Positions 1-64,000 of a DNA stretch of 64,000 nucleotides are shown piece after piece. The DNA comes from Woeseiaceae bacterium (GTDB taxonomy: Bacteria > Pseudomonadota > Gammaproteobacteria > Steroidobacterales > Woeseiaceae): positions 1 to 64,000 of the forward strand of contig JAHEFD010000002.1 in assembly GCA_024640345.1 (NCBI GenBank). The letters run 5' to 3'. Made by a program: the position numbers and the translations under genes. Numbering within the stretch: position 1 is the first letter of the stretch; each line of letters opens with the position of its first letter. Below the pieces are notes generated by a model. That model had not been told where the DNA came from. It saw only the letters and a program-made list of their open reading frames with translations, and made no database searches.

Positions 1-1
1 C

Positions 2-1312
2 GTTTTTTACAGAGACGCCGGGTCAACCTACCCGCTGGCCGTACGTGGCGAGGGTATGTACCTCTACGATTCCAGTGGCAAGCAATACCTCGACATGAGC
101 GGTGGTGCAGCCGTGTCCTGCCTCGGACATGGTCACCCGGATGTCGTTCGGGCGGTTCAGGAGCAAGTCGGCAGGCTTGCTTTCGCACACACCGCCTTTT
201 TCACTAATGAACCCCAGGAAAACCTTGCAGCCCGGCTGGCGAATCGATTCGCAGAGGAGGATGCAAAAGTCTGGTTTACGTCCGGCGGATCCGAATCTAA
301 CGAAACAGCCCTGAAGATCGCATGGCAGTACTGGCGGTCAAAGGGTCAGCCTGACAAGACAATCGTTATTAGTCGGCAATTCAGTTATCACGGTGGAACG
401 CTCGGTGCGACGTCTGTCAGCGGCAGCGTTTTCCGTCGAGCACCTTATGAGCGTGTGCTTCACGACTGGCCGCGTATTGCCCCGTGCTATGCGTGGCGCC
501 ACAAGGATGACCTGGAGACGGAGCGCGAGTACGGCGAGCGTGTAGCCGCCGAGCTTGATGAGGCCATTCGCCAGGCTGGTCCCGGAAACGTTGCCGCGTT
601 CATCGCAGAGCCGGTCGTCGGTGCTACGCTTGGCGTCGTTCCCGCTGTGCCAGGGTATTTCTCGGAGATCCGGAGGATTTGCGATGAACACCAGGTGCTC
701 TTTATTGCCGATGAAGTGATGTGTGGCAGTGGCCGCTGTGGCACGTTCTACGCACATGAACACGACGACATCGTGCCGGATCTTGTCACCATTGCGAAAG
801 GCCTGGGCGGTGGCTACCAGCCGATTGGTGCGATTATTGCGCGAAAGCATATTTGCGATTCCATCGCCGCCGATGCAGGCGGGTTCGCGCACGGTCATAC
901 GTATATTGGTCACGCCGTGTCCTGTGCGGCCGGTGTCGCCATTCAGGAGTGCCTGGATCAGGGTTTGCTGGCGTCAGTCAATGACAAAGGCAGGAAACTG
1001 CGCCAAATTCTACGTGACCGATTTCAGTATCACCCGGCCGTCGGTGACATTCGAGGCCGGGGATTGTTTGTTGGAATGGAGTTTGTGGCCGACCGGCAAA
1101 CAAAAGCGGCGTTTCCGCTGGAGGATAAAGTGCCAGCGAAGTTGAAAGCCGCCGCAATGAAGAATGGCCTTATCTGCTATCCCGGCGGCGGGACGGTCGA
1201 CGGTCGGCTGGGCGCACACATGTTGCTCGCGCCGCCATTCATCGCAAAAGAGCAGCACTTCGAAGAGTTGGCGAGCAAACTCGACAAGGTGTTCGCTTCA
1301 GTTTTCAAGTAG
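2..1312 (+). CDS. Class III PLP-dependent aminotransferase (5' end missing)
   Basis: The frame is open from base 2, so the true start lies before the window; 436 codons are visible. Class III (omega) aminotransferases move an amino group from an amine or omega-amino acid to a keto acid using pyridoxal phosphate. Visible motifs are SGGSESNETALK (phosphate binding), FIADEVMCGSGR (the Asp that contacts the pyridine nitrogen) and TIAKGLGGGY, whose Lys (codon 797-799) should form the Schiff base. An ATG at 56 lies inside conserved family sequence and is not a credible start. The stop is followed with no gap by the ATG of the beta-keto acid cleavage enzyme, so the two are co-transcribed and probably act in one catabolic route. 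The substrate cannot be read from sequence; omega-amino acids or diamines are plausible. Confidence 0.9.
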   Translation, partial: VFYRDAGSTYPLAVRGEGMYLYDSSGKQYLDMSGGAAVSCLGHGHPDVVRAVQEQVGRLAFAHTAFFTNEPQENLAARLANRFAEEDAKVWFTSGGSESNETALKIAWQYWRSKGQPDKTIVISRQFSYHGGTLGATSVSGSVFRRAPYERVLHDWPRIAPCYAWRHKDDLETEREYGERVAAELDEAIRQAGPGNVAAFIAEPVVGATLGVVPAVPGYFSEIRRICDEHQVLFIADEVMCGSGRCGTFYAHEHDDIVPDLVTIAKGLGGGYQPIGAIIARKHICDSIAADAGGFAHGHTYIGHAVSCAAGVAIQECLDQGLLASVNDKGRKLRQILRDRFQYHPAVGDIRGRGLFVGMEFVADRQTKAAFPLEDKVPAKLKAAAMKNGLICYPGGGTVDGRLGAHMLLAPPFIAKEQHFEELASKLDKVFASVFK

Positions 1313-2119
1313 ATGCCGAAACCGTTCATCGTGATGTGTGCACCAAACGGTGCGAGAAAAACCCGGACAGATCACCCGGAGTTGCCAATCTCGGCAGAGG
1401 AACTGGCCGAGTGTGCGGAGTCAATTCTACAAGCCGGCGCTTCGGTTATACACCTGCACATTCGTGACGATGCGGGCCGACATTCCCTGGATGTTAGTCG
1501 ATATCGACAGGCGATGGATGCGATTCGTTCCCGTGTGGGTGACCAACTCGTCATCCAGGTCACCACGGAAGCTTGTGGCATATACAATCCCGCGGAACAG
1601 ATGGCAATGGTCAGGGATCTCAGGCCGGAGGCGGTTTCGCTTGCACTGAAAGAACTCTGCGCCACCGATGCAGATGAGCCGGTAGCGAGAGATTTTTTTT
1701 CCTGGTTGAGAGCAGAGCGCATAATGGCGCAATACATCCTGTATTCACCGGGCGAAGTCGAGCGCTTTGTCAGGCTGCGAGACAAAGGTGTTATTTCGGA
1801 TCGTCGCCCGTTTGTGCTTCTTGTCCTCGGACGCTACAGCGATGATTTGACGGGTGACCCCGGTGAGCTGAAAAGTTTTACTTCGATCCTGGATCCGGAA
1901 ATCGAGTGGGCCGTCTGCTGTTTCGGCCGAACAGAGCAACAGGCTGCTACTCTTGCGGCGTTGAACCAGGGGCATGCCCGGGTCGGCTTTGAAAATAATT
2001 TGTTGTTACCAGATGGCACGACAGCGGCAGATAATGCCGCCCTGGTCAGGCTGGCAGAAAACAGCCGGGAAAAGCGACCGGTTGCCACCGCTAAAGATGT
2101 TCGTTTGCTATTCGGCTAG
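1313..2119 (+). CDS. Beta-keto acid cleavage enzyme (BKACE, DUF849)
   Basis: This 268-residue protein has the length and motifs of the BKACE family, Zn-dependent TIM-barrel enzymes that condense a beta-keto acid with acetyl-CoA, giving acetoacetate and a new acyl-CoA (Kce of lysine fermentation is the classic member). The Zn-binding HxH is in VIHLHIRDD near residue 48, and the C-terminal GHARVGFENN contains the conserved Arg and Glu. The ATG directly abuts the TAG of the upstream aminotransferase. Such pairing is expected if the aminotransferase makes a beta-keto acid that BKACE then cleaves. Exact substrate unknown. It ends 9 bp from the convergent thioredoxin-fold gene. Confidence 0.88.
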   Translation: MPKPFIVMCAPNGARKTRTDHPELPISAEELAECAESILQAGASVIHLHIRDDAGRHSLDVSRYRQAMDAIRSRVGDQLVIQVTTEACGIYNPAEQMAMVRDLRPEAVSLALKELCATDADEPVARDFFSWLRAERIMAQYILYSPGEVERFVRLRDKGVISDRRPFVLLVLGRYSDDLTGDPGELKSFTSILDPEIEWAVCCFGRTEQQAATLAALNQGHARVGFENNLLLPDGTTAADNAALVRLAENSREKRPVATAKDVRLLFG

Positions 2120-2128
2120 CGAATCAGA

Positions 2129-2701
2129 TCAGTCGAAATATTCCGGTGCATTGCCGATCTTCCACTTGATGTTGCAGCCGATACTGGGCTTTTGCACGGT
2201 CGGCACCGCGGAATGGCCCAGGACTGCGTCCAGTGCTGCACGCAAATCTTTGCCCGTAACAGGGATGTTATTCGAAGGCCGGCTGTCATCCAGCTGCCCC
2301 CGGTAGGCAAGTGCCCTGTTGGCGTCGAACAGAAAGAAATCCGGCGTGCAGGCTGCCCTGTAGGCTTTGGCGACTGACTGGTCCTCGTCGACCAGGTACG
2401 GGAATTCGTACCCCCAGGTATTTGCTTCTTCCTTCATTTTCGCCGGACTGTCACCCGGGTGCGTTTCGGCGTCATTGCTGTTGATTGCATAGATCGCCAC
2501 ATCAAGTGGGAGGTAATCACGCCCAAGCAGCGCCAGCTGCTCTCGAATGTGCTTGACGAAAGGACAGTGATTGCAAATAAACATCACCAGGTAAGCGCTG
2601 GCATGGTCACGCAACGCATGACGCACGCCGTTCGCATCGGGTAAGGAAAATTTCGGAGCAGTCGTGCCCAGGTCCAGCATTTGAGATTCAACGGCAGCCA
2701 T
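2129..2701 (-). CDS. Thioredoxin-fold / AhpC-TSA family protein
   Basis: A 190-residue single-domain protein of the peroxiredoxin-like thioredoxin superfamily. After the first beta strands comes FICNHCPFVKH, a CxxC-type redox site (CNHC) in the usual position after the central strand, near residue 43. No signal peptide is visible, so it is probably cytoplasmic. Members of this group are usually annotated simply as thioredoxin family proteins, and the partner substrate is unknown. The start at 2701 lies 15 bp after the stop of the MATE exporter gene on the same strand, so the two form a short operon. Confidence 0.82.
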   Translation of the reverse strand: MAAVESQMLDLGTTAPKFSLPDANGVRHALRDHASAYLVMFICNHCPFVKHIREQLALLGRDYLPLDVAIYAINSNDAETHPGDSPAKMKEEANTWGYEFPYLVDEDQSVAKAYRAACTPDFFLFDANRALAYRGQLDDSRPSNNIPVTGKDLRAALDAVLGHSAVPTVQKPSIGCNIKWKIGNAPEYFD

Positions 2702-2716
2702 TATTGCTCCTCTGAA

Positions 2717-3982
2717 TTAAATCGAAATATTCTGCCACTTTCGCCCACGCCACATCTCGATGAACAAAATAGAATTTAGCGCGCGGCTGCCCCCCTGTAA
2801 AATCCACACGCCCAGCAGGCCGAATCCCAGGAACGGGCCCACCAGGTATGCCAGCGGCAGAAACATGAGCCATTGGGTGCCGACGCTGACCAGCATTACG
2901 CGGCGGGCATCGCCAGCGCCGAGAAGTCCGTGCATATACGCAAAGCCAATGGCCTCAATCGGCATGGTCAATCCCATCAGGCGCATTGGCCAGCGGGCCA
3001 GCTCGCGGGTCGTCGGCTCATGGATAAATATCGAGGACACCAGGTCCGGGACGAGCAGCATTGGAAGTCCCAGGATGGTAAGCAACAGTACGGTAATTTT
3101 CGCAACATCCAGCGTCCATTGATAAGCGTCTTCCGCGTCCTTTCTTCCAAGAGCCTGGCCGACGAGGGTGGCACAGGCAATTCCCAAAGCCAGTCCCGGC
3201 AGGATTGCGAACAGCAAGACCGTAATCAAAACGTTTGCGGCAGCCAGTTCCGGTGTGCCTATCCGGCCAATAATGAAGAACATGGCGACGAGACCGGCTG
3301 CAAAGAACAGTTGCTGTAGCCCTGCGGGCAGTGAGACGCGGACTAGCGAAGCAGTTTCACTGCGGGTAGCCAGGCCTCGCAGGAACCCGTCCTTTCCGGC
3401 ATGCCTGAAGCCCAGGAATATGTAGGTCGCGGTACCGATGGCCATCGAGAGTGCGCTCGCCATTCCGGCGCCGGTGACGCCATACGCAGGCATGCCGAGC
3501 TTGCCGAAAATAAACACATAATTTAGCGCTATGTTGCAGGCGTGCATGATGATCAGCGTATTCATGTAGACGCGAGACATGTCGAGTGCGTTCCAGTAGC
3601 CGCGGAAAGCGAAGTTCATGCCCACGAAAACGATGGCTCCGAGTCTCCATTCGATGTAAGGCACACCAAGTGCAATGACATCGGGATCTTCGTTGAGTAA
3701 CGGGAATGCAGTATCGGCAAGCTGGATCAGCAGGATGGAAAACAGCGGTGCAACGACCAGTACCAGGAGCAACGCAGTGTTAAGTGTTGCAGCGGCCCGG
3801 TCCGGGCGATTCTCGCCTTTTCGTCGAGCAGCACTCGACTGAACGCCAGTTGAGATACCGAGGATAAGCGCCTGGCACATGAAGACGACAAATCCGCCGA
3901 GGCCAACGGCGGCCAGTGCTGCATCACCGAGAAAACCGACCATGGCGGTATCGACGATGTTCAGGAGGTTTTGCGATACCAT
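2717..3982 (-). CDS. MATE family efflux transporter
   Basis: A polytopic inner-membrane protein of the multidrug and toxic compound extrusion family, which exports cationic drugs or metabolites against H+ or Na+. The ATG at 3982 gives 421 residues and begins [16 protein letters not shown], a sequence that in family members lies inside the first helix, so this start looks too short. The frame stays open upstream and encodes a normal-looking N-terminus (PERRSRILALALPIIGG), but no ATG, GTG or TTG exists in the 20-odd codons before it. An ATC at 4051 has a good Shine-Dalgarno sequence (4058-4063) and would give about 444 residues, the usual MATE length. Followed closely by the thioredoxin-fold gene. 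Confidence 0.9.
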
Positions 3983-4057
3983 GCCACCGATGATCGGCAG
4001 GGCAAGGGCAAGTATCCGGCTACGCCGCTCAGGAGTGACTTGAAAATCGATTACGAA

Positions 4058-4063
4058 CTTCCT
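4058..4063 (-). promoter_or_regulatory. Shine-Dalgarno AGGAAG before a possible ATC start of the MATE gene
   Basis: On the minus strand AGGAAG is followed by six bases and then the codon ATC (4051-4049), in frame with the MATE gene 23 codons upstream of its first ATG. The spacing is ideal. It suggests initiation at a non-canonical codon, or a base difference here turning ATG or ATT into ATC. Confidence 0.4.
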
Positions 4064-4092
4064 TTTCTTTTTTGACCAGAGGCGAAGACTGG

Positions 4093-4698
4093 ATGACCTG
4101 GATCAAGACTATCTCATACGATGCGTCCGAGGGTACGCTCCGGAAACTGTACGATCGGATCAAAGGGCCTGACAATAACGTTGACAACATCATGATGGCG
4201 CACAGCCTGAGACCGCACACGATGGAAGGGCACATGGCGATCTACAAGTATGTGTTGCACCATCCACGGAACGAATTGCCGAAGTCGTATCTCGAAACGA
4301 TCGGGGTCTATGTCAGCATTCTCAATCAATGTCGCTACTGTATTGACCACCACTACGCGGGCTTGTTGCGATTGTTACGCGATAACGAACGCGGCGCGGA
4401 AATTCGTTCGGCGCTGGACGCCGGGAATCCGGCAGCAGCGTTTGATGGCAGGGAGCTCGCCGGCCTTGTTTACGTAGGCAAGTTGACGACGGATCCGGTC
4501 GGTCTTGAAAGCTCCGATATAGGAAAACTGCGTGATGCCGGCTTCGATGATGGCGAGATCCTCGAGATCAACCAGGTGGCCGCCTATTTCAGTTATGCCA
4601 ATCGCACTGTATTAGGTCTGGGCATCGAAACGGAGGGCGACATTATCGGCTTGTCGCCGGGCGACTCGACCGATCCGGATAACTGGTCACACCAGTAA
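4093..4698 (+). CDS. AhpD-like / carboxymuconolactone decarboxylase family, peroxidase-related
   Basis: A 201-residue protein of the AhpD-like all-alpha family. The signature CRYCIDHHYAG near residue 86 supplies the CxxC pair and downstream His used by AhpD-type proteins as a redox centre. The N-terminal part (KLYDRIKGPDNNVDNIM and following) fits the 'uncharacterised peroxidase-related enzyme' subgroup. A TTG at 4072 would add seven residues, but the ATG at 4093 matches the family N-terminus better. It is divergent from the MATE exporter, with about 40 bp between the likely starts, so a shared regulatory region is possible. Function is probably peroxide or radical detoxification; the physiological reductant is unknown. 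Confidence 0.8.
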   Translation: MTWIKTISYDASEGTLRKLYDRIKGPDNNVDNIMMAHSLRPHTMEGHMAIYKYVLHHPRNELPKSYLETIGVYVSILNQCRYCIDHHYAGLLRLLRDNERGAEIRSALDAGNPAAAFDGRELAGLVYVGKLTTDPVGLESSDIGKLRDAGFDDGEILEINQVAAYFSYANRTVLGLGIETEGDIIGLSPGDSTDPDNWSHQ

Positions 4699-4815
4699 TA
4701 CTGTTCTCGTCATTCTGTGCAGCACGGCGACGAAGAAACGAATTCCACGCCATTCTACGGGTCGCTGAACCAGGTGCGTCACCCGGTTCGCGTTGATATC
4801 GACGCTGCGTACCTG

Positions 4816-6048
4816 CTATGCGAGCAGTGCCCGGGATTTTTTGACAGCGGCTACAACCCGATCAACATGATCTTCGGTGTTGTATACATGCGGGGACATG
4901 CGAAGTCCGCCGGTTGCTGCTGTAATGATGCCGGAGTCCTGGTAAATCTTGCCCGGCAGGCCTCTCGCGTTCTCGCGAGGAACGCTTAAGATCACAACGC
5001 TGCTCTTGAACGCCGGATTCAGTGAGGACACGAATTTTACATCGAGGTCATTAAGGCCCGCACGTAACCTGTCGGCTATCATTGTTGACCGCCCTTCGAT
5101 ACCGGCAGGTGTTATCGCTTCGTGAAAACCGGCAGCGTCGGCAAGTGCCGCAATCGCGGCGTCATCGCGTTGACCCAGGGCGTCAAATTTCCTGGCGCCG
5201 GCAGGCGCGTCATCTTCGGTCTGGCCCCAGGGAATGCTGACAATGTTCGGCCAGATACTCTCGACGTGATCTTCACGAACATAAAGCAGGCCAACCTCTC
5301 GCGGCCCCATGAACCATTTGTGGGCGCTGCCACTGAACGAGTCCGCTTCTATTGCGCCGAGATTGATATCTACCGCGCCCCATGTCTGGGCTCCGTCAAC
5401 ATGAATATGAATGTCGCTCTTCCGCTTTCGCAGCGCGGCGCAAACTTCGGCAGCGGGTATCTTGAAGCCTGAGATATTGGAGATATGTGTGAACGACACG
5501 ACCTTGGTCCGGTCTCCGACAGCCGCAACGAAAAGATCGACCACCTCATCGATGCTGCCGGTGTCGGTCGGAACTGAAAAGCGCCGGACGGTTGCGCCCA
5601 GGCGCGAGGCCTGTACATCCCAGGCGACGCTGTTGGAAGGGTGATTCTGGTCCCACAGAACGATTTCATCGCCGGCCTGCAGCGGCACACCCTGTACGAT
5701 CGTATTGTTCGCCTCGGAGGTATTTCGCACGATTCCCAGTTCGTCGGCCGAGGTGCCCAGCAAAGCCGCCAGTCGGCTGCGGGCCTCTTCCTTTAACGCC
5801 TCGACGCTGTGCCGGCTCTCAGAACTCAGTGACAGATCGAGGGCCTGCGCGTAACGGGCATGTGCAGTCGTTATGCTGGAGGGCATTGGACATAAATTGG
5901 CCGCATTCATCGGCACATTGTCGTCAGTGAATCCGAAGTCGAGGGGTTTTGGCGCTGCCGCCAGCGCAGGAGCGCCATATCCAACCAGGCTGCCCGCAAC
6001 GGATGCGCCGCCAACAGCCTTCAAAAATTCTCTTCTAGCGATTGTCAT
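4816..6048 (-). CDS. Tat-exported class V aminotransferase / isopenicillin N epimerase-like
   Basis: A 410-residue PLP enzyme of the class V family (cysteine desulfurase and isopenicillin N epimerase fold). The start at 6048 is preceded by GGGGGA and opens with MTIARREFLKAVGG, a twin-arginine signal ending around AALAAA. The first 123 bases of the longer open frame upstream carry no family sequence and were excluded. SGSAHKWFMGPR contains the Schiff-base Lys, and HVDGAQTWG contains the pyridine-contacting Asp. A folded cofactor enzyme sent out by Tat is consistent with PLP being inserted before export. Divergent from the fumarylacetoacetase-family gene with a 73-bp gap. The substrate is unknown; racemase, epimerase, lyase or desulfurase are all possible. 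Confidence 0.85.
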   Translation of the reverse strand: MTIARREFLKAVGGASVAGSLVGYGAPALAAAPKPLDFGFTDDNVPMNAANLCPMPSSITTAHARYAQALDLSLSSESRHSVEALKEEARSRLAALLGTSADELGIVRNTSEANNTIVQGVPLQAGDEIVLWDQNHPSNSVAWDVQASRLGATVRRFSVPTDTGSIDEVVDLFVAAVGDRTKVVSFTHISNISGFKIPAAEVCAALRKRKSDIHIHVDGAQTWGAVDINLGAIEADSFSGSAHKWFMGPREVGLLYVREDHVESIWPNIVSIPWGQTEDDAPAGARKFDALGQRDDAAIAALADAAGFHEAITPAGIEGRSTMIADRLRAGLNDLDVKFVSSLNPAFKSSVVILSVPRENARGLPGKIYQDSGIITAATGGLRMSPHVYNTEDHVDRVVAAVKKSRALLA

Positions 6049-6121
6049 TTTTAGTCCCCCACTGGATTTTGGCTTTATTCTACGACTTAATAGTGCGACG
6101 CATAAGGAATAATGATTTCGT

Positions 6122-6802
6122 ATGAATCTGTTCGATTTGCCACAGCCCTCGGTCGCCATCGCCGGCAGCAATGATCGGTATCCGGTCAGGCGTGTGTATT
6201 GTGTCGGTCGAAATTACGGGGAACATGCCCGTGAAATGGGCCACGATCCCGACCGTGAACCGCCTTTTTTCTTCATGAAGCCCGCCGATGCGGTTGTCTG
6301 CCAGGCAAAAACCGTCCGCTATCCACCGAGGACGGTTGATCTGCATCATGAAGTCGAGCTGGTTGCAGCCATCGGGAGGCGCGGCGAAAACATTCCGAAA
6401 AATCAGGCCCTTGAGCACGTTTTCGGCTACGCCGTTGGCATCGATCTCACACGCCGTGACCTGCAGAAAGAGGCCAAGAAGCTGGGCCGACCCTGGGATA
6501 CCGCAAAGGGATTCGACGAATCAGCACCGATTTCCGCCATTCACGCCGCGGCCGACATCGGCCATCCGTCGACCGGGCGGATCTGGCTGGCTGTAAATGA
6601 CGCGGTTCGGCAGCAGGGTGACCTAAATGAGCTAATATGGGACGTAGCAGAATCTGTCGCTGAATTATCAACACTCTTCCGGCTGGAGCCAGGCGATCTG
6701 CTGTTTACCGGCACGCCGGCGGGAGTCGGACCAGTGGCTGTTGGAGACCGGGTTACCGGCGGAATCGAAGGAATTGACGAAATAGCAATAACTATAGACT
6801 AA
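6122..6802 (+). CDS. Fumarylacetoacetate hydrolase (FAH) family protein
   Basis: This 226-residue protein fits the single-domain FAH family, metal-dependent enzymes acting on C-C bonds or enol tautomers of 2-keto acids (for example acylpyruvases and 2-hydroxyhepta-diene-dioate isomerases). Visible features are the N-terminal VYCVGRNYGEHAREMG, the metal-binding region DLHHEVELV with acidic ligands, and the closing LLFTGTPAGVGPV. No signal peptide, so cytoplasmic. It lies 30 bp upstream of the Tat-HD protein and molybdenum hydroxylase genes and probably shares their transcript. The exact substrate cannot be read; an acylpyruvate is the usual guess for this size class. Confidence 0.88.
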   Translation: MNLFDLPQPSVAIAGSNDRYPVRRVYCVGRNYGEHAREMGHDPDREPPFFFMKPADAVVCQAKTVRYPPRTVDLHHEVELVAAIGRRGENIPKNQALEHVFGYAVGIDLTRRDLQKEAKKLGRPWDTAKGFDESAPISAIHAAADIGHPSTGRIWLAVNDAVRQQGDLNELIWDVAESVAELSTLFRLEPGDLLFTGTPAGVGPVAVGDRVTGGIEGIDEIAITID

Positions 6803-6832
6803 CGAACCAGGAAACCTGGAAGGGGGATGACT

Positions 6833-7612
6833 ATGGATCGCCGCAAGTTTCTGAATAACTTGAGCGTCGCAGCTGCAGCCAGCATTGCCAGCGCGAGCAC
6901 ACTTTCTGCCAAGGCCGACGCGCTTGAGGAGGCGATGGAGGCCAGTCTGGACAAGCGCCGTGCAAAACCCGGCCACTGTTTCATTGACGGGCGTCCGGAA
7001 CGCGATCCGAATGACAAGCGACCTTACTTGCAGCACAACGAACCCTTGCTTCCCAAGATGGGCAAAGCGCCGACGCTGATGGATTTTTACAAGCTGCGCT
7101 GGTCGACCAATCACGTGACGCAAAGTGCGCGCCTGGCGCAGAAGAATGGCAGCAGCGAGAAAGTCATCATGGCCTGCCTGCTGCACGATGTCGGGCTCAA
7201 CATCATGGGCACGGACCACGGCTACTGGGCCGCGCAACTGGTCAGGCCGTATGTCGATCCGGAAGTGGCCTGGGCCATCGAAAAACACCAGGCGCTGAGA
7301 TTTTTTCCCGACAGGGAAGCGGGCTACGAATACCCGGAGCGCTATATCGAATATTTTGGTGAAGACTATGTGCCGGAACCGTACCTGAAAGAAGAGCACG
7401 ACAGGGCAAAAAATCACAAGTGGTACATGTCTTCTCGTGAAATAACGATCAACGATATATATGCATTTGATCCGGACCTGCAGGTCGACGTCGAGGACTT
7501 TACCGACATAATCGGACGCAACTTCAAGCAGCCGAAAGAAGGCCTGGGATTCGACAGTAGCCCGACCGCCCATATGTGGCGTTCAATGATCTGGCCAAAT
7601 AATTTTCTGTAA
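6833..7612 (+). CDS. Tat-exported HD-domain protein
   Basis: A 259-residue protein starting MDRRKFLNNLSVAAAAS, a clear twin-arginine signal. An ATG six bases earlier is in frame but is fused to the AGGGGG Shine-Dalgarno, so 6833 is preferred. The mature part has the HD metal-binding pattern: His in TNHVTQSARLA, the HD pair in CLLHDVGLN, then His in TDHGYW and EKHQALRFF. HD proteins are usually cytoplasmic phosphohydrolases acting on nucleotides, so an exported copy is odd. It is followed 17 bp later by a molybdenum hydroxylase subunit that has no signal of its own. A role as partner or maturation factor for that enzyme is possible but unproven. Confidence 0.8.
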   Translation: MDRRKFLNNLSVAAAASIASASTLSAKADALEEAMEASLDKRRAKPGHCFIDGRPERDPNDKRPYLQHNEPLLPKMGKAPTLMDFYKLRWSTNHVTQSARLAQKNGSSEKVIMACLLHDVGLNIMGTDHGYWAAQLVRPYVDPEVAWAIEKHQALRFFPDREAGYEYPERYIEYFGEDYVPEPYLKEEHDRAKNHKWYMSSREITINDIYAFDPDLQVDVEDFTDIIGRNFKQPKEGLGFDSSPTAHMWRSMIWPNNFL

Positions 7613-7629
7613 AGCGAGAGGGGCCAGGA

Positions 7630-10047
7630 GTGGCGACATACACAGGCAGTAATTTCACGCCTCCGGATATCAGGGGCAAGGTTACTGGTGCCGCGAAGTA
7701 CGCGGAGGACATTCGCGTTGACGGGCTGGTTTATGCGCGGATGCTGACAAGCCCGATGCCGCACGCCCGCGTCCGGAATCTTGACCTGACCGAGGCGCTG
7801 GCGATGGATGGCGTCGTTGGCGTACTGACCGCCGACGACGTACCCGAAGCAGCGCCTCCGAGGGCGGCAATTTTGACGAATGAGCCGGTCTTCGTGGGAG
7901 ATCCGGTGCTGGTAATCGCTGCTACGAGCGACACGATAGCAACCAACGCGTTGCAAAAGATCAAGATCGACTTCGAATCGCTGCCATTCTGCGTTGATCC
8001 CCTGGAGGCGCTCAAGACCGGTGGACCGCAGGCGAGAACCGAGGGAAATATTTACGCTCCAGCCGGGTTTGGCGACGACTCTTCGGGTCCCGAGGAATAC
8101 ACATGGACAGCGGAAGAGCTCGATGGCTTCATCAATGGAAAGCCCCCTGAGCGCGATACGCCTATCCAGTGGTCTGTTGGCGATATCGACGAGGGTTTCA
8201 AGCAGGCCAGCTTTATAATCGAACAGAACTTCGTCACCGCCGGATATGCCCATCACTCGATGGAACCGCGGTCGTCCATGGCGTACTGGCAAAACGGGCG
8301 CTGCTTTTTACACGGTCCGTCACAAAGCCAGAGTGCAATGCTGCCGGGCCTCGCGGCAATGATAGGTATTCCCGTTGAAGACCTCGTTTACATCAATGAG
8401 CATTGTGGCGGTGGATTTGGCTCGCGAAGCACGCCGTATCCGATGCTCGTTTTGCCTGCGTACTTTTCCAGGAAGATTAACCGGCCGGTTGCATTACACC
8501 TTAGTCGAGCCGAGGAGTTTTTCCTCGGGAAGGCGCGGTCCGGATTTCAGGGGAATGTGAAAATCGGATTTCGTGAAGATGGCCGGATCTGTGCGATGGA
8601 TCTGTTCCTCATCCAGGACATCGGTTGCCAGACAGGATTCCCGTCTGCGGCATCCGCTGCCGGGGCTACCTCGCTGGTGTATCAGCCGGAGACCATGCGC
8701 TTCCGGGCGATTCCCGTGATGACCAACACGACGCCGAAGGGTGCGCAGCGTGGGCCCGGGCAAAACCAGATCGCGTCGGCAATCGAACCGTTACTTGATC
8801 AGGCGGCGTTCAAGCTTGAGATGGACCGGCTACAAATTCGCGTGACCAATGCACCGGATAACGATTCCTTTCACGGGCCCACCCAGGAACCAATGACAAG
8901 CGCCTACATCAAGGAGGCGATAGCAAAAGGGGCGGAGCGATTTAACTGGCAGGAAAAGGTTCGGCGCAGCAGGCAACAGCGCGGCTCAAAGGTAACCGGC
9001 ATTGGCATCGGGCAGGCTTATCATTCTGCAGGCAGGCGCGGTTATGACGGTCTCATCCGTATCGCGCCGGATGGCAAGATTCACTTACACAGCGGTGTTG
9101 GAAACCTGGGCACGTATTCGTATGCGTCAACGACCCGACCGGCAGCTGACGTATTGCGCTGCAACTGGGAGAACTGTGTTCTGCACTACGGCAAGTCGAC
9201 CGAGAATCTGCCGTGGAGTTCAGCGCAAAATGGCAGCAACACGTCGTTTACGCATTCTCGAGCGAATTACGTTGCTGCACTGGATGCAGTGGAAAAAATC
9301 AAGGCGATCGCCGCAATGAAGCTGGGTGGTACTGCGGATGATTATGACATTGGCGACGAGCGGGTTTTCGCGAAGGCGGATCCGAACACGTCGATGAGTT
9401 ATGCGAAGGTTGCGCAAGCGGCAGTAGAACTCGGTGGGCGATTCGATGGTTCGGAGGTGCCCGACGAAATACACGATGTGACGAAACTTGCTGTCTCGAA
9501 TATCAGGGGCACGGGCCTGGTCGGGGTAGCCAAGGATACCCTTCCCATGCGTGGTGCCGTGCCGGCGCTGGCAGTTGGATTTGTGGAGATCGAACTGGAT
9601 CTCGAGACAGGCAAGTACGACATCATCGAGTACCTGGGTGTCGCGGACTGCGGCACTGTCGTTCACCCCATGGGGCTCGCTGCGCAGGTTCGTGGCGGCG
9701 CGGTGTGGGGAATTGGCATGGCAGGACTGGAGCGACATGTTTATGACCGGCAGACCGGGTTGCCCGCCAATGTCGGTTTCTATCAGTGCAAGCCTGCGAC
9801 GTATCTGGATCTGCCGGCAACCCTCGACTGGGATGCGGTTGATTTGCCCGATCGCGACAATCCCGTCGGCGTCAAAGGAATCGGTGAGCCGGTAATGGGT
9901 TGCGCTTCAGCGGCTATTTTGTGCGCTATATCTGATGCCCTGGGAGGGCACGTATTTAATCGCGTGCCGGTTACGCCGGACATGATCATCAATTACGTTG
10001 CAGGCCGAGGACAGTCGACCGATGCAATGAGCACAAATACGTTCTGA
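7630..10047 (+). CDS. Xanthine dehydrogenase-family molybdopterin-binding subunit
   Basis: An 805-residue large subunit of the molybdenum hydroxylase family (xanthine, aldehyde, isoquinoline and CO dehydrogenases). It starts at a GTG with GAGAGG upstream. The N-terminal domain (GKVTGAAKYAEDI) is followed by the Mo-cofactor domains with CGGGFGSRS near residue 258 and NTTPKGAQRGPG. The catalytic Glu is in GVKGIGEPVMGC near the C-terminus. No twin-arginine signal is visible. The partner subunits that normally carry [2Fe-2S] clusters and FAD are not encoded anywhere in the window; the neighbour is the Tat-HD protein. The substrate is unknown; oxidation of an aldehyde or N-heterocycle is typical. 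Confidence 0.9.
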   Translation: MATYTGSNFTPPDIRGKVTGAAKYAEDIRVDGLVYARMLTSPMPHARVRNLDLTEALAMDGVVGVLTADDVPEAAPPRAAILTNEPVFVGDPVLVIAATSDTIATNALQKIKIDFESLPFCVDPLEALKTGGPQARTEGNIYAPAGFGDDSSGPEEYTWTAEELDGFINGKPPERDTPIQWSVGDIDEGFKQASFIIEQNFVTAGYAHHSMEPRSSMAYWQNGRCFLHGPSQSQSAMLPGLAAMIGIPVEDLVYINEHCGGGFGSRSTPYPMLVLPAYFSRKINRPVALHLSRAEEFFLGKARSGFQGNVKIGFREDGRICAMDLFLIQDIGCQTGFPSAASAAGATSLVYQPETMRFRAIPVMTNTTPKGAQRGPGQNQIASAIEPLLDQAAFKLEMDRLQIRVTNAPDNDSFHGPTQEPMTSAYIKEAIAKGAERFNWQEKVRRSRQQRGSKVTGIGIGQAYHSAGRRGYDGLIRIAPDGKIHLHSGVGNLGTYSYASTTRPAADVLRCNWENCVLHYGKSTENLPWSSAQNGSNTSFTHSRANYVAALDAVEKIKAIAAMKLGGTADDYDIGDERVFAKADPNTSMSYAKVAQAAVELGGRFDGSEVPDEIHDVTKLAVSNIRGTGLVGVAKDTLPMRGAVPALAVGFVEIELDLETGKYDIIEYLGVADCGTVVHPMGLAAQVRGGAVWGIGMAGLERHVYDRQTGLPANVGFYQCKPATYLDLPATLDWDAVDLPDRDNPVGVKGIGEPVMGCASAAILCAISDALGGHVFNRVPVTPDMIINYVAGRGQSTDAMSTNTF

Positions 10048-10079
10048 TTGTTACCGGCTGGCGCCAGGGTGTTTGTTCA

Positions 10080-10544
10080 TCAGGCTTCGGCAATGTCGTC
10101 CAGTGACTCGGATTCGTCGAACGGTTCGGTATCTTCGATCTGCTCGAGAAGATTTATCGCCACGCCGACAAAGTCTGTGTCGGTCACGATGCCACGCAGT
10201 TCGCCGTCATTAACGACGGGCAGGCATCCAATACGATGTTTTTCCAGGAAGAGGGCCGCTTGTCGAAGACTCGCATTTTCACTGACGGTTGCAACGTCGC
10301 GGACCATGATATCCCCGACGACGATATCGTTGGCGGGGATGCGATTTTCGGCCTCGCGAAGGATTGAATCGGTTGCTGCGAGCACGTTGGTGAGCGTAAC
10401 CAGCCCGACCAGTTTGTTGTCGTTATCGAGTACGGGCAAATGATGAATCCTCTTGTCGTGCATGAGGTTTCGCGCCGTCGCCAGCGTGTCAGCGGGAGCC
10501 ACGGTAATCAAATCCGTGCTCATAATCATTTCGAGACTCATCAT
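10080..10544 (-). CDS. CBS-domain pair protein
   Basis: A 154-residue protein consisting almost entirely of two CBS domains, roughly residues 6-62 (IMSTDLITVAPADTLATAR...) and 75-132 (IMVRDVATVSENASLRQAA...). CBS pairs bind adenine nucleotides such as AMP, ATP or S-adenosylmethionine and act as energy or ligand sensors. The tail is acidic. The start has a near-perfect GGAGG eight bases upstream. It stands alone, convergent with the molybdenum hydroxylase gene. No effector domain is fused, so it presumably regulates a partner in trans; which one is not visible. Confidence 0.88.
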   Translation of the reverse strand: MMSLEMIMSTDLITVAPADTLATARNLMHDKRIHHLPVLDNDNKLVGLVTLTNVLAATDSILREAENRIPANDIVVGDIMVRDVATVSENASLRQAALFLEKHRIGCLPVVNDGELRGIVTDTDFVGVAINLLEQIEDTEPFDESESLDDIAEA

Positions 10545-10721
10545 TCCGATATCCTCCGCCGTACTGCCCTACATATTCAGTCTAGCTGTCTGGTCCTTGC
10601 CCGCCATTACGGGATTCACGTATCGCCAAGAGCATTACTTTGCCGGGCAGGAACACACAAATTGCTGACATCTCGTGGCTGGTGAGCTAGTTTCTGTTCA
10701 GGGCACATACAGGTGGAAATA

Positions 10722-12473
10722 ATGAGACAACTGAAACTAAGCGCAGCAGCCATTTTCCTGGTGATGATGGCCGGCTGTGCAGAAGATCCGGCCGAGGTAT
10801 CAGAGGCCGGTGGTGCAAACCTGATCCTGACCAACGCTCGCGTTTATACGCTCGACTGGGACGAAGCATCACCGGACGGCACCATTAAACCTGATGCGCC
10901 GCATAATGACGGGGGCTGGCATCCCGATGCGGAGGCGATCGTTACCCAGGGCGGGGAAATCCTGTTTGTCGGCAGCACTCGTGAAGCGATGGAGTATCGT
11001 GGTGAGTCGAGCCGGGTGATTGATCTCGCCGGCGCGACAGTAATCCCGGGGCTCGTTGATTCTCACACCCATGTATTCGGTCTGGGCGCATTGCTGGACC
11101 AGGTGAACCTGGTTGACGTGGCAACAGAGGAAGAAGCGGTCGCGCTGGTTGTCGAACGCGCGAAGACTGTGCCGAAAGGCGAATGGATTATCGGGCGCGG
11201 ATGGGACGAAGGGGCCTGGGCAAATCGCTATCCAGACAAGGCGCTCCTGTCAGAAGCGGTGCCGGATCACCCGGTATTCATGGATAGCCTGCACGGCTTC
11301 GCCGGATGGGGTAACCAGATGGCGCTGGACACAGCCGGCATTACGGCAGAAACAGAAGTGCCGGTTGGCGGAGAAATGCGCCTTGGCGCGGACGGCCAGC
11401 CGACGGGACTGTTCCTCAACCGAGCTGTGCAGCTTCTCAGTTCGGCTATTCCCGACGCGTCGCGCGAGACCCTGACGAGTCAACTTCTGCTTGGGTTGAA
11501 TCAAATGGCGGCCGATGGGTTCACCGCCGTTCATGACGCTGGTCTCGACACGCAGGCGATGAGCATTCTTGAGGAGCTGGAGGCAGCCGATCGCTTGCCC
11601 GTTCGTGTCTACGCGATGTTATCGCTGCGTGACGAGGACCTGATTCGTAAATGGCTCGAAAAAGGACCGGACAAGGATAACGACAGCATGTTGGTGACGC
11701 GGACGGTCAAAGCCTATTACGACGGCGCCCTTGGTTCGCGAGGTGCCCGCCTGCTTTATGATTACGCGGATCAACCCGGGCATCGTGGCATCAGTGGCGA
11801 TGGTTACGGGTTCAACCAGGAACTCAATGCACAGGCAATGAAAGCCGGATTCCAGATCGCGATCCATGCGATCGGTGATGCTGGCAACAGGGAGGCGCTC
11901 GATATCCTTGAGGGCGTCTTCAAGGAAGATTCGTCCACGGCGAAAAACCGGCACCGGATTGAGCATGCCCAGGTGATGAGCCCTGACGATATTCCGCGAC
12001 TGGGAGCGCTAGGTATTATCGCGTCCATGGAGCCTCCGCACGCGGTGGAAGACAAGACGTGGGCGGAAGAGCGACTGGGTCCCGAACGAGTTCTTGGCGC
12101 TTATGCCTGGCGTTCGCTTCGGGAGTCCAATGCAAGGCTCACGTTCAATTCGGACAATCCCGGCTCGGACCACAGTATATTTTACGGCCTGCATGCGGCG
12201 ATCACGCGACAGGATAAGAATGAGCAACCTGAAGGCGGCTGGTACGCCGAACAGCGCATGAACGCCGAAGAGTCGGTTCGCGGCTACACGAACTGGTCGG
12301 CCTATGCGAGTTTTCGCGAGGACGAAACAGGTATTATCGAAGCTGGCCGATGGGCGGATCTGACCATTATGGATATTGATCCGTTTCTGCTTGCCGAAGA
12401 AAGTCCTGGCGATATTCTTAACGGCCGGATTTTGATGACAATTGTTAACGGCAATATTGTTTACGAGAGATAG
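10722..12473 (+). CDS. YtcJ-like amidohydrolase lipoprotein (copy 1)
   Basis: A 583-residue metal-dependent hydrolase of the amidohydrolase 3 / YtcJ group, whose characterised relatives include N-substituted formamide deformylase. The start at ATG 10722 (AGGTGG upstream) gives a signal ending in a lipobox, VMMAGC, so it is probably tethered to the outer membrane facing the periplasm. Metal-site motifs: GLVDSHTHVFG (HxH), IHAIGDAGNRE, RIEHAQVM and TFNSDNPGSDH. It is 26 bp upstream of a Tat-signal SpdH-like dehydrogenase, the same order as at 45.3-48.9 kb. Probable reaction: hydrolysis of an N-acyl or N-formyl amine, giving the amine used by the dehydrogenase (inference). Confidence 0.87.
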   Translation: MRQLKLSAAAIFLVMMAGCAEDPAEVSEAGGANLILTNARVYTLDWDEASPDGTIKPDAPHNDGGWHPDAEAIVTQGGEILFVGSTREAMEYRGESSRVIDLAGATVIPGLVDSHTHVFGLGALLDQVNLVDVATEEEAVALVVERAKTVPKGEWIIGRGWDEGAWANRYPDKALLSEAVPDHPVFMDSLHGFAGWGNQMALDTAGITAETEVPVGGEMRLGADGQPTGLFLNRAVQLLSSAIPDASRETLTSQLLLGLNQMAADGFTAVHDAGLDTQAMSILEELEAADRLPVRVYAMLSLRDEDLIRKWLEKGPDKDNDSMLVTRTVKAYYDGALGSRGARLLYDYADQPGHRGISGDGYGFNQELNAQAMKAGFQIAIHAIGDAGNREALDILEGVFKEDSSTAKNRHRIEHAQVMSPDDIPRLGALGIIASMEPPHAVEDKTWAEERLGPERVLGAYAWRSLRESNARLTFNSDNPGSDHSIFYGLHAAITRQDKNEQPEGGWYAEQRMNAEESVRGYTNWSAYASFREDETGIIEAGRWADLTIMDIDPFLLAEESPGDILNGRILMTIVNGNIVYER

Positions 12474-12499
12474 CAGGCAAGCGGCTTTTCGGGGGAGCA

Positions 12500-14419
12500 A
12501 TGGTGAAAAAAACGACGCTGAACAGGCGAGACTTTGTCAACGGTTGTGCCTTTAGCCTGGCGGCAGGTACAAGCATTTCTCCGCTCGAGGCGCTTGCGCA
12601 AAATATGCTGGATCCGACCGCCTTGCCCCCGGATTACTATCCTCCCACGAAGCAGGGCTTGCGAGGCAGCCACGATGGCTCATTCGAGGTTGCGCATGAA
12701 GCACGAGATGGCAAGCGATGGAATGCAGTTGACGCCGGTGATCGGCTCTATGACCTGGTTGTCGTCGGTGGAGGGCTGAGCGGCCTGTCCGCAGCCTACT
12801 TTTTTCGCAAACAGCATGGCCCGGGGGCTCGCATACTGATTCTCGACAACCATGACGATTTCGGCGGTCACGCGAAGCGGAACGAATTCTGGCATGACGG
12901 GCAAATGTACCTGGTCAACGGAGGCACGCTGAATGTCGAAGCCCCGCAACAGTACAATTCAGCGGCTGCCGGCCTGCTCTGGGAGCTTGGCATTGACCGC
13001 AGCCGCTACTTCGAGAAAAACCGGAAGATGTTTTCACGGTACGCGGAGATGGGTCTGAAAGGCAGCATGTTTTTCGATCGGGAGACGTTTGGAACGGAAA
13101 AGCTAGTGGTCGGCTACGGCGACGATGCTTTCGACGAATTTATCGAAAAGACGCCGTTAAGCGATGAGGTCAAGCGTGACGCGAAGCGACTTTACAAAGA
13201 CCGGAAGGACTATTTTCCCGGCCTGACTTCAGACGAGAAAAGAGCGAAGCTCGCTCACATGAGTTATCGCGACTACATTACCAAAGTTGCCAAGTGTCAC
13301 CCCGATGTCGTGAAGCTTTTCGACAGCAGTCTGCTGGGAATATTCGTTACGGCGATGGATGCTATTCCGGCCATCTACTGCCGCGAAATGGGTTACCCCG
13401 GATTTGACGGATTGAACCTTGATGAGGTATCGCCAGACCGGCTGGCAAACGAACCGGGCGGGCAACACGGACGGGAGAACACGGCAAGGGCAGAGAGCGG
13501 CGATCCGGATATGTATTTTCCCGACGGCAATGCAACCATTGCCAGGCTATTGGTGCGATCTCTCGTACCGGATTCCATGCCGGGCGACTCAATGGAAGAT
13601 GTCGTTAGTGCGCGGGTTGACTACAGTCTTCTTGATAGAAACGAAAACAGGATCAAAATTCGACTGAACAGTACGGTCGTGAATGTTGCGCACATCAATG
13701 ATCGGCAGGTCGAAACGCAGTATGTTCTCGATGGCAAGGCGTACTCGGTGAAGAGTGGCGCGGTTGTGATGGCGTGCTGGAATTCGGTCATCCCTCATAT
13801 CTGTCATGAATTTTCCGAGAAGCAAAGAGAAGCTTTGCTCTATGGCCAGAAGTCGCCGCTGGTTTACACCGGCGTCCTGATCTCTAACTGGCAGTCGTTT
13901 GCTGATGCAGGCATTTCGAGAGTCAGCGCCCCCGGTGGTTATCATCCGAGTATCGGCTTGCCGCCGTCACTTGAACTAGGCGAGTATCAAACCGCTCGAA
14001 GCCCGGATAAACCCATCGTGGTGCGAATGTCGTGTTATTTCAACGAGCCGGGACTTTCGCGTCGTGAGCAGCATCGCATCGGCAGGAACAGGATGCTGGC
14101 CACCCCGTTCTCGACTTTCGAGCACCACATCCGCGATCAGCTTTCCCGAATTCTCGGCCCGACAGGCTTTGATCATGAGCGGGATATCCTGGGTATCACG
14201 GTTAATCGATGGCCGCACGGCTATACCTATTCGTACAATCCGCTGTTCGATCCTGACGAATGGGCATTTACAACTACCGCGGAGCGGCCGGCAGTCGTGG
14301 GACGCCAGCGACTAGGCCGGATTGCGATAGCCAATGCAGACGCCGCCGCCAGTCCCCATACCGACGCAGCGATCGGGGAGGCGTTTCGGGCTGTTAACGA
14401 GTTAATTGGCTCTGCCTGA
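12500..14419 (+). CDS. Tat-signal FAD-dependent amine dehydrogenase, SpdH-like (copy 1)
   Basis: A 639-residue flavoprotein starting with LNRRDFVNGCAFSLAAG, a twin-arginine signal, after a GGGGGAG Shine-Dalgarno. A Rossmann dinucleotide site (DLVVVGGGLSGLSAAY) lies near residue 87, followed by LDNHDDFGGHAKRNEF, and NRWPHGYTYSYN is near the C-terminus. The overall pattern matches spermidine dehydrogenase (SpdH) of Pseudomonas and Serratia, which oxidises polyamines to an aldehyde and a shorter amine. It is clearly paralogous to the protein at 46981-48864 but diverged, so the two may differ in substrate. It follows the amidohydrolase lipoprotein with a 26-bp gap. I infer amine oxidation in the periplasm; heme binding as in SpdH was not assessed. 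Confidence 0.82.
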   Translation: MVKKTTLNRRDFVNGCAFSLAAGTSISPLEALAQNMLDPTALPPDYYPPTKQGLRGSHDGSFEVAHEARDGKRWNAVDAGDRLYDLVVVGGGLSGLSAAYFFRKQHGPGARILILDNHDDFGGHAKRNEFWHDGQMYLVNGGTLNVEAPQQYNSAAAGLLWELGIDRSRYFEKNRKMFSRYAEMGLKGSMFFDRETFGTEKLVVGYGDDAFDEFIEKTPLSDEVKRDAKRLYKDRKDYFPGLTSDEKRAKLAHMSYRDYITKVAKCHPDVVKLFDSSLLGIFVTAMDAIPAIYCREMGYPGFDGLNLDEVSPDRLANEPGGQHGRENTARAESGDPDMYFPDGNATIARLLVRSLVPDSMPGDSMEDVVSARVDYSLLDRNENRIKIRLNSTVVNVAHINDRQVETQYVLDGKAYSVKSGAVVMACWNSVIPHICHEFSEKQREALLYGQKSPLVYTGVLISNWQSFADAGISRVSAPGGYHPSIGLPPSLELGEYQTARSPDKPIVVRMSCYFNEPGLSRREQHRIGRNRMLATPFSTFEHHIRDQLSRILGPTGFDHERDILGITVNRWPHGYTYSYNPLFDPDEWAFTTTAERPAVVGRQRLGRIAIANADAAASPHTDAAIGEAFRAVNELIGSA

Positions 14420-14525
14420 ACGACCCCGGGGGAAAACGTCACGCGAGTTGCGGCCTTTCCGCATTGTCGGCCCAGTTGGCCCGTGAAATACTGCTGATTC
14501 GAATAACAGGTAATCCGGTGCTCAC

Positions 14526-15281
14526 GTGCTTCAACGCTTCCTTGTCCTTACGCTGTTCCTGGCCGCTTCTGCGTTTTCTGCCGAAGGGGTGGACCGGACC
14601 GCAACAGAAATAGTTCGCGATGCCCTGAACCACTGGCGTGGCCTGTCATCGCAAAGCGAAATGACGATGACTATCCATCGGCCGGACTGGGAACGCAGCA
14701 TGTCAATGGAGTCGTGGACGCAAGGTGAAAAGCGATCCCTCGTTCGTGTAACCGCACCGAGAAAAGATCGTGGTAATGGCACTTTGATCGACGACAACAA
14801 CATGTGGACTTTTTCGCCGAAAGTAAACCGGGTAATCAAGGTTCCGTCGTCAATGATGAACCAAAGCTGGATGGGATCGGACTTTTCGAACAAGGATATT
14901 TCGCGAACGGACGATATTCTCGAGCAGTACGATCACGCGCTGTTGGGAAAAACAGAACTGGACGGCCTTACCGTATACGAAATCGAATCCATTCCACACG
15001 AGGATGCTGCAGTCGTCTGGGGAAGGGAGGTGTTGTTTGTTCGGGAAGATAATGTCCTCGTCGAGCATCGTTTCTACGACCAGGATGGCGCGCGCGTGAA
15101 GACGCTTCGTACCCTGGAGTTTGCCGAAATGGGTGGGCGCGCCGTCGCTGCGATCCAGAGGATGGAGAAGGAGGAAGCGCCCGGAGAATGGACGGAAATC
15201 AGGTTGGACAGTGTCGAATTCGATGTTGAATTAAACAGCAGCGTCTTTACGCTCTCAAATCTCCGTAATCCGAGAAACTAG
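14526..15281 (+). CDS. LolA-like outer membrane lipoprotein-sorting protein
   Basis: A 251-residue periplasmic protein with a GTG start, a signal peptide (MLQRFLVLTLFLAASAFS) and the LolA-like half-barrel pattern: MTMTIHRPDWERSMSMESWT, then GNGTLIDDNNMWTFSPKVNRVIKVP. The LolA fold carries a lipid or acyl chain across the periplasm. It is the first gene of a tight cluster with two FtsX-type permeases, an ATPase and an outer-membrane barrel. This places it as the periplasmic carrier of that exporter rather than as the general LolA. The cargo is unknown. Confidence 0.83.
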   Translation: MLQRFLVLTLFLAASAFSAEGVDRTATEIVRDALNHWRGLSSQSEMTMTIHRPDWERSMSMESWTQGEKRSLVRVTAPRKDRGNGTLIDDNNMWTFSPKVNRVIKVPSSMMNQSWMGSDFSNKDISRTDDILEQYDHALLGKTELDGLTVYEIESIPHEDAAVVWGREVLFVREDNVLVEHRFYDQDGARVKTLRTLEFAEMGGRAVAAIQRMEKEEAPGEWTEIRLDSVEFDVELNSSVFTLSNLRNPRN

Positions 15282-15290
15282 GGAACGCTC

Positions 15291-16520
15291 GTGAACATCA
15301 CTTCGCGTTTGGCCTGGCGAAATGTCTGGCGTCATCCACGAAGAACGTGGCTGACGATCGGCGCAATGGTTTTTTCCAATGCGTTACTGGTCTTTATGAT
15401 TTCCATTCAGTTCGGTATGTACGAGCTGATGATCGACAATACGCTGAAAGCATTTACGGGGCATTTGCAGGTTCAGGCGGTCGGTTACAAGGATGATCTG
15501 AAGATTCGCCAGGTTGTACCCGACGCGAGATCGGTCGCGGAACGCTTAAGGAGTGAACTGGAGCTGGAGACAATCACCGTTCGCTCGTCGGCATTTGTTT
15601 TGCTCTCGAGCGAGGACCGCAGTTACGGCGTCCAGGTTTTCGGTGTTGACCCGGAATATGAGCCGCGCGTGTCGTCGATTCCAGGGCTGGTTCGTGAGGG
15701 GCATTACCCGACCGGGCGGGATGCACAGGAAATCGTTATTGGAAAAGTTCTTGCTCGCAACCTGCGGGTTGGGCTTGGTGATGAGTTAACCCTTTTGGGC
15801 AGTGGGCGCGATGGTTCATTCGCAGCTGCCGTTGCCGAAGTGGCGGGTATTTTCGATAGCGGCGTCACTGATATGGATCGTTCAATCGCAGAGATCCCCG
15901 TGGGATTTTTCGATGACGTGTTCTACATGGAAGGCGCCAGTCACGCTGTTGTCATCGTAACGCCTGACCTTGCGTCCGTTCCGGGCATCAAGTCCCGGGT
16001 GGAAGCATCCCTGCCCATCAACGAAGGCCTTGTTGTGCACGACTGGGACGCCTTGCAACCAGGGCTGAAGCAGGCAATCCAGGCAGATATCAGCAGCGCC
16101 TTCTTTATGTACGGAATCCTGGTCATCCTGGTCGCATTCAGCGTTATGAATACGCAACTGATGTCGGTACTGGAGCGCACCCACGAGTTCGGTATCGTCA
16201 TGTCGCTGGGAGTGACACCCGGCCGCCTCGGGACGCTTGTCATTCTCGAGACCGGCATGATGGCGCTGGCCGGGCTGCTGCTGGGTGCCCTTGCTGGTGG
16301 CCTCGTCACGCTTTGGTTCACCTACAATGGTTTCAGTTACCCCGGCATGGATCAAATGGCGGCTAACTTCAATCTTCCGAGTCGATTCTATCCGCAAGTG
16401 ACGGTGCTGACTCTTTTCCTCGGGCCTGCCGTGGTTTTTGTCGGTTCGATACTTTCCTCGCTTTACCCCGCGCTTCGTCTGCACTGGTTACAGCCTGTTG
16501 CTGCAATGAGGGCAGTCTGA
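15291..16520 (+). CDS. ABC transporter permease, LolC/LolE-FtsX type (1)
   Basis: A 409-residue inner-membrane protein with a GTG start. One transmembrane helix lies near the N-terminus (TWLTIGAMVFSNALLVFMIS), then a large periplasmic domain, then three C-terminal helices with the FtsX pattern (FGIVMSLGVTPGRLGTLVI). This topology belongs to the type VII ABC permeases (LolC, LolE, MacB, FtsX), which use ATP hydrolysis to move lipids or to perform mechanical work in the periplasm. The stop overlaps the next permease ATG by one base, indicating translational coupling and a heterodimeric permease. Confidence 0.9.
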   Translation: MNITSRLAWRNVWRHPRRTWLTIGAMVFSNALLVFMISIQFGMYELMIDNTLKAFTGHLQVQAVGYKDDLKIRQVVPDARSVAERLRSELELETITVRSSAFVLLSSEDRSYGVQVFGVDPEYEPRVSSIPGLVREGHYPTGRDAQEIVIGKVLARNLRVGLGDELTLLGSGRDGSFAAAVAEVAGIFDSGVTDMDRSIAEIPVGFFDDVFYMEGASHAVVIVTPDLASVPGIKSRVEASLPINEGLVVHDWDALQPGLKQAIQADISSAFFMYGILVILVAFSVMNTQLMSVLERTHEFGIVMSLGVTPGRLGTLVILETGMMALAGLLLGALAGGLVTLWFTYNGFSYPGMDQMAANFNLPSRFYPQVTVLTLFLGPAVVFVGSILSSLYPALRLHWLQPVAAMRAV

Positions 16521-17749
16521 TGCGCGTCATACAGATCTCCTTCGTCCTGGCGTGGCGTAACCTTTGGCGCAATCATCGCCGTACCGTCATTATGCTGGCC
16601 GCTATCAGTGTTGGCGCATGGGCGATGATATTCATGACCGCTTTAATGCGAGGAATGGTCAATGACATGGTTCGTGACGGCATTCGGGCGTTGCCCGGTC
16701 ATGTGCAGGTTCATAACCCGCTATATCGTGACGATCCGAGCGTAAGCAATCTTATTGCGATGAGCGATGTCGAACTGGCGGAGCGATTCAGCTCTGCAGG
16801 CATCGAGCGTTTTTCCGCACGCGTCCGGGTGCCCGCTATCATTTCCAGCGAGCGGGAGTCCCGCGGCGTCACGCTGCTTGGCGTCGATCCGATACAGGAA
16901 CAGTCGGTCGATGCGATCGGCAGCACAATTGTCGCCGGCACCGGTCTGGACACCGCCGCGTCCAATGGCATCGTGATTGGGCGAAAGCTGGCAGAGAAAC
17001 TGGAAACTGAGATCGGCAAACGCATCGTCATTATGAGTCAGGATCCGGACAACGAAGTTGCAGATCGCGGTTTCCGTGTCATAGGCCTCTTCGAGGCAAA
17101 CCTGGCAATACAGGAAGAGGCATTCGTATTTGCCGGCAGGCAGGCAATACAGGAGATGCTTGGAATCGACGATCGCGTCAGCGAACTTGCCGTCATGGGA
17201 GATGACTACCGCGATGTTCGTCCACTGCTGGCAACTGTTCGGCAACTGATGGGAACGAACGACGAAGTATTGCCGTGGAATGAACTCGACTCTTATCTCG
17301 GTTCCATGCTGGCGGTTATGGACGGTTTTGTGCTTGTCTGGATAGTAGTTATTTTTCTCGCACTTTCTTTTGGCCTGGTAAACACCCTGGTCATGGCTGT
17401 GTTCGAACGCGTGCGAGAAATCGGGCTGATGCTCGCCCTGGGGATGCGCCCGTCCGGCATTCTCCTGCAAATCGTTTTCGAGTCATCGCTCTTGCTGATA
17501 ATTGGCCTGGCCATTGGCAATGTCCTTGCTATTGCGTCCATTCTGCCATTGCGGGGCGGCATCGACATTTCGATCGTTGCGGAGGGTATGGAGATGTTTG
17601 GCGCATCGAGCATTCTTTATCCGGAGTTGCAGGCAAGCGACGTCGTGCTGGCGAATGTTGTTGTACTTATTCTCGGTTTTTTCGCGAGCCTGTCGCCGGC
17701 CTGGCGCGCGTCAAGATACGAGCCGGTTGAAGCTATTACAAAGGTATAG
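16520..17749 (+). CDS. ABC transporter permease, LolC/LolE-FtsX type (2)
   Basis: This 409-residue protein has the same length and topology as the preceding permease: an N-terminal helix (VIMLAAISVGAWAMIFMTA), a periplasmic domain of about 230 residues and a three-helix FtsX domain (VREIGLMLALGMRPSGILL). It starts within the stop of the first permease and ends 2 bp before the ATPase gene. The two are paralogues that presumably assemble as a LolCE-like heterodimer. The short tail after the last helix (SRYEPVEAITKV) is typical of LolC/E proteins. Confidence 0.9.
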   Translation: MRVIQISFVLAWRNLWRNHRRTVIMLAAISVGAWAMIFMTALMRGMVNDMVRDGIRALPGHVQVHNPLYRDDPSVSNLIAMSDVELAERFSSAGIERFSARVRVPAIISSERESRGVTLLGVDPIQEQSVDAIGSTIVAGTGLDTAASNGIVIGRKLAEKLETEIGKRIVIMSQDPDNEVADRGFRVIGLFEANLAIQEEAFVFAGRQAIQEMLGIDDRVSELAVMGDDYRDVRPLLATVRQLMGTNDEVLPWNELDSYLGSMLAVMDGFVLVWIVVIFLALSFGLVNTLVMAVFERVREIGLMLALGMRPSGILLQIVFESSLLLIIGLAIGNVLAIASILPLRGGIDISIVAEGMEMFGASSILYPELQASDVVLANVVVLILGFFASLSPAWRASRYEPVEAITKV

Positions 17750-17751
17750 AA

Positions 17752-18444
17752 ATGTCAGCTGTACGTTGCATTGATCTGTGCAAGACATATCGCCAGGGCG
17801 ATCAGGATATCAAGGCGCTCGACCATGTTGACCTCGACATTCCCGAGGGAGACTTCGTATGTCTTTCAGCTCCGTCGGGCGGAGGCAAGACGACGCTGCT
17901 GAATGCGATCGGCGGACTCGATGTGCCAGACAGTGGCGAGGTCTGGGTGGCCGGGCGAAGAATTGACCAGTTGAGCAAAGGAGATCTCGCCGCGCTTCGG
18001 CTCGCACAGATCGGCTTTGTGTTCCAGGCATACAATCTTGTTCCCGTCCTGTCCGCCCGGGAAAACGTTGAGTTTGTCATGCAGGTCCAGGGTATCGCGT
18101 CCGGACCTCGGCGCGAAAAGGCCATGGCCATACTGCAAGAGGTCGGCCTGGAGGGCCTGGAAGACCGCCGTCCGGCAGAAATGTCGGGTGGTCAGCAGCA
18201 ACGTGTCGCCGTTGCACGCGCAATCGTATCGCGTCCTGCCCTGGTGCTGGCGGACGAGCCGACGGCCAACCTCGACTCAGTGACGTCGGGTGAACTGATG
18301 ACGCTGTTTGTTGAACTCAATCAGATGCACGGCACGACGTTCGTGATTGCTACACACGATCAAAGCGTAATGGCATATGCCAGGAGACTGATCAAGATGC
18401 TGGATGGGAAGATAGTTGGTGATATCGACCAACAACCTGGCTAG
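17752..18444 (+). CDS. ABC transporter ATP-binding protein, LolD/MacB type
   Basis: A 230-residue nucleotide-binding subunit. Walker A is SGGGKTT at about residues 42-48, the ABC signature is MSGGQQQRVAVARA, Walker B is LVLADEPTANLD and the switch His is in IATHDQSV. The length and the DLDIPEGDFV opening match LolD and MacB ATPases. It energises the two FtsX-type permeases directly upstream. Its last nine codons overlap the start of the following outer-membrane protein gene in another frame, so the whole cassette is translationally linked. Confidence 0.93.
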   Translation: MSAVRCIDLCKTYRQGDQDIKALDHVDLDIPEGDFVCLSAPSGGGKTTLLNAIGGLDVPDSGEVWVAGRRIDQLSKGDLAALRLAQIGFVFQAYNLVPVLSARENVEFVMQVQGIASGPRREKAMAILQEVGLEGLEDRRPAEMSGGQQQRVAVARAIVSRPALVLADEPTANLDSVTSGELMTLFVELNQMHGTTFVIATHDQSVMAYARRLIKMLDGKIVGDIDQQPG

Positions 18445-19699
18445 AGACTGCTTCTTCGCCCTCGTGGCGATTATGGTCAGCGGCCTGTCGATGGCTGAAG
18501 AGTCGAATTACGAGCTCGACGGTCATGTGAAGGCCCGATTACTTGCTGATTCCTTTCCGGAGAACAGCGTTTTTAACGACCTTATCGGTTCAACCGCGCT
18601 GGATATCGAGTCGGATGTCCGGCTGAATTTTGCTGCAGCCAGGGATGAATGGTCGATCGATGCGGCATGGCAGTTCTATGCCGGAACCGGGGACCGAATC
18701 GAGCTGTCCCGGCTGCTGCCGATGTCCGGATTGTCATTTGTCGACGCTTCACTGACTGATGAAAGAAGACTGATGAACCTCACGGATGTGATCAGCGATC
18801 AGACCGACACGATCGTGTTACACCGACTCGATCGTCTTTCGGTAAGTTTTGCATCGGACACTGTCGTCGCGCGAGTCGGGCGCCAGGCCATAAGCTGGGG
18901 TAACGGGCTGATATTCTCGCCGATGGATATTGTCAATCCGTTCGATCCAACTGCGGTAGATACTGAATACAAGGTCGGTGACGACATGGTTTACGGCCAA
19001 TATCTGTTTGCAAATGGCAGCGACCTGCAGGCGGCACATGTCTTTCGACGCAACCTTCTTGACGGAAAGCTTGACTCGAGGTTTGCAACAACGGCAATAA
19101 AGTATCACGCAGTATCACGTGATTATGAGTACGATTTTCTGCTTGCTCACAGTTATGACGAGACCGTGTTCGGCGTTGGCGGAAACAGGAATATTGGAGG
19201 CGCTGTCTGGCGTGGCGACGTTGTCGTGTCGGACACCGTTTCCGGCCGAAAAGTACAGTTGGTAACTAACCTGAGCTACTCATGGATCATGGGCGGCAGG
19301 AACATGAGTGGCATTGTTGAATATTATTTCAATGGATTTGGACAGCGCGCAGACTACTATGATCCGCTTTCTCTGGCACAGAACCCTGGTCTTTTGCTGC
19401 GAATTGCAAGGGGGGAGATTTTTACAATTGGCAGAAATTACCTGGCTGGCGGAGTGCTCATCGAAATGAACCCGCTATGGACGCTGACGCCGAATCTGTT
19501 TACCAACCTGGATGACGGCAGCGCTTTGTTCCAGGTGACAACGCGGTACAGTCTTGGCGACAACAGTGATTTTCTCGGCGCAATAAATTTGCCGTTAGGA
19601 CCGTCCGGCACGGAGTTTGGTGGAATAAGCGCCGCACAGGGGAATCTGTACCTGTCGACGGAGCTGTCTTTGTTTGCCCGGTTGGCCTGGTATTTCTAG
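18419..19699 (+). CDS. Predicted outer-membrane beta-barrel protein of the ABC cassette
   Basis: A 426-residue exported protein I cannot assign to a named family with confidence. A signal peptide (FFALVAIMVSGLSMAEE) is followed by alternating hydrophobic and polar strands, and the chain ends in LSLFARLAWYF, the terminal aromatic expected of an outer-membrane barrel. The motif RVGRQAISWGNGLIFSPMDIVNPFDP resembles DUF1302-like porin proteins. The start is GTG 18419, or TTG 18416, inside the 3' end of the ATPase gene. Context suggests it is the outer-membrane acceptor or channel of the LolA-like/LolCDE-like system. Confidence 0.78.
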   Translation: MISTNNLARDCFFALVAIMVSGLSMAEESNYELDGHVKARLLADSFPENSVFNDLIGSTALDIESDVRLNFAAARDEWSIDAAWQFYAGTGDRIELSRLLPMSGLSFVDASLTDERRLMNLTDVISDQTDTIVLHRLDRLSVSFASDTVVARVGRQAISWGNGLIFSPMDIVNPFDPTAVDTEYKVGDDMVYGQYLFANGSDLQAAHVFRRNLLDGKLDSRFATTAIKYHAVSRDYEYDFLLAHSYDETVFGVGGNRNIGGAVWRGDVVVSDTVSGRKVQLVTNLSYSWIMGGRNMSGIVEYYFNGFGQRADYYDPLSLAQNPGLLLRIARGEIFTIGRNYLAGGVLIEMNPLWTLTPNLFTNLDDGSALFQVTTRYSLGDNSDFLGAINLPLGPSGTEFGGISAAQGNLYLSTELSLFARLAWYF

Positions 19700-19710
19700 G
19701 CCCGGACCTT

Positions 19711-20277
19711 CTAGCAGGCCGGGGACAAAGCTCGAATGCTCGATAACAGCCGGCCAAAATTTTGCTCGACTTCCGGTCCGAAAACCGGATCGTGGTTATG
19801 GGCGAATGTGGCTGAATCGAACGAGATATGACCTTCACTGATCATTTCATCGACGCGGCGGAAAAGATCCAGTTCTTCCCACTGCATATGCCCGCGTAAT
19901 GTATTGACGTAACGCAGTGCATCGGCAACGACGGCATTTCTCTTGATCGGATTGCCGCTGTTAATTGCTGCAATTTCATTGCGAAGTTTCACGCTGAGTT
20001 CGGCGATATGCCGGTGATCCATCGTGATGCGTTCGAAGCCAACCGAAAGGTCCGGTCGAAACGCCCGCAGTTCCGCATAAAGCCGGTCTTCCTTCGGGTG
20101 GTGAACTGCATCCGGGTACACCGTCATGTAGTGCATCACATCGCCGAGTAACTCGTAATCCGGTTCCTTGCCCTCATAAATCCGATTGGATTCCCGCTCA
20201 AGGAGATTGAGCATCAAGCTCATGTTTCTATGGTCTTCGCGGAGTTCTTCGAGGACGACTGCGGCACTTTTCTTCAT
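19711..20277 (-). CDS. Hemerythrin-like di-iron protein
   Basis: A 188-residue four-helix hemerythrin-domain protein. Putative iron ligands are His in EDHRNM, the HHPKE (HxxxE) motif near residue 60, His in MDHRHIAEL, HMQWEELD (HxxxE) near residue 128 and late His residues in AHNHD. Such proteins bind O2, sense oxygen or NO, or help repair iron centres. It is cytoplasmic, with no signal. Convergent with the ABC cassette (11 bp gap). The tail ends in Ala-Cys, of no obvious meaning. Confidence 0.87.
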   Translation of the reverse strand: MKKSAAVVLEELREDHRNMSLMLNLLERESNRIYEGKEPDYELLGDVMHYMTVYPDAVHHPKEDRLYAELRAFRPDLSVGFERITMDHRHIAELSVKLRNEIAAINSGNPIKRNAVVADALRYVNTLRGHMQWEELDLFRRVDEMISEGHISFDSATFAHNHDPVFGPEVEQNFGRLLSSIRALSPAC

Positions 20278-20381
20278 GGGCTTTACATCCTTTACGGAAG
20301 ATTAGTTTCCGTTAGTGAAAGCGGCCCCGAAATCCGCATTTACACCTATACACCCATTATAAAACAATAACTTACAACGCC

Positions 20382-21830
20382 TTATCGCCGACGATCGCCC
20401 CGGCGCCAGAACTCCTCCAGCCTGCCGTCCTGGGCCAGCGAGCGGAAGAATGAGTAGGGGTCACAATCGACTTTGGTGATCACAGCCTGCGCGGGGCTTC
20501 TTGCATACGTTCGCAGAAGGTACGGCGGACGTGTGTAATTGACAGGATCATGCAGCCACATGTCACCGTGCAGGTAACCTTCGGAATCAAAGTAGAAATG
20601 TTCGATTGTCGTTGCATCCGCTGAGATCGGCTGGCCCACCGTGCTCATAAATGCCGGGCTGAGTTTCGATGTTGTAACAACCAGGGTTTCGCCCTTCCAC
20701 TCACCGGTGGAGAAACCAAGCATCGAGTCAGTGCCCGAGGCCGGAAATGCGCGTCCATCCATGTAAATACGGCGCACGTTATCCGCGCCATACATCAAAA
20801 GAATGTAGTTGTCCGCATGCGCGATTTCCATCGGATAAGGCAGGCCGGAAGACATCACGAGGCCTGGCGAGGCGCAGCGGGTATTGGGGTTATCCATCTC
20901 CAGGTAGTCGTCGATGATTTGCTGGCCACGCGGGGTCATGGCATACGCCAGCTTTTCGATCGACCAATGATCGGGCGCTCTGCCATAAATACCGCTCAAA
21001 TCGACAGGAGCCGGGGGTAAATCAGGCGCTTTGCCGAAATCGCTCCTGCGTGTGCCCGTAAACTTACCATCTTCAAGAATAGCCCTGGTGAATCGGGCTG
21101 CGCCGTGATTCAGGAAGTCTCCCTCGAGTTGCCCGTCGTCATTGATGCGGCCGTGAAACGTAGAAAGAAATTCCTTGTCGAATCCACTCGCCCAGTCAAG
21201 GTCAACTTCAAAATTGCTACCGTCGATACGAATGGGTACGGGTCCGTTATAGATGAATGCGACCGGTTGGCCATCGTGTTCCTCGATGGTCAGGTGCAGG
21301 TAGGTATCACCGCCACGCACAGACGGAATGCCCGAAGTAACGACAGTCCATTCGCCGTAAAAACGCTGATCAACATCGATGGCGCCGGGCGCCAGCGACG
21401 CTACGTAACTGGCTGGTAGTTCTCCTTCTGTACCGGAGTCAGGAAGGGCTTCGAGTACGCCGCGAGTTGGACTGATAATCCGGCCATCGGCAAAAGTAAC
21501 CGCTTCCATGTACATCTTCTTCGAATTGTCGCGTCCGAGCGTTCCGTAGACTTTCACTTTGTCGCCGACTTCCAGCGTATCTTTTTTCCATCCGGATCGT
21601 CCAAGCGCCATCAGGTTCATTGTCTGTAAATCCCAGGTCTCGCTCGTGCCGTCGGTATTAACGACTTCCAGGTAATAGCGCGCGTGCGGATTCCTGTAAA
21701 TCACTTCCAGTACGATACCCTCGATCGTTCCCTCGTTGCCGGCCTCGTAGTCAGCTGAAAACGCATGATGGGCGGATGCCGGTAACGGGCCAATGGAGAT
21801 CAATAGAAGAGCAAGCAATATTCTGTGCAT
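20382..21830 (-). CDS. Exported DUF6152-type protein
   Basis: A 482-residue protein with a cleavable signal (LLALLLISIGPLPASA) followed directly by HHAFSADYEAGNEGTIEG, the typical opening of DUF6152, an OB-like domain covering about residues 18-115. The longer remainder is beta-rich with no known catalytic motif, and resembles large exported proteins commonly found in environmental proteobacteria. The start at 21830 has AGGTAG upstream; the open frame extends 17 codons further but without signal-like sequence. The gene is isolated from its neighbours. Function unknown; binding of a metabolite or metal in the periplasm is only a guess. Confidence 0.72.
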   Translation of the reverse strand: MHRILLALLLISIGPLPASAHHAFSADYEAGNEGTIEGIVLEVIYRNPHARYYLEVVNTDGTSETWDLQTMNLMALGRSGWKKDTLEVGDKVKVYGTLGRDNSKKMYMEAVTFADGRIISPTRGVLEALPDSGTEGELPASYVASLAPGAIDVDQRFYGEWTVVTSGIPSVRGGDTYLHLTIEEHDGQPVAFIYNGPVPIRIDGSNFEVDLDWASGFDKEFLSTFHGRINDDGQLEGDFLNHGAARFTRAILEDGKFTGTRRSDFGKAPDLPPAPVDLSGIYGRAPDHWSIEKLAYAMTPRGQQIIDDYLEMDNPNTRCASPGLVMSSGLPYPMEIAHADNYILLMYGADNVRRIYMDGRAFPASGTDSMLGFSTGEWKGETLVVTTSKLSPAFMSTVGQPISADATTIEHFYFDSEGYLHGDMWLHDPVNYTRPPYLLRTYARSPAQAVITKVDCDPYSFFRSLAQDGRLEEFWRRGDRRR

Positions 21831-21902
21831 CGGACTACCTCTTTTCGGACCCGGTATTTTAGCGTGCAAGACGGTCGCCATTCGCTCATTATCGCTTCGA
21901 AA

Positions 21903-23588
21903 TCACGCGCCTGCGGGCAGGCTGTCAAAGTCTGTTGCGCTATGCGCGTCGAGCAGGGCATCTGCCAGTGCGCCGAGCAGGCTTTGGCATGAGAGATAGA
22001 GCTCGCGATTGACATTTAGCAACGTGGAGATCTGGACTTCGGACAACTGATCATCAGCGACCTCCCGGTAGATTTCCCGGTATAGCGCGGCGTGGATCTC
22101 TTCGTTCTTGCCCTTCATTTCAACCAGCATTTCAAACTGGTGCGACGTGGACTGGGTTATCTGCAGTGCACTTAACATCCCGTAAAATTCGTCCGCCGAA
22201 TCGCGAAATCGAGCAAACCAGGCGTTGTAGCGGTCATCCACGGAATCCTGGAATGAGCGAAGATCATGATGTGTATCTTTCAGGCATTTCGCGGCGTGAA
22301 CCGCGTTGCGTATTGCCACGATGATTTGTCCCAGCCGCGCCGAATCTTCCGTATCGATCCGGGTTTTTTGGAGACGAATTGCGTAAGAGAGAATTGCGCC
22401 CTCCAGTTGCTTGACATTGTCGTAGCCCGCGCTGTAATCCGGTTCCTCGCCGAACAGCGGGACGCCAAGCCTGTCGGCCTGGCTGTCATAAAATGTCCTT
22501 GCAACGGACAGTCCAAAGCCTAGCTGGTTCAAGGCAGCGGCCTGATCGATGAGTCGCAGTGTTTCCTGGCTTATGTTCTCAATGGCTGCCTCGGGCACGG
22601 CAAGGTCAGCGTCCTTGATGTGATGCAGTAAAGAGTCATCGGCAGTGCGAAATCGTTTAGCAAGTTGCCTGCTCATCGTGCCAACCAGTGGCAGGAAGAT
22701 AATGATGCCGATCAGATTGATCAGGCTGTGAAATGCCACTAAGGCGAACAGGGGATCATTAAGGCCAATGATCGTTGTTATGAAGAGTAACAGGGGCCCC
22801 AGTGCGAAGAAGGCGATGGCGTCGGTCACCACGTTGAAAATGATGATTGCGATCGCGACCCGACGTTTGTCCATGGAGCCCGCGAGCGCGCCCAGTATCG
22901 CTGTGATTGTTGTCCCGAGGTCAGCACCAATTGCCGCTGCAGCCGCAGAGGTCAGGGGAATTGCGCCGGCATATAGCGCGCTCAGCGTGATCATTATGGT
23001 CGCGGAGCTTGACTGAATCAGGGCAGTAACCAGGAATCCCACGAGCAGGAATACTGCTGGCGGGTAGGCATTCAGGGTTGTGGGATCGAACAGGGCGGTG
23101 GCATTGATAGCGCCTGCCTTCATGAACTCGAGGCCCATCAGCATCAAGCCGAAGCCGGCCAGCAAGTGACTGAAACCGGCGCGTCTCGATCCGGCCCGGG
23201 ACCATACAACACCCAGTCCGCCGATCGCGATCAGCGGCAGTGCGAGTGCCTCGATATCCAGCTTGAAACCAAGCGTTGCGACGATCCAGCCGGTGGCGGT
23301 AGTGCCAAGATTAGAGCCGAAGACAATACCGATTGCGCTGGCCAGCGAAATAATTCCCGTACCGACAAATGCAAGCACGATGAGACTGACAACCGAACTC
23401 GATTGCAGCGCTGCCGTTGAAGCAGCACCGGCCAGAACGCCCTGGACAGGCCTTTGGGTGTACTCGCGGAGAAATTTCTTGAATCGTCTGCCGGTCAGCA
23501 GTTTCAGTGATTCTTCCAGCTGATGCATACCGAACAGGAATAATCCGAGTCCGGCAGCAAGACGCCATAAATCAATCTCTGCGTGCAC
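21903..23588 (-). CDS. Na+/phosphate cotransporter family protein with PhoU-like tail
   Basis: A 561-residue inner-membrane protein. Two inverted NaPi-II repeats are marked by QSSS motifs (AALQSSSVVS near residue 60, ALIQSSSATI near residue 192) and by paired GSNLGTTATG / GADLGTTITA loops, the hallmark of Na/Pi cotransporters such as E. coli YjbB. The C-terminal 220 residues are helical and PhoU-like, as usual in this subfamily. It probably moves inorganic phosphate, perhaps as an exporter as reported for YjbB. Divergent from the amino-acid permease, with 104 bp between starts. Confidence 0.9.
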   Translation of the reverse strand: MHAEIDLWRLAAGLGLFLFGMHQLEESLKLLTGRRFKKFLREYTQRPVQGVLAGAASTAALQSSSVVSLIVLAFVGTGIISLASAIGIVFGSNLGTTATGWIVATLGFKLDIEALALPLIAIGGLGVVWSRAGSRRAGFSHLLAGFGLMLMGLEFMKAGAINATALFDPTTLNAYPPAVFLLVGFLVTALIQSSSATIMITLSALYAGAIPLTSAAAAAIGADLGTTITAILGALAGSMDKRRVAIAIIIFNVVTDAIAFFALGPLLLFITTIIGLNDPLFALVAFHSLINLIGIIIFLPLVGTMSRQLAKRFRTADDSLLHHIKDADLAVPEAAIENISQETLRLIDQAAALNQLGFGLSVARTFYDSQADRLGVPLFGEEPDYSAGYDNVKQLEGAILSYAIRLQKTRIDTEDSARLGQIIVAIRNAVHAAKCLKDTHHDLRSFQDSVDDRYNAWFARFRDSADEFYGMLSALQITQSTSHQFEMLVEMKGKNEEIHAALYREIYREVADDQLSEVQISTLLNVNRELYLSCQSLLGALADALLDAHSATDFDSLPAGA

Positions 23589-23692
23589 GTTCTTTACTCC
23601 GGTTCGGGTCTTTTAGCTGATGACAAAGCAGATACGATGGATAATGATGCATCAAACGGTACGGTCGTTCGACAGGTTTCAGGGAGGGTCCA

Positions 23693-25039
23693 ATGGCTGA
23701 TGGCCAGTTCATTCGCGTAATTCGCCGCAAGGAAGTGTTGGCGCTTTCTTTCGGAGCGATGATCGGATGGAGTTGGGTGGCGCTCACCGGAAACTGGATA
23801 GCGGGGGCGGGGAGTGTCGGAGCCATACTGGCTTTCCTGTTCGGCGGCGTGGTCGTGCTCTTTGTCGGTCTCACCTACGCGGAACTCGCCTCGGCAATGC
23901 CCCAGGCCGGCGGCGAACACGTTTACTCTCATCGCGCGCTGGGCCCCACAGCATCTTTCATTTGCACCTGGGCCATTTTGCTCGGTTATGTATCAGTGGT
24001 TGCATTCGAGGCAGTGGCATTGCCGACTGTCACCGATTACCTCGTTCCGGGCTTCGATCGCGGTTACCTGTGGACGGTGGCCGGATGGGATGTTCAGTTC
24101 ACCTGGGTCCTGGTGGGCGTCGTCGCAGCAGTTGCGATGACGGCGATCAATATTATTGGTATCCGCACTGCTGCCAGGGTGCAGGTATTGGCCACAACGC
24201 TGATTCTGCTTGTCGGAGTCATATTGCTCGGCGGTGGCGCTGTGAATGGTGAAGTCGCCAACATGGAGCCGCTGCTTTCCGGCGGTGCGAAAGGCTTTCT
24301 TGGTGTGCTCATCATGGTGCCGTTCATGTTTGTTGGTTTTGACGTGATCCCGCAATCAGCAGAAGAAGTCGATATTCCGTTTTCAGAAATCGGGAAGCTG
24401 TTGATGATGTCAATTGCCATGGCGGTTTTCTGGTACATCGCCATGATATGGGCTGTTTCGGTGGGCCTGACGGAAGCCGCGAGGCAGGCTTCAGAATTAC
24501 CAACGGCGGATGCGACCACGGCACTACTTGGCGGTTCCTGGGGCGGAAAACTTCTCGTTGTTGCAGGCATCGGTGGCATCCTGACCAGCTGGAATGCGTT
24601 CCTCATTGGAGGAAGTCGCGCCATATATGCCCTGGCCCGCGCCGGCCAGCTGCCGGCGTCGCTCGGCCACCTTCATCCGAAATACAACACGCCACATCGG
24701 GCGGTGTTGCTTATTGGCGCTTTGTCCGTGCTTGCACCACTATTCGGGCGACCCGCCCTGGTTTGGCTCGTCGATGCCGGCGGCCTGGGAATTGTTATCG
24801 CCTACGCTTTTGTCGCCTGGTCGTTCCTTGTGCTGCGTAAACGCGAGCCGCATATGGACCGTCCCTACAAGGTTCGGGCCGGGCAGGCAGTGGGACGGAT
24901 CGCGCTGGTCCTGTCCCTGGCCATTGCAATCCTCTATATGCCCGGCAGCCCGGCCGCCCTGGTATGGCCGTATGAATGGGCGATCTTTCTCGGCTGGTCC
25001 CTGTTTGGCGCCACGTTGTACCTGTTTGCAAAGAAATAA
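23693..25039 (+). CDS. APC-family amino acid/polyamine permease
   Basis: A 448-residue permease with about 12 predicted membrane helices. The first helix carries SFGAMIGWSWVALTG, the unwound substrate-binding segment of APC transporters (usually GIGIG-like). TYAELASAMPQAGGEHVY is the conserved end of helix 2, and helix 6 contains PFMFVGFDVIPQSAEE. A good GGGAGGG lies before the ATG. A substrate (amino acid, amine or polyamine) cannot be fixed from sequence, but the surrounding amine-catabolic genes make an amine possible. Followed by a strong hairpin at 25039-25067. Confidence 0.88.
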   Translation: MADGQFIRVIRRKEVLALSFGAMIGWSWVALTGNWIAGAGSVGAILAFLFGGVVVLFVGLTYAELASAMPQAGGEHVYSHRALGPTASFICTWAILLGYVSVVAFEAVALPTVTDYLVPGFDRGYLWTVAGWDVQFTWVLVGVVAAVAMTAINIIGIRTAARVQVLATTLILLVGVILLGGGAVNGEVANMEPLLSGGAKGFLGVLIMVPFMFVGFDVIPQSAEEVDIPFSEIGKLLMMSIAMAVFWYIAMIWAVSVGLTEAARQASELPTADATTALLGGSWGGKLLVVAGIGGILTSWNAFLIGGSRAIYALARAGQLPASLGHLHPKYNTPHRAVLLIGALSVLAPLFGRPALVWLVDAGGLGIVIAYAFVAWSFLVLRKREPHMDRPYKVRAGQAVGRIALVLSLAIAILYMPGSPAALVWPYEWAIFLGWSLFGATLYLFAKK

Positions 25040-25067
25040 CGGCGGACCTGTCGATCAGGTCCGCCGT
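25039..25067 (+). terminator. Hairpin after the permease gene
   Basis: A perfect 12-bp inverted repeat (arms ACGGCGGACCTG and CAGGTCCGCCGT) around a 5-base loop begins at the last base of the permease stop codon. There is no T-run after it on the plus strand, so it is a weak classical terminator but could block exonucleases or read-through. Confidence 0.55.
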
Positions 25068-25100
25068 CAATGAGCGGAACGGTGGCGGTTGCCAGCAAAA

Positions 25101-25125
25101 CGGAAAACCAGGTACCGGTTTTCCG
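25101..25125 (-). terminator. Hairpin after kbp
   Basis: Arms CGGAAAACC and GGTTTTCCG form a 9-bp stem with a 7-base loop, placed 14 bp past the stop of the minus-strand kbp gene. On that strand it is followed, 5 bases on, by TTTT. A plausible intrinsic terminator for kbp. Confidence 0.5.
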
Positions 25126-25138
25126 ATCGACGCAGGGC

Positions 25139-25582
25139 CTAATCCAATGGGATGCGAATTTTTTGACCAGGATAAATCTTGTTCGGGTCGGAAATGATGT
25201 CGCGGTTGGCTTCGAAAATTTTCATGTAGGCTGACGACTTGCCATAGTATTTCTTCGCAATGGCCCCCAGCGTATCGCCGCTTACGATTTCGTAGAATTC
25301 GTCTTTCGACACTTCCTCCGGTGGTGGCTTCGGCGCGCGCAAATCATCCGCGATGACTTTGGACACGCCTTTGACATTGCCAGCGATTAATATGGCCTGT
25401 TCGCGAATCTTCTGGTTGTCGCAATCACCGCAAATGGTCGCAACACCGTCATCGTAGTCGACCTCGATATTGCGTATTCCGGTCATTTTAATTTCGAGGT
25501 GCTGTTTGATGTTGTCCGCGGCTTCGGCGTCTGTATCGAATATCTGTCGGCCAACATCTTTCGCAAAATCAAGTAATCCCAT
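25139..25582 (-). CDS. kbp: BON-LysM potassium-binding protein (Kbp/YgaU-like)
   Basis: This 147-residue protein matches E. coli Kbp (YgaU) in length and domain order: MGLLDFAKDVGRQIFD opening, a BON domain at about residues 25-85 (NIEVDYDDGVATICG), then a LysM domain at about 97-146 (YEIVSGDTLGAIAKKYYG to YPGQKIRIPLD). Kbp binds K+ and reports its cytoplasmic concentration. The start at 25582 was chosen because the family begins MGL; the frame is open another 20 codons without similarity. Divergent from the M48 lipoprotein gene (98 bp gap). Confidence 0.86.
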   Translation of the reverse strand: MGLLDFAKDVGRQIFDTDAEAADNIKQHLEIKMTGIRNIEVDYDDGVATICGDCDNQKIREQAILIAGNVKGVSKVIADDLRAPKPPPEEVSKDEFYEIVSGDTLGAIAKKYYGKSSAYMKIFEANRDIISDPNKIYPGQKIRIPLD

Positions 25583-25680
25583 TTCTGTATCCTGTAGTTT
25601 TATGCCGCCCCCAATATTGAAGGTTGTATACTGATCGATCAATCAATAATTAGGGCAATTATTTAGCGACCGGTACGAAT

Positions 25681-27240
25681 ATGAATCAAATGAGGATAAG
25701 AGACGTGTTTCGAGCAGTCCTGGTGGCCCTCATCGTGGCTTTCACCGCGTCGGGTTGTGCCGTGAATCCAGTGACCGGAAAACGCGAGCTGACCATGGTC
25801 AGCGAGTCGCAGGAAATCCAGATCGGAACGGAAAATTACGCGTTTATGCAGCAGGCGGGCGGTGGCGATTACGACGTCGACCCGGTTCTTACCGAATACG
25901 TACAAGGCGTTGGCAAGCGCCTGGCGGCAGTTAGCGATCGACCTCTGCCGTACGAGTTTGTAGTGTTGAACAGCTCGGTCCCGAACGCATGGGCATTGCC
26001 CGGCGGTAAAATCGCCGTCAATCGCGGGCTGCTGACAGAGATCAACTCGGAGGCTGAACTTGCGGCTGTCATCGGGCATGAAATCGTGCATGCCGCCGCA
26101 CGCCACTCAGCCAGGCAAATGGAGCGCGGGATGCTCCTCCAGGTGGCGGTTGTGGGCACTGCGATAATGACAAGTGACAGCGACTACTCGAATCTCGCGA
26201 TAGGCGGCGCGAATGTTGGCGCGCAGCTGATCAGCCAGTCCTACGGGCGAGGTGCCGAGCTGGAATCCGATCTTTACGGCATGCGATACATGTCGAGGGC
26301 CGGCTACGATCCGCAGGGCGCGGTAGTGCTGCAACAGACGTTCGTCAAATTGAGCGAGGGCAGGGAGACCAGCTGGCTCAGCGGCCTTTTCGCAAGCCAC
26401 CCGCCGTCAGAGGAACGCGTGCGCGCCAATATTCAGACAGCTGCAACGTTGCCTGCCGGTGGAGAAACCGGAGTCGAACGTTACAAAGCAGCGATGGAGA
26501 AGACCCTCGACACGAAGGTGGCCTATGAGGCCTACGACGAAGGCCGGAAGGCGCTGGGAGAAAAAAATAGCGCCCTGGCGTTAAAAAAGGCCGAGGAGGC
26601 AATCAGCCTGTACCCGGACGAGGCTCATTTTTACGGATTGAGAGGTGATGCGCGATACGTTGACGAGCAGTACGACATGGCGGTCGACAATTACGACATC
26701 GCTATCCGGCGGCGCAATGACTTCTTCCAGTACTATCTGCAGCGAGGGCTGGCAAAGGAAAAACTCGGTGATGATGGCAGTGCACTGACCGATCTTGAAA
26801 AGAGCAATGAGCTCTTTCCGACTGCAACGGCAACATCGAAACTCGGGGACATTGCGGCGAAGCGCGGCAACAAATTGCAGGCGATTGAGTATTATTCGAC
26901 GGTCGCCGGCAGCCAGGGTGAGATTGCGCTGGATGCCAGGGATAAACTCGTTCGCCTCGATCTCGAACAGAACCCCGGAAAATATATTCAATTTGGCTGC
27001 TATCCCGACAGCAGCGGCAACCTGATCGTCGCCATCGCGAATGCAACGACAGTCGCCATCAGGGATGTCCGTTTCGTCGTGCAATATCGTGACAGTGGTG
27101 GCGTCACGCGAAATCGCGAAGAATCCATTCGCGGCCCTATTGCAGCGGGGCAGCGTAGCGATCTCAATACGGGAATCGGACCCTATCCACCCGGTGCCGG
27201 GTGCCCGGTACAGATAACTGCAGCGAGAGTCGCGAAATAA
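25681..27240 (+). CDS. M48 metalloprotease lipoprotein with TPR repeats (BepA-like)
   Basis: A 519-residue protein. The signal ends in the lipobox TASGC, so it is a periplasm-facing lipoprotein. The M48 zinc protease domain (about residues 35-250) contains GHEIVHAAARH (HExxH) and the third-ligand region AELESDLYGMRY. After about residue 270 come TPR-like helices (ALALKKAEEAISLYPDEAHFYGLRGDARY and onward), then a C-terminal beta domain of about 85 residues. BepA-type proteins assemble or degrade outer-membrane proteins such as LptD. The extra beta domain after the TPRs is not in BepA. A 22-bp palindrome follows the stop. Confidence 0.88.
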   Translation: MNQMRIRDVFRAVLVALIVAFTASGCAVNPVTGKRELTMVSESQEIQIGTENYAFMQQAGGGDYDVDPVLTEYVQGVGKRLAAVSDRPLPYEFVVLNSSVPNAWALPGGKIAVNRGLLTEINSEAELAAVIGHEIVHAAARHSARQMERGMLLQVAVVGTAIMTSDSDYSNLAIGGANVGAQLISQSYGRGAELESDLYGMRYMSRAGYDPQGAVVLQQTFVKLSEGRETSWLSGLFASHPPSEERVRANIQTAATLPAGGETGVERYKAAMEKTLDTKVAYEAYDEGRKALGEKNSALALKKAEEAISLYPDEAHFYGLRGDARYVDEQYDMAVDNYDIAIRRRNDFFQYYLQRGLAKEKLGDDGSALTDLEKSNELFPTATATSKLGDIAAKRGNKLQAIEYYSTVAGSQGEIALDARDKLVRLDLEQNPGKYIQFGCYPDSSGNLIVAIANATTVAIRDVRFVVQYRDSGGVTRNREESIRGPIAAGQRSDLNTGIGPYPPGAGCPVQITAARVAK

Positions 27241-27264
27241 AAAAGGGGTCGAATTCGACCCCTT
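27239..27264 (-). terminator. Terminator between the M48 protease and pepF genes
   Basis: A perfect 22-bp palindrome (half-site AAGGGGTCGAA) lies at 27243-27264 between convergent genes. On the minus strand the right arm runs into six T residues (27239-27244), a classical intrinsic terminator for pepF. On the plus strand the T-run is short. Confidence 0.75.
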
Positions 27265-27291
27265 CATAAAGTATCGACTGTAGCTGACCGG

Positions 27292-29160
27292 TCATTGTTT
27301 CCTGAGGATATCCTCCATTTCGTCCATGATGGCATTCATCTTCGCAGCGACGGCCCGGTACGGTCCGGGCGTCGCCATATCGACACCGGCATTCTTAAGC
27401 AACGCGTAGGGATAGTCCGAGCCGCCCGCTTTCAACAGGTTTTTGTAGTTTTCGACCGCTGGCTCCCCTTCCTCGGCGATACGCGCGTATAGCGCCGTGC
27501 CCGCTGTCTGTGATGTCGCATACTGGTAAACGTACATGTTGTAGTAGAAATGCGGGATGAACATCCACTCGTTCGTATACAGGTCATCGATGATGACAAC
27601 CCCCTGATCGTGTCCGTGATAACGCTTAAGGATTTCTCCGTACATTTCAGAGATGCGCTGCCCGGAAAGTGCCTCGCCCCGTTCAGCCGCCTCGTACAGG
27701 GAAAGCTCAAACTCGGCAAACATCGTTTGCCTGAAGAACGTTCCCCGCATCCCCTCGAGTGCGCTACCAAGGTAGTAGAGTCGTTCGTTGTCCGACTCCG
27801 CGTTTTTTACCATGTAGTCCTGCAGGATCAGTTCCAGCGATGTGGACGGGATCTCTGCAATGAAAGTCGAGTAGAAGGAAGTGTCAAATGGCTGGTTTTG
27901 CCTCGAGTAGAGCGTATGAATTGCGTGGCCCCACTCGTGAGCCAGTGTGGACAGGCCCTCGTAGTCGTCATTGTGGTTGAGCAGCAGGTAGGGATGCACA
28001 TCGAATGCGCCGGGGTTCATATAAGCTCCGGATCGCTTGCCGCGTTGCGGGTAAACGTGCATCCAGCGTTTGTTCATCGCTTCGCGCTGCATATCAACCC
28101 AGTCGTCGCCGAGGACGGCCATAGCTTCGAGCGTTATCTCTTTACTCGTCTCGATATCGAATTTCTTGTCAAGGGAAACGAGCGATGGATAAATATCGTA
28201 ATAGTGCATTTCCTCCACGCCCAGCATCTTTGCGCGCAGTTTAAAATAGCGATGCAAGGTTGGCAGCGCCGCGTTCACCTCGGTGACCAGCGTTCGATAT
28301 ATCGCTTCCGGCAAGTTGTCCTGAAATAATTCGCGTTGCAGGACGGAATCGTAGTTCCTTGCCTTGGCCAATGCTGTCTGCGTTTGAATGTGTGAGTTCA
28401 GTACAGCGCCGACGCTGTTACGGTACTCGAGCCACTTGCCCCAAAAGGCATCGAAAACCATCTTTCGATCGTCCCGGTTATCACTTCCACGGAAGCGGCT
28501 GTAACCCTGGGAATCAATGACACCTTCTTCGCCGTTCGAAAGTGTAACGGTCGGCCACGGAATATCGGAATTCGCCACCATGCTGTAAATGGAACTGGGT
28601 GAATCAAATGCCTGCGAAAAATAAGCCAGGGTTTCTTCAGCTTCGTCCCCGAGTGTATGCGGCGCATTACGCAGGCTGTCCTCGAGTCCAAAAGCGAATC
28701 GGTCGAGACGCTCGTCTTCATTGATGTAGGCGGAGATTACCTCCTCACCAATGCGCAGGATTTCCGGCTGGACCCAGGCAGTCGCTTCCCCGAGGCGGGA
28801 AAACATGACCTGGCTGAGCTGGTCGCGCTCCTGGGTGTCATTGGCTCGCAGGTCTTCATCGGCGTTGAGACTGGCATATGTTGAGACCCGCGCCGCCTCT
28901 CTCGTAGTGTCGGATAGAAGGAGCAGCCCCTGGTAGAGACTGTCCGCACTGTCGCCAAGCGTGCCCCGAAGTGCCTCAATATCTTCGAACTTCGCCATTA
29001 CGTCGTTGCGGGCCTGTTCCCAGGCTTCAACCGAAGGATAAAGTTCGGTCAGGTCCCAGGTGTACTTTGGATCGACTTCGCTTGTGTCGTTCTGAGCCAG
29101 GGCCGCGGCGCCAGGCAAGATCAGGAACGCAGCCAGTGCTGCCTTACAGAGGTGAGACAT
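27292..29160 (-). CDS. Exported oligoendopeptidase F (M3B family)
   Basis: A 622-residue zinc peptidase of the M3B (PepF) family, cutting short peptides. The active site is LAHEWGHAIHTLYS (HExxH) near residue 410, with the third-ligand Glu in the following IAEIPSTSLELIL. The rest of the chain is helical as in the family. Unlike the usual cytoplasmic PepF it opens with a hydrophobic signal (AALAAFLILPGAAALAQ), so it should act in the periplasm. GGAGAAA precedes the ATG. It is transcribed alone and ends at the 27.24-kb terminator. Confidence 0.9.
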   Translation of the reverse strand: MSHLCKAALAAFLILPGAAALAQNDTSEVDPKYTWDLTELYPSVEAWEQARNDVMAKFEDIEALRGTLGDSADSLYQGLLLLSDTTREAARVSTYASLNADEDLRANDTQERDQLSQVMFSRLGEATAWVQPEILRIGEEVISAYINEDERLDRFAFGLEDSLRNAPHTLGDEAEETLAYFSQAFDSPSSIYSMVANSDIPWPTVTLSNGEEGVIDSQGYSRFRGSDNRDDRKMVFDAFWGKWLEYRNSVGAVLNSHIQTQTALAKARNYDSVLQRELFQDNLPEAIYRTLVTEVNAALPTLHRYFKLRAKMLGVEEMHYYDIYPSLVSLDKKFDIETSKEITLEAMAVLGDDWVDMQREAMNKRWMHVYPQRGKRSGAYMNPGAFDVHPYLLLNHNDDYEGLSTLAHEWGHAIHTLYSRQNQPFDTSFYSTFIAEIPSTSLELILQDYMVKNAESDNERLYYLGSALEGMRGTFFRQTMFAEFELSLYEAAERGEALSGQRISEMYGEILKRYHGHDQGVVIIDDLYTNEWMFIPHFYYNMYVYQYATSQTAGTALYARIAEEGEPAVENYKNLLKAGGSDYPYALLKNAGVDMATPGPYRAVAAKMNAIMDEMEDILRKQ

Positions 29161-29373
29161 TCGAATTTCTCCGGCCGTTATTTGTCTGCCGGTTTTGAAC
29201 GAAAACCGGCGCTTCAGTTCAATTTGAAGCCGAGTCTAGCAGTGCCACGGTATTCTGGCCACGCCAGTTGGCCAGGGGTTCGACGCCAAATTCCCTCGCG
29301 GAACAAGAGAGATTTGTCATGCCTGCATGCTAGACTCGGAGCCGAATTTTGACCGAGTGAGCTCCAGGCAACA

Positions 29374-31455
29374 ATGAAGCGTTTCATCCGAGAATTGCGT
29401 CGACGTGAAGTATTCCGGTCCGCCGGTCTCTATGTTGGCGTCTGCTGGATTCTGATCGAGGTCTCGAGCGTCATTCTGCCGACGTTCGACGCGCCGGAGT
29501 GGGCGCTGCAGGCCACCATCATTGCCGCATTCGTCGGGTTTCCGATTATGCTGGTGCTAGCCTGGGTTTATGACCTCACCGATCATGGCATCGAAGTCCA
29601 GGGTGACGCTACGGACACAGTCGTTGCGCCGATTGGCGGTCGCAAAATGGACTTCGTTGTTATCGGGCTCCTGTCCGTTGCGCTTGTTCTATCCTTATAT
29701 ATGAATGTCACCAGCGGTCCGCAGGTCATCGAGAATCCGGATCCGGTCACGGTACTGATTGCTGACTTCGACAACCAGACTGGCAATGAATTATTCGATG
29801 GCTCACTTGAACAGGCATTGAACCTGGGTATCGAGGGTGCTTCGTATATCAACAGTTATTCACGAAATACTGCATTGGCCCAGGCGAAAGAACTGGAGCT
29901 CGGCGAAAAACTCGACGAAGAGACTGCCCGACTTGTCTCTGTTCGTCAGGATGTACGCATGGTTCTGGCAGGTGCTATCTCGTCTGACGGCGGAAGATTT
30001 GAACTTAGCCTGCGTGTCGTCGACCCTACCAGTGGCGAACAGATTGCCGAAGCTGATGCGCGCGCCAAGACCAGCGCCGACGTCCTCGGTGCTATCAATA
30101 CGCTCGCGGCGGATATCAGGAAAGAACTCGGCGAGGATTCGCTCGACCTGGACAAGCTGGAAGCCGGCGAGACAGTCACCGCAGCCTCGATCGAGGCAAT
30201 CAAGTTCTACACGGATGCGCAGGATCTCGCGAGGGCGGGCCGGGACGAAGAGGCTATCGAACTCTACGCAAAAGCTGTCGCGGAAGATCCGAGCATGGCG
30301 CGCGCTTATTCCGGCTGGGGATTGTCGGCGCACAAGATCGGACGACCGACCGAGTCAGACGAACAGTGGCAAAAAGCATTGTCGTTGCTCGACCGTATGA
30401 CGGAGCGGGAGCGATACAGAACGCTGGGGCTTTATTACACCGTCGTTTCACTGAATTACAACACGGCTATCGAGAATTACCAGCAGCTGGTTGAAAAGTT
30501 TCCTGCGGACGGCGCGGGCATTAACAACCTCAGCATTCTCTATATCTTTACCGCGCAGTACGACAAGGCGCTGGCGCAGAGCGAGAAGCTGCTGAAGATT
30601 TACCCGGGCAGGACTCTGTACCACGGTAATCATGCGCAGTACGCAATTTATGCCGGCGACATTGTGACTGCTGCGGCCGAGGCTCAGAAGGTCATCTCCC
30701 AGGATCCATCGTTTTTCAAGTCATACATGATTCTCGCCCTTGTTTCGCTTCACGAAGGCGATGCAGCGGCGGCGATCAAGACTTACGCACGCATGGCAGA
30801 GACAGGTACTCGAGGCGCATCGCTCGCCAACATTGGTCTTGCTGATATTGCACTTTTTGAAGGTCGCTACGCGGACGCCGTCCAGATTCTGAACGAGGGA
30901 ATCGCGATGGATGAAGCCGAGAACAACGAGCGCGGCGTCGGTTCCAAGAAAATCGCATTGGCACAAGCCCAGATCGCGCTCGGCGAGTCAGAAACGGGAT
31001 TGCAGACGATTGACGACGTTGCTGCGACTCGAGGCGACGGGCAGCTGGTTCCGTCGGCAGAAATATATTCCGCTGCCGGGCGTTACGACGATGCGTTCGA
31101 AATCGCGGAGCAGTATCGTGAGCAATTGCGGCCAACGGCTCGGGCCTATGCCGACCTTATCGATGGCATCAATGCGATTCATCAGCAGGAGCATGTTCTG
31201 GCGATCGAATCACTGAGGAAGGCGCTGGATTCCGCAGACCTGTGGATCGTCCGCTATTATCTGGGCCAGGCGTATCTTGGCGCCGGCTATCCGGCGGAGG
31301 CAAGTGCGGAGTTCGAAAATCTGACTACACGTCGCGGCGAAGCGGGTGGAATGTTTTTTGACGATGTTCCTACCTGGCGCTACACGGCATCTCTCGATGA
31401 GTGGAAAGAAAAGGCCGGCGCTGCCATTTCCAATCTGAGCGCAAACAACCAATAA
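29374..31455 (+). CDS. Membrane-anchored TPR protein of the adenylate-cyclase-like type, without cyclase domain
   Basis: A 693-residue protein. The N-terminus (RELRRREVFRSAGLYVGVCW) with helices at about 18-36, 46-66 and 91-110 is the module often found in proteobacterial TPR proteins fused to cyclase or winged-helix domains. A TolB/FlgO-like domain follows (VTVLIADFDNQTGNELFDGS, about 123-240), then TPR repeats to the C-terminus. No catalytic domain is fused. It probably acts as a periplasmic or cytoplasmic scaffold in envelope signalling; the precise role is unknown. A bidirectional terminator begins at its stop. Confidence 0.8.
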   Translation: MKRFIRELRRREVFRSAGLYVGVCWILIEVSSVILPTFDAPEWALQATIIAAFVGFPIMLVLAWVYDLTDHGIEVQGDATDTVVAPIGGRKMDFVVIGLLSVALVLSLYMNVTSGPQVIENPDPVTVLIADFDNQTGNELFDGSLEQALNLGIEGASYINSYSRNTALAQAKELELGEKLDEETARLVSVRQDVRMVLAGAISSDGGRFELSLRVVDPTSGEQIAEADARAKTSADVLGAINTLAADIRKELGEDSLDLDKLEAGETVTAASIEAIKFYTDAQDLARAGRDEEAIELYAKAVAEDPSMARAYSGWGLSAHKIGRPTESDEQWQKALSLLDRMTERERYRTLGLYYTVVSLNYNTAIENYQQLVEKFPADGAGINNLSILYIFTAQYDKALAQSEKLLKIYPGRTLYHGNHAQYAIYAGDIVTAAAEAQKVISQDPSFFKSYMILALVSLHEGDAAAAIKTYARMAETGTRGASLANIGLADIALFEGRYADAVQILNEGIAMDEAENNERGVGSKKIALAQAQIALGESETGLQTIDDVAATRGDGQLVPSAEIYSAAGRYDDAFEIAEQYREQLRPTARAYADLIDGINAIHQQEHVLAIESLRKALDSADLWIVRYYLGQAYLGAGYPAEASAEFENLTTRRGEAGGMFFDDVPTWRYTASLDEWKEKAGAAISNLSANNQ

Positions 31456-31484
31456 AAAAACCGGCCACATGGGCCGGTTTTTTC
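31454..31484 (+). terminator. Bidirectional intrinsic terminator
   Basis: The stem CCGGCC/GGCCGG (31461-31466 and 31472-31477, loop ACATG) is flanked by a run of A on the left and six T on the right. It can terminate the plus-strand TPR gene and the convergent minus-strand giant gene. Confidence 0.85.
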
Positions 31485-31503
31485 TTGTCGTCTTTCTATT
31501 TTC

Positions 31504-34500
31504 TTATCGCGTTCGCACGCACTGAGTTGCGCCTGCCGTACCTGGCGGCATGATCACTACCTTGTAGTAACCAGCCTGGCCCGGCGTCTGCCAGTTGAGT
31601 CTCCAGCTATAGTCCGACGATGAGTAACGGAAATCGCTGCTGCCGGAATCTTCGGCCGCCGAGCCGTCGCCACTGCCGTTGCTACCGGTTGTGCAATTCC
31701 TGTCGGTAAACGGTCCATACCAGTTGACCATCGGAGAGAAACTGGACGAATCTGCGCGGTTGGTCGTTCCCGCATCATTGTAGTACCAATCCAGAGGGAC
31801 GGTGCTGCCGGCATTGATGTTGCCTTTGAGCCCGAGAACGACGATGTCGTAAGCGAATCTGATCTCGACATCGAACATTACCGTTGTTTCATTTCCGCTT
31901 TGGTCGCTCACAGTACAGGTCGCAACGTCGGCATGAATACCCAGCGGGAGCGTTGCCGAGTCGCCATCACCCGGTAATGAACAGGCGATATCAACGTTTG
32001 TACCGTCAACGATGTCATCGCCGGTGACATTGACGACCAGCTCCGCCTCAAAAACCGTTGCCGGAACGTCGTTGGTCAGGATGACAAACGGTTCATCAAC
32101 GACGTTTGCTGTTGGTGCCGAAGTGTCGACGATCGTCACCGGGAAGCTCACCGCAGGACTGGAATTACCCGCACTGTCAGTCGCGATACAGGAAATCGTG
32201 TTCAGCCCGAGTGCCAGGTTATTGTCGGGCGTACAGACCGCGACGATGGGTCCGTCAATTGCGTCTGTTGCCGAAACAGGGCCCCATGGAGTCGGGCCGA
32301 CGTATCCGCTGGGATCGTTCGCCTCGACACTGAAAGGCTGGGTTGGCAGTGAGCCCGGGTCGATGACCGGGACATCCTCGACCGTCACCGTGAATGAACC
32401 GGAGTCGGTGTTGCCGGCCTGGTCTTCTGCGACACAGGTTACACCGGTTGTCCCTACTTCGAATGGGTACGTGAAAGTGTAAAGGATGCTTCCGCCAGAG
32501 CTTGTAACCGTCGGCGGGATTCGAACGGGTGCTGAACCGACATCGCAATACACCGTGAGATTCGGATTAGGGTCGGTTGCGCTCACCGGCCATGCGATAA
32601 CGAACGTTGTATCACCCGGTGCCAGCACGAATGGCTCGGTTGGCGTAAAGATCGGCGGATTGATACCGCCGATGACCGGCACGCTTGTGTCAGTCACGAT
32701 CACGGATCGAGTGACCTCGGCAGCCATATTTCCGGATACGTCAGTTGCGTTGTAGGTGACCGAGTAGCTACCCACCAGTGACGTATTCACACCCGAGCTG
32801 TCAATCACGACAGTTACTGTCGGGTCGCCACTGTCGGCAGCTGTCGCGCCGGGTTCTACGTAAAGGTCGCCGGCCTCCAGCGTCATCGGGTTCGCGCCGA
32901 GGAGCGTAATGGCTGGAACCGTCGTGTCCTGCACGGTGACGGTACGAGTTACCTGGACAGCTGGGTTGCCGGACGAATCGCTGACGTCATAGGTTACGAC
33001 ATAGATTCCCGGAACATCGTCATTCACGACGTCGCCCGCGATGGTGACACTCAGCGTTCCGTCTGCAATATCAGATGCGGTCGCGCCAGGTTCAACATAG
33101 GTATCCACACCGGCTTCGAGCGTCATTGCAGCGGCGCCGGTCAGCGTAATGGTCGGAGCGGTCGTATCCTGCACCGTGATGGTACGAGTGACCTGGACGC
33201 CTGCGTTGCCGGATGAATCGCTGACATCGTAGGTCACGACGTAAGTTCCCGGCAGGGTGTCATTCACGACGTCGCCGCCGATGGTGACACTCAGTACACC
33301 ATCCGCAATATCAGACGCCGTAGCACCCGATTCCGTATAGGTATCCACGCCGGCTTCGAGCGTTATCGCAGCGGCACCGGTCAGCGTAATGATCGGAACC
33401 GTCGTATCCTGCACGATGACTGTCCGCGTTACCTGTGTAGCCGGATTCAGCGCCGCATCGGAAACATCGTAGGTCACAACATAGGTACCGACGGTTGTCA
33501 CATCGACGCTATCACCACCAATCATGATCAATGAGGTCAGGTCACCGTCCCTGTCGTCCAGCGCCGTGGCGCCCTGTTCGGTATAGGTATCCACGCCAGC
33601 TTCGAGCGTTACCGTAGCAGCGCCGGTCAGGGTGATTTCCGGAGGCGTCATGTCAGGTTCGATGAAGTCGACTTCGCAGACCGGATCAGATTCAGTGCCC
33701 GGCAACTCCACGTCGCAATCGACTGTGCCGCCCGGTTGCGAAAACAGTGCGATACCGGAATTTGCGCTAAGTCCTTCGAGGTCGAAACCCGATGGCAAAT
33801 TAACGAAACGCATCGTAATGATCGTTGATTCGTCCGGAGAGATAACAAAGCCCGGGGTGTCTGCTTTCGTCGGATCAGGATCGTTCACTGACCCATAGAA
33901 TGCCGATTCCAGCAGCTGATCTGGCGTCAGCGTAGAGGCATAAAGTATCTGGTTGTCGACCACGACCTGTGGCGCACAGTACATCGCGCCCGCCGGTGAC
34001 GAAACGGTGCTGTTCATGTAGCTGCGGCGCACGGTCAGCATCACGGTTGCGCCTGAACTGGCCAGGCTTTGCGCCAGTGTCGAGCTGAAAATCGGCTTGA
34101 TATCGACACCCGTCGCTGTGTTATTGGCCGAATCGGCAGTCCAGCTGATTTCCGTATACGGATCCCCCGGAGTCACGTTTTCAAGATCCAGGTTTTCCAG
34201 ATCCAGGTTTTCAACGTCCGCCGCGAATATGGAGACATTTTCGAGGTCGAGGTTTTCCAGATCCAGGTTTGCGAGGTCGAAGTTTTCGAGATCCAGGTTC
34301 TCGAGGTCCAGGTTTTCGAGATCGAGGTTTTCGAGGTCGAGGTTTTCGAGGTCGAGGTTTTCGAGATCCAGATTTTCCAGATCGAGGTTCTCGAGATCCA
34401 GGTACAACAATCTGTTTTCAAGATCGAGGTTTTCGAGATCGAGATTGACGACCCGATTTTCCAGGTCGAGGTTTGTGTAAAGCGAATTCTCGAGGTCGAG

Positions 34501-37353
34501 GTTTTCCAGGTCGAGATTCTCGAGGTCGAGGAAAACAATCTTGTTTTCGAGGTCGAGATTCTCCAGGTCGAGGTTCTCGAGGTCCAGCATCAACGCAGTA
34601 TTTTCGAGGTCGAGATTTTCGAGGTCGAGTGTCGGTCCGGACGCCCCGGTGCTCAAGCCGATCTCTCGTTTTAGTATCAGCTGGTAATACTCCGATCCTG
34701 CGGCTCCGATCAGGTCAATGAGATTGTCCGGATCGTTGGTCTGTACATTTTCGAGCGGTGCAAGGCTTGAACGCAACAATGGCACGTTCGCCAGAATTTC
34801 AGTTCCGCTTTGATCGGTCACTGTGACCACCACCGAGTCGGCGAGGCCTGGGTCCGTATCGATATTGCCGAAATCGAAGACTGTACGCGTGTTTCCGGAC
34901 CCGGCCGGAATCACGACAGGAATGCTGAGAATGGAATCCGCCCCGTCCACGCCGAAGCTGACCATCGAGGCGGCGGGCAGGTTGAGATTAATGGTCTTCG
35001 CAGTCTTTGACCCGTTGAGAATATTCAGCACAAACGTATTACGCTTGCCCTCGGGACGCTTGATCGCTGACGCGACGTTCACGCTGATTCCGGGCACCAG
35101 AGCTGCTGTGAATATATTCTGGTTGCGGGTCAGCGGACTGCGCGGCAATCCCATCGTGGATGCGATTGTGCAAGTGAGAGGCGGGCCATCGACCGTTCCA
35201 TCTTCGCCCTGAAGCGGCAGCATCATGAGTGTGCCCGGGTCGGTATAGGTGCTAGCGCAGCCTTCGCCGGCCACCCACATTTGCAGCGACTCATTCCAGA
35301 CATCGCAGCCTGTGTAGAAGACCTTGCCGCGCACGTTGTGATTACTGGTCCAGCCGGCGTGAAATACCGGTTCCTGCGATGCGAATAAATCGGTAGCGGG
35401 ATTCGGGGCGCTTTGGTTGGGTACCCAGGTGCCATCGAGGCGCAGTCTCGCCGGTCTCGCGAATACCGTGTTGTAGTCTCCTATGAAGCTGGCTTTTCCC
35501 TTTCTGAACAAACGGGCATTCGCATAATTCCATTCGGCCTGTTTACGGGTGCCTGGCGGGCCGTCGGGATCCTGAATGGTTGCGAAACGAGATACACGAA
35601 CAGACGGAGAGTTGTTTTCCATCGACGGATCTGATGCCACCGTGGCATAAAATGTCTGCGGATCGACCGTATAAGGCCGGGGAGTACCACCCACGATCTG
35701 CGCGGCAAACACGTCCAGGTTACGCCGGAGCGGGACGTTGTTGGTGTTCGGCGGCTGGCCCGGCAGTGGCGGCACCGTCTCATAGATTCCAGCCGGCAGT
35801 ATGGCCGCAGAAACCTGCGGGTTCTCGCCTACACCTGGTTCAAGATGTAACACCAGGTCTTCCACGAAAGCGCCGGGGAGTGGTTTCGGCATCAGGTTGA
35901 GCTTGTCCAGCCGGCTGTCGTACCAGGTACAGGTCTCGATGCCGCCAGCGGCATCGCAGGCCGGCATGAACTGATGTCCGCGTTTGCGTCGCCCCTGATC
36001 GTCAGTCTGCGGGTCAACCATCACGGGCGTCGACCAGTTCAGACCGTTTCCGGTCGGCGATGAACGAGTCATCATGATGCGTGAGAAATTTTGCGAAGTC
36101 CGGATCAGGCCGTCCTTGTTCCGGCTGCCGTCCGCATTACGCGGCGCTTCGCCGAAAGAATCAAAGTCGTCGATCGGATCTACCGCACTCATGCGCGGCG
36201 TGTCGGGCTTGTTGCCTTTGCCAGGGATGAGGCATGTTTCTGTCGCGTTATTGCGGGATGCAACGTAGATAGCGAAATCGTCTCCGGTGCTCACTGCAAC
36301 CGGCAGGGCGTTGGTGCGGAAGCGCGCCACACCTGTCGATTGGTTAAACGGGCAAAATTCTTTGACGACCTCGGCTTTGCTGAAAGTGTTGCCGAAATCG
36401 GTCGATAATGAATACATGATCGCCGCAGTTTCATTGTTGTCCTCGAAACGGGTCCAGGCCACCAGGACTTCCTGGCCGAAATTTCGTGTGGCGATTGACG
36501 TGCCCTGGTTTATTTCGACGCTTTCGCTGATCTTCTGCTTGCCCGGCCAGGTGACACCGCCATCATCCGAATACATGCACTCGATTTTCGTGCCGTCGTT
36601 GTTGTCATTACCCACGAATACCGAATAGCAAAGATGCAGCCGGGTTGCGGGAATGCTCTGGACGTAAGCATCATGGAAATTGGCCGGGTTTCGCGGATCG
36701 ACGTACGCCGGAATGCTTACCTCGATGTCGGGAATATTGTCGGCCGGATTTCTCAGCACTGCTTTGAAAGAAGGTTTGTCCAGGAATTTATTGGTTGCCG
36801 TGTTGACAGTCTGAACATCCAGGAATTCAAACGGCGGGCCTACTTCGCGATTGTGTTCGTACCAGCGGGACAGGTACACGCCGCTCGGTTGGGATCCATC
36901 GCGCCAGAAAGCGATGAAATTGTAAAACATCATGTGTGGCACGTATTCCAGGTTGGCGTCCGCACCACCTTTTTGGCCGAGGCTCGGTGTGTCGCCGAAA
37001 TGCCAGGGGTGCATCCCGCTTATCCAGGTCTTGCCTCCGTCGCTGGACATGGCAATGCCAGGGAAAGCTTCGCCGATGCTCGGGTCGTTGACACCGCGGT
37101 AATCGTTAAAACCCATGGCCAGGTGCCCGGGATAAACCGACGACTCGATGCCATCAGCTTCGTTTTGCTGCATGCGCGGGTTGCCGACGTAAAGCCAGGA
37201 ATCCAGCCCCGGCCCGATCGCATTGACGTTCTTCTGCGGTATCGCCTGGGCGAAAACCTGACCCGCGAATGTCAGCAAAAGCAGTACTGTCGCAAAGAGT
37301 GATGCCGAACGTCTTCCACACGAACCGAAGCTCGCTTCCCTGATACCTTCCAT
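31504..37353 (-). CDS. Giant secreted repeat protein: sialidase-like region, LDLEN repeats, Ig-like domains
   Basis: A 1949-residue secreted protein; the signal ends near residue 36 (GQVFAQA) and AGGAG precedes the ATG. Residues about 40-700 contain Asp-box-like turns (SSDGGKTW near 101, YSDDGGVTW near 259, STDFGNTF near 313), suggesting a BNR/sialidase-type propeller. No sialidase catalytic set was recognised. Residues 909-1059 are the LDLEN tract. Residues about 1234-1554 are four tandem DUF5011/Ig-like domains, followed by about three HYR-like domains and a PxKF-like C-terminal module (STVPLDWYYND). There is no LPxTG, PEP-CTERM or obvious T9SS tail. Transcribed alone between terminators. 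It is probably a surface or matrix protein for adhesion or polymer binding; the function is unknown. Confidence 0.85.
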   Translation of the reverse strand: MEGIREASFGSCGRRSASLFATVLLLLTFAGQVFAQAIPQKNVNAIGPGLDSWLYVGNPRMQQNEADGIESSVYPGHLAMGFNDYRGVNDPSIGEAFPGIAMSSDGGKTWISGMHPWHFGDTPSLGQKGGADANLEYVPHMMFYNFIAFWRDGSQPSGVYLSRWYEHNREVGPPFEFLDVQTVNTATNKFLDKPSFKAVLRNPADNIPDIEVSIPAYVDPRNPANFHDAYVQSIPATRLHLCYSVFVGNDNNDGTKIECMYSDDGGVTWPGKQKISESVEINQGTSIATRNFGQEVLVAWTRFEDNNETAAIMYSLSTDFGNTFSKAEVVKEFCPFNQSTGVARFRTNALPVAVSTGDDFAIYVASRNNATETCLIPGKGNKPDTPRMSAVDPIDDFDSFGEAPRNADGSRNKDGLIRTSQNFSRIMMTRSSPTGNGLNWSTPVMVDPQTDDQGRRKRGHQFMPACDAAGGIETCTWYDSRLDKLNLMPKPLPGAFVEDLVLHLEPGVGENPQVSAAILPAGIYETVPPLPGQPPNTNNVPLRRNLDVFAAQIVGGTPRPYTVDPQTFYATVASDPSMENNSPSVRVSRFATIQDPDGPPGTRKQAEWNYANARLFRKGKASFIGDYNTVFARPARLRLDGTWVPNQSAPNPATDLFASQEPVFHAGWTSNHNVRGKVFYTGCDVWNESLQMWVAGEGCASTYTDPGTLMMLPLQGEDGTVDGPPLTCTIASTMGLPRSPLTRNQNIFTAALVPGISVNVASAIKRPEGKRNTFVLNILNGSKTAKTINLNLPAASMVSFGVDGADSILSIPVVIPAGSGNTRTVFDFGNIDTDPGLADSVVVTVTDQSGTEILANVPLLRSSLAPLENVQTNDPDNLIDLIGAAGSEYYQLILKREIGLSTGASGPTLDLENLDLENTALMLDLENLDLENLDLENKIVFLDLENLDLENLDLENSLYTNLDLENRVVNLDLENLDLENRLLYLDLENLDLENLDLENLDLENLDLENLDLENLDLENLDLENFDLANLDLENLDLENVSIFAADVENLDLENLDLENVTPGDPYTEISWTADSANNTATGVDIKPIFSSTLAQSLASSGATVMLTVRRSYMNSTVSSPAGAMYCAPQVVVDNQILYASTLTPDQLLESAFYGSVNDPDPTKADTPGFVISPDESTIITMRFVNLPSGFDLEGLSANSGIALFSQPGGTVDCDVELPGTESDPVCEVDFIEPDMTPPEITLTGAATVTLEAGVDTYTEQGATALDDRDGDLTSLIMIGGDSVDVTTVGTYVVTYDVSDAALNPATQVTRTVIVQDTTVPIITLTGAAAITLEAGVDTYTESGATASDIADGVLSVTIGGDVVNDTLPGTYVVTYDVSDSSGNAGVQVTRTITVQDTTAPTITLTGAAAMTLEAGVDTYVEPGATASDIADGTLSVTIAGDVVNDDVPGIYVVTYDVSDSSGNPAVQVTRTVTVQDTTVPAITLLGANPMTLEAGDLYVEPGATAADSGDPTVTVVIDSSGVNTSLVGSYSVTYNATDVSGNMAAEVTRSVIVTDTSVPVIGGINPPIFTPTEPFVLAPGDTTFVIAWPVSATDPNPNLTVYCDVGSAPVRIPPTVTSSGGSILYTFTYPFEVGTTGVTCVAEDQAGNTDSGSFTVTVEDVPVIDPGSLPTQPFSVEANDPSGYVGPTPWGPVSATDAIDGPIVAVCTPDNNLALGLNTISCIATDSAGNSSPAVSFPVTIVDTSAPTANVVDEPFVILTNDVPATVFEAELVVNVTGDDIVDGTNVDIACSLPGDGDSATLPLGIHADVATCTVSDQSGNETTVMFDVEIRFAYDIVVLGLKGNINAGSTVPLDWYYNDAGTTNRADSSSFSPMVNWYGPFTDRNCTTGSNGSGDGSAAEDSGSSDFRYSSSDYSWRLNWQTPGQAGYYKVVIMPPGTAGATQCVRTR
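32690..33648 (-). repeat. Four tandem ~240-bp units encoding DUF5011 Ig-like domains
   Basis: Four in-phase units (boundaries near 33648, 33408, 33168 and 32928) each encode an Ig-like domain ending in VTRT-VxVQD-TT. The spacing of the first three boundaries is exactly 240 bp. Units 2 and 3 are closely similar at DNA level, and units 1 and 4 are more diverged. This points to stepwise internal duplication of the gene. Confidence 0.8.
34177..34629 (-). repeat. 15-bp coding repeat tract, 23 perfect LDLEN pentapeptides
   Basis: The 453-bp tract encodes 151 residues: 23 exact LDLEN units, one FDLAN, and interruptions TALM, KIVF, SLYTN, RVVN, RLLY and VSIFAADVEN. The runs of LDLEN are 2, 3, 3, 1, 2, 8, 2 and 2 long in N-to-C order. 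The 23 units use 14 different nucleotide sequences, differing only at synonymous positions. The xDLxx pattern resembles pentapeptide-repeat beta-helices but has Leu instead of a small residue at the i-2 position. Confidence 0.95.
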
Positions 37354-37650
37354 TTCCCACTCCTGAATGACAGCCCATTTCTTTTCTATAAATTGGGCGA
37401 TGCGCCCCGGGTCTGTCTGCTGTTGTTATTCTCACTCATTATATGCCAATTGGTTGAAATCCAGACACTTTATGTTCGACGTCAATATTTCGCCGAAAAT
37501 TGCAGGTCAATACGATCTCAACGAATTCTTATGTGAAATTGAGACCACCTCTGGCAAAGTGGAATCTGTAACCAAACCGCTGCTGCAGACTTTGGAACCA
37601 TGGCACTTTGCCGGACTCGAAACTGCATACCGGGCGATCAGGCTTGCATT
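37354..37650. other. Intergenic region between divergent genes
   Basis: 297 bp separate the giant repeat protein (minus) and the PDZ protein (plus). It holds a candidate -10 box for the giant gene (see 37438-37443) and an 8-bp palindrome CCAATTGG beside it. A short open frame reads through it but has no Shine-Dalgarno and no recognisable sequence; I do not call it a gene. Confidence 0.5.
37438..37443 (-). promoter_or_regulatory. Candidate -10 box (TATAAT) for the giant repeat protein
   Basis: On the minus strand an exact TATAAT lies 85 bases upstream of the ATG at 37353. The -35 position 17 bases further up (GTCTGG) is a poor match, so an activator or a different sigma factor may be needed. 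The box is tentative. Confidence 0.35.
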
Positions 37651-38481
37651 GTGAAAACAATCGTTATCGCTGTGACATTGAGTGCGCTGGCCGCATTTGC
37701 CGTCGTGACATGGATGGATTCACCTGCGCGGGAGCGAGAGCCCGCGATGCCACGTACCTCCTTTGACGCGAGTCTTCCGGCCGATGCGCGCATCGCGGTC
37801 CTCGAGGAGGCCGTCAGCCAGGAGCGCGCCGCGCGCCAGTTGCTTCAGGATGAAGTCCTTTACCTGTCGGCTGAGCTGGACCGGCTGAAGGCTGCCGCGG
37901 GCACCGGATCCGGAAGCGTGACTGAAGGAGCAATCGAGCAATTGGTGGATCCGACGCCGGAGTTACGGCCCGAACGGTTTGCGCGGCGAAACTCTGCGGA
38001 AGGGCGGATCGAGCAACTGATACAGGCCGGTTTCGACCCGGGACTGGCCGGCTGGGTTATCCAGCGTGAGGAGGAGCTGCAGATGGAGGACCTCAAGGCC
38101 CGGTACTACGCGGGACAAAGCGGCGATCCGTTTGAGTTCTACAGGCTGCAAGCCTCGGCCGGCAACGCGCTTCGCGAAGAGCTCGGCGACGCCAATTACG
38201 AGCGCTACCTGGCGGCCAACGGTCGGCCGACCAGTGTGACTGTATCCGGCGTAATCGGCAGCTCTCCTGCCCAGGCGGCGGGCGTGCTGCCCGGCGATGC
38301 CATCACCAGCTACGACGGCAAGCGCGTGTTCAGCATGACAGACATCAACATGGCTTCCCTGGAGGGAATCGCGGGGGAGAACGTTATTCTCGATATCTCG
38401 CGTGACGGTGTGCCAATGCAGCTCGTCATCCCGCGAGGGCCGCTGGGGATCAGTGGCGGCAGATCTCGCGGTCCGCGCTGA
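37651..38481 (+). CDS. Membrane-anchored PDZ-domain protein
   Basis: A 276-residue protein starting at GTG 37651 (AGG eight bases upstream) with one N-terminal membrane helix (KTIVIAVTLSALAAFAVVTW). Then comes a coiled coil of about 40 residues (ARIAVLEEAVSQERAARQ), a central helical part (RIEQLIQAGFDPGLAGWVIQ), and a C-terminal PDZ domain of about 70 residues (GVIGSSPAQAAGVLPGDAITSYDG). There is no protease domain. It probably sits in the inner membrane with the PDZ domain in the periplasm, binding protein C-termini. The partner is unknown. The gene stands about 100 bp upstream of pssA. Confidence 0.8.
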   Translation: MKTIVIAVTLSALAAFAVVTWMDSPAREREPAMPRTSFDASLPADARIAVLEEAVSQERAARQLLQDEVLYLSAELDRLKAAAGTGSGSVTEGAIEQLVDPTPELRPERFARRNSAEGRIEQLIQAGFDPGLAGWVIQREEELQMEDLKARYYAGQSGDPFEFYRLQASAGNALREELGDANYERYLAANGRPTSVTVSGVIGSSPAQAAGVLPGDAITSYDGKRVFSMTDINMASLEGIAGENVILDISRDGVPMQLVIPRGPLGISGGRSRGPR

Positions 38482-38578
38482 ATCGACTCGTTCACGCGGC
38501 CGGGATTGGGCTGGCAGAATGGGTCCGCGCCGTGCAAAATGAGCGTCGGGCTCAAGAAAAACAATAAACGGTACCCAG

Positions 38579-39325
38579 GTGGGCAAACTCCGCTACACAA
38601 TTCCAAACGGTTTCACTGCAATGAGCCTGCTGCTCGGCGTCGGCTCGATCGTGACTGGTCAGCTCGGTGACCTCGAGCTTGCAGCGTGGATGATCATCTG
38701 GTGCGGGCTCCTGGACGTGCTGGACGGCCTGGCCGCCCGCTTGCTGAAGGCGACATCCGATTTTGGCGCCGAATTCGATTCGATGGCGGATCTCGTGTCG
38801 TTCGGCGTTGCCCCCGGCATGCTCGTCCTCCAGGCCGGTATTAAGTATGGCGAACTGGAATTGTTTTCCGGTGCGTTCTGGGTACTGCTTATTGCGGTCG
38901 GCGTGTTTGTCCTGAGTGGCGCCATGCGGCTTGCGCGGTTCAATATCATGACCGAAACGCCGGTTCGTGGCTGGTTCACCGGCATTCCGATCACGGCTGC
39001 TGGTGGCGGACTGACATCCTCCGCCGTTATCCTGATGGTCCGGTATCCGGAAATCGCCTACGCGATGCCATTGCACGCCTACCTGCCGGTGGTCATGTTC
39101 GTTCTGGCACTTGGCATGATTTCCACCATCCGTTTTCCCAAAGCCGTAAAACGCGAGGGATACTTCATCAACAGCTTCACGGCCTTTGTTGTCGCAACAA
39201 CCTATTACTGCGGCATCACTCGCAGCTACCCTGAATACCTGTTCTTCATGGGTTTGTTCATCCTGGTCGCCGGAATCATTGCGGGACGCGTGTCGAAATA
39301 CAAAGAACAGCAAAGCGGGGATTAG
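38579..39325 (+). CDS. pssA: CDP-diacylglycerol--serine O-phosphatidyltransferase
   Basis: A 248-residue integral membrane enzyme making phosphatidylserine from CDP-diacylglycerol and L-serine, the precursor of phosphatidylethanolamine. The CDP-alcohol phosphotransferase motif is complete: DVLDGLAARLL followed by FGAEFDSMADLVSFG (DGxxAR...GxxxDxxxD). The N-terminal IPNGFTAMSLLLG and about seven helices match type II PssA rather than the soluble E. coli enzyme. The start is GTG 38579; its Shine-Dalgarno is weak. It ends 22 bp before the second class III aminotransferase. Confidence 0.92.
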   Translation: MGKLRYTIPNGFTAMSLLLGVGSIVTGQLGDLELAAWMIIWCGLLDVLDGLAARLLKATSDFGAEFDSMADLVSFGVAPGMLVLQAGIKYGELELFSGAFWVLLIAVGVFVLSGAMRLARFNIMTETPVRGWFTGIPITAAGGGLTSSAVILMVRYPEIAYAMPLHAYLPVVMFVLALGMISTIRFPKAVKREGYFINSFTAFVVATTYYCGITRSYPEYLFFMGLFILVAGIIAGRVSKYKEQQSGD

Positions 39326-39347
39326 ACTCGTCCGCGAAAAAACAACA

Positions 39348-40634
39348 ATGACTTCCGATATAGCGAAGATGGTAGAGCGGCGAAACAGGCTGCTTGGGTC
39401 GGCGTACAGACTTTTCTACCAGGATCCAGTGCATATCGTTCGCGGCGACGGCGTCTGGTTGTTTGACAGCGACGGACAACAATATCTCGATATGTATAAC
39501 AATGTGCCGCACGTAGGGCATTGTCATCCTCGTGTGGTTGAGGCAATCACAAGGCAGGTCGCATTACTCAATACGCACACACGCTACCTCCATGAAAACG
39601 TGCTGGACTACGCCGAGCGACTAACCGGTAAATTTCCGGACCCACTCGATATCGCGATGTTCAGCTGCACCGGCAGCGAAGCGAATGAGCTGGCCCTGCG
39701 AATCGCCCGCACCTGTACCGGCGGTACCGGGCTGATCGTTACAGACTCCGCATATCACGGTAATACCAAGGCCATATATGAAATTTCGACAGAGGACATT
39801 CCTCCTGACGAAGTGCCCGAATTTGTCGTGACCGTTCCCAACCCGGATGCCTATCGGGGCGAGCACAGGGGCGAGGATGCGGGGGAGCAATATGCGGAGC
39901 ATCTTAATGAAGCTATTGCGACCCTTCAGCAGCGCGGCATCAAGCCGGCGGCCTTCATAGTCGACACCATTCTCTCGAGTGGCGGCGTCGTGGCAACACC
40001 GCCCGGTTATCTGAAAAGGGCGGCCGAAATTATTCGAGCTGCGGGCGGCCTGTTCGTTGCGGATGAAGTGCAACCCGGCTTTGGGCGCACCGGCAGGAAT
40101 TTCTGGGGATACGAGATCGATGACCTGGTTCCGGATATCGTCACGATGGGCAAGCCTATGGGCAACGGCCATCCGCTGGCGGCAACCGTGACTCGCCGCG
40201 ACCTGATCGACGAATTCTCGCGACACGCGCATTACTTCAACACTTTTGGTGGCAACCCGGTGTCCTGCGCTGCGGGGCTGGCTGTGCTCGATGTCATCGA
40301 GCGGGAAGATCTGCAGGAGAATGCGCTCGAGGTCGGACTGTATCTCAATGACGGGCTCGCCGAACTTGCGTCGCGCCACGAATCGATAGGCGATATTCGT
40401 GGCGATGGTATGTTCAAAGCGGTTGAGATGGTTATTGATCGCGACACGCGCGAGCCCGCCGTTTCACTCGCATCCACAATTGTTAACAGGTTGCGGGAGC
40501 GCCGAATCCTGGCCGGGTCTACGGGAGTCGACGACAACATTCTTAAGCTCCGTCCGCCGATGGTGTTTTCAAAAGAAAATGCCGATCTGTTTTTGCAATG
40601 TTTCGATGAGGTGCTCGCACGGATATCGCGCTAG
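39348..40634 (+). CDS. Class III aminotransferase / phospholyase-like PLP enzyme
   Basis: A 428-residue PLP enzyme with the start at ATG 39348; the frame is open further up over the 3' end of pssA but without family sequence. Motifs: CTGSEANELALR (phosphate site), LFVADEVQPGFGRTG (Asp) and TMGKPMGNGHP (Schiff-base Lys). The NNVPHVGHCHPRVV segment and GNGHP resemble the AGXT2L group, which includes ethanolamine-phosphate phospholyase and related lyases as well as transaminases. It is clearly distinct from the aminotransferase at the left edge. Being next to pssA, a link to ethanolamine metabolism is conceivable but unproven. Confidence 0.88.
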   Translation: MTSDIAKMVERRNRLLGSAYRLFYQDPVHIVRGDGVWLFDSDGQQYLDMYNNVPHVGHCHPRVVEAITRQVALLNTHTRYLHENVLDYAERLTGKFPDPLDIAMFSCTGSEANELALRIARTCTGGTGLIVTDSAYHGNTKAIYEISTEDIPPDEVPEFVVTVPNPDAYRGEHRGEDAGEQYAEHLNEAIATLQQRGIKPAAFIVDTILSSGGVVATPPGYLKRAAEIIRAAGGLFVADEVQPGFGRTGRNFWGYEIDDLVPDIVTMGKPMGNGHPLAATVTRRDLIDEFSRHAHYFNTFGGNPVSCAAGLAVLDVIEREDLQENALEVGLYLNDGLAELASRHESIGDIRGDGMFKAVEMVIDRDTREPAVSLASTIVNRLRERRILAGSTGVDDNILKLRPPMVFSKENADLFLQCFDEVLARISR

Positions 40635-40664
40635 TCGGCCACGTCGTAAATGAGAGGGAAGGAT

Positions 40665-43106
40665 ATGAGTAAGCGCGCGTTACTGCTCCTGCTGGTTACG
40701 CTGGTCGCAGCCTGTGGCCAGGCGCCGTCCGGTGGGCAAGGCGACATCTCGACCCAGCTTGGCAGGATGCAGCACCTGCCCGGTTACTACGATCTGTACT
40801 GGGATGAGGAGGAAGGTCGGCTGATCATCCGGGTCGACGACTTCGACGAGCCGTTTCTCTACCAGTCTTCGATGGCCCGCGGCGTTGGCTCAAACGATCT
40901 CGGTCTCGACCGAGGTCAGCTTGGTTCGACAAAAATCGTCAGGTTTCAGCGATCCGGGCCAAAGATTCTCCTTATTGAGGATAACCTGGACTACCGGGCA
41001 GAGAGCGACAATATCGACGAACAGGCAGCCGTCGAGGAGTCGTTTGCGACGTCCGTCATCTGGGGATTCGAGTCTTTGGGTGAGGCCGACGGGTCGGTCT
41101 ACATTGATGCGACAGATTTCATGATCCGCGATTCGCATGGTATTGCCGCAAGGCTGGCATCAGGCAACGAAGGTGCGTTCAAACCCGATGCATCCCGCTC
41201 GGCGATCTATATGCAGAATACCAAAGCCTTTCCTGACAATTCAGAAGTGGAAGCGATCGTCACCTTCACCGGCCAGCCCACGGGGCCGTGGCTCCGTACG
41301 GTAATACCGGATGCTGAATCGTTTTCCGTGCACCTGCATCACTCGTTTATACGCCTGCCAGACGACAACTACGAGCCGCTGGCGCTGGAACCGCGAGCCG
41401 GTTTTTTCGGCAGGAGTTTCCAGGACTACGCGACCCCGGTTGGTGACTCGCTCAGTGGGTCTTATACCGCGCGGCACCGGCTTGAAAAGAAGGATCCGAC
41501 TGCGGCCGTCAGCGAGGCCGTCGAACCAATAATTTACTACGTGGACCGCGGCGCGCCGGAGCCGATTCGCACGGCCCTGGTAGAGGGCGCGTCCTGGTGG
41601 AACCAGGCGTTCGAAGCCGCCGGTTACAAGGACGCTTTCCAGGTCAGGTTGTTACCGGAGGGTGCCGACCCGATGGACGTTCGCTACAACGTCATCCAGT
41701 GGGTTCATCGTTCGACGAGAGGCTGGTCCTACGGGGGAGGGCTCACGGACCCGCGTACAGGCGAGATCATGAAAGGCAAGGTGACGCTAGGCTCGCTGCG
41801 AGTGCGCCAGGATTACCTGATCGCCGAAGGGCTTATCGCGCCATACGATGACGAAGAGAAGCCCGACATCCCGATGGAGATGGCATTGGCGAGAATTCGC
41901 CAGCTTGCCGCGCACGAGGTCGGACACACCCTGGGCATCGAGCACAACATGGCAGGCAGTACGCAGGGACGAACCTCGGTCATGGACTACCCGCATCCAC
42001 TGATTCAGTTCGATGAGAACGGCAACATCAATCTCGACGAGGCATACGCCGTTGGCATCGGGGAATGGGACAAGCGTGTCATCCTGTATGGCTACCAGGA
42101 TTTTCCTGACGATGTTGATCGGCGGGCTGCCCGTGACCAGGTCATGGCCGAGACGATCGATTCCGGGCTTGTCTTTGTCAGCGACGGCGACTCGCGGCCC
42201 GTCAGCGGCGCTCACCCCCTGGGCAATCTCTGGGACAATGGTGCCGACTCGATCGCGGAGCTCGATAACCTGTTGCGGGTGCGTGCGTATGCGATGGGCC
42301 GTTTCTCCGAACGTAACATTCGTCCGGGCCGGCCGATGGCTACGCTGGAAGAGGTACTGGTGCCCATCTACCTGATTCATCGATTCCAGCTAATCGCCGT
42401 AGGCAAGCTGGTCGGCGGCGAAAATTTCCATTACGCACTTCGTGGTGACGGGCAGGACATCAGTACGCCGGTGTCAGCCGACCGGCAGCGCGAGGCGATA
42501 GCGGCTCTCGTGAACACACTGTCTCCGGCGGTGCTGCGTGTACCGGAAAATGTGTTGCGACTTATTCCACCGAGACCGCCGGGATATCCCAAGTCCCGTG
42601 AGACATTCCCCAGCAGTACGGGCAAGATTTTTGAGCCCTTTGGTGCTGCTCAAAGTGCGGCATCGCTGACGCTCGAGGTTATGCTCGAGCCAAGTCGCGC
42701 GGCACGTATGATTGCCGCAAATGCGCGTCAGCCGACGATGCCCGGTTTCAATGAGCTAACCGATGATCTCTTGCGGGCCACGTGGTTCGCACCGCGCCAG
42801 TCGGGCACCGACGGGGAGATTCAGCGGCAGACGAATACACTGACGCTCGAGAGGCTGATGATGCTGGCGGTCAGCAATGGAGCCGATACCCAGGTGCGGG
42901 CGATTGCGCTTGACGCCATCAATCGGCTCGAAAGCTGGCTTGTGCCGCGATCGGGCGGCGAGGCCGACGCGACGTGGCGAGCCCATTACGGATACGCGAT
43001 TTTCCAGATTGCACAGATGCGAAACGACCCGTCGAGCGTTGAGCAAATTGAGCCGGTCACCGTACCACCCGGAGAGCCCATCGGAACGACGCCGGACTGG
43101 TACTGA
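40665..43106 (+). CDS. Zinc-dependent metalloprotease lipoprotein (DUF4953/DUF5117 type)
   Basis: An 813-residue exported protein; the start at ATG 40665 has GGGAAGG upstream, and the signal ends in the lipobox VAACG. The zinc site is AHEVGHTLGIEHN (HExxHxxGxxH), followed by SVMDYP, a Met-turn-like segment, which puts the catalytic core (about residues 395-455) among metzincin-like proteases. The N-terminal 300 residues are beta-rich (DUF5117), and the rest is the DUF4953-type tail. It probably degrades proteins or peptides at the outer membrane. Followed 22 bp later by the small membrane protein of the symporter operon. Confidence 0.87.
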   Translation: MSKRALLLLLVTLVAACGQAPSGGQGDISTQLGRMQHLPGYYDLYWDEEEGRLIIRVDDFDEPFLYQSSMARGVGSNDLGLDRGQLGSTKIVRFQRSGPKILLIEDNLDYRAESDNIDEQAAVEESFATSVIWGFESLGEADGSVYIDATDFMIRDSHGIAARLASGNEGAFKPDASRSAIYMQNTKAFPDNSEVEAIVTFTGQPTGPWLRTVIPDAESFSVHLHHSFIRLPDDNYEPLALEPRAGFFGRSFQDYATPVGDSLSGSYTARHRLEKKDPTAAVSEAVEPIIYYVDRGAPEPIRTALVEGASWWNQAFEAAGYKDAFQVRLLPEGADPMDVRYNVIQWVHRSTRGWSYGGGLTDPRTGEIMKGKVTLGSLRVRQDYLIAEGLIAPYDDEEKPDIPMEMALARIRQLAAHEVGHTLGIEHNMAGSTQGRTSVMDYPHPLIQFDENGNINLDEAYAVGIGEWDKRVILYGYQDFPDDVDRRAARDQVMAETIDSGLVFVSDGDSRPVSGAHPLGNLWDNGADSIAELDNLLRVRAYAMGRFSERNIRPGRPMATLEEVLVPIYLIHRFQLIAVGKLVGGENFHYALRGDGQDISTPVSADRQREAIAALVNTLSPAVLRVPENVLRLIPPRPPGYPKSRETFPSSTGKIFEPFGAAQSAASLTLEVMLEPSRAARMIAANARQPTMPGFNELTDDLLRATWFAPRQSGTDGEIQRQTNTLTLERLMMLAVSNGADTQVRAIALDAINRLESWLVPRSGGEADATWRAHYGYAIFQIAQMRNDPSSVEQIEPVTVPPGEPIGTTPDWY

Positions 43107-43128
43107 AAAATCGATTAGGGGAAGTATT

Positions 43129-43263
43129 GTGTTTGGACTACCTGTTGATACTGCGTTACTCGTGTTCGGTTTCCCGGTCTTCTGGATCCTGTACACGATC
43201 ATTTTCCTGTACCGGTCGCGCGACTGGGTCGCGGATGCCGACGCCAGCGATGACGAATCATGA
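43129..43263 (+). CDS. 44-residue membrane protein, likely symporter accessory subunit
   Basis: A short gene with a GTG start and AGGGGAAG directly upstream. The product has one transmembrane helix (ALLVFGFPVFWILYTIIFLY), then SRDW and an acidic tail ADASDDES. Its stop overlaps the ATG of the sodium:solute symporter by four bases (ATGA), so translation is coupled. Similar small proteins are known beside SSS-family transporters ('symporter small accessory protein') and are thought to stabilise or gate the carrier. That it pairs with the following symporter is an inference from overlap and topology. Confidence 0.75.
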   Translation: MFGLPVDTALLVFGFPVFWILYTIIFLYRSRDWVADADASDDES

Positions 43264-44828
43264 GCGGGACTGTCCTGTTTTTCCTGGTTCTTTATTACAT
43301 CATCGTGCTCGGCATTGGTTACTGGGCGATGAACCGGGGAGGCGCGGAGGATCTCGAAGGATATTTGCTGGGTGGTCGAAAGGTCGGCCCCATGGCCACG
43401 GCGCTGACGCTGCAAAGCACATCGATGAGTGGTTACATGTTCCTGGGTGCCGGCGGACTTGGCTACCTGCAGGGTTACTGGGCGATGTGGTTCGCCGCAG
43501 GCGATATCGGTGGTGGCGTGCTGAACCTGTCGGTCATCGGGCGGCGGATGCGCAAGCTGTCGCAAATGATGGGCGCGCTGACGTCGATCGAATACCTCGA
43601 AAAACGTTATCCGTCGTCAGCGATACGTCTTTTTGCCGGCGTACTGACGATTTTCCTGCTCGGTTTCTATGTGCTTGCGCAACTCATCGCCGGTGGTAAG
43701 GGCATGGCCCTGGTCACCGGCATGCCGTACCCGGTCGCGCTGGCAATCTCGGTCGGCATCATACTGGTCTACACGTTCATGGGCGGCTACCTGGCAGTTG
43801 CCTACACAGATTTCTTCCAGAGCCTCGTAATGCTCTTCGGCGTAATGTGGATCGTCATTGCATCATTGTCTGAACTCGGTGGCTTGACTGCGGCCAACAA
43901 CGCGATCTCTGAAATCGATCCGACGCTGCTGTCTGTCTGGGGCAAGGGTCTCGGATTCCAGGGGCAATGGGGTGTCGTGGCGGGTGCACTGCTGATCTTT
44001 TCCGTCGGTTACATGGGATGGCCCCATGTCGTCACACGACACATGGCGATGACCCGGCCTGACACGGCAAGACGCGCCGGACTCTGGGCGACCGCCTGGA
44101 ACCTGCTCTTCGTTCCGGCTCCATACCTGGTTGGTATCCTCGCGATTCTCATCCTGCCGGGAATCGAAGATCCGGAAATGGCCATTTTCCAGACAGCCGA
44201 CAAGTTATTGCCAGCCGCTGTCACCGGCCTCGTGATGGCGGCGATCATGGCGGCGATCATGTCCACGGCGGATTCGCTACTGCTGCAGACCGGCTCGATT
44301 GCTTCCCGCGATATCTACGAGCGATTCATCAATCCGCAGGCAAGCGAGAAACAGATGGTCATGGTCTCCCGCGGACTGGTCCTGGCAATCGCCGTCGTCG
44401 GATATGCGATCGCGCTGGTAGAGCCGCCAACTGTCTTCAGCATCGTGATATTCGCGACATCAGTACTTGGCAGTGCATTCCTGCCCGCATACGTGTGTGC
44501 CGTCTGGTGGCGTAAAGCAAATACTCCGGGTGCACTGGCATCGATGATAGTCGGGTCATCTGTAGCGTTTTTCTGGGAATACCTGGGGATGGTCGAGTCG
44601 ACGCAGCTGGCACCGATGCTGACAGGTGTGGTCAGTTCTACCATTACAATGATTATTGTCAGTCTTGCAACGCAAAAGGTGGCTCCCGTACCTGGCCACA
44701 TTCACGAACTGATGGATGAGGCGGCAACTGTCGGGCCGATTCCCAAACGATTGCTCGCGGCGGCCGACACGTCTCTCGGCCCTGAAGCCGCGGCAATCGA
44801 CAAAGCAATGCATCGGCGGGATACGTGA
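43260..44828 (+). CDS. Sodium:solute symporter (SSS family)
   Basis: A 522-residue carrier with about 13 predicted helices. The family marks are GGRKVGPMATALTLQSTSMSG in helix 1 to 2, YTFMGGYLAVAYTDFFQSLVM (the SSS signature region) and AAIMAAIMSTADSLLLQ (helix 8, Na+ site residues). It resembles the PanF, PutP and MctP branches, which take up pantothenate, proline or monocarboxylates with Na+. The substrate is not readable. It overlaps the small protein upstream and the unknown protein downstream (TGATG), so all three should be made together. The downstream genes suggest an amine or acid from that pathway. Confidence 0.9.
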   Translation: MSGTVLFFLVLYYIIVLGIGYWAMNRGGAEDLEGYLLGGRKVGPMATALTLQSTSMSGYMFLGAGGLGYLQGYWAMWFAAGDIGGGVLNLSVIGRRMRKLSQMMGALTSIEYLEKRYPSSAIRLFAGVLTIFLLGFYVLAQLIAGGKGMALVTGMPYPVALAISVGIILVYTFMGGYLAVAYTDFFQSLVMLFGVMWIVIASLSELGGLTAANNAISEIDPTLLSVWGKGLGFQGQWGVVAGALLIFSVGYMGWPHVVTRHMAMTRPDTARRAGLWATAWNLLFVPAPYLVGILAILILPGIEDPEMAIFQTADKLLPAAVTGLVMAAIMAAIMSTADSLLLQTGSIASRDIYERFINPQASEKQMVMVSRGLVLAIAVVGYAIALVEPPTVFSIVIFATSVLGSAFLPAYVCAVWWRKANTPGALASMIVGSSVAFFWEYLGMVESTQLAPMLTGVVSSTITMIIVSLATQKVAPVPGHIHELMDEAATVGPIPKRLLAAADTSLGPEAAAIDKAMHRRDT

Positions 44829-45322
44829 TGGCCAAAAAACAACAGCTTGTCCTGATTCGCGGTGCCATCAACTCAACCGACGCGCTTTGTATCGTGTCCT
44901 CATTGACCGGGGACATGAAGGCAAAACTGGAATCAGAAGTCATTTATCCCTATTACTGCTTTGACGCCGAGTGTTCGGTGCCGACACTGGCGGGGCGCAA
45001 GGATCTTTCCATTATCTGTCTGGTTGACGCAGTTAACGGGCTGGGTGCCACCGCCGATAATTTTTCTCTGAAAAACGAGATGGTGTCCGGCAACAAAGTC
45101 CTGTCCACTGAACTGGACAAGGATGCGGCGTCAGATATAGCCCGACGGACCGTGACGCATCGCGTTGGCAAGAAGCTGAGGATGATTGCGTCCTTCGACG
45201 TCGCAATCGCGCCGCGAGGAATCGTGCACAAGCGGTTCTGGATCGTTCAGTCAGCCGAGGCAAGTATCCTGGTAGACAGCACTAACGGCAGTCTGCACCC
45301 GCTCAAACTGAGAGCAGCATAA
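44828..45322 (+). CDS. Conserved-looking protein of unknown function in symporter operon
   Basis: A 164-residue protein I do not recognise. It begins within the symporter stop (TGATG) and ends within the start of the amidohydrolase (TAATG), so it is translated in strict step with both. The sequence is mixed alpha/beta with no signal or helix. Notable segments are YPYYCFDAECSVPTLAGRKD, CLVDAVNGLGATAD and FWIVQSAEASILVDSTNG. Four Cys residues are present, without a clear metal motif. A soluble regulatory or carrier-associated role is possible. The overlap on both sides is the best evidence that it is real. Confidence 0.7.
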   Translation: MAKKQQLVLIRGAINSTDALCIVSSLTGDMKAKLESEVIYPYYCFDAECSVPTLAGRKDLSIICLVDAVNGLGATADNFSLKNEMVSGNKVLSTELDKDAASDIARRTVTHRVGKKLRMIASFDVAIAPRGIVHKRFWIVQSAEASILVDSTNGSLHPLKLRAA

Positions 45323-46971
45323 TGAAAAAGACTTTTGCGTTATTGATCTCCGTGCTGATCCTGGTTGCGTGCGAGAAGGCGCCGAAAGAAATGCGCACGC
45401 CTGTCGATACCCTCTTTCACAATGGGAAAGTCATCACGATCGATGCGGGAATGTCGATCGCATCCGCAGTGGCCGTGTCCGGCGAAAATATCGTCGCTGT
45501 CGGCGGCGAGGAGCTGCTTGACGAGTATGTGTCCGGGAATATGGTTGATCTTGGCGGCAAGGTGTTGATGCCGGGATTTATTGATTCGCATACGCACATC
45601 AGTGGCCAGCCGCAGCGATACATCGACCTGACAGAAACGAAGTCGATTGAAGAAATAAAAGGCTTGGTCAGTCGAAAAGCAGTTGAGTTGGGCGAGGGTG
45701 AATGGATTACAGGGTATGGGTGGTCAGAGGATTTTATGGAGGAGCTCCGTCGTCCGTTGCGTGCCGACCTCGACGAAGCCGCACCGGCTAACCCGGTTTT
45801 AATAACCCGGGCAGGCGGACATAGCGCTGTCGCGAACAGCCTGGCGCTCAGGCAGGCCGAGGTGACCTCGTCAACACCGCAACCGGACGGCGGTGTCATC
45901 GAAAAGGATCAGGATGGTGAGTTAAACGGCGTTATCCGTGAGCGTCAGGATATTGTTTCGCACCTCATTCCCGAGCCAACCCACGAAGAGGTCCGGGACA
46001 GCCTGGTGGCTGAACTGAAGCGGCAGCTGAGTTTTGGGATTACGAGTCTGACGCACGCTACGGGTTCGATAGAGGCATTCCCCGAGTGGGAATTTATTTA
46101 CGGCCAGCACAGGGGTTCCCTGCCACGCGCGTCCGTGCAGGTATTCTGGATTGACCCCGACGCGATGCAGAAATTCGGAAAGAAGAGCGGTGACGGTGAC
46201 GAGCATCTTCGCGTAGGGCCGATCAAGATATTCGTTGACGGTGGTTTCACGGGCCCCGCGGCCTACACCAGGGAACCCTATAAAGGAGAAACGGAATTTC
46301 GTGGCAAGCTGAGCATCGAGCCCGCCGAACTGTCGAGGATTATCAGCGAGCTCAACGCTGCTGGCTGGCAAACAGGCATTCACGCAATTGGCGATGCGGC
46401 GATCGAGCTGGCAGTAGATGAGCTTGTATTGGCGCTGGACGAAAATCCGCGTGTAGACCACCGACACTACCTGAATCATTTTACCGTCATGCCTTCAGCA
46501 GAAACGATGCAAAAGATGGCGGAATACGGTATCGCGATAACGCAGCAGCCGAATTTTACCTACACTCTCGAAGGACGATACGTCGACTATCTCGATGGCG
46601 AGCGCCTCGAGCACAACAATCCACTGCGGACGCCGATGAATCACGGCATACACGTCGCAATTTCGAGTGACATCCTGCCAATCGGGCCGATGGTCGGCCT
46701 GTACGCGGCCGTTACCCGGAAGGGGCTGTCAGGTCGGGTATTCGCAAAGGACGAAGCGCTGACGGTGATGGAGGCTCTGCAGGGATATACGCTTTATGGT
46801 GCTTATCTTTCCTTCGAAGAAGATCGGAAAGGCAGCATCGAGCCTGGCAAGCTCGCCGATATGATTGTGCTGGATCAGGACATTCTGAGTATCGATCCGG
46901 CCCATATTATGGATATCAAAGTCGAGCAGACGTGGCTTGGCGGTAGACTGGTTTACGAGCGTGCTGAATAG
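45322..46971 (+). CDS. YtcJ-like amidohydrolase lipoprotein (copy 2)
   Basis: A 549-residue amidohydrolase 3 family protein with the lipobox LVAC after a short signal, so anchored in the periplasm. Motifs: GFIDSHTHISG (HxH), IHAIGDAAIELAVDE, then HYLNHFTVM where other family members in this window have RIEH, and AISSDILPIGPM with the catalytic Asp. The Glu-to-Asn change before the His may alter chemistry or metal use. It is 10 bp upstream of the second SpdH-like dehydrogenase, repeating the order found at 10.7-14.4 kb. Probable role: release of an amine from an N-acyl or related precursor (inference). Confidence 0.86.
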   Translation: MKKTFALLISVLILVACEKAPKEMRTPVDTLFHNGKVITIDAGMSIASAVAVSGENIVAVGGEELLDEYVSGNMVDLGGKVLMPGFIDSHTHISGQPQRYIDLTETKSIEEIKGLVSRKAVELGEGEWITGYGWSEDFMEELRRPLRADLDEAAPANPVLITRAGGHSAVANSLALRQAEVTSSTPQPDGGVIEKDQDGELNGVIRERQDIVSHLIPEPTHEEVRDSLVAELKRQLSFGITSLTHATGSIEAFPEWEFIYGQHRGSLPRASVQVFWIDPDAMQKFGKKSGDGDEHLRVGPIKIFVDGGFTGPAAYTREPYKGETEFRGKLSIEPAELSRIISELNAAGWQTGIHAIGDAAIELAVDELVLALDENPRVDHRHYLNHFTVMPSAETMQKMAEYGIAITQQPNFTYTLEGRYVDYLDGERLEHNNPLRTPMNHGIHVAISSDILPIGPMVGLYAAVTRKGLSGRVFAKDEALTVMEALQGYTLYGAYLSFEEDRKGSIEPGKLADMIVLDQDILSIDPAHIMDIKVEQTWLGGRLVYERAE

Positions 46972-46980
46972 GAGATCGAC

Positions 46981-48864
46981 GTGGCTGACAGACTGAAAAT
47001 ATCGCGACGGGATTTCATAAATGGCTTCGCCCTGAGCGTCGCTGCGGGCAGTTCCCTGTCTCCGCTTGAGCTCATGGCGATGGCCGCAAAAGACGGGTCA
47101 ACCTATCCGCCGGGACTGACCGGCTTGCGGGGTGACCACGCGGGATCGTTCGAGGTGGCCCATGCGCTGTCGTGGCAGGGAGCGACCTGGCCGACGCCCA
47201 AAAGCCTGACGGACGATGTATACGACCTGATCGTTGTTGGCGGAGGCCTGTCCGGTCTTGCGGCTGCATTTCGTTATCGTCAGCAGGTCGGAAAAGACGC
47301 CCGCATACTGGTGCTCGATCCCCACGATGACTTCGGCGGGCATGCCAAACGCAACGAATTCGAAGTCGATGGCAAGCACCTGATCGGTTACGGTGGCAGC
47401 CAGTCAATAGATACGCCGGGACATTACTCGCCAGCCTCGTCACAAATCCTGAAAGATATCGGCATCGAGACCGATCGTTTTTACGACTACTTTGACCGGA
47501 GTTACTTCAGCGACAGGAAGCTTGGTAGTGGAATCTATTTCAGCCAGGAAAAATATGGCGCGGACAGCGTGCATCGAAACGTCGTTCGTGGTTTCGGGCA
47601 GAGGGAGTCGGGCCCGATTGCTGACGTCGTCAACGCCTATCCGCTGCCTGACGAGGCCAGAAAAAATCTCATCAACCTGTTGACGACCGAGACCGATTAC
47701 CTGTCCGACAAGTCCCGGGATGAAAAAATAGCGTTCATGAAGCGCATCAGCTACACGGACTATCTGCGGAAGCATGCCGGTGTGGCAGAAGAAGTGGTCG
47801 TCATGCTTCGCGACACGATCAAAGGTCTCTGGGGTGTCGGCTACGATGTGCTGTCGGCGCTCGAAGGCTATCGACTTGGAATGCCGGGCACCTCCGGTCT
47901 CGGCATCGGTGAGCTCGAGGACGAACCACCGGGTCGGGACGAGCCCTACATTTTTCACTTTCCGGATGGCAACGCCGGTGTTGCCAGGTCCATTGTCCGC
48001 CAGTTGATACCTGATGCAGTACCGGGCAGCACAATGGAAGACCTGGTTCTCTCGCGAGTCGACTATGGTCTTCTCGACAGGCAATCCAACAATACCCGTA
48101 TCCGGCTAAACTCGACGGTCGTTAACGCGCGCCACGTCGAGGGCGACAGGTTTGTGGATGTCGTTTACGTTACTGACGGTCAGCCACAGCGGGTTCGCGG
48201 CAAACATGCGATCATGGCCTGCGATAACAAGATCGTCCCGCACATCTGCCCTGAAATGTCCGACAGCCAGGCCGAGGCAGTCAACCTGGCGACGAAGATC
48301 CCGCTCGTTTACGTGAGCATCGCCGTACGCAACTGGAAGGCTTTTGAAAACCTTGGTTACCAGAGTTTCTACATTCCGCAGCCGAAACTGATGCATTCAT
48401 TCGGCATGGACTTTCCGGTCACGATGGGCGGCTATGGCTTCACGCAGAAGTCCGATGAGCCGACGATCATTCACGGCACTTACGTGCCAACCGCGCCGGA
48501 CCAGGGATTGAACGAGCGCGAACAACATAACCAGGGCAGACGAGATCTTTATGCGAAGACCTTCGACGACATGGAACGGGATGTCGTCCGTGCCATGAGT
48601 GGTGCGCTGGAAGGTGGCGGCTTCCAGGCGGATCGTGATATTGCGGGACTCACAATCAATCGCTGGCCGCATGGCTATGCGTACGAGTACAACGAACTTT
48701 TCGACCCGCACGACTGGAGTCCGCAGAATGGGCCGCACCTGGCGGGTGCCGCCCGGATTGGCAGGATATCAATCGCAAATGCCGACGCGTCGGCTTATGC
48801 CTACATTAACGGTTCATTCGATGCGGCCATTCGTGCGGTCAATGAACAGATCGCTCACGGTTGA
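46981..48864 (+). CDS. Tat-signal FAD-dependent amine dehydrogenase, SpdH-like (copy 2)
   Basis: A 627-residue flavoprotein with GTG start and twin-arginine signal ISRRDFINGFALSVAAG. Paralogue of the protein at 12500-14419: they share SFEVAH, DDFGGHAKRNEF, the Rossmann site VVGGGLSGLAAAF, RIRLNSTVVN and NRWPHGYAYEYN. Characterised SpdH oxidises spermidine; this paralogue's substrate is unknown. Because it follows an amidohydrolase as copy 1 does, and is inside an operon with a Na+ symporter and an NhaC antiporter, it probably oxidises an amine imported or released in the periplasm. Divergence in the central part (residues about 130-330) suggests a different substrate from copy 1. Confidence 0.83.
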   Translation: MADRLKISRRDFINGFALSVAAGSSLSPLELMAMAAKDGSTYPPGLTGLRGDHAGSFEVAHALSWQGATWPTPKSLTDDVYDLIVVGGGLSGLAAAFRYRQQVGKDARILVLDPHDDFGGHAKRNEFEVDGKHLIGYGGSQSIDTPGHYSPASSQILKDIGIETDRFYDYFDRSYFSDRKLGSGIYFSQEKYGADSVHRNVVRGFGQRESGPIADVVNAYPLPDEARKNLINLLTTETDYLSDKSRDEKIAFMKRISYTDYLRKHAGVAEEVVVMLRDTIKGLWGVGYDVLSALEGYRLGMPGTSGLGIGELEDEPPGRDEPYIFHFPDGNAGVARSIVRQLIPDAVPGSTMEDLVLSRVDYGLLDRQSNNTRIRLNSTVVNARHVEGDRFVDVVYVTDGQPQRVRGKHAIMACDNKIVPHICPEMSDSQAEAVNLATKIPLVYVSIAVRNWKAFENLGYQSFYIPQPKLMHSFGMDFPVTMGGYGFTQKSDEPTIIHGTYVPTAPDQGLNEREQHNQGRRDLYAKTFDDMERDVVRAMSGALEGGGFQADRDIAGLTINRWPHGYAYEYNELFDPHDWSPQNGPHLAGAARIGRISIANADASAYAYINGSFDAAIRAVNEQIAHG

Positions 48865-48869
48865 ACCCA

Positions 48870-50234
48870 ATGGATGATCCGGGATTACTGATACTGTTGC
48901 CGACGATGGTCGTTTTCGTCCTCGCTATCCTGACCCACCGTCCCATTGAATCACTGATCACCGGCTCCATCGTAGGTCTCATCATGATCCACGGAACCGG
49001 CTTCATCCAGGGCTTCGCGGAGACGTCAGTTCGGGTTATGACTGACGATGATGTCGCGTGGGTTATTCTCGTTTGCGGCTTCATGGGAAGCCTTATTGGA
49101 ATCCTGATCCGGACCGGCTCCACCAGCTCGTTCACGACCACCATGTCGCGCTACGTCAAATCCAAGACGAGCGCCCTGATGGCTGCCTGGGGCCTGGGCA
49201 TCTTCATGTTCGTCGACGACTACCTGAATTCGCTGGCCGTCGGGTCAGCGATGCGCAGCCTCACCGACCAGTACAGGATTTCACGCGAGAAACTGGCCTA
49301 CGTCGTCGATTCGACCGCCGCGCCGATCAGCGTGATCATCCCTTTCTCCACGTGGGGTGTATTTTTTGCCGGCCTGATTGTCGCCAACGGCATCGCGCCG
49401 GAGGGCGAAGGGCTTGATACCTACATTAAGGCGATCCCCTACATGCTGTATGCGTGGATCGCGGTCCTCATCGTTCCCCTGGTTGCGTTCGGAAAAATAC
49501 CGTCACTTGGTGCAATGAAGACAGCCGATGAGCGTGCGGAGAAGACTGGCGTCACCGTGCCGCCCGGGGCGGGACACATTGAGGCGGCCAATCAATCAAT
49601 CCAGGCTCGGCCGGACATCAAGCCGCGAATGGCCATGTTTGTTGTGCCGATGGTCACGCTCGTGGCGGCGACACTCTATTTTGACAAGGACTTCCTGGTC
49701 GGCATCTACATTACGCTGGGCGGCACCACGATCTACATTCTCGCCACTCGCATGATGAGTATGAATGACACGTTCAATACGATCATCGATGGCTTCAAAA
49801 TGATGGTTGAACCGCTTGGTGTCCTGGTTGCGGCGTTTATCCTTAAAGACGTCAACGATGTGCTCGGACTTGCGCCGTATATTGTTACTGCAATGGAGCC
49901 TGTACTTACGGCCCAGACCCTCCCGGTGGCAATTTTTGTTTCGATGGCACTCGTTGCATTTATGACCGGGTCAAACTGGGGCGTGTTCGTCATCATTTTG
50001 CCGATCGTTACCGCGCTGACGAACAGCCTCGGTGCGGACATGATGCTTGTACTTGGCGCGACACTGTCGGCGAGCACATTCGGCAGCCATGCGTGCTTCT
50101 ATTCAGACGCAACTGTGCTGACTGCCCAGGCGTCTGGCTGTACACCTTTCCAGCACGCGATTACACAAATACCGTACGCGCTAATTGGCGCGGCAATAAC
50201 GATCGTCGGCTACCTGGTGCTCGGTTTTCTTTAA
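48870..50234 (+). CDS. NhaC-family Na+/H+ antiporter-like transporter
   Basis: A 454-residue membrane protein with about 11 helices. The pattern MFVDDYLNSLAVGSAMRSLTD and TGSNWGVFVIILPIV are characteristic of NhaC-family carriers, which exchange Na+ for H+ or, in some members, malate for lactate or amino acids. The start is ATG 48870; a TTG at 48861 overlapping the previous stop is the alternative. It follows the SpdH-like gene by 5 bp. It may export Na+ taken in by the symporter, or transport the reaction product. Confidence 0.87.
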   Translation: MDDPGLLILLPTMVVFVLAILTHRPIESLITGSIVGLIMIHGTGFIQGFAETSVRVMTDDDVAWVILVCGFMGSLIGILIRTGSTSSFTTTMSRYVKSKTSALMAAWGLGIFMFVDDYLNSLAVGSAMRSLTDQYRISREKLAYVVDSTAAPISVIIPFSTWGVFFAGLIVANGIAPEGEGLDTYIKAIPYMLYAWIAVLIVPLVAFGKIPSLGAMKTADERAEKTGVTVPPGAGHIEAANQSIQARPDIKPRMAMFVVPMVTLVAATLYFDKDFLVGIYITLGGTTIYILATRMMSMNDTFNTIIDGFKMMVEPLGVLVAAFILKDVNDVLGLAPYIVTAMEPVLTAQTLPVAIFVSMALVAFMTGSNWGVFVIILPIVTALTNSLGADMMLVLGATLSASTFGSHACFYSDATVLTAQASGCTPFQHAITQIPYALIGAAITIVGYLVLGFL

Positions 50235-50258
50235 TTAATATTTCGAGGAATTCGCCTG

Positions 50259-50708
50259 ATGAGAAAAATTGTCGTTACCATCATCATCCTGGCATCTGTT
50301 GCTGTCATCGCCTTTGCTGCTGAAAATGAGAAAAGCAAAGATGTCGTTCTTCCGGCGAAAATCAGCAAGGAAGACATGACCGGAAGTATTTTTATCCGGC
50401 TTGGTACGGTCGAACAGGAGACCTACGGAACGAACACGCTGGAGGTCACCAGTATGTCGGGTAGCGACGAAAAGTTTTCATCGGGGATATTCAAAACAGG
50501 AAAACATCGTATAGAACTTACGGAAGCAGAACCATACGGCGTCGATGAGTTGATGTACATGCTGGAAGGCACGATGGTGCTGACCTCGGCGGATGGAATT
50601 GTGCAGGAGATCGGCCCCGGCGAAGCGGTGACAATTCCCAGGGAATGGACCGGAGTCCTGGAAACTGACGGATATCTCCAGTTATGGGCTTTATACTCGC
50701 GAGATTAA
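50259..50708 (+). CDS. Exported cupin-domain protein (1)
   Basis: A 149-residue protein with a signal peptide (IVVTIIILASVAVIAFA) and a single cupin domain of the Cupin_3/DUF861 kind: GVDELMYMLEGTMVLTSADG then EIGPGEAVTIPREWTG. The usual His ligands of metal cupins are largely absent (E/Y and W in their place), as in ureidoglycine-aminohydrolase-like relatives. Periplasmic. It is 24 bp after the NhaC gene and is followed by a paralogue. Function unknown; binding of a small amine or acid is possible. Confidence 0.8.
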   Translation: MRKIVVTIIILASVAVIAFAAENEKSKDVVLPAKISKEDMTGSIFIRLGTVEQETYGTNTLEVTSMSGSDEKFSSGIFKTGKHRIELTEAEPYGVDELMYMLEGTMVLTSADGIVQEIGPGEAVTIPREWTGVLETDGYLQLWALYSRD

Positions 50709-50744
50709 TCCGGACTTGATCGAAATTAAAGTGAAGAGGAAGAG

Positions 50745-51191
50745 ATGATGAGAAAATTGGTAGTTACGATAATGATTCTTGGTGCTGCAGCGGTTGCGAT
50801 TTCCGCCCATCACGAAACAGCGATCCCGGCCAAGATCAGCAAAGCCGATATGACCGGCAGTATTTTTGAGCGGGAAGACATGATTCGCACGGAGCATGAC
50901 AGTGGTAATGTCACGCTGGATGTCACGACGCTTCTGTCGAGCGACAAGAAATTTGCATCCGGCATGTACAAGTCGGGCAAGAGCCATTTCGAAGCTACCG
51001 ATCCCTATGGCGTCGACGAATTCATGTACTTCATCGAAGGTAGCGTCACGCTCACATCAGCAGATGGTTCAGTGCAAACGATCAACGCCGGCGAAGCCGT
51101 TACCCTTCCCAAGGAGTGGACGGGCATCTGGGATACCGATGGCTATACGAAAATATGGGTAATCTATTCCGAGGATGGTTCCGGACTGTAG
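50745..51191 (+). CDS. Exported cupin-domain protein (2)
   Basis: A 148-residue paralogue of the preceding cupin: RKLVVTIMILGAAAVAISA signal, then IPAKISKADMTGSIF and GVDEFMYFIEGSVTLTSADG. The two share ordered motifs throughout, so they arose by tandem duplication and then diverged. ATG 50745 and ATG 50748 are adjacent; either may be used. A heterodimer is possible, since cupins often act as two-domain proteins. Metal ligands are again poor. Function unknown. Confidence 0.8.
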   Translation: MMRKLVVTIMILGAAAVAISAHHETAIPAKISKADMTGSIFEREDMIRTEHDSGNVTLDVTTLLSSDKKFASGMYKSGKSHFEATDPYGVDEFMYFIEGSVTLTSADGSVQTINAGEAVTLPKEWTGIWDTDGYTKIWVIYSEDGSGL

Positions 51192-51368
51192 GTACTCGAA
51201 TACCCCGGATTGCACGGCACGGCATTACGTGCGAGTTTGATTAGCAGAATTTCCGGGCGCCGAGCCGCCAGTGACAGAGCGCGCGGCGTTCGCCGGCTAT
51301 TGCCTGACATCGTAATCGCCTGATGCAGCTGGTAATTCGACCGGCGCACTAGATTGAGGACAAGAATT

Positions 51369-53051
51369 ATGAGTCGCATATCGCGAAGAAAATTTTTGGG
51401 AAGTTCCGCCGCGTTGCCGCTGGGCCTTGGACTTGGAGCAGGCGTGTCGGCGCAGACGAATTCGCCGACCGGCAGCGCGACGATGATCGTCACCGGCACG
51501 AACGTCCTGACGATGGACTGGGACGCGCCCAAGGCAGAGGCGATTGCCATTCTGGACGACCGGATCCTGGCCGTCGGAACCGACGAGGAAATTCTCAGCT
51601 TCGCTAATGCCAGCACGATTAGGGTCGACGGCCGGGGCATGACCTTGACCCCTGGCTTTATCGACTCCCACAGCCATCCGCTCTTTGCCGAGGAAGCGGT
51701 TGGCGTCAACGTCAATCTTCGCCGCATCGATGATGTCAAGGAGGCGCTCGCCGGCAAAGCCGCCAACACGCCGCCCGGGCACTGGGTGCGCGGCGTCATG
51801 TACGACGATACGAAGTTCGACGACGAACGGCCGCTGAATCGTAATGACATCGACGAGGCCGTTCCGGATCATCCTGTTTACGTAGGTCATCGTGGCGGAC
51901 ATACCGGCGTCGTCAATTCGATGGCCTTCGAGATTGCGGGAGTGACAAATGACACGCCGGATCCGGTTGGAGGTCGTTTCTTCCGTGAAGGCGGTGAGCT
52001 AACGGGCAAGGTTGCTGAACATGCCGCAGACGTGTTTTTCGCAGTAGGTACGTGGCCGGTCATGGATCGTGCCGTGCGCCAGCAGTCGGCGACGATTGCG
52101 TCCAAAAACATGGCCGCTTCCGGTCTGACGTCAACGACGGACGCTTATGGGCAACTCAACGACATGGTCGCCTACCAGGATGCACGCGACGCCGGCGAGC
52201 TGTACTTCCGCGTGTCATTCATGCCCGGCGGAAACGGCAAAGTGTATGAGGGGCTGAAGATCGCAGGCATGCGTACGGGTTTTGGTGACGACATGCTTCG
52301 TATTGGTGCAGTCAAGTTTTCAGCCGACGGTTCGGCGTCCGAACGCACGATGTACATGAGTACGCCTTACGAAGGTACTGATGACCACGGCATACTGACA
52401 ATGACCCAGGAAGAGATCGACGATGCCGTTGACGATGCGGTGGCGCATGGGTTTCGAGTCGGTATCCATGCAAACGGCGATTGGACGATCGACATGGTGC
52501 TAAAGGCGTACGAGCGGGTGCTCAAGAATCACACCGGCCCGAATCCCAGGCACCGAATCGAGCATTGCTCACTGATCAACGACGATCTGCTCGCTCGAAT
52601 CAAGGCAGCAGGTGTCGTGCCGGCGCCTTTTTATACCTATGCCCATTACCACGGCAACAAGTGGGTCGACTACGGCGAAGAGAAGATGGAAAAGATGTTT
52701 GCGCACCGCAGTTTCCTCGACGCAGGCATTCCGGTCGCGCCGGCATCTGACTACACGCCGGGCCCCTATGAGCCAATGATGGCTATCCAGAGCATGGTGA
52801 CGCGCAAGGACTTTCGTGGTCGTGTGTGGGGGCCGAGTCAGCGCGTCTCGGTTACCGAGGCTATGCGCATCTGTACCGTGCACGGCGCATACGCTTCGTT
52901 CGAAGAAAACATCAAAGGCACTTTGGTGCCCGGCAAGCTCGCAGACTTCGTTCTGCTCGAGCAGGACCCGCACGACGTCGATCCGGATGCGATCAAAGAC
53001 ATAAAAATTATCAGAACGGTAATGGGTGGTCGCACTGTTTATGAAGCATAG
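51369..53051 (+). CDS. Tat-exported YtcJ-like amidohydrolase (copy 3)
   Basis: A 560-residue amidohydrolase 3 family enzyme with twin-arginine signal SRRKFLGSSAALPLG (start ATG 51369, GAGGA upstream), unlike the three lipoprotein relatives in this window. Motifs: GFIDSHSHPLF (HxH), IHANGDWTIDMV, RIEHCSLIND and APASDYTPG (catalytic Asp). It probably folds with its metal in the cytoplasm and is then exported. Its stop lies 11 bases inside the next amidohydrolase gene. Substrate unknown. Confidence 0.87.
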   Translation: MSRISRRKFLGSSAALPLGLGLGAGVSAQTNSPTGSATMIVTGTNVLTMDWDAPKAEAIAILDDRILAVGTDEEILSFANASTIRVDGRGMTLTPGFIDSHSHPLFAEEAVGVNVNLRRIDDVKEALAGKAANTPPGHWVRGVMYDDTKFDDERPLNRNDIDEAVPDHPVYVGHRGGHTGVVNSMAFEIAGVTNDTPDPVGGRFFREGGELTGKVAEHAADVFFAVGTWPVMDRAVRQQSATIASKNMAASGLTSTTDAYGQLNDMVAYQDARDAGELYFRVSFMPGGNGKVYEGLKIAGMRTGFGDDMLRIGAVKFSADGSASERTMYMSTPYEGTDDHGILTMTQEEIDDAVDDAVAHGFRVGIHANGDWTIDMVLKAYERVLKNHTGPNPRHRIEHCSLINDDLLARIKAAGVVPAPFYTYAHYHGNKWVDYGEEKMEKMFAHRSFLDAGIPVAPASDYTPGPYEPMMAIQSMVTRKDFRGRVWGPSQRVSVTEAMRICTVHGAYASFEENIKGTLVPGKLADFVLLEQDPHDVDPDAIKDIKIIRTVMGGRTVYEA

Positions 53052-54750
53052 CGCGTGGTTGTTGTCGGTACTGTTGCTGGCAGCCTGCGGTTCCGGGCAG
53101 CAAGCTGACACCGGTGTCGACCGGGTTTTCCTGAACGGTGCTATCTATACGCTGGACGAATCTCAACCGTGGGCGGAAGCTGTCGCCGTTGTCGGCAACG
53201 AAATTGTCTACGTCGGTGACACGGAGGGCGCGCTGGCTTTGGCAGGCGATAGCACCGTAAAGCATGACCTTGCCGGGAAAATGCTGTTGCCGGGTCTTAT
53301 CGATACCCACATGCACCCGATCAGCGGTGGCGCTTATGCCAAAGCCCTGAGTCTCGAGACCGCGGGCACCGTTGATGGCTGGATCGAGGCCATCGCTGAG
53401 TATGCGGAGGCCAATCCTGATGCACCCCTGATCTTTGGCTATGGATGGCTTTCGACGACCTTTGGCCCGGAAGGGCCACAGCGCCAGATGATCGATGCAA
53501 TCGAGTCTGACAGGCCCGTGTTGATCATGGATGAGGGCTTTCATGGCGCATGGGCGAATACCCGTGCATTGGAGGAACTCAATATTACGCAGGACACGGC
53601 GGATCCGGTTCCAGGCTTCAGTTATTACAAGCGTGACCGGAACGGCGATGCCACAGGTTACCTGCTCGAGGGAACGGCAGGCATGGCCATGCAGGCGCTC
53701 AATGTCATCACAGAGGATGTTGTAGTCGAAGGCACCGCATTCGTAATCGACGTGCTCAACGCCTATGGCGTGACATCAGCCTACGACGCCGGCGCGGGTG
53801 ACCATGGAGACAATCTGCACAATATCCTGGCCCGCCTTGAATCCGGTGGTGATCTTTCCATTCGGCTGGTGGGTTCCTATCGACCGTCTGGTCCCCAGGA
53901 CGTTTCCGAAGCGGTAGCGCGTGCCGCCAACTGGCGCGACTCGATGAAAGGCAGGAACTATCACTACCGGGTTCTGAAGATAATGCAGGACGGAACGATC
54001 GAGGGCCGCACGGCCGCCATGTTCGAGGACTACCAGGGTGAACCCGGAAATAGCGGTGAGTCGGTTTTCACGGAGGCGGAAATGGCTGAAATGGTGGTCG
54101 GTGCCGCCGGCCAGGATATCGACGTGCATATTCATGCCCTCGGGGAACGGGCGATACACGAGGCGCTCAATGCAATCGAAGCGGCACGAGCCGCGCACCC
54201 GGACAGCAGTACCCGATACGCGATCTGCCACATCGAAGTCATCACGGATCAGGATTTGCCACGTTTCGCCGAACTCGATGTCATCGCACAGAGCACGCCG
54301 CTATGGGCGTCTTACGATACCTACGGTGAGCAGTTTGTCAGCGCGGATCAATTCAATCGATTCTGGCGCTTTAACAGCCTGAAAAAGCTCGGTGTTCGGC
54401 TGACCTGGGGCAGCGATTTCCCGGCGAGCGGTGCCGGAATGCTTGGCATGTCGCCGATCTACCAGATGGAAATTGGTCACACGCGACAGAATGCGGGAGA
54501 GCCCGATGCGCCGATCCAGCCGCGCGAAACGGAGCGTGTCGATATTGATGGAATGATTCGCGGCTACACAATTGATGGTGCGTATCAGCTTCACATGGAA
54601 GACGAGATCGGATCGATTGAAGTGGGCAAGAAGGCCGACCTCGTGGTCCTGGACCGGAACCTGTTCGAGACAGATACCTACGAGATCCATGAGGCAGAGG
54701 TTCTGATGACCATCATGGACGGCGAAATCGTCTACGAGGCCGCTAACTAG
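53041..54750 (+). CDS. YtcJ-like amidohydrolase lipoprotein (copy 4)
   Basis: A 569-residue amidohydrolase with lipobox LAACG after a short signal; the start at ATG 53041 overlaps the previous stop by 11 bp. Motifs: GLIDTHMHP (HxH), KIMQDGTIEGRTA, VHIHALGERAIHEALN, CHIEVITD and LTWGSDFPAS. It is clearly different in sequence from the three others, so the four are an old family expansion, not recent duplicates. With the Tat version directly before it, two amidohydrolases with different export routes are made from one message. Confidence 0.87.
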   Translation: MKHSAWLLSVLLLAACGSGQQADTGVDRVFLNGAIYTLDESQPWAEAVAVVGNEIVYVGDTEGALALAGDSTVKHDLAGKMLLPGLIDTHMHPISGGAYAKALSLETAGTVDGWIEAIAEYAEANPDAPLIFGYGWLSTTFGPEGPQRQMIDAIESDRPVLIMDEGFHGAWANTRALEELNITQDTADPVPGFSYYKRDRNGDATGYLLEGTAGMAMQALNVITEDVVVEGTAFVIDVLNAYGVTSAYDAGAGDHGDNLHNILARLESGGDLSIRLVGSYRPSGPQDVSEAVARAANWRDSMKGRNYHYRVLKIMQDGTIEGRTAAMFEDYQGEPGNSGESVFTEAEMAEMVVGAAGQDIDVHIHALGERAIHEALNAIEAARAAHPDSSTRYAICHIEVITDQDLPRFAELDVIAQSTPLWASYDTYGEQFVSADQFNRFWRFNSLKKLGVRLTWGSDFPASGAGMLGMSPIYQMEIGHTRQNAGEPDAPIQPRETERVDIDGMIRGYTIDGAYQLHMEDEIGSIEVGKKADLVVLDRNLFETDTYEIHEAEVLMTIMDGEIVYEAAN

Positions 54751-54900
54751 CCCAAAAATCGGGTCGGACCCAATTTCAGGGCCTTTCCCGCTACCGCACA
54801 ATATTGATGGAAAATGGATCCGATCCGTTTCCCTGTGTAACCAAACACAGCCAGCCTGGCTATAAGCAGCAAAACCACCGAATTACCGAGAGGAATGAAG

Positions 54901-55830
54901 ATGAGTAAATTATGGCTGGCCCTGGTGCCCCTGCTGACTGCAATGCCCCTGGCGGCGGGTGCTGCAGAAATTACGATTGGCGAACTGCCGGACAACACGG
55001 TCTGGTATTTGCACGCCGACCTTGAGGAAATGCGGAAATCCGAATCGGGCAGTCGCATCTACAAGTGGTTCGAGGACGAGGTCGCAGTGGAAGTCAACGA
55101 CGAGCTTGGTATCGATCTGAACAGGGAGGTCAACACGATAACCGCATTCTCCGACTCCACGAATGGCACGGTGATGATTGTCGACGGGCCGATCAGCACA
55201 GCGACCCGGGAAAAAATGCTGGCGCTTGCTCGCACGGAGTCGACGGTCGAAACACGCAGCCACAAGGGAATGGAGTACTACTTTATTGGAGAGGGACCAG
55301 AACGCAAATCCCACAACGGTGATCTTTTTGATGATCTCGAAGACGCGTCTTACTCGAGTTTCGCCCTTAAAGGGAAGGCGATTGTCGCAGCCAGCGAAGA
55401 TCAGCTGAAGGAATTGCTGGATAACGGCGGCAAAATCGCAGGTTCCGGCAGTCACGATGGTGCGCTATTTGTCATTTCCGCGGACAAGAGCTTTGTACAG
55501 GCGGGCATGCGAACTGACGCGCTGGACGATGACGGCGGTGACAACTGGGAATCGAATATTTTACGTAATACCAAGCAGGCAGCGCTGCTGGTTTCAGACA
55601 GTTCAGGCATGATCGCCGTTCAGGCGAAACTGGTGTCGACGGACCCTAAAATGGCCCAGGCCATAGGTGGCATCGTCAATGGCCTGCTCGCGCTACAGGC
55701 CTTTAACTCGGAACTCGGCCCGGAGATACAGAGCCTTATCCGGAATACTAAGGTCGTTGTAAGTGATGCGATCCTGTCGATCAACACCGTGATTGATCCT
55801 GATATGGTCGTATCGGTACTGGAAGACTAG
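54901..55830 (+). CDS. Exported protein of unknown function upstream of ECF sigma factor
   Basis: A 309-residue protein with a signal peptide (LWLALVPLLTAMPLAAGAAE). ATG 54901 was chosen over 54895 because it has GAGAGGA at proper spacing. The mature part is mixed alpha/beta with VWYLHADLEEMRKSESG near the start and an apparent internal repeat of beta-rich segments, but no catalytic motif I recognise. It lies 40 bp upstream of the sigma factor gene and may be the periplasmic sensor or a target of that system. Confidence 0.7.
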   Translation: MSKLWLALVPLLTAMPLAAGAAEITIGELPDNTVWYLHADLEEMRKSESGSRIYKWFEDEVAVEVNDELGIDLNREVNTITAFSDSTNGTVMIVDGPISTATREKMLALARTESTVETRSHKGMEYYFIGEGPERKSHNGDLFDDLEDASYSSFALKGKAIVAASEDQLKELLDNGGKIAGSGSHDGALFVISADKSFVQAGMRTDALDDDGGDNWESNILRNTKQAALLVSDSSGMIAVQAKLVSTDPKMAQAIGGIVNGLLALQAFNSELGPEIQSLIRNTKVVVSDAILSINTVIDPDMVVSVLED

Positions 55831-55869
55831 CTGCCAGGCAGATGATTTACTGGCGGGGAAGGATTGCGA

Positions 55870-56427
55870 TTGTTAAGTGATGAAGAGCTCGTGGAAGCGT
55901 CATTGCGGGGTAGCGCTTCGGCGTTCGATGAACTGGTTGAGCGCTACCAGGAGCGCCTGTTGCGGTTTCTCCTCACTCGCTCGTCTTGTCGTGCCGATGC
56001 AGAGGACGCAGTTCAGGACACATTTATCAGCGCCTACCGTTACCTCGCGAGCTTCGATTCCCGCTGGCGATTCAGCACCTGGATCTACAGGATTGCGCTG
56101 CGAAATCTTGGAAAACAGCAACGCCAGGTCTACCACGAATCCGACGCTTTGCTTGCGGGAACCGATGACCCGATGCAGGACTGTATCGACCGGTCGGAAC
56201 GTGAAAATGTCTGGATTGCGGCAAAACGATTGCTGTCAGGTGATGCCTATGCCGCCATGTGGCTTCGGTATGTCGAGGATATGTCCGTGAAAGAAATCGC
56301 AAGGGCGCTCGATAAATCGCTGTCCTGGACAAAGGTAACCTTGTTGCGAGGCCGGCGCCGGCTGACCGCTGAGTTAGCCGTCGAGCGTCCTGGTAGAGTG
56401 CAGAGAGAAAGTTATGGACAAATTTGA
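55870..56427 (+). CDS. ECF-type RNA polymerase sigma factor
   Basis: A 185-residue sigma-70 family protein with only regions 2 and 4. Region 2: SAFDELVERYQERLLRFLL to DAVQDTFISAYRYLASFDSRWRFSTWIYRIALRN. Region 4: YAAMWLRYVEDMSVKEIARALDKSLSWTKVTLLRGRRRL, the DNA-binding helix-turn-helix. No ATG exists near the front; TTG 55870 has AAGGA at good spacing. ECF factors turn on envelope-stress genes when released by an anti-sigma. The downstream gene overlaps by 14 bp and fits that role. Confidence 0.88.
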   Translation: MLSDEELVEASLRGSASAFDELVERYQERLLRFLLTRSSCRADAEDAVQDTFISAYRYLASFDSRWRFSTWIYRIALRNLGKQQRQVYHESDALLAGTDDPMQDCIDRSERENVWIAAKRLLSGDAYAAMWLRYVEDMSVKEIARALDKSLSWTKVTLLRGRRRLTAELAVERPGRVQRESYGQI

Positions 56428-56842
56428 AAAAAGACTAAAGCATGATGCGGATGCTGTGCGGGCGGAGGTTTCCCCGGAACTCAGATCCCGCATTGATGCG
56501 TCATTGCATGCTGTGGAGCGGGTTGGCGCTACGCCGGCCAGGCGAACCTCTCCTGCGACCTTGTGGTGGGCAAGTAGCCTGACCGGGCTGGCGGCAGTAC
56601 TGGTCATGCTGGTTGTCGCCAACCTGGCCGGGCCCGATGCGGATCCGGTTCAGGAAGATATTGCCGCCGGCGTGACGGAGCCACCTGTCCCGATCGAGTT
56701 TTCGCAGCCCTTGCTGGCGCCAAACCTTCATATTCGGTCCGCAGATTTCACCAGCCCGCTCGAGGAGGAGCTTCTGAAGCTCCAGGCTGATATTGAAAAG
56801 GCACGCGAGAATGTGCGAAAGGACATAGATTTCACATTCTGA
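56414..56842 (+). CDS. Probable anti-sigma factor (single-pass membrane protein)
   Basis: A 142-residue protein with an N-terminal cytoplasmic part of about 55 residues (KFEKRLKHDADAVRAEVSPELRSRI), one membrane helix (LWWASSLTGLAAVLVMLVVANLAG) and a periplasmic tail of about 65 residues rich in Pro at first, then helical. The gene overlaps the sigma factor stop and the topology is that of an anti-sigma. The zinc-binding HxxxCxxC of ZAS-type anti-sigmas is missing. Assignment by context; the regulon is unknown. Confidence 0.72.
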   Translation: MDKFEKRLKHDADAVRAEVSPELRSRIDASLHAVERVGATPARRTSPATLWWASSLTGLAAVLVMLVVANLAGPDADPVQEDIAAGVTEPPVPIEFSQPLLAPNLHIRSADFTSPLEEELLKLQADIEKARENVRKDIDFTF

Positions 56843-57228
56843 AGCGTTGAGTCCGCTCGTCGACCAGATTGAGATCCAGTCGCATGAGGGAGTTTGATCT
56901 CACTATACTAATTTCATTGGTAATCAACGCCTTGCTTCGACGCTAGCATAGATTTTCATGAGTGTCTCTAGTGGAAATCAACAAGCGAATCTACTATCCT
57001 CGGCACTAGTCGGGATTGTTTGGTTGAGGTGACCGGACGCCCGTCAATAGTCAGTTCGCTAATCAGAAAAAAAGCGACAAAACGAACGACTGGCCAAGGC
57101 TTGTCGCGGGGGATTCACCTTTTAGAAAACCATTGAAAAAATACGCGTGCTGATCGATTCAAGACCGGCGGTTCGACTGCAACCACGGAACTCATTCGAA
57201 AAATCTTAGAAATAAGGATGCAATAGGT
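56843..57228. other. 386-bp intergenic region upstream of the cytochrome oxidase operon
   Basis: No open frame or RNA gene was seen. It is more A/T-rich than the genes, with runs of A near 57066-57072 and 57133-57139. A TATACT at about 56905 is the best -10 candidate, but no matching -35 lies 16-18 bases upstream. It presumably holds the oxidase promoter and its regulator sites. Confidence 0.5.
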
Positions 57229-58581
57229 ATGCCTTTAGCAATTGCACTCATCCTGCTTGTTGTTGGAACTCTGGTATTTCATTTCCTGAGCCCTTGGACC
57301 TTCACGCCGTTGGCGTCGAACTGGAGCCAGATTGACGACACTATCGACATCACGTTTGTGGTGTGTGGCATCGTCTTCGTCGCGGTCAACCTGTTCATGG
57401 CATATGCCGTTGTCAAATACCGGGCGAAGGAAGGTTCAAAAGCAGCCTACGATCCGGAAAACAAGAAACTCGAGACCATTCTGACGATCGTTACCGCCGT
57501 CGGTGTCGCAGCGATGCTGACGCCGGGACTGTTCGTCTGGGGTGAGTTTGTTGACGTACCTGACGACGCGATGGAAATCGAAGCTATCGGTCAGCAATGG
57601 CACTGGACTTATCGACTGCCAGGCAAGGATGGCCAGTTCGGCAACGTGGACTCATTACGCATGACGAATGACAACCCATTCGGAATGGATCCGGACGATC
57701 CACTCGGTCAGGATGATGTCCTTGTCTACAACCCCGAAGTGCACCTTCCCGTCAACGTGCCGGTTAAGGTCAACCTGCGATCCAAAGACGTATTGCATGA
57801 TTTCGCAGTTGCGCAATTCCGCGTCAAGATGGACCTCGTGCCGGGAATGGAGACTTATCTCTGGTTCGAACCGACGGTGACGGGTTCCTATGAAGTCCTT
57901 TGCGAAGAGCTTTGTGGTATCGCCCATCATACGATGCGCGGTGCGGTGGTCGTCGACGAACAGGCAGATTTTGACGCCTGGCTTGCCAGCAATCCGACCT
58001 ATGCCGAAACCCAGGTCGCCAGCAGCGGTAACGCGGCACTTGGTGCGGCACAGTACGCGGTTTGCGCCGCCTGCCATGGGCAGCAGGGTGAAGGGCTGCA
58101 GGCATTGAATGCGCCGAAGATTGCAGGCCAGAGCCCGTGGTACCTGAAACGCCAGATCCAGAATTACAAGGCCGGGATGCGAGGCGTCCACGAAAATGAC
58201 ATTTTTGGCAAGCAAATGGCGCCGATGGCGGCAACGCTGGTTAATGATGCTGCCATCGACAACGTCATTGCTCATATAGCGACATTCCCGGACAACCCTT
58301 CACCGGCGACCGTTGATGGTGACGTAGCGAATGGCCAGCGCCTGTACAACACCTGCGCTTACTGCCATGGCAAGGATGGAGCCGGCATCCAGGCGATCAA
58401 TGCGCCGAGAATGGCCGGAATGACTGACTGGTACCTCGTCAACCAGCTGAAGAACTTCCGCGCAGGCGTTCGTGGCCAGCATCCACAGGACTTCTATGGC
58501 AAGCAAATGGGCTTCATGGGCAGGACCATTCATAGCGACGAATTGATCAACGACCTGGTCGCGTACATCAATACGCTCTAA
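57229..58581 (+). CDS. coxB: Cytochrome c oxidase subunit II fused to two cytochrome c domains (caa3 type)
   Basis: A 450-residue subunit II. Two N-terminal helices are followed by the cupredoxin domain with the CuA site: His in VLHDFAVAQF and CEELCGIAHHTM (Cys, Glu, Cys, His, Met). After about residue 255 come two cytochrome c domains, each with CxxCH: CAACHGQQGEG near residue 280 and CAYCHGKDGAG near residue 370. Most caa3 enzymes carry one such domain, so two is unusual. The two haem domains would deliver electrons straight to CuA. First gene of the oxidase operon. Confidence 0.93.
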   Translation: MPLAIALILLVVGTLVFHFLSPWTFTPLASNWSQIDDTIDITFVVCGIVFVAVNLFMAYAVVKYRAKEGSKAAYDPENKKLETILTIVTAVGVAAMLTPGLFVWGEFVDVPDDAMEIEAIGQQWHWTYRLPGKDGQFGNVDSLRMTNDNPFGMDPDDPLGQDDVLVYNPEVHLPVNVPVKVNLRSKDVLHDFAVAQFRVKMDLVPGMETYLWFEPTVTGSYEVLCEELCGIAHHTMRGAVVVDEQADFDAWLASNPTYAETQVASSGNAALGAAQYAVCAACHGQQGEGLQALNAPKIAGQSPWYLKRQIQNYKAGMRGVHENDIFGKQMAPMAATLVNDAAIDNVIAHIATFPDNPSPATVDGDVANGQRLYNTCAYCHGKDGAGIQAINAPRMAGMTDWYLVNQLKNFRAGVRGQHPQDFYGKQMGFMGRTIHSDELINDLVAYINTL

Positions 58582-58645
58582 GGCCGGATCGGAACCATAT
58601 TCATCTGATGTTATTAAATTACAAGACAGCATTAAGGGGATCTTG

Positions 58646-60409
58646 ATGGCATACGTCTCAATCGCCGATCGTGACCACGAAGTCGAACACCACGATCCGC
58701 AAACGTTTATTTCGAAATATGTCTGGAGCCAGGACCACAAGGTCATTGCCATTCAGTACGGTGCCCTGGCCATATTCATAGGCCTCGTCGGCATGTTGCT
58801 TTCCAGCATGTTCCGGTTGCAGCTTGGATTCCCTGATACGTTCCAGTTCATAAACCCGGAAAACTACCTGCAGTTTGTGTCGACGCATGGAATGATCATG
58901 GTGATCTACCTGCTGACTGCACTGTTCCTGGGTGGCTTCGGCAATTACCTTATTCCGCTGCAACTGGGTTCGCGGGACATGGTCTTCCCGTTCATGAACA
59001 TGCTGAGTGTCTGGGTCTACGCGCTGTCTGTCCTGATTCTGATTGCCAGTTTCTTTGTGCCGGGAGGCGCAACCGGTGCCGGGTGGACGCTCTATCCGCC
59101 ACAGGCGATATCGCAGGGAACCCCGGGTGTTGATATGGGCATCATTTTGATGCTGCTGTCGCTTGCCGTGTTTATCGTGGCGTTCACGATGGGCGGCCTG
59201 AATTACGTGACGACCGTTCTCCAGGCGCGCTGTCGCGGCATGACGCTGATGCGCATGCCGTTGTCGATCTGGGGCATCTTCATGGCGACCATTCTGGGTC
59301 TGCTGGCGTTTCCGGCACTGCTCGTCAGCGCGATCATGATGTTGCTCGACAGGCTCATTGGCACCAGCTTCTTCATGCCGGCCATGATGGCGGCCGGTGA
59401 GGTTACCGACCACAATGGTGGCAGTCCGGTCCTGTTCCAGCATCTTTTCTGGTTCTTCGGTCATCCCGAGGTTTACATCGTGGCGTTGCCGGCATTCGGC
59501 ATCGTCTCGGATCTTCTGTCCGTTCACGCACGCAAGAATATCTTTGGCTATCGCATGATGGTCTGGGCGATCATCGCGATCGGCGGGCTGAGTTTCATCG
59601 TGTGGGCTCACCATATGTACGTCAGCGGCATGAACCCGTACTTCGGTTTCTTCTTTGCCACGACCACGCTGATCATTGCGGTACCGACGGCACTGAAAGT
59701 TTATAACTGGGTGTTGACACTTTGGCAGGGAAATATCCATCTGCGAGTGCCGATGCTGTTCGCCATCGCCTTCATTTTCACGTTTACCCACGGCGGTCTG
59801 ACAGGCCTGTTCCTTGGTAACGTAACGATCGACCTGCCGTTGTCAGATACCTACTTTGTGGTCGCTCATTTCCATATGGTTATGGGTGTTTCGCCAGTGC
59901 TTGTTGTGTTCGGCGCGATCTATCACTGGTACCCGAAAATGACCGGCCGGATGTATAACGAAACCCTTGGCAAGTGGCATTTCTGGCTCACGTTCCTCGG
60001 GGCTTACTCATTGTATTTGCCAATGCATTACATCGGGTTCCTGGGTGTACCGCGGCGTTACTTCGCCATGGGCAATACAGACTTCATGCCTGATTCGGCC
60101 ATCACACTGAATTCCGCGATGACGATATCCGCGTTAATCATTGCTGCCTCGCAGCTGATCTTTCTATACAACATTATCGTCAGCCTGAAGAAAGGTGAGC
60201 CCTCTGGCGGAAACCCGTGGAAAGCCACGTCGCTGGAATGGCTTACGCCGGATACGCCGCCCAAGCACGGCAACTGGGGGCACGACCTGCCAGTCGTTCA
60301 TCGCTGGGCCTACGATTACAGTGTCCCGGGCGCACCGGACGATTTCACGCCACAGACTGTTCCGGCAGATGTCGTGCCGGTTGGCCGCGATCACGGAGTG
60401 GACTCCTAG
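58646..60409 (+). CDS. coxA: Cytochrome c oxidase subunit I
   Basis: A 587-residue haem-copper oxidase catalytic subunit, 12 predicted helices. Ligand regions: GHPEVYIVALPAFG (CuB His, the cross-linked Tyr and the proton-pathway Glu), WAHHMYVSGMNP (two CuB His) and VVAHFHMVMGV (haem a3 and haem a His). The GHPEVY motif marks a type A enzyme. The ATG at 58646 has AAGGGGA upstream. It reduces O2 to water and pumps protons. It is 64 bp after coxB and 3 bp before the first subunit III gene. Confidence 0.95.
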   Translation: MAYVSIADRDHEVEHHDPQTFISKYVWSQDHKVIAIQYGALAIFIGLVGMLLSSMFRLQLGFPDTFQFINPENYLQFVSTHGMIMVIYLLTALFLGGFGNYLIPLQLGSRDMVFPFMNMLSVWVYALSVLILIASFFVPGGATGAGWTLYPPQAISQGTPGVDMGIILMLLSLAVFIVAFTMGGLNYVTTVLQARCRGMTLMRMPLSIWGIFMATILGLLAFPALLVSAIMMLLDRLIGTSFFMPAMMAAGEVTDHNGGSPVLFQHLFWFFGHPEVYIVALPAFGIVSDLLSVHARKNIFGYRMMVWAIIAIGGLSFIVWAHHMYVSGMNPYFGFFFATTTLIIAVPTALKVYNWVLTLWQGNIHLRVPMLFAIAFIFTFTHGGLTGLFLGNVTIDLPLSDTYFVVAHFHMVMGVSPVLVVFGAIYHWYPKMTGRMYNETLGKWHFWLTFLGAYSLYLPMHYIGFLGVPRRYFAMGNTDFMPDSAITLNSAMTISALIIAASQLIFLYNIIVSLKKGEPSGGNPWKATSLEWLTPDTPPKHGNWGHDLPVVHRWAYDYSVPGAPDDFTPQTVPADVVPVGRDHGVDS

Positions 60410-60412
60410 GGC

Positions 60413-61075
60413 ATGTATATAACACTGGTATTTTTGGGTGTCATCATGGCCACCATCATCTGGTGGCTGTTGCGACAGACGTTCAATACCCAGCCGTGGG
60501 TGTCCGAGGCTGCCGACAGTACTGTCAGCGGCCCTTCGATTGATACCAGCAGCAAATCGGTAGCACTGACGACCTTTCTTGCGGTTGCAACCTCGGTATT
60601 TGCCCTGTTCATCAGCGCGTATACGATCCGCATGGATGAGCCCGACTGGAGACCCTTAGCAGAACCGGCATTATTATGGGCGAATACCGTCGTCCTGATA
60701 TTAGCGAGCGTCGTTTATCACTGGACGCGAAATGCTGCAGTTAATGGTGTTCAACATCGCATCAGGCCAGGACTGACGATTGCCGGTGCATTGACCGTGT
60801 TGTTCTTGCTCGGGCAACTCGTGGCATGGCGACAGCTCCTGGCTGCGGGTTATTACGCCGATGCCAATGTGGCCAATGCATTTTTCTACCTGCTAACTGC
60901 TGTGCACGGCCTGCACATGCTGGGCGGATTGTGGGTCTGGTTCAGTTCAACAATCAAGGTATGGACTGGCGCTGATTCAGACAGCGTCCGATTGAGCATC
61001 GAACTCTGTACGGTTTACTGGCACTTCCTGTTGCTGGTCTGGATCGTATTGTTCGGCATGCTGTTATCTACTTAA
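60413..61075 (+). CDS. Haem-copper oxidase subunit III family protein (first copy)
   Basis: A 220-residue membrane protein with about six helices. The segments AVHGLHMLGGLWVW and ELCTVYWHFLLLVWIVLFGML are the subunit III signature. A mid-chain insertion-like stretch rich in Arg (HQRIRPGL) and the shorter front end differ from the next gene. Twin subunit III genes occur in some caa3 and NO-reductase-like operons, where one may replace or assist the other. It starts 3 bp after coxA. Confidence 0.85.
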   Translation: MYITLVFLGVIMATIIWWLLRQTFNTQPWVSEAADSTVSGPSIDTSSKSVALTTFLAVATSVFALFISAYTIRMDEPDWRPLAEPALLWANTVVLILASVVYHWTRNAAVNGVQHRIRPGLTIAGALTVLFLLGQLVAWRQLLAAGYYADANVANAFFYLLTAVHGLHMLGGLWVWFSSTIKVWTGADSDSVRLSIELCTVYWHFLLLVWIVLFGMLLST

Positions 61076-61090
61076 GAAGGAAGTCGACTT

Positions 61091-61783
61091 ATGTCAGAAG
61101 CTGCAGTAACTAGCTCCGGAGAGGTACTGCCGAGCGGTTCGAAAGGATTTGTCCAGGACTTCTCGTCGGATATGCAGGCGTTCCATGTTCCCTGGGGCAA
61201 GGCCATGATGTGGATCTTTCTCCTCAGCGATACCTTCATTTTCAGCTGCTTCCTCGTGGGGTACATGAAGGTACGCATGTCGACGACCGACCCGTGGCCG
61301 ATTCCAAGCGAAGTCTTTGCGCTGTCATTTGGTGGGGACCCGATTCCGCTGATTCTTATCGCCATCATGACCTTTATCCTGATTACTTCGAGCGGCACGA
61401 TGGCGCTTGCAGTAAATATGGGATACCGAAAGGACAAGAAGAAGACATTCTGGCTAATGGTCGCAACGGCGGTGCTTGGCGCCTCCTTTGTCGGCATGCA
61501 AGCCTTTGAGTGGACGAAGCTGATTGTTGACGAGGGCGTACGACCATGGGGCAACCCGATGGGTGCTGCCCAGTTTGGTTCGAGCTTTTTCATGATCACG
61601 GGATTCCACGGAATGCACGTATCGGCGGGCGTGATCTATCTGCTGGTTGTTGCGAATCGCGTTCGCACCGGGTTTTACGAACGTCGTGGCAACAACTACG
61701 AAATCGTCGAGATCGCAGGCCTCTACTGGCACTTTGTCGATCTCGTCTGGGTATTCATTTTTGCATTTTTCTACCTCTGGTAG
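61091..61783 (+). CDS. Cytochrome c oxidase subunit III
   Basis: A 230-residue subunit III with about five to seven helices: KAMMWIFLLSDTFIFSCFL, MQAFEWTKLI (conserved Glu), FFMITGFHGMHVSAGVIYL and GLYWHFVDLVWVFIFAFFYL. These match the canonical CoxC/CtaE pattern better than the first copy. It supports the proton-uptake path of subunit I. It ends 22 bp before the small subunit IV gene. Confidence 0.92.
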   Translation: MSEAAVTSSGEVLPSGSKGFVQDFSSDMQAFHVPWGKAMMWIFLLSDTFIFSCFLVGYMKVRMSTTDPWPIPSEVFALSFGGDPIPLILIAIMTFILITSSGTMALAVNMGYRKDKKKTFWLMVATAVLGASFVGMQAFEWTKLIVDEGVRPWGNPMGAAQFGSSFFMITGFHGMHVSAGVIYLLVVANRVRTGFYERRGNNYEIVEIAGLYWHFVDLVWVFIFAFFYLW

Positions 61784-61805
61784 ACGGAATCAGGAGCAAG
61801 AGAAT

Positions 61806-62156
61806 ATGGCGAGTGCAGAAGGTCAACAGCATCCTTTAGGCGTCTATTACAAAGTCTGGATACTGTTGTTTGTAGTCAGTTTCTTTTCCTACATGGTGGA
61901 TTACCTGCATTTTGAAGGTGCGGTTCGCTGGGGTCTGATCTTACTTTTCATGTTTGTGAAGGCGGGGTTCATTATCGCCATTTTCATGCATATGAAATGG
62001 GAGCGCCTGGCTTTACAACTCTGTATCCTGGTGCCGCCGGTGTTTATTGCCGTGCTGATCTGGTTGATGGCAATCGAGGCGGACCATACATTCCTGACGA
62101 GGATCGAATTCTTCGGCGAGAGCACTTTTATACCGGAATCACCGCATCACAATTAA
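61806..62156 (+). CDS. Cytochrome c oxidase subunit IV family protein
   Basis: A 116-residue membrane protein with about three helices (YKVWILLFVVSFFSYMVDYL, GLILLFMFVKAGFIIAIFMHM, LQLCILVPPVFIAVLIWLMAI). This matches the small subunit IV (COX4_pro-type) of bacterial aa3/caa3 oxidases. The start at 61806 has AGGAG about nine bases upstream. Last gene of the oxidase operon, closed by the terminator at 62185-62222. Confidence 0.85.
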   Translation: MASAEGQQHPLGVYYKVWILLFVVSFFSYMVDYLHFEGAVRWGLILLFMFVKAGFIIAIFMHMKWERLALQLCILVPPVFIAVLIWLMAIEADHTFLTRIEFFGESTFIPESPHHN

Positions 62157-62184
62157 GCGCCGCGAATAAATAGCGTTGACAAAG

Positions 62185-62222
62185 AAAAAAGGGGCGACCA
62201 GTGACTGGACGCCCCTTTTTTT
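62185..62222 (+). terminator. Intrinsic terminator of the oxidase operon
   Basis: A GC-rich stem (GGGGCG...CGCCCC, 62191-62196 with 62210-62215) carries an inner CCAG/CTGG pairing, is preceded by A residues and is followed by seven T (62216-62222). It is a strong Rho-independent terminator directly after the subunit IV gene. Confidence 0.9.
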
Positions 62223-62327
62223 GTTGGCGCCACTGGCTTTCACTTCCGGGGAAGTAACCGAAATATCAAAGGTGCCCGGGCGGGGAAGCGCTGACATGCT
62301 TTCCGGATCACTGCGGAACACGAAAAT

Positions 62328-63551
62328 ATGCAAACAATAATGAGTTTCGTCGGCATCCTGGTACTGCTGGGCGTTGCGTACGCAATGTCAGGAAATCGGG
62401 ATGCTATTAACAAGCGGACCGTTTTGACTGCATTTGCCCTGCAAATCGCAATCGCGGCACTGATTCTTTTCGTGCCGCAGGGCAGTGCCTGGCTCGACGT
62501 CGTTGTGCGCGGTGTGCAGCACGTCATCAATTATGCGAACGATGGTATCGAGTTTGTTTTCGGGGCCGAAACCAGGAGGACCTTGGGTTTTACGATCGCA
62601 TTGAATGTCCTCCCTGTCATTGTCTTCTTTTCCGCACTGATGTCGGTGCTCTATTACCTGGGTGTGATGCAGCGGGTGGTTTCGGTGATCGGTGGCTGGG
62701 TACATCGATTGCTCAGGACCAGCGAAACGGAGTCCATGTCGGCTGTTTCGAATATTTTCGTGGGGCATACCGAGGCACCCCTGGTCGTCCGACCGTACCT
62801 GGCGAATATGAGTCAATCAGAATTGTTTGCCGTCATGACCGGTGGCTGTGCCACGATTGCAGGTGCTGTGATGGCAGGCTATGCGGCGATGGGTGTCGAT
62901 CTCAAATTCCTGATTACGGCGAGTTTCATGGCGGCGCCGGGCGGGCTCCTGATGGCAAAGATTCTCATGCCGGAAACAGAGACGCGGGAGGTTAAGTTCG
63001 ATCCGAATGAGACCGGCGGAGAAGCAAGGGCCGTTAATATTTTCGAAGCGGTGGGCAATGGGGCGGCAACCGGTTTGAAGCTCGCCCTGAACGTTGGCGC
63101 CATGTTGCTCGCATTCGTCTCGATGGTCTACCTGGTGAACGGACTGCTGTCCGGGGTGGGTGGCTGGTTTGGTATCGAAGACCTGACGCTGCAATGGGTC
63201 CTGGGCAAGGCCCTTGCGCCGGCAGCGTTTCTGATCGGGGTGCCATGGGACGAGGCGGTACAGGCGGGCAGCCTGATTGGGCAGAAGTTTGTCATAAACG
63301 AGTTTTACGCCTACGCGAACTTCGTCCAGATCAAGGAGACACTGAGCCCGCACACGCAGCTTATTGTTACATTCGCCTTATGCGGTTTCGCAAACCTGTC
63401 GTCGATTGCTATATTGCTGGGCGGGCTCGGCAGTATCGTCCCGAGTCGTCGTACAGATATTGCGCGATTTGGGCTAAGGGCGGTCATTGGCGGTACACTG
63501 GCGAACCTTATGAGCGCGACGCTGGCTGGACTTTTTTTCTCCCTGCAGTAG
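62328..63551 (+). CDS. Concentrative nucleoside transporter (CNT family, NupC-like)
   Basis: A 407-residue inner-membrane carrier importing nucleosides with Na+ or H+. The hairpin-1 motif that reads QTE in characterised CNTs is HTE here ([14 protein letters not shown] near residue 150). [16 protein letters not shown] and the late [24 protein letters not shown] are otherwise canonical. ATG 62328 was chosen; an ATG 12 bases later is possible. It is followed by deoB, consistent with nucleoside salvage. Confidence 0.88.
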
Positions 63552-63579
63552 TCGTATTTTCAAATCAACGGAGCTTGCA

Positions 63580-64000
63580 ATGGGTCGAGCTGTCATTCTT
63601 GTAATGGATTCATTCGGCATCGGGGCAACCGACGATGCCGACCGCTTCGGCGACGCCGGTTCCAATACACTTGGCAGCATCGCCAGTGTCAGGGCAGGCA
63701 GCGACGAAGGTCCGCTGAAACTGCCTAACCTTTCACGCCTGGGCCTGATGCACGCGGCGGAAGAAAGTGCCGGCAAGTTTCCCGAGGGATGCGAACGGGT
63801 TACGGAGATCAAGGGTGCCTATGGTTTCGCGGCGGAACAGAGCAGTGGGAAGGACACGCCGAGTGGGCACTGGGAAATTGCAGGAGTACCGGTACTATTC
63901 GACTGGGGCTACTTTACGGAGAAAACCAGTACCTTCCCGGCGGAGTTGCTTGAGAAGCTTGCTGTTCGAGCTGATTTGCCCGGCTTCCTTGGCAACTGCC
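63580..64000 (+). CDS. deoB: Phosphopentomutase (3' end missing)
   Basis: The first 140 codons of phosphopentomutase run off the window end, with no stop in the frame. The enzyme interconverts ribose-1-phosphate or deoxyribose-1-phosphate with the 5-phosphates and feeds nucleoside sugars into central metabolism. [19 protein letters not shown] contains the metal-binding Asp, and [15 protein letters not shown] holds the catalytic Thr of the alkaline-phosphatase-superfamily site. 28 bp after the nucleoside transporter, so the pair imports and breaks down nucleosides. Confidence 0.93.

Follow-up and report, generated by a model that had tools for sequence, protein, structure and literature searches.

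The LDLEN tract of the exported protein described here is one ortholog group's version of a family-wide, lineage-private repeat. In 32 proteins of one gammaproteobacterial order, including that encoded in the window (the whole stretch of 64,000 nucleotides of Woeseiaceae DNA that was analyzed), a tract of pentapeptides is found at the same place, behind a putative sialidase-type propeller, and these tracts have 20 different dominant pentads. About 15 of them are clearly unlike, a count reached after merging PDIQN with PDVQN, PLIEN with PLLEN, and the PDQ/PDE group. We propose, with a probability of roughly 45%, that like units stack into a regular rod between the propeller head and the Ig stalk of a two-gene system, in which the second gene encodes a TPR membrane protein.

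Architecture of the exoprotein

From its N-terminus the exoprotein contains a signal peptide, a putative sialidase-type propeller, a probable Ig-like domain, the LDLEN tract, a post-tract domain, an Ig/HYR array and a PxKF domain (Table 1). The earlier note had called the protein secreted, which holds in the sense that it is exported, with the signal peptide read by eye from the sequence rather than called by a prediction tool. BNR_2 was found in 12 of 17 aligned family members, the window protein itself scoring under the Pfam cut-off, and a profile of the N-terminal region matched sialidases in the PDB weakly (E about 0.002). It is in these weak matches of its N-terminus that the window protein resembles the sialidase-superfamily (BNR Asp-box) propeller proteins, but it differs from them in adding a repeat tract, Ig/HYR domains and a PxKF domain after the putative propeller. 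The pre-tract domain, which has a similar anchor in paralogues and strands in a low-confidence model, is by inference probably Ig-like, and the C-terminal match to NF038114 (28.5 bits) lies below the cut-off of 35. A 240-bp tandem repeat within the Ig-like array (32903-33435; 2.2 copies, 81% matches) is probably a domain duplication, and an ORF of 201 aa opposite the tract (34069-34674, plus strand) reads the repeat in reverse complement and seems spurious.

Table 1. Positions in the window of the exoprotein gene, its parts and its neighbor.
Feature	Position	Strand	Basis or remark
TPR neighbor gene, product of 693 aa with three predicted TM segments at the N-terminus followed by a TPR region	29374..31455	plus	25 of 32 exoprotein genes have a homologue next to them
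Hairpin flanked by A and T runs, separating the two convergent genes	31454..31484		scan
Exoprotein gene, 1949 aa	31504..37353	minus	exported; parts listed below
C-terminal PxKF (rightmost) domain, residues 1846-1933	31555..31818	minus	NF038114, E 1.5e-6
Array of bacterial surface Ig-like and HYR domains, four stretches of each	31864..33657, limits approximate	minus	domain search
Post-tract domain	33709..34158, end approximate	minus	alignment A1, basis of the family search
LDLEN tract, residues 909-1059	34177..34629	minus	23 exact units, six interruptions, one FDLAN
Pre-tract domain from LTRNQNIF, probably Ig-like	34700..35133, end approximate	minus	alignable in two orthologues
Sialidase-superfamily (BNR/Asp-box) beta-propeller region	35290..37230	minus	profile and BNR_2 matches

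The LDLEN tract and its two orthologues

The number and place of the LDLEN units, as first read from the letters, were confirmed. The interruptions TALM, KIVF, SLYTN, RVVN, RLLY and VSIFAADVEN are all present in that order, but FDLAN, which lies between the last two, had been missed; it and the DVEN end of the final interruption are near misses of the unit. Eight contiguous LDLEN units follow RLLY, the criterion for a pentapeptide repeat being at least eight contiguous repeats. Two proteins from two other genomes (L031 and L032) are orthologues that also carry LDLEN, with 60-66% identity to the window protein before the tract and 54-65% after it. The first has 23 exact units and one near unit and the second has 24 and one, and the matching interruptions (window/L031/L032) are TALM/TVYM/TVYM, KIVF/AVLF/VVLF, SLYTN/ALYEQ/ALYEQ and VSIFAADVEN/FTIYASDLEN/FTVYASDIEN, with unit order and number varying between the orthologues.

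Different units at the same place

The family was assembled from two sets of regions. From 18 regions, two duplicates (L049 and L050, of L032 and L031) and a fragment lying before the tract (L040) were dropped, and from 17 further regions L096, with a spacer-bearing repeat, and the fragments L098 and L102 were left out; those remaining, with the window, L031 and L032, make up the 32 proteins. The dominant pentads are LDLEN, ANLLN, PELIN, PDIQN, PDVQN, PLIEN, PLLEN, LNLQA, PGIQA, PTFQT, PDQFN, PDQYN, PDEFN, PDEFA, PNLEN, PAYRN, PNLKN, PAVLN, PDPNN and PAIFN. Position 1 is Pro in 17 of the 20 and position 5 is Asn in 16, and a manual count puts one of L, I, V, F and Y at the third or fourth position in 19; in PDPNN the Pro is the sole apolar residue. 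Many genomes are fragmented, so the unit counts may be wrong, and a number of contigs break off within the tract or close to it. The argument is independent of the exact number of clearly different units (about fifteen).

Eight of the 20 units are free of acidic residues, six of them neutral (LNLQA, ANLLN, PAVLN, PAIFN, PGIQA, PTFQT) and two basic (PNLKN, PAYRN). The earlier note saw a negatively charged ladder in LDLEN and suggested calcium binding or DNA mimicry among other roles. Because homologous tracts at this place include acid-free units, such a ladder is not kept there, and calcium binding or DNA mimicry is unlikely to be a role that the tracts share.

Many tracts are uniform at all five positions throughout the protein. 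Inexact units are absent or few in the LDLEN, PELIN, PLIEN, PDVQN, LNLQA and PAIFN tracts and are many in the ANLLN/AALLN, PNLEN/PNYEN and PDQYN/PDQFN tracts (that of L092 is a mixture of PNLEN, PNYEN and others); in mixed tracts the substitutions are conservative (I/V, F/Y, L/F/M). Position 10 is taken by an odd unit (LGFAN, YGFEN or FGFEN) in five 85-residue tracts (PELIN in L034 and L037, PLIEN in L041 and L042, PLLEN in L086), and the 80-residue PELIN tract of L035 has LELEN LGFAN at positions 9-10. The PELIN and PLIEN/PLLEN tracts thus have an odd GF-bearing unit and their length in common despite different main units. Another family of the order (f4) includes three proteins (L096/L136, L134 and L135) in which the same place is occupied by 8-residue NPL(I/V)MTRD repeats with variable spacers, two of the three reaching a contig end within it. 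Among the proteins examined that reach the tract place, none without a repeat was seen.

The family was found in 31 of 396 genomes of the order with the post-tract profile and in 34 of 396 with the propeller profile, of whose matches some (G037, G038 and G056) were left out of the comparison. No occurrence outside the order was found in the class and phylum samples searched, the class samples including a few genomes of the order itself: the post-tract profile matched two of 369 class-sample genomes, both of the window's family, and one of 398 phylum-sample genomes, which is the window's own genome, and the propeller profile matched two of 185 genomes, both again of the window's family. One paralogue used as query had no match in viral contigs, and among the plasmid matches listed at least 15 of 32 records begin at query residue 1127 or beyond, which is behind the tract. 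The earlier note knew of no described family with the exact unit, and we found none either: none of six unit strings occurs in any paper in the literature search, Pfam Pentapeptide_4 remains under its cut-off, and a search by words gave nothing on this exoprotein family among the matches listed.

Age and uniformity of the copies

The DNA of the LDLEN tract is not a fresh microsatellite, since its 23 units are spelled in 14 different ways, with a mean difference of 2.39 in 15 bases. Across 29 of the 32 tracts (L090, L092 and L095 were left out) the exact units show synonymous differences of 0.57-1.11 of the expectation from each gene's own codon use, with values of 0.79 (window), 0.73 and 0.87 for the three LDLEN tracts; exact units were picked beforehand, so that the absence of amino-acid differences among them is by selection of units and the test shows the age of the copies, not an amino-acid rate. 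The ratio of the difference between adjacent units to that between all pairs is 0.78-1.32, and it is below 0.9 in three of the 29 tracts. The uniformity is not the outcome of recent homogenization because the exact units differ at most of the expected synonymous sites, and old copies that still agree in their amino acids point to a uniformity that is itself old and would be selected at the protein level. These facts require an account in which the likeness of the copies counts for more than their particular sequence.

Natural repeat proteins usually keep few positions while the rest drift. Tandem-repeat surface proteins that undergo concerted evolution have repeats that are uniform within and different between lineages, and in this they resemble the exoprotein family, but the exact units of the latter differ at most of the synonymous sites expected.

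The unit also occurs outside the tract. In six of 30 proteins (L038 and L041, in which the sequence does not reach the end of the post-tract domain, were left out) the protein's own unit is repeated exactly in the post-tract domain, against a mean of 0.31 when units are swapped between subfamilies, with none of 5000 swaps as high. Four subfamilies show this recurrence (LNLQA, PNLEN, PNLKN and PDPNN). If a match of at least four of five residues is accepted the count is 6 against a swapped mean of 1.97 (P 0.028). The post-tract domain is without its own unit in 24 of the 30, and the LDLEN proteins reach 3, 2 and 2 of five residues.

A TPR membrane protein as neighbor

The TPR gene and the exoprotein gene of the window lie tail-to-tail, 48 bp apart, and the TPR part of the product should face the periplasm as judged from the positive-inside rule. 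A hairpin between them is possibly a shared two-way terminator, although the scan that gave this one hairpin gave a mean of 0.5 (sd 0.8) in shuffles, a weak excess. The adjoining TPR homologues in the family are convergent with the exoprotein gene in 23 cases, on the same strand in one (L099) and divergent in one (L101), and two further fragments agree (L122, same strand; L123, divergent). The gaps of 24-245 bp reach to the end of the aligned TPR part, so that the true gaps are mostly smaller. Six of the seven exoprotein genes that have no TPR neighbor stop at a contig edge, and for L097 (PAVLN) there was no TPR match within 483 bp and none in a longer stretch (L120). Behind the exoprotein fragment of L122, which starts with PAILN-type units, two TPR-type genes stand in a row (1498-5574).

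A reverse search of 107 family genomes for the TPR protein gave 30 matches in 28 of them (E 1e-60 or better). A tract protein adjoins 22 of these, and six have a contig edge at or within 170 bp on the exoprotein side; for the match in G104 there is no exoprotein downstream and a contig edge upstream, and no exoprotein gene was found in 9 kb around a truncated TPR homologue in G103. In the truncated homologue (L125, 769-2016) the match covers just 258 aa, and the missing exoprotein gene is possibly a loss of the module. Chance adjacency is not likely because the other ten of the 11 TPR homologues in the window's own genome are only 22-36% identical.

The two proteins also diverge together. Among 22 pairs the TPR distances correlate with those of the exoprotein before the tract (r 0.68) and after it (r 0.75), a level reached in 0 of 5000 permutations, although the correlation is confounded with species descent; the pairs come from 22 of 23 stretches with a long TPR match (L122, an exoprotein fragment, was left out), and some TPR starts were roughly trimmed. 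This confounding is broken in one case, since G101 contains two pairs that are 37% alike in the TPR protein and 27% in the exoprotein, and both members of its LNLQA pair have their nearest counterparts in the LNLQA pair of a different genome.

Residues 99-657 of the TPR neighbor match positions 220-792 of TIGR04510 (putative peptide modification system cyclase), but at 154.5 bits against a cut-off of 400 and with the first 219 positions of the model unmatched, which places the protein outside that family. That this likeness might connect the neighbor with modification of the repeat is only a thought.

Comparison with pentapeptide-repeat proteins

The exoproteins resemble the pentapeptide-repeat proteins (PF00805, PF13599; Rfr fold) in their tandem pentads. 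The consensus of that repeat was widened in 2019, and in the form quoted in PMC8145042 it lists Leu at the first (i-2) position and no Pro there. LDLEN fits this consensus at all five positions, the sole one of the 20 units to do so, and ANLLN, LNLQA, PNLEN and PNLKN fit at four. The initial description of the unit as pentapeptide-repeat-like is borne out by this fit, whereas Leu at i-2, which had been expected to give an unusually wide hydrophobic core, lies within the known range. The exoproteins are set apart by scores below the Pfam cut-offs, by the Pro at the head of most family units, by tracts that in many cases are uniform at all five positions and by the place of the tract in a large exported protein. 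Against PF13599, with its cut-off of 38, the three LDLEN proteins scored 19.2, 29.5 and 30.5 bits and an ANLLN protein (L033) 34.4, and neither this model nor PF00805 was above its gathering score in the proteins scanned. Matches by phmmer to designed and natural pentapeptide structures (5.8e-7 and weaker) are possibly driven by composition.

AlphaFold modeled a 450-aa region, with three orthologues, at a mean pLDDT of 41.5 and the tract alone at 50.3, with no residue at 70 or more. At the front of the tract, where the interruptions TALM, KIVF and SLYTN start 19 residues from each other, the latter model has strands that begin at intervals of 19-21 residues; the later interruptions are not 20 apart. 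A Foldseek search with this low-confidence model found nothing (best match E 2.4), and these models demonstrate neither a solenoid, such as the right-handed four-sided beta-helix of pentapeptide-repeat proteins, nor disorder. In mixed tracts (20 runs in 13 proteins) the variant units show no clear period, either at lag 4, where the combined z is 0.1, or at the other lags between 1 and 7, where the largest positive value is 1.54 (lag 6) and lag 7 gives -1.71; stacking of every fourth unit is therefore not seen.

Proposed explanation and its alternatives

In the explanation that we place first, the LDLEN tract would be one ortholog group's rod, set between two domains of an exported protein with a sialidase fold. 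Like would stack on like, in ladders of Asn, Leu and Pro, to give a regular beta-rod, and because of this many different units would serve provided that the copies match. The rod would hold the propeller head a fixed distance away from the Ig/HYR stalk, and any post-tract domain that contains the recurring unit may pack on the end of the rod as a cap. LDLEN and ANLLN would form pentapeptide-repeat-like coils and the Pro-led units a different version of them, and the neighboring TPR protein, predicted to face the periplasm, would be a partner specific to the exoprotein, which it would handle, anchor or sense. We count in favor of the rod the fits to the consensus, the Asn at position 5, the apolar residue at position 3 or 4, the conservative mixed tracts and the synonymous age of the copies, together with the recurrence of the unit, the shared GF unit, the TPR linkage in both directions and the correlated pair distances. 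Against it we count the poor AlphaFold models, the lack of a Foldseek match, the predominance of Pro-led units, PDPNN, the missing lag periodicity, the 8-residue version with spacers, the proteins in which the unit does not recur, the confounding with descent and the exceptions L097/L120 and L125. The rod is placed first because mixed tracts are conservative, LDLEN and ANLLN resemble pentapeptide coils, and the recurring unit could form a cap.

Close behind, because of the spacer-bearing version and the TPR neighbor, we place a possible though on balance unlikely alternative in which the tract is a series of short, similar motifs that all bind one receptor site, the TPR membrane protein being the first candidate. 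The units would be uniform because every copy must fit and would vary from lineage to lineage because the receptor changes in step with the motif. Such an array is consistent with uniform tracts that keep all five positions, likely including exposed ones, with the 8-residue motif and its variable spacers in the three f4 proteins, with the motif recurring outside the tract and with a TPR neighbor that is linked and co-diverging. However, the co-divergence may be shared descent, and the relation of unit charge to TPR charge is not significant (rho -0.46, p 0.075, 16 units). A more elaborate form, which we regard as speculative, is a two-gene recognition system in which each lineage displays its own repeat code on the exported sialidase-fold protein. 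A periplasmic TPR receptor devoted to this code, with a gene that usually lies tail-to-tail with that of the exoprotein, would read the code and co-evolve with it. If motif and receptor co-evolve in this manner, selection would act on how alike the units of the array are and on how well the array matches its partner.

It is improbable that the tract is a flexible or polyproline-like spacer in which length matters and sequence does not. The low AlphaFold confidence would suit such a spacer, as would the 15-17 units kept in the PELIN, PLIEN, PDQFN and PDEFN tracts and a similarity to Extensin_1 (weak and below the cut-off) in four of ten scanned proteins, all Pro-led. However, a spacer would allow residues to drift, and many tracts are uniform while their synonymous sites are near expectation; the unit moreover recurs outside the tract. 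Slightly more doubtful still is that LDLEN forms a classical pentapeptide-repeat beta-helix of the Rfr fold and that its Pro-led relatives are unrelated replacements. The complete consensus fit, the phmmer matches and the 19-residue spacing of the first three interruptions, echoed in the strands of the low-confidence model, agree with this, but the Pfam scores, the spacing of the later interruptions, the lack of a good model and the absence of a lag-4 signal in the other tracts do not. Finally, that DNA slippage made the repeat as a mutational by-product with no role of its own is disfavored and very improbable, for although unit order and number differ between orthologues and synonymous ratios are below 1 in most tracts, the equal units of the window are spelled in many ways and neighboring units resemble each other little more than distant ones do.

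Neither the lineage-private units nor the TPR neighbor of the family are visible from one window alone. A unit that differs wholesale between relatives and is uniform within many tracts amounts to a natural experiment on repeat stacking or multivalent binding, the family is a source of uniform repeat sequences for design, and the linked TPR gene offers a concrete binding test. If the recognition system is true, it would consist of some fifteen mutually private codes within one bacterial order.
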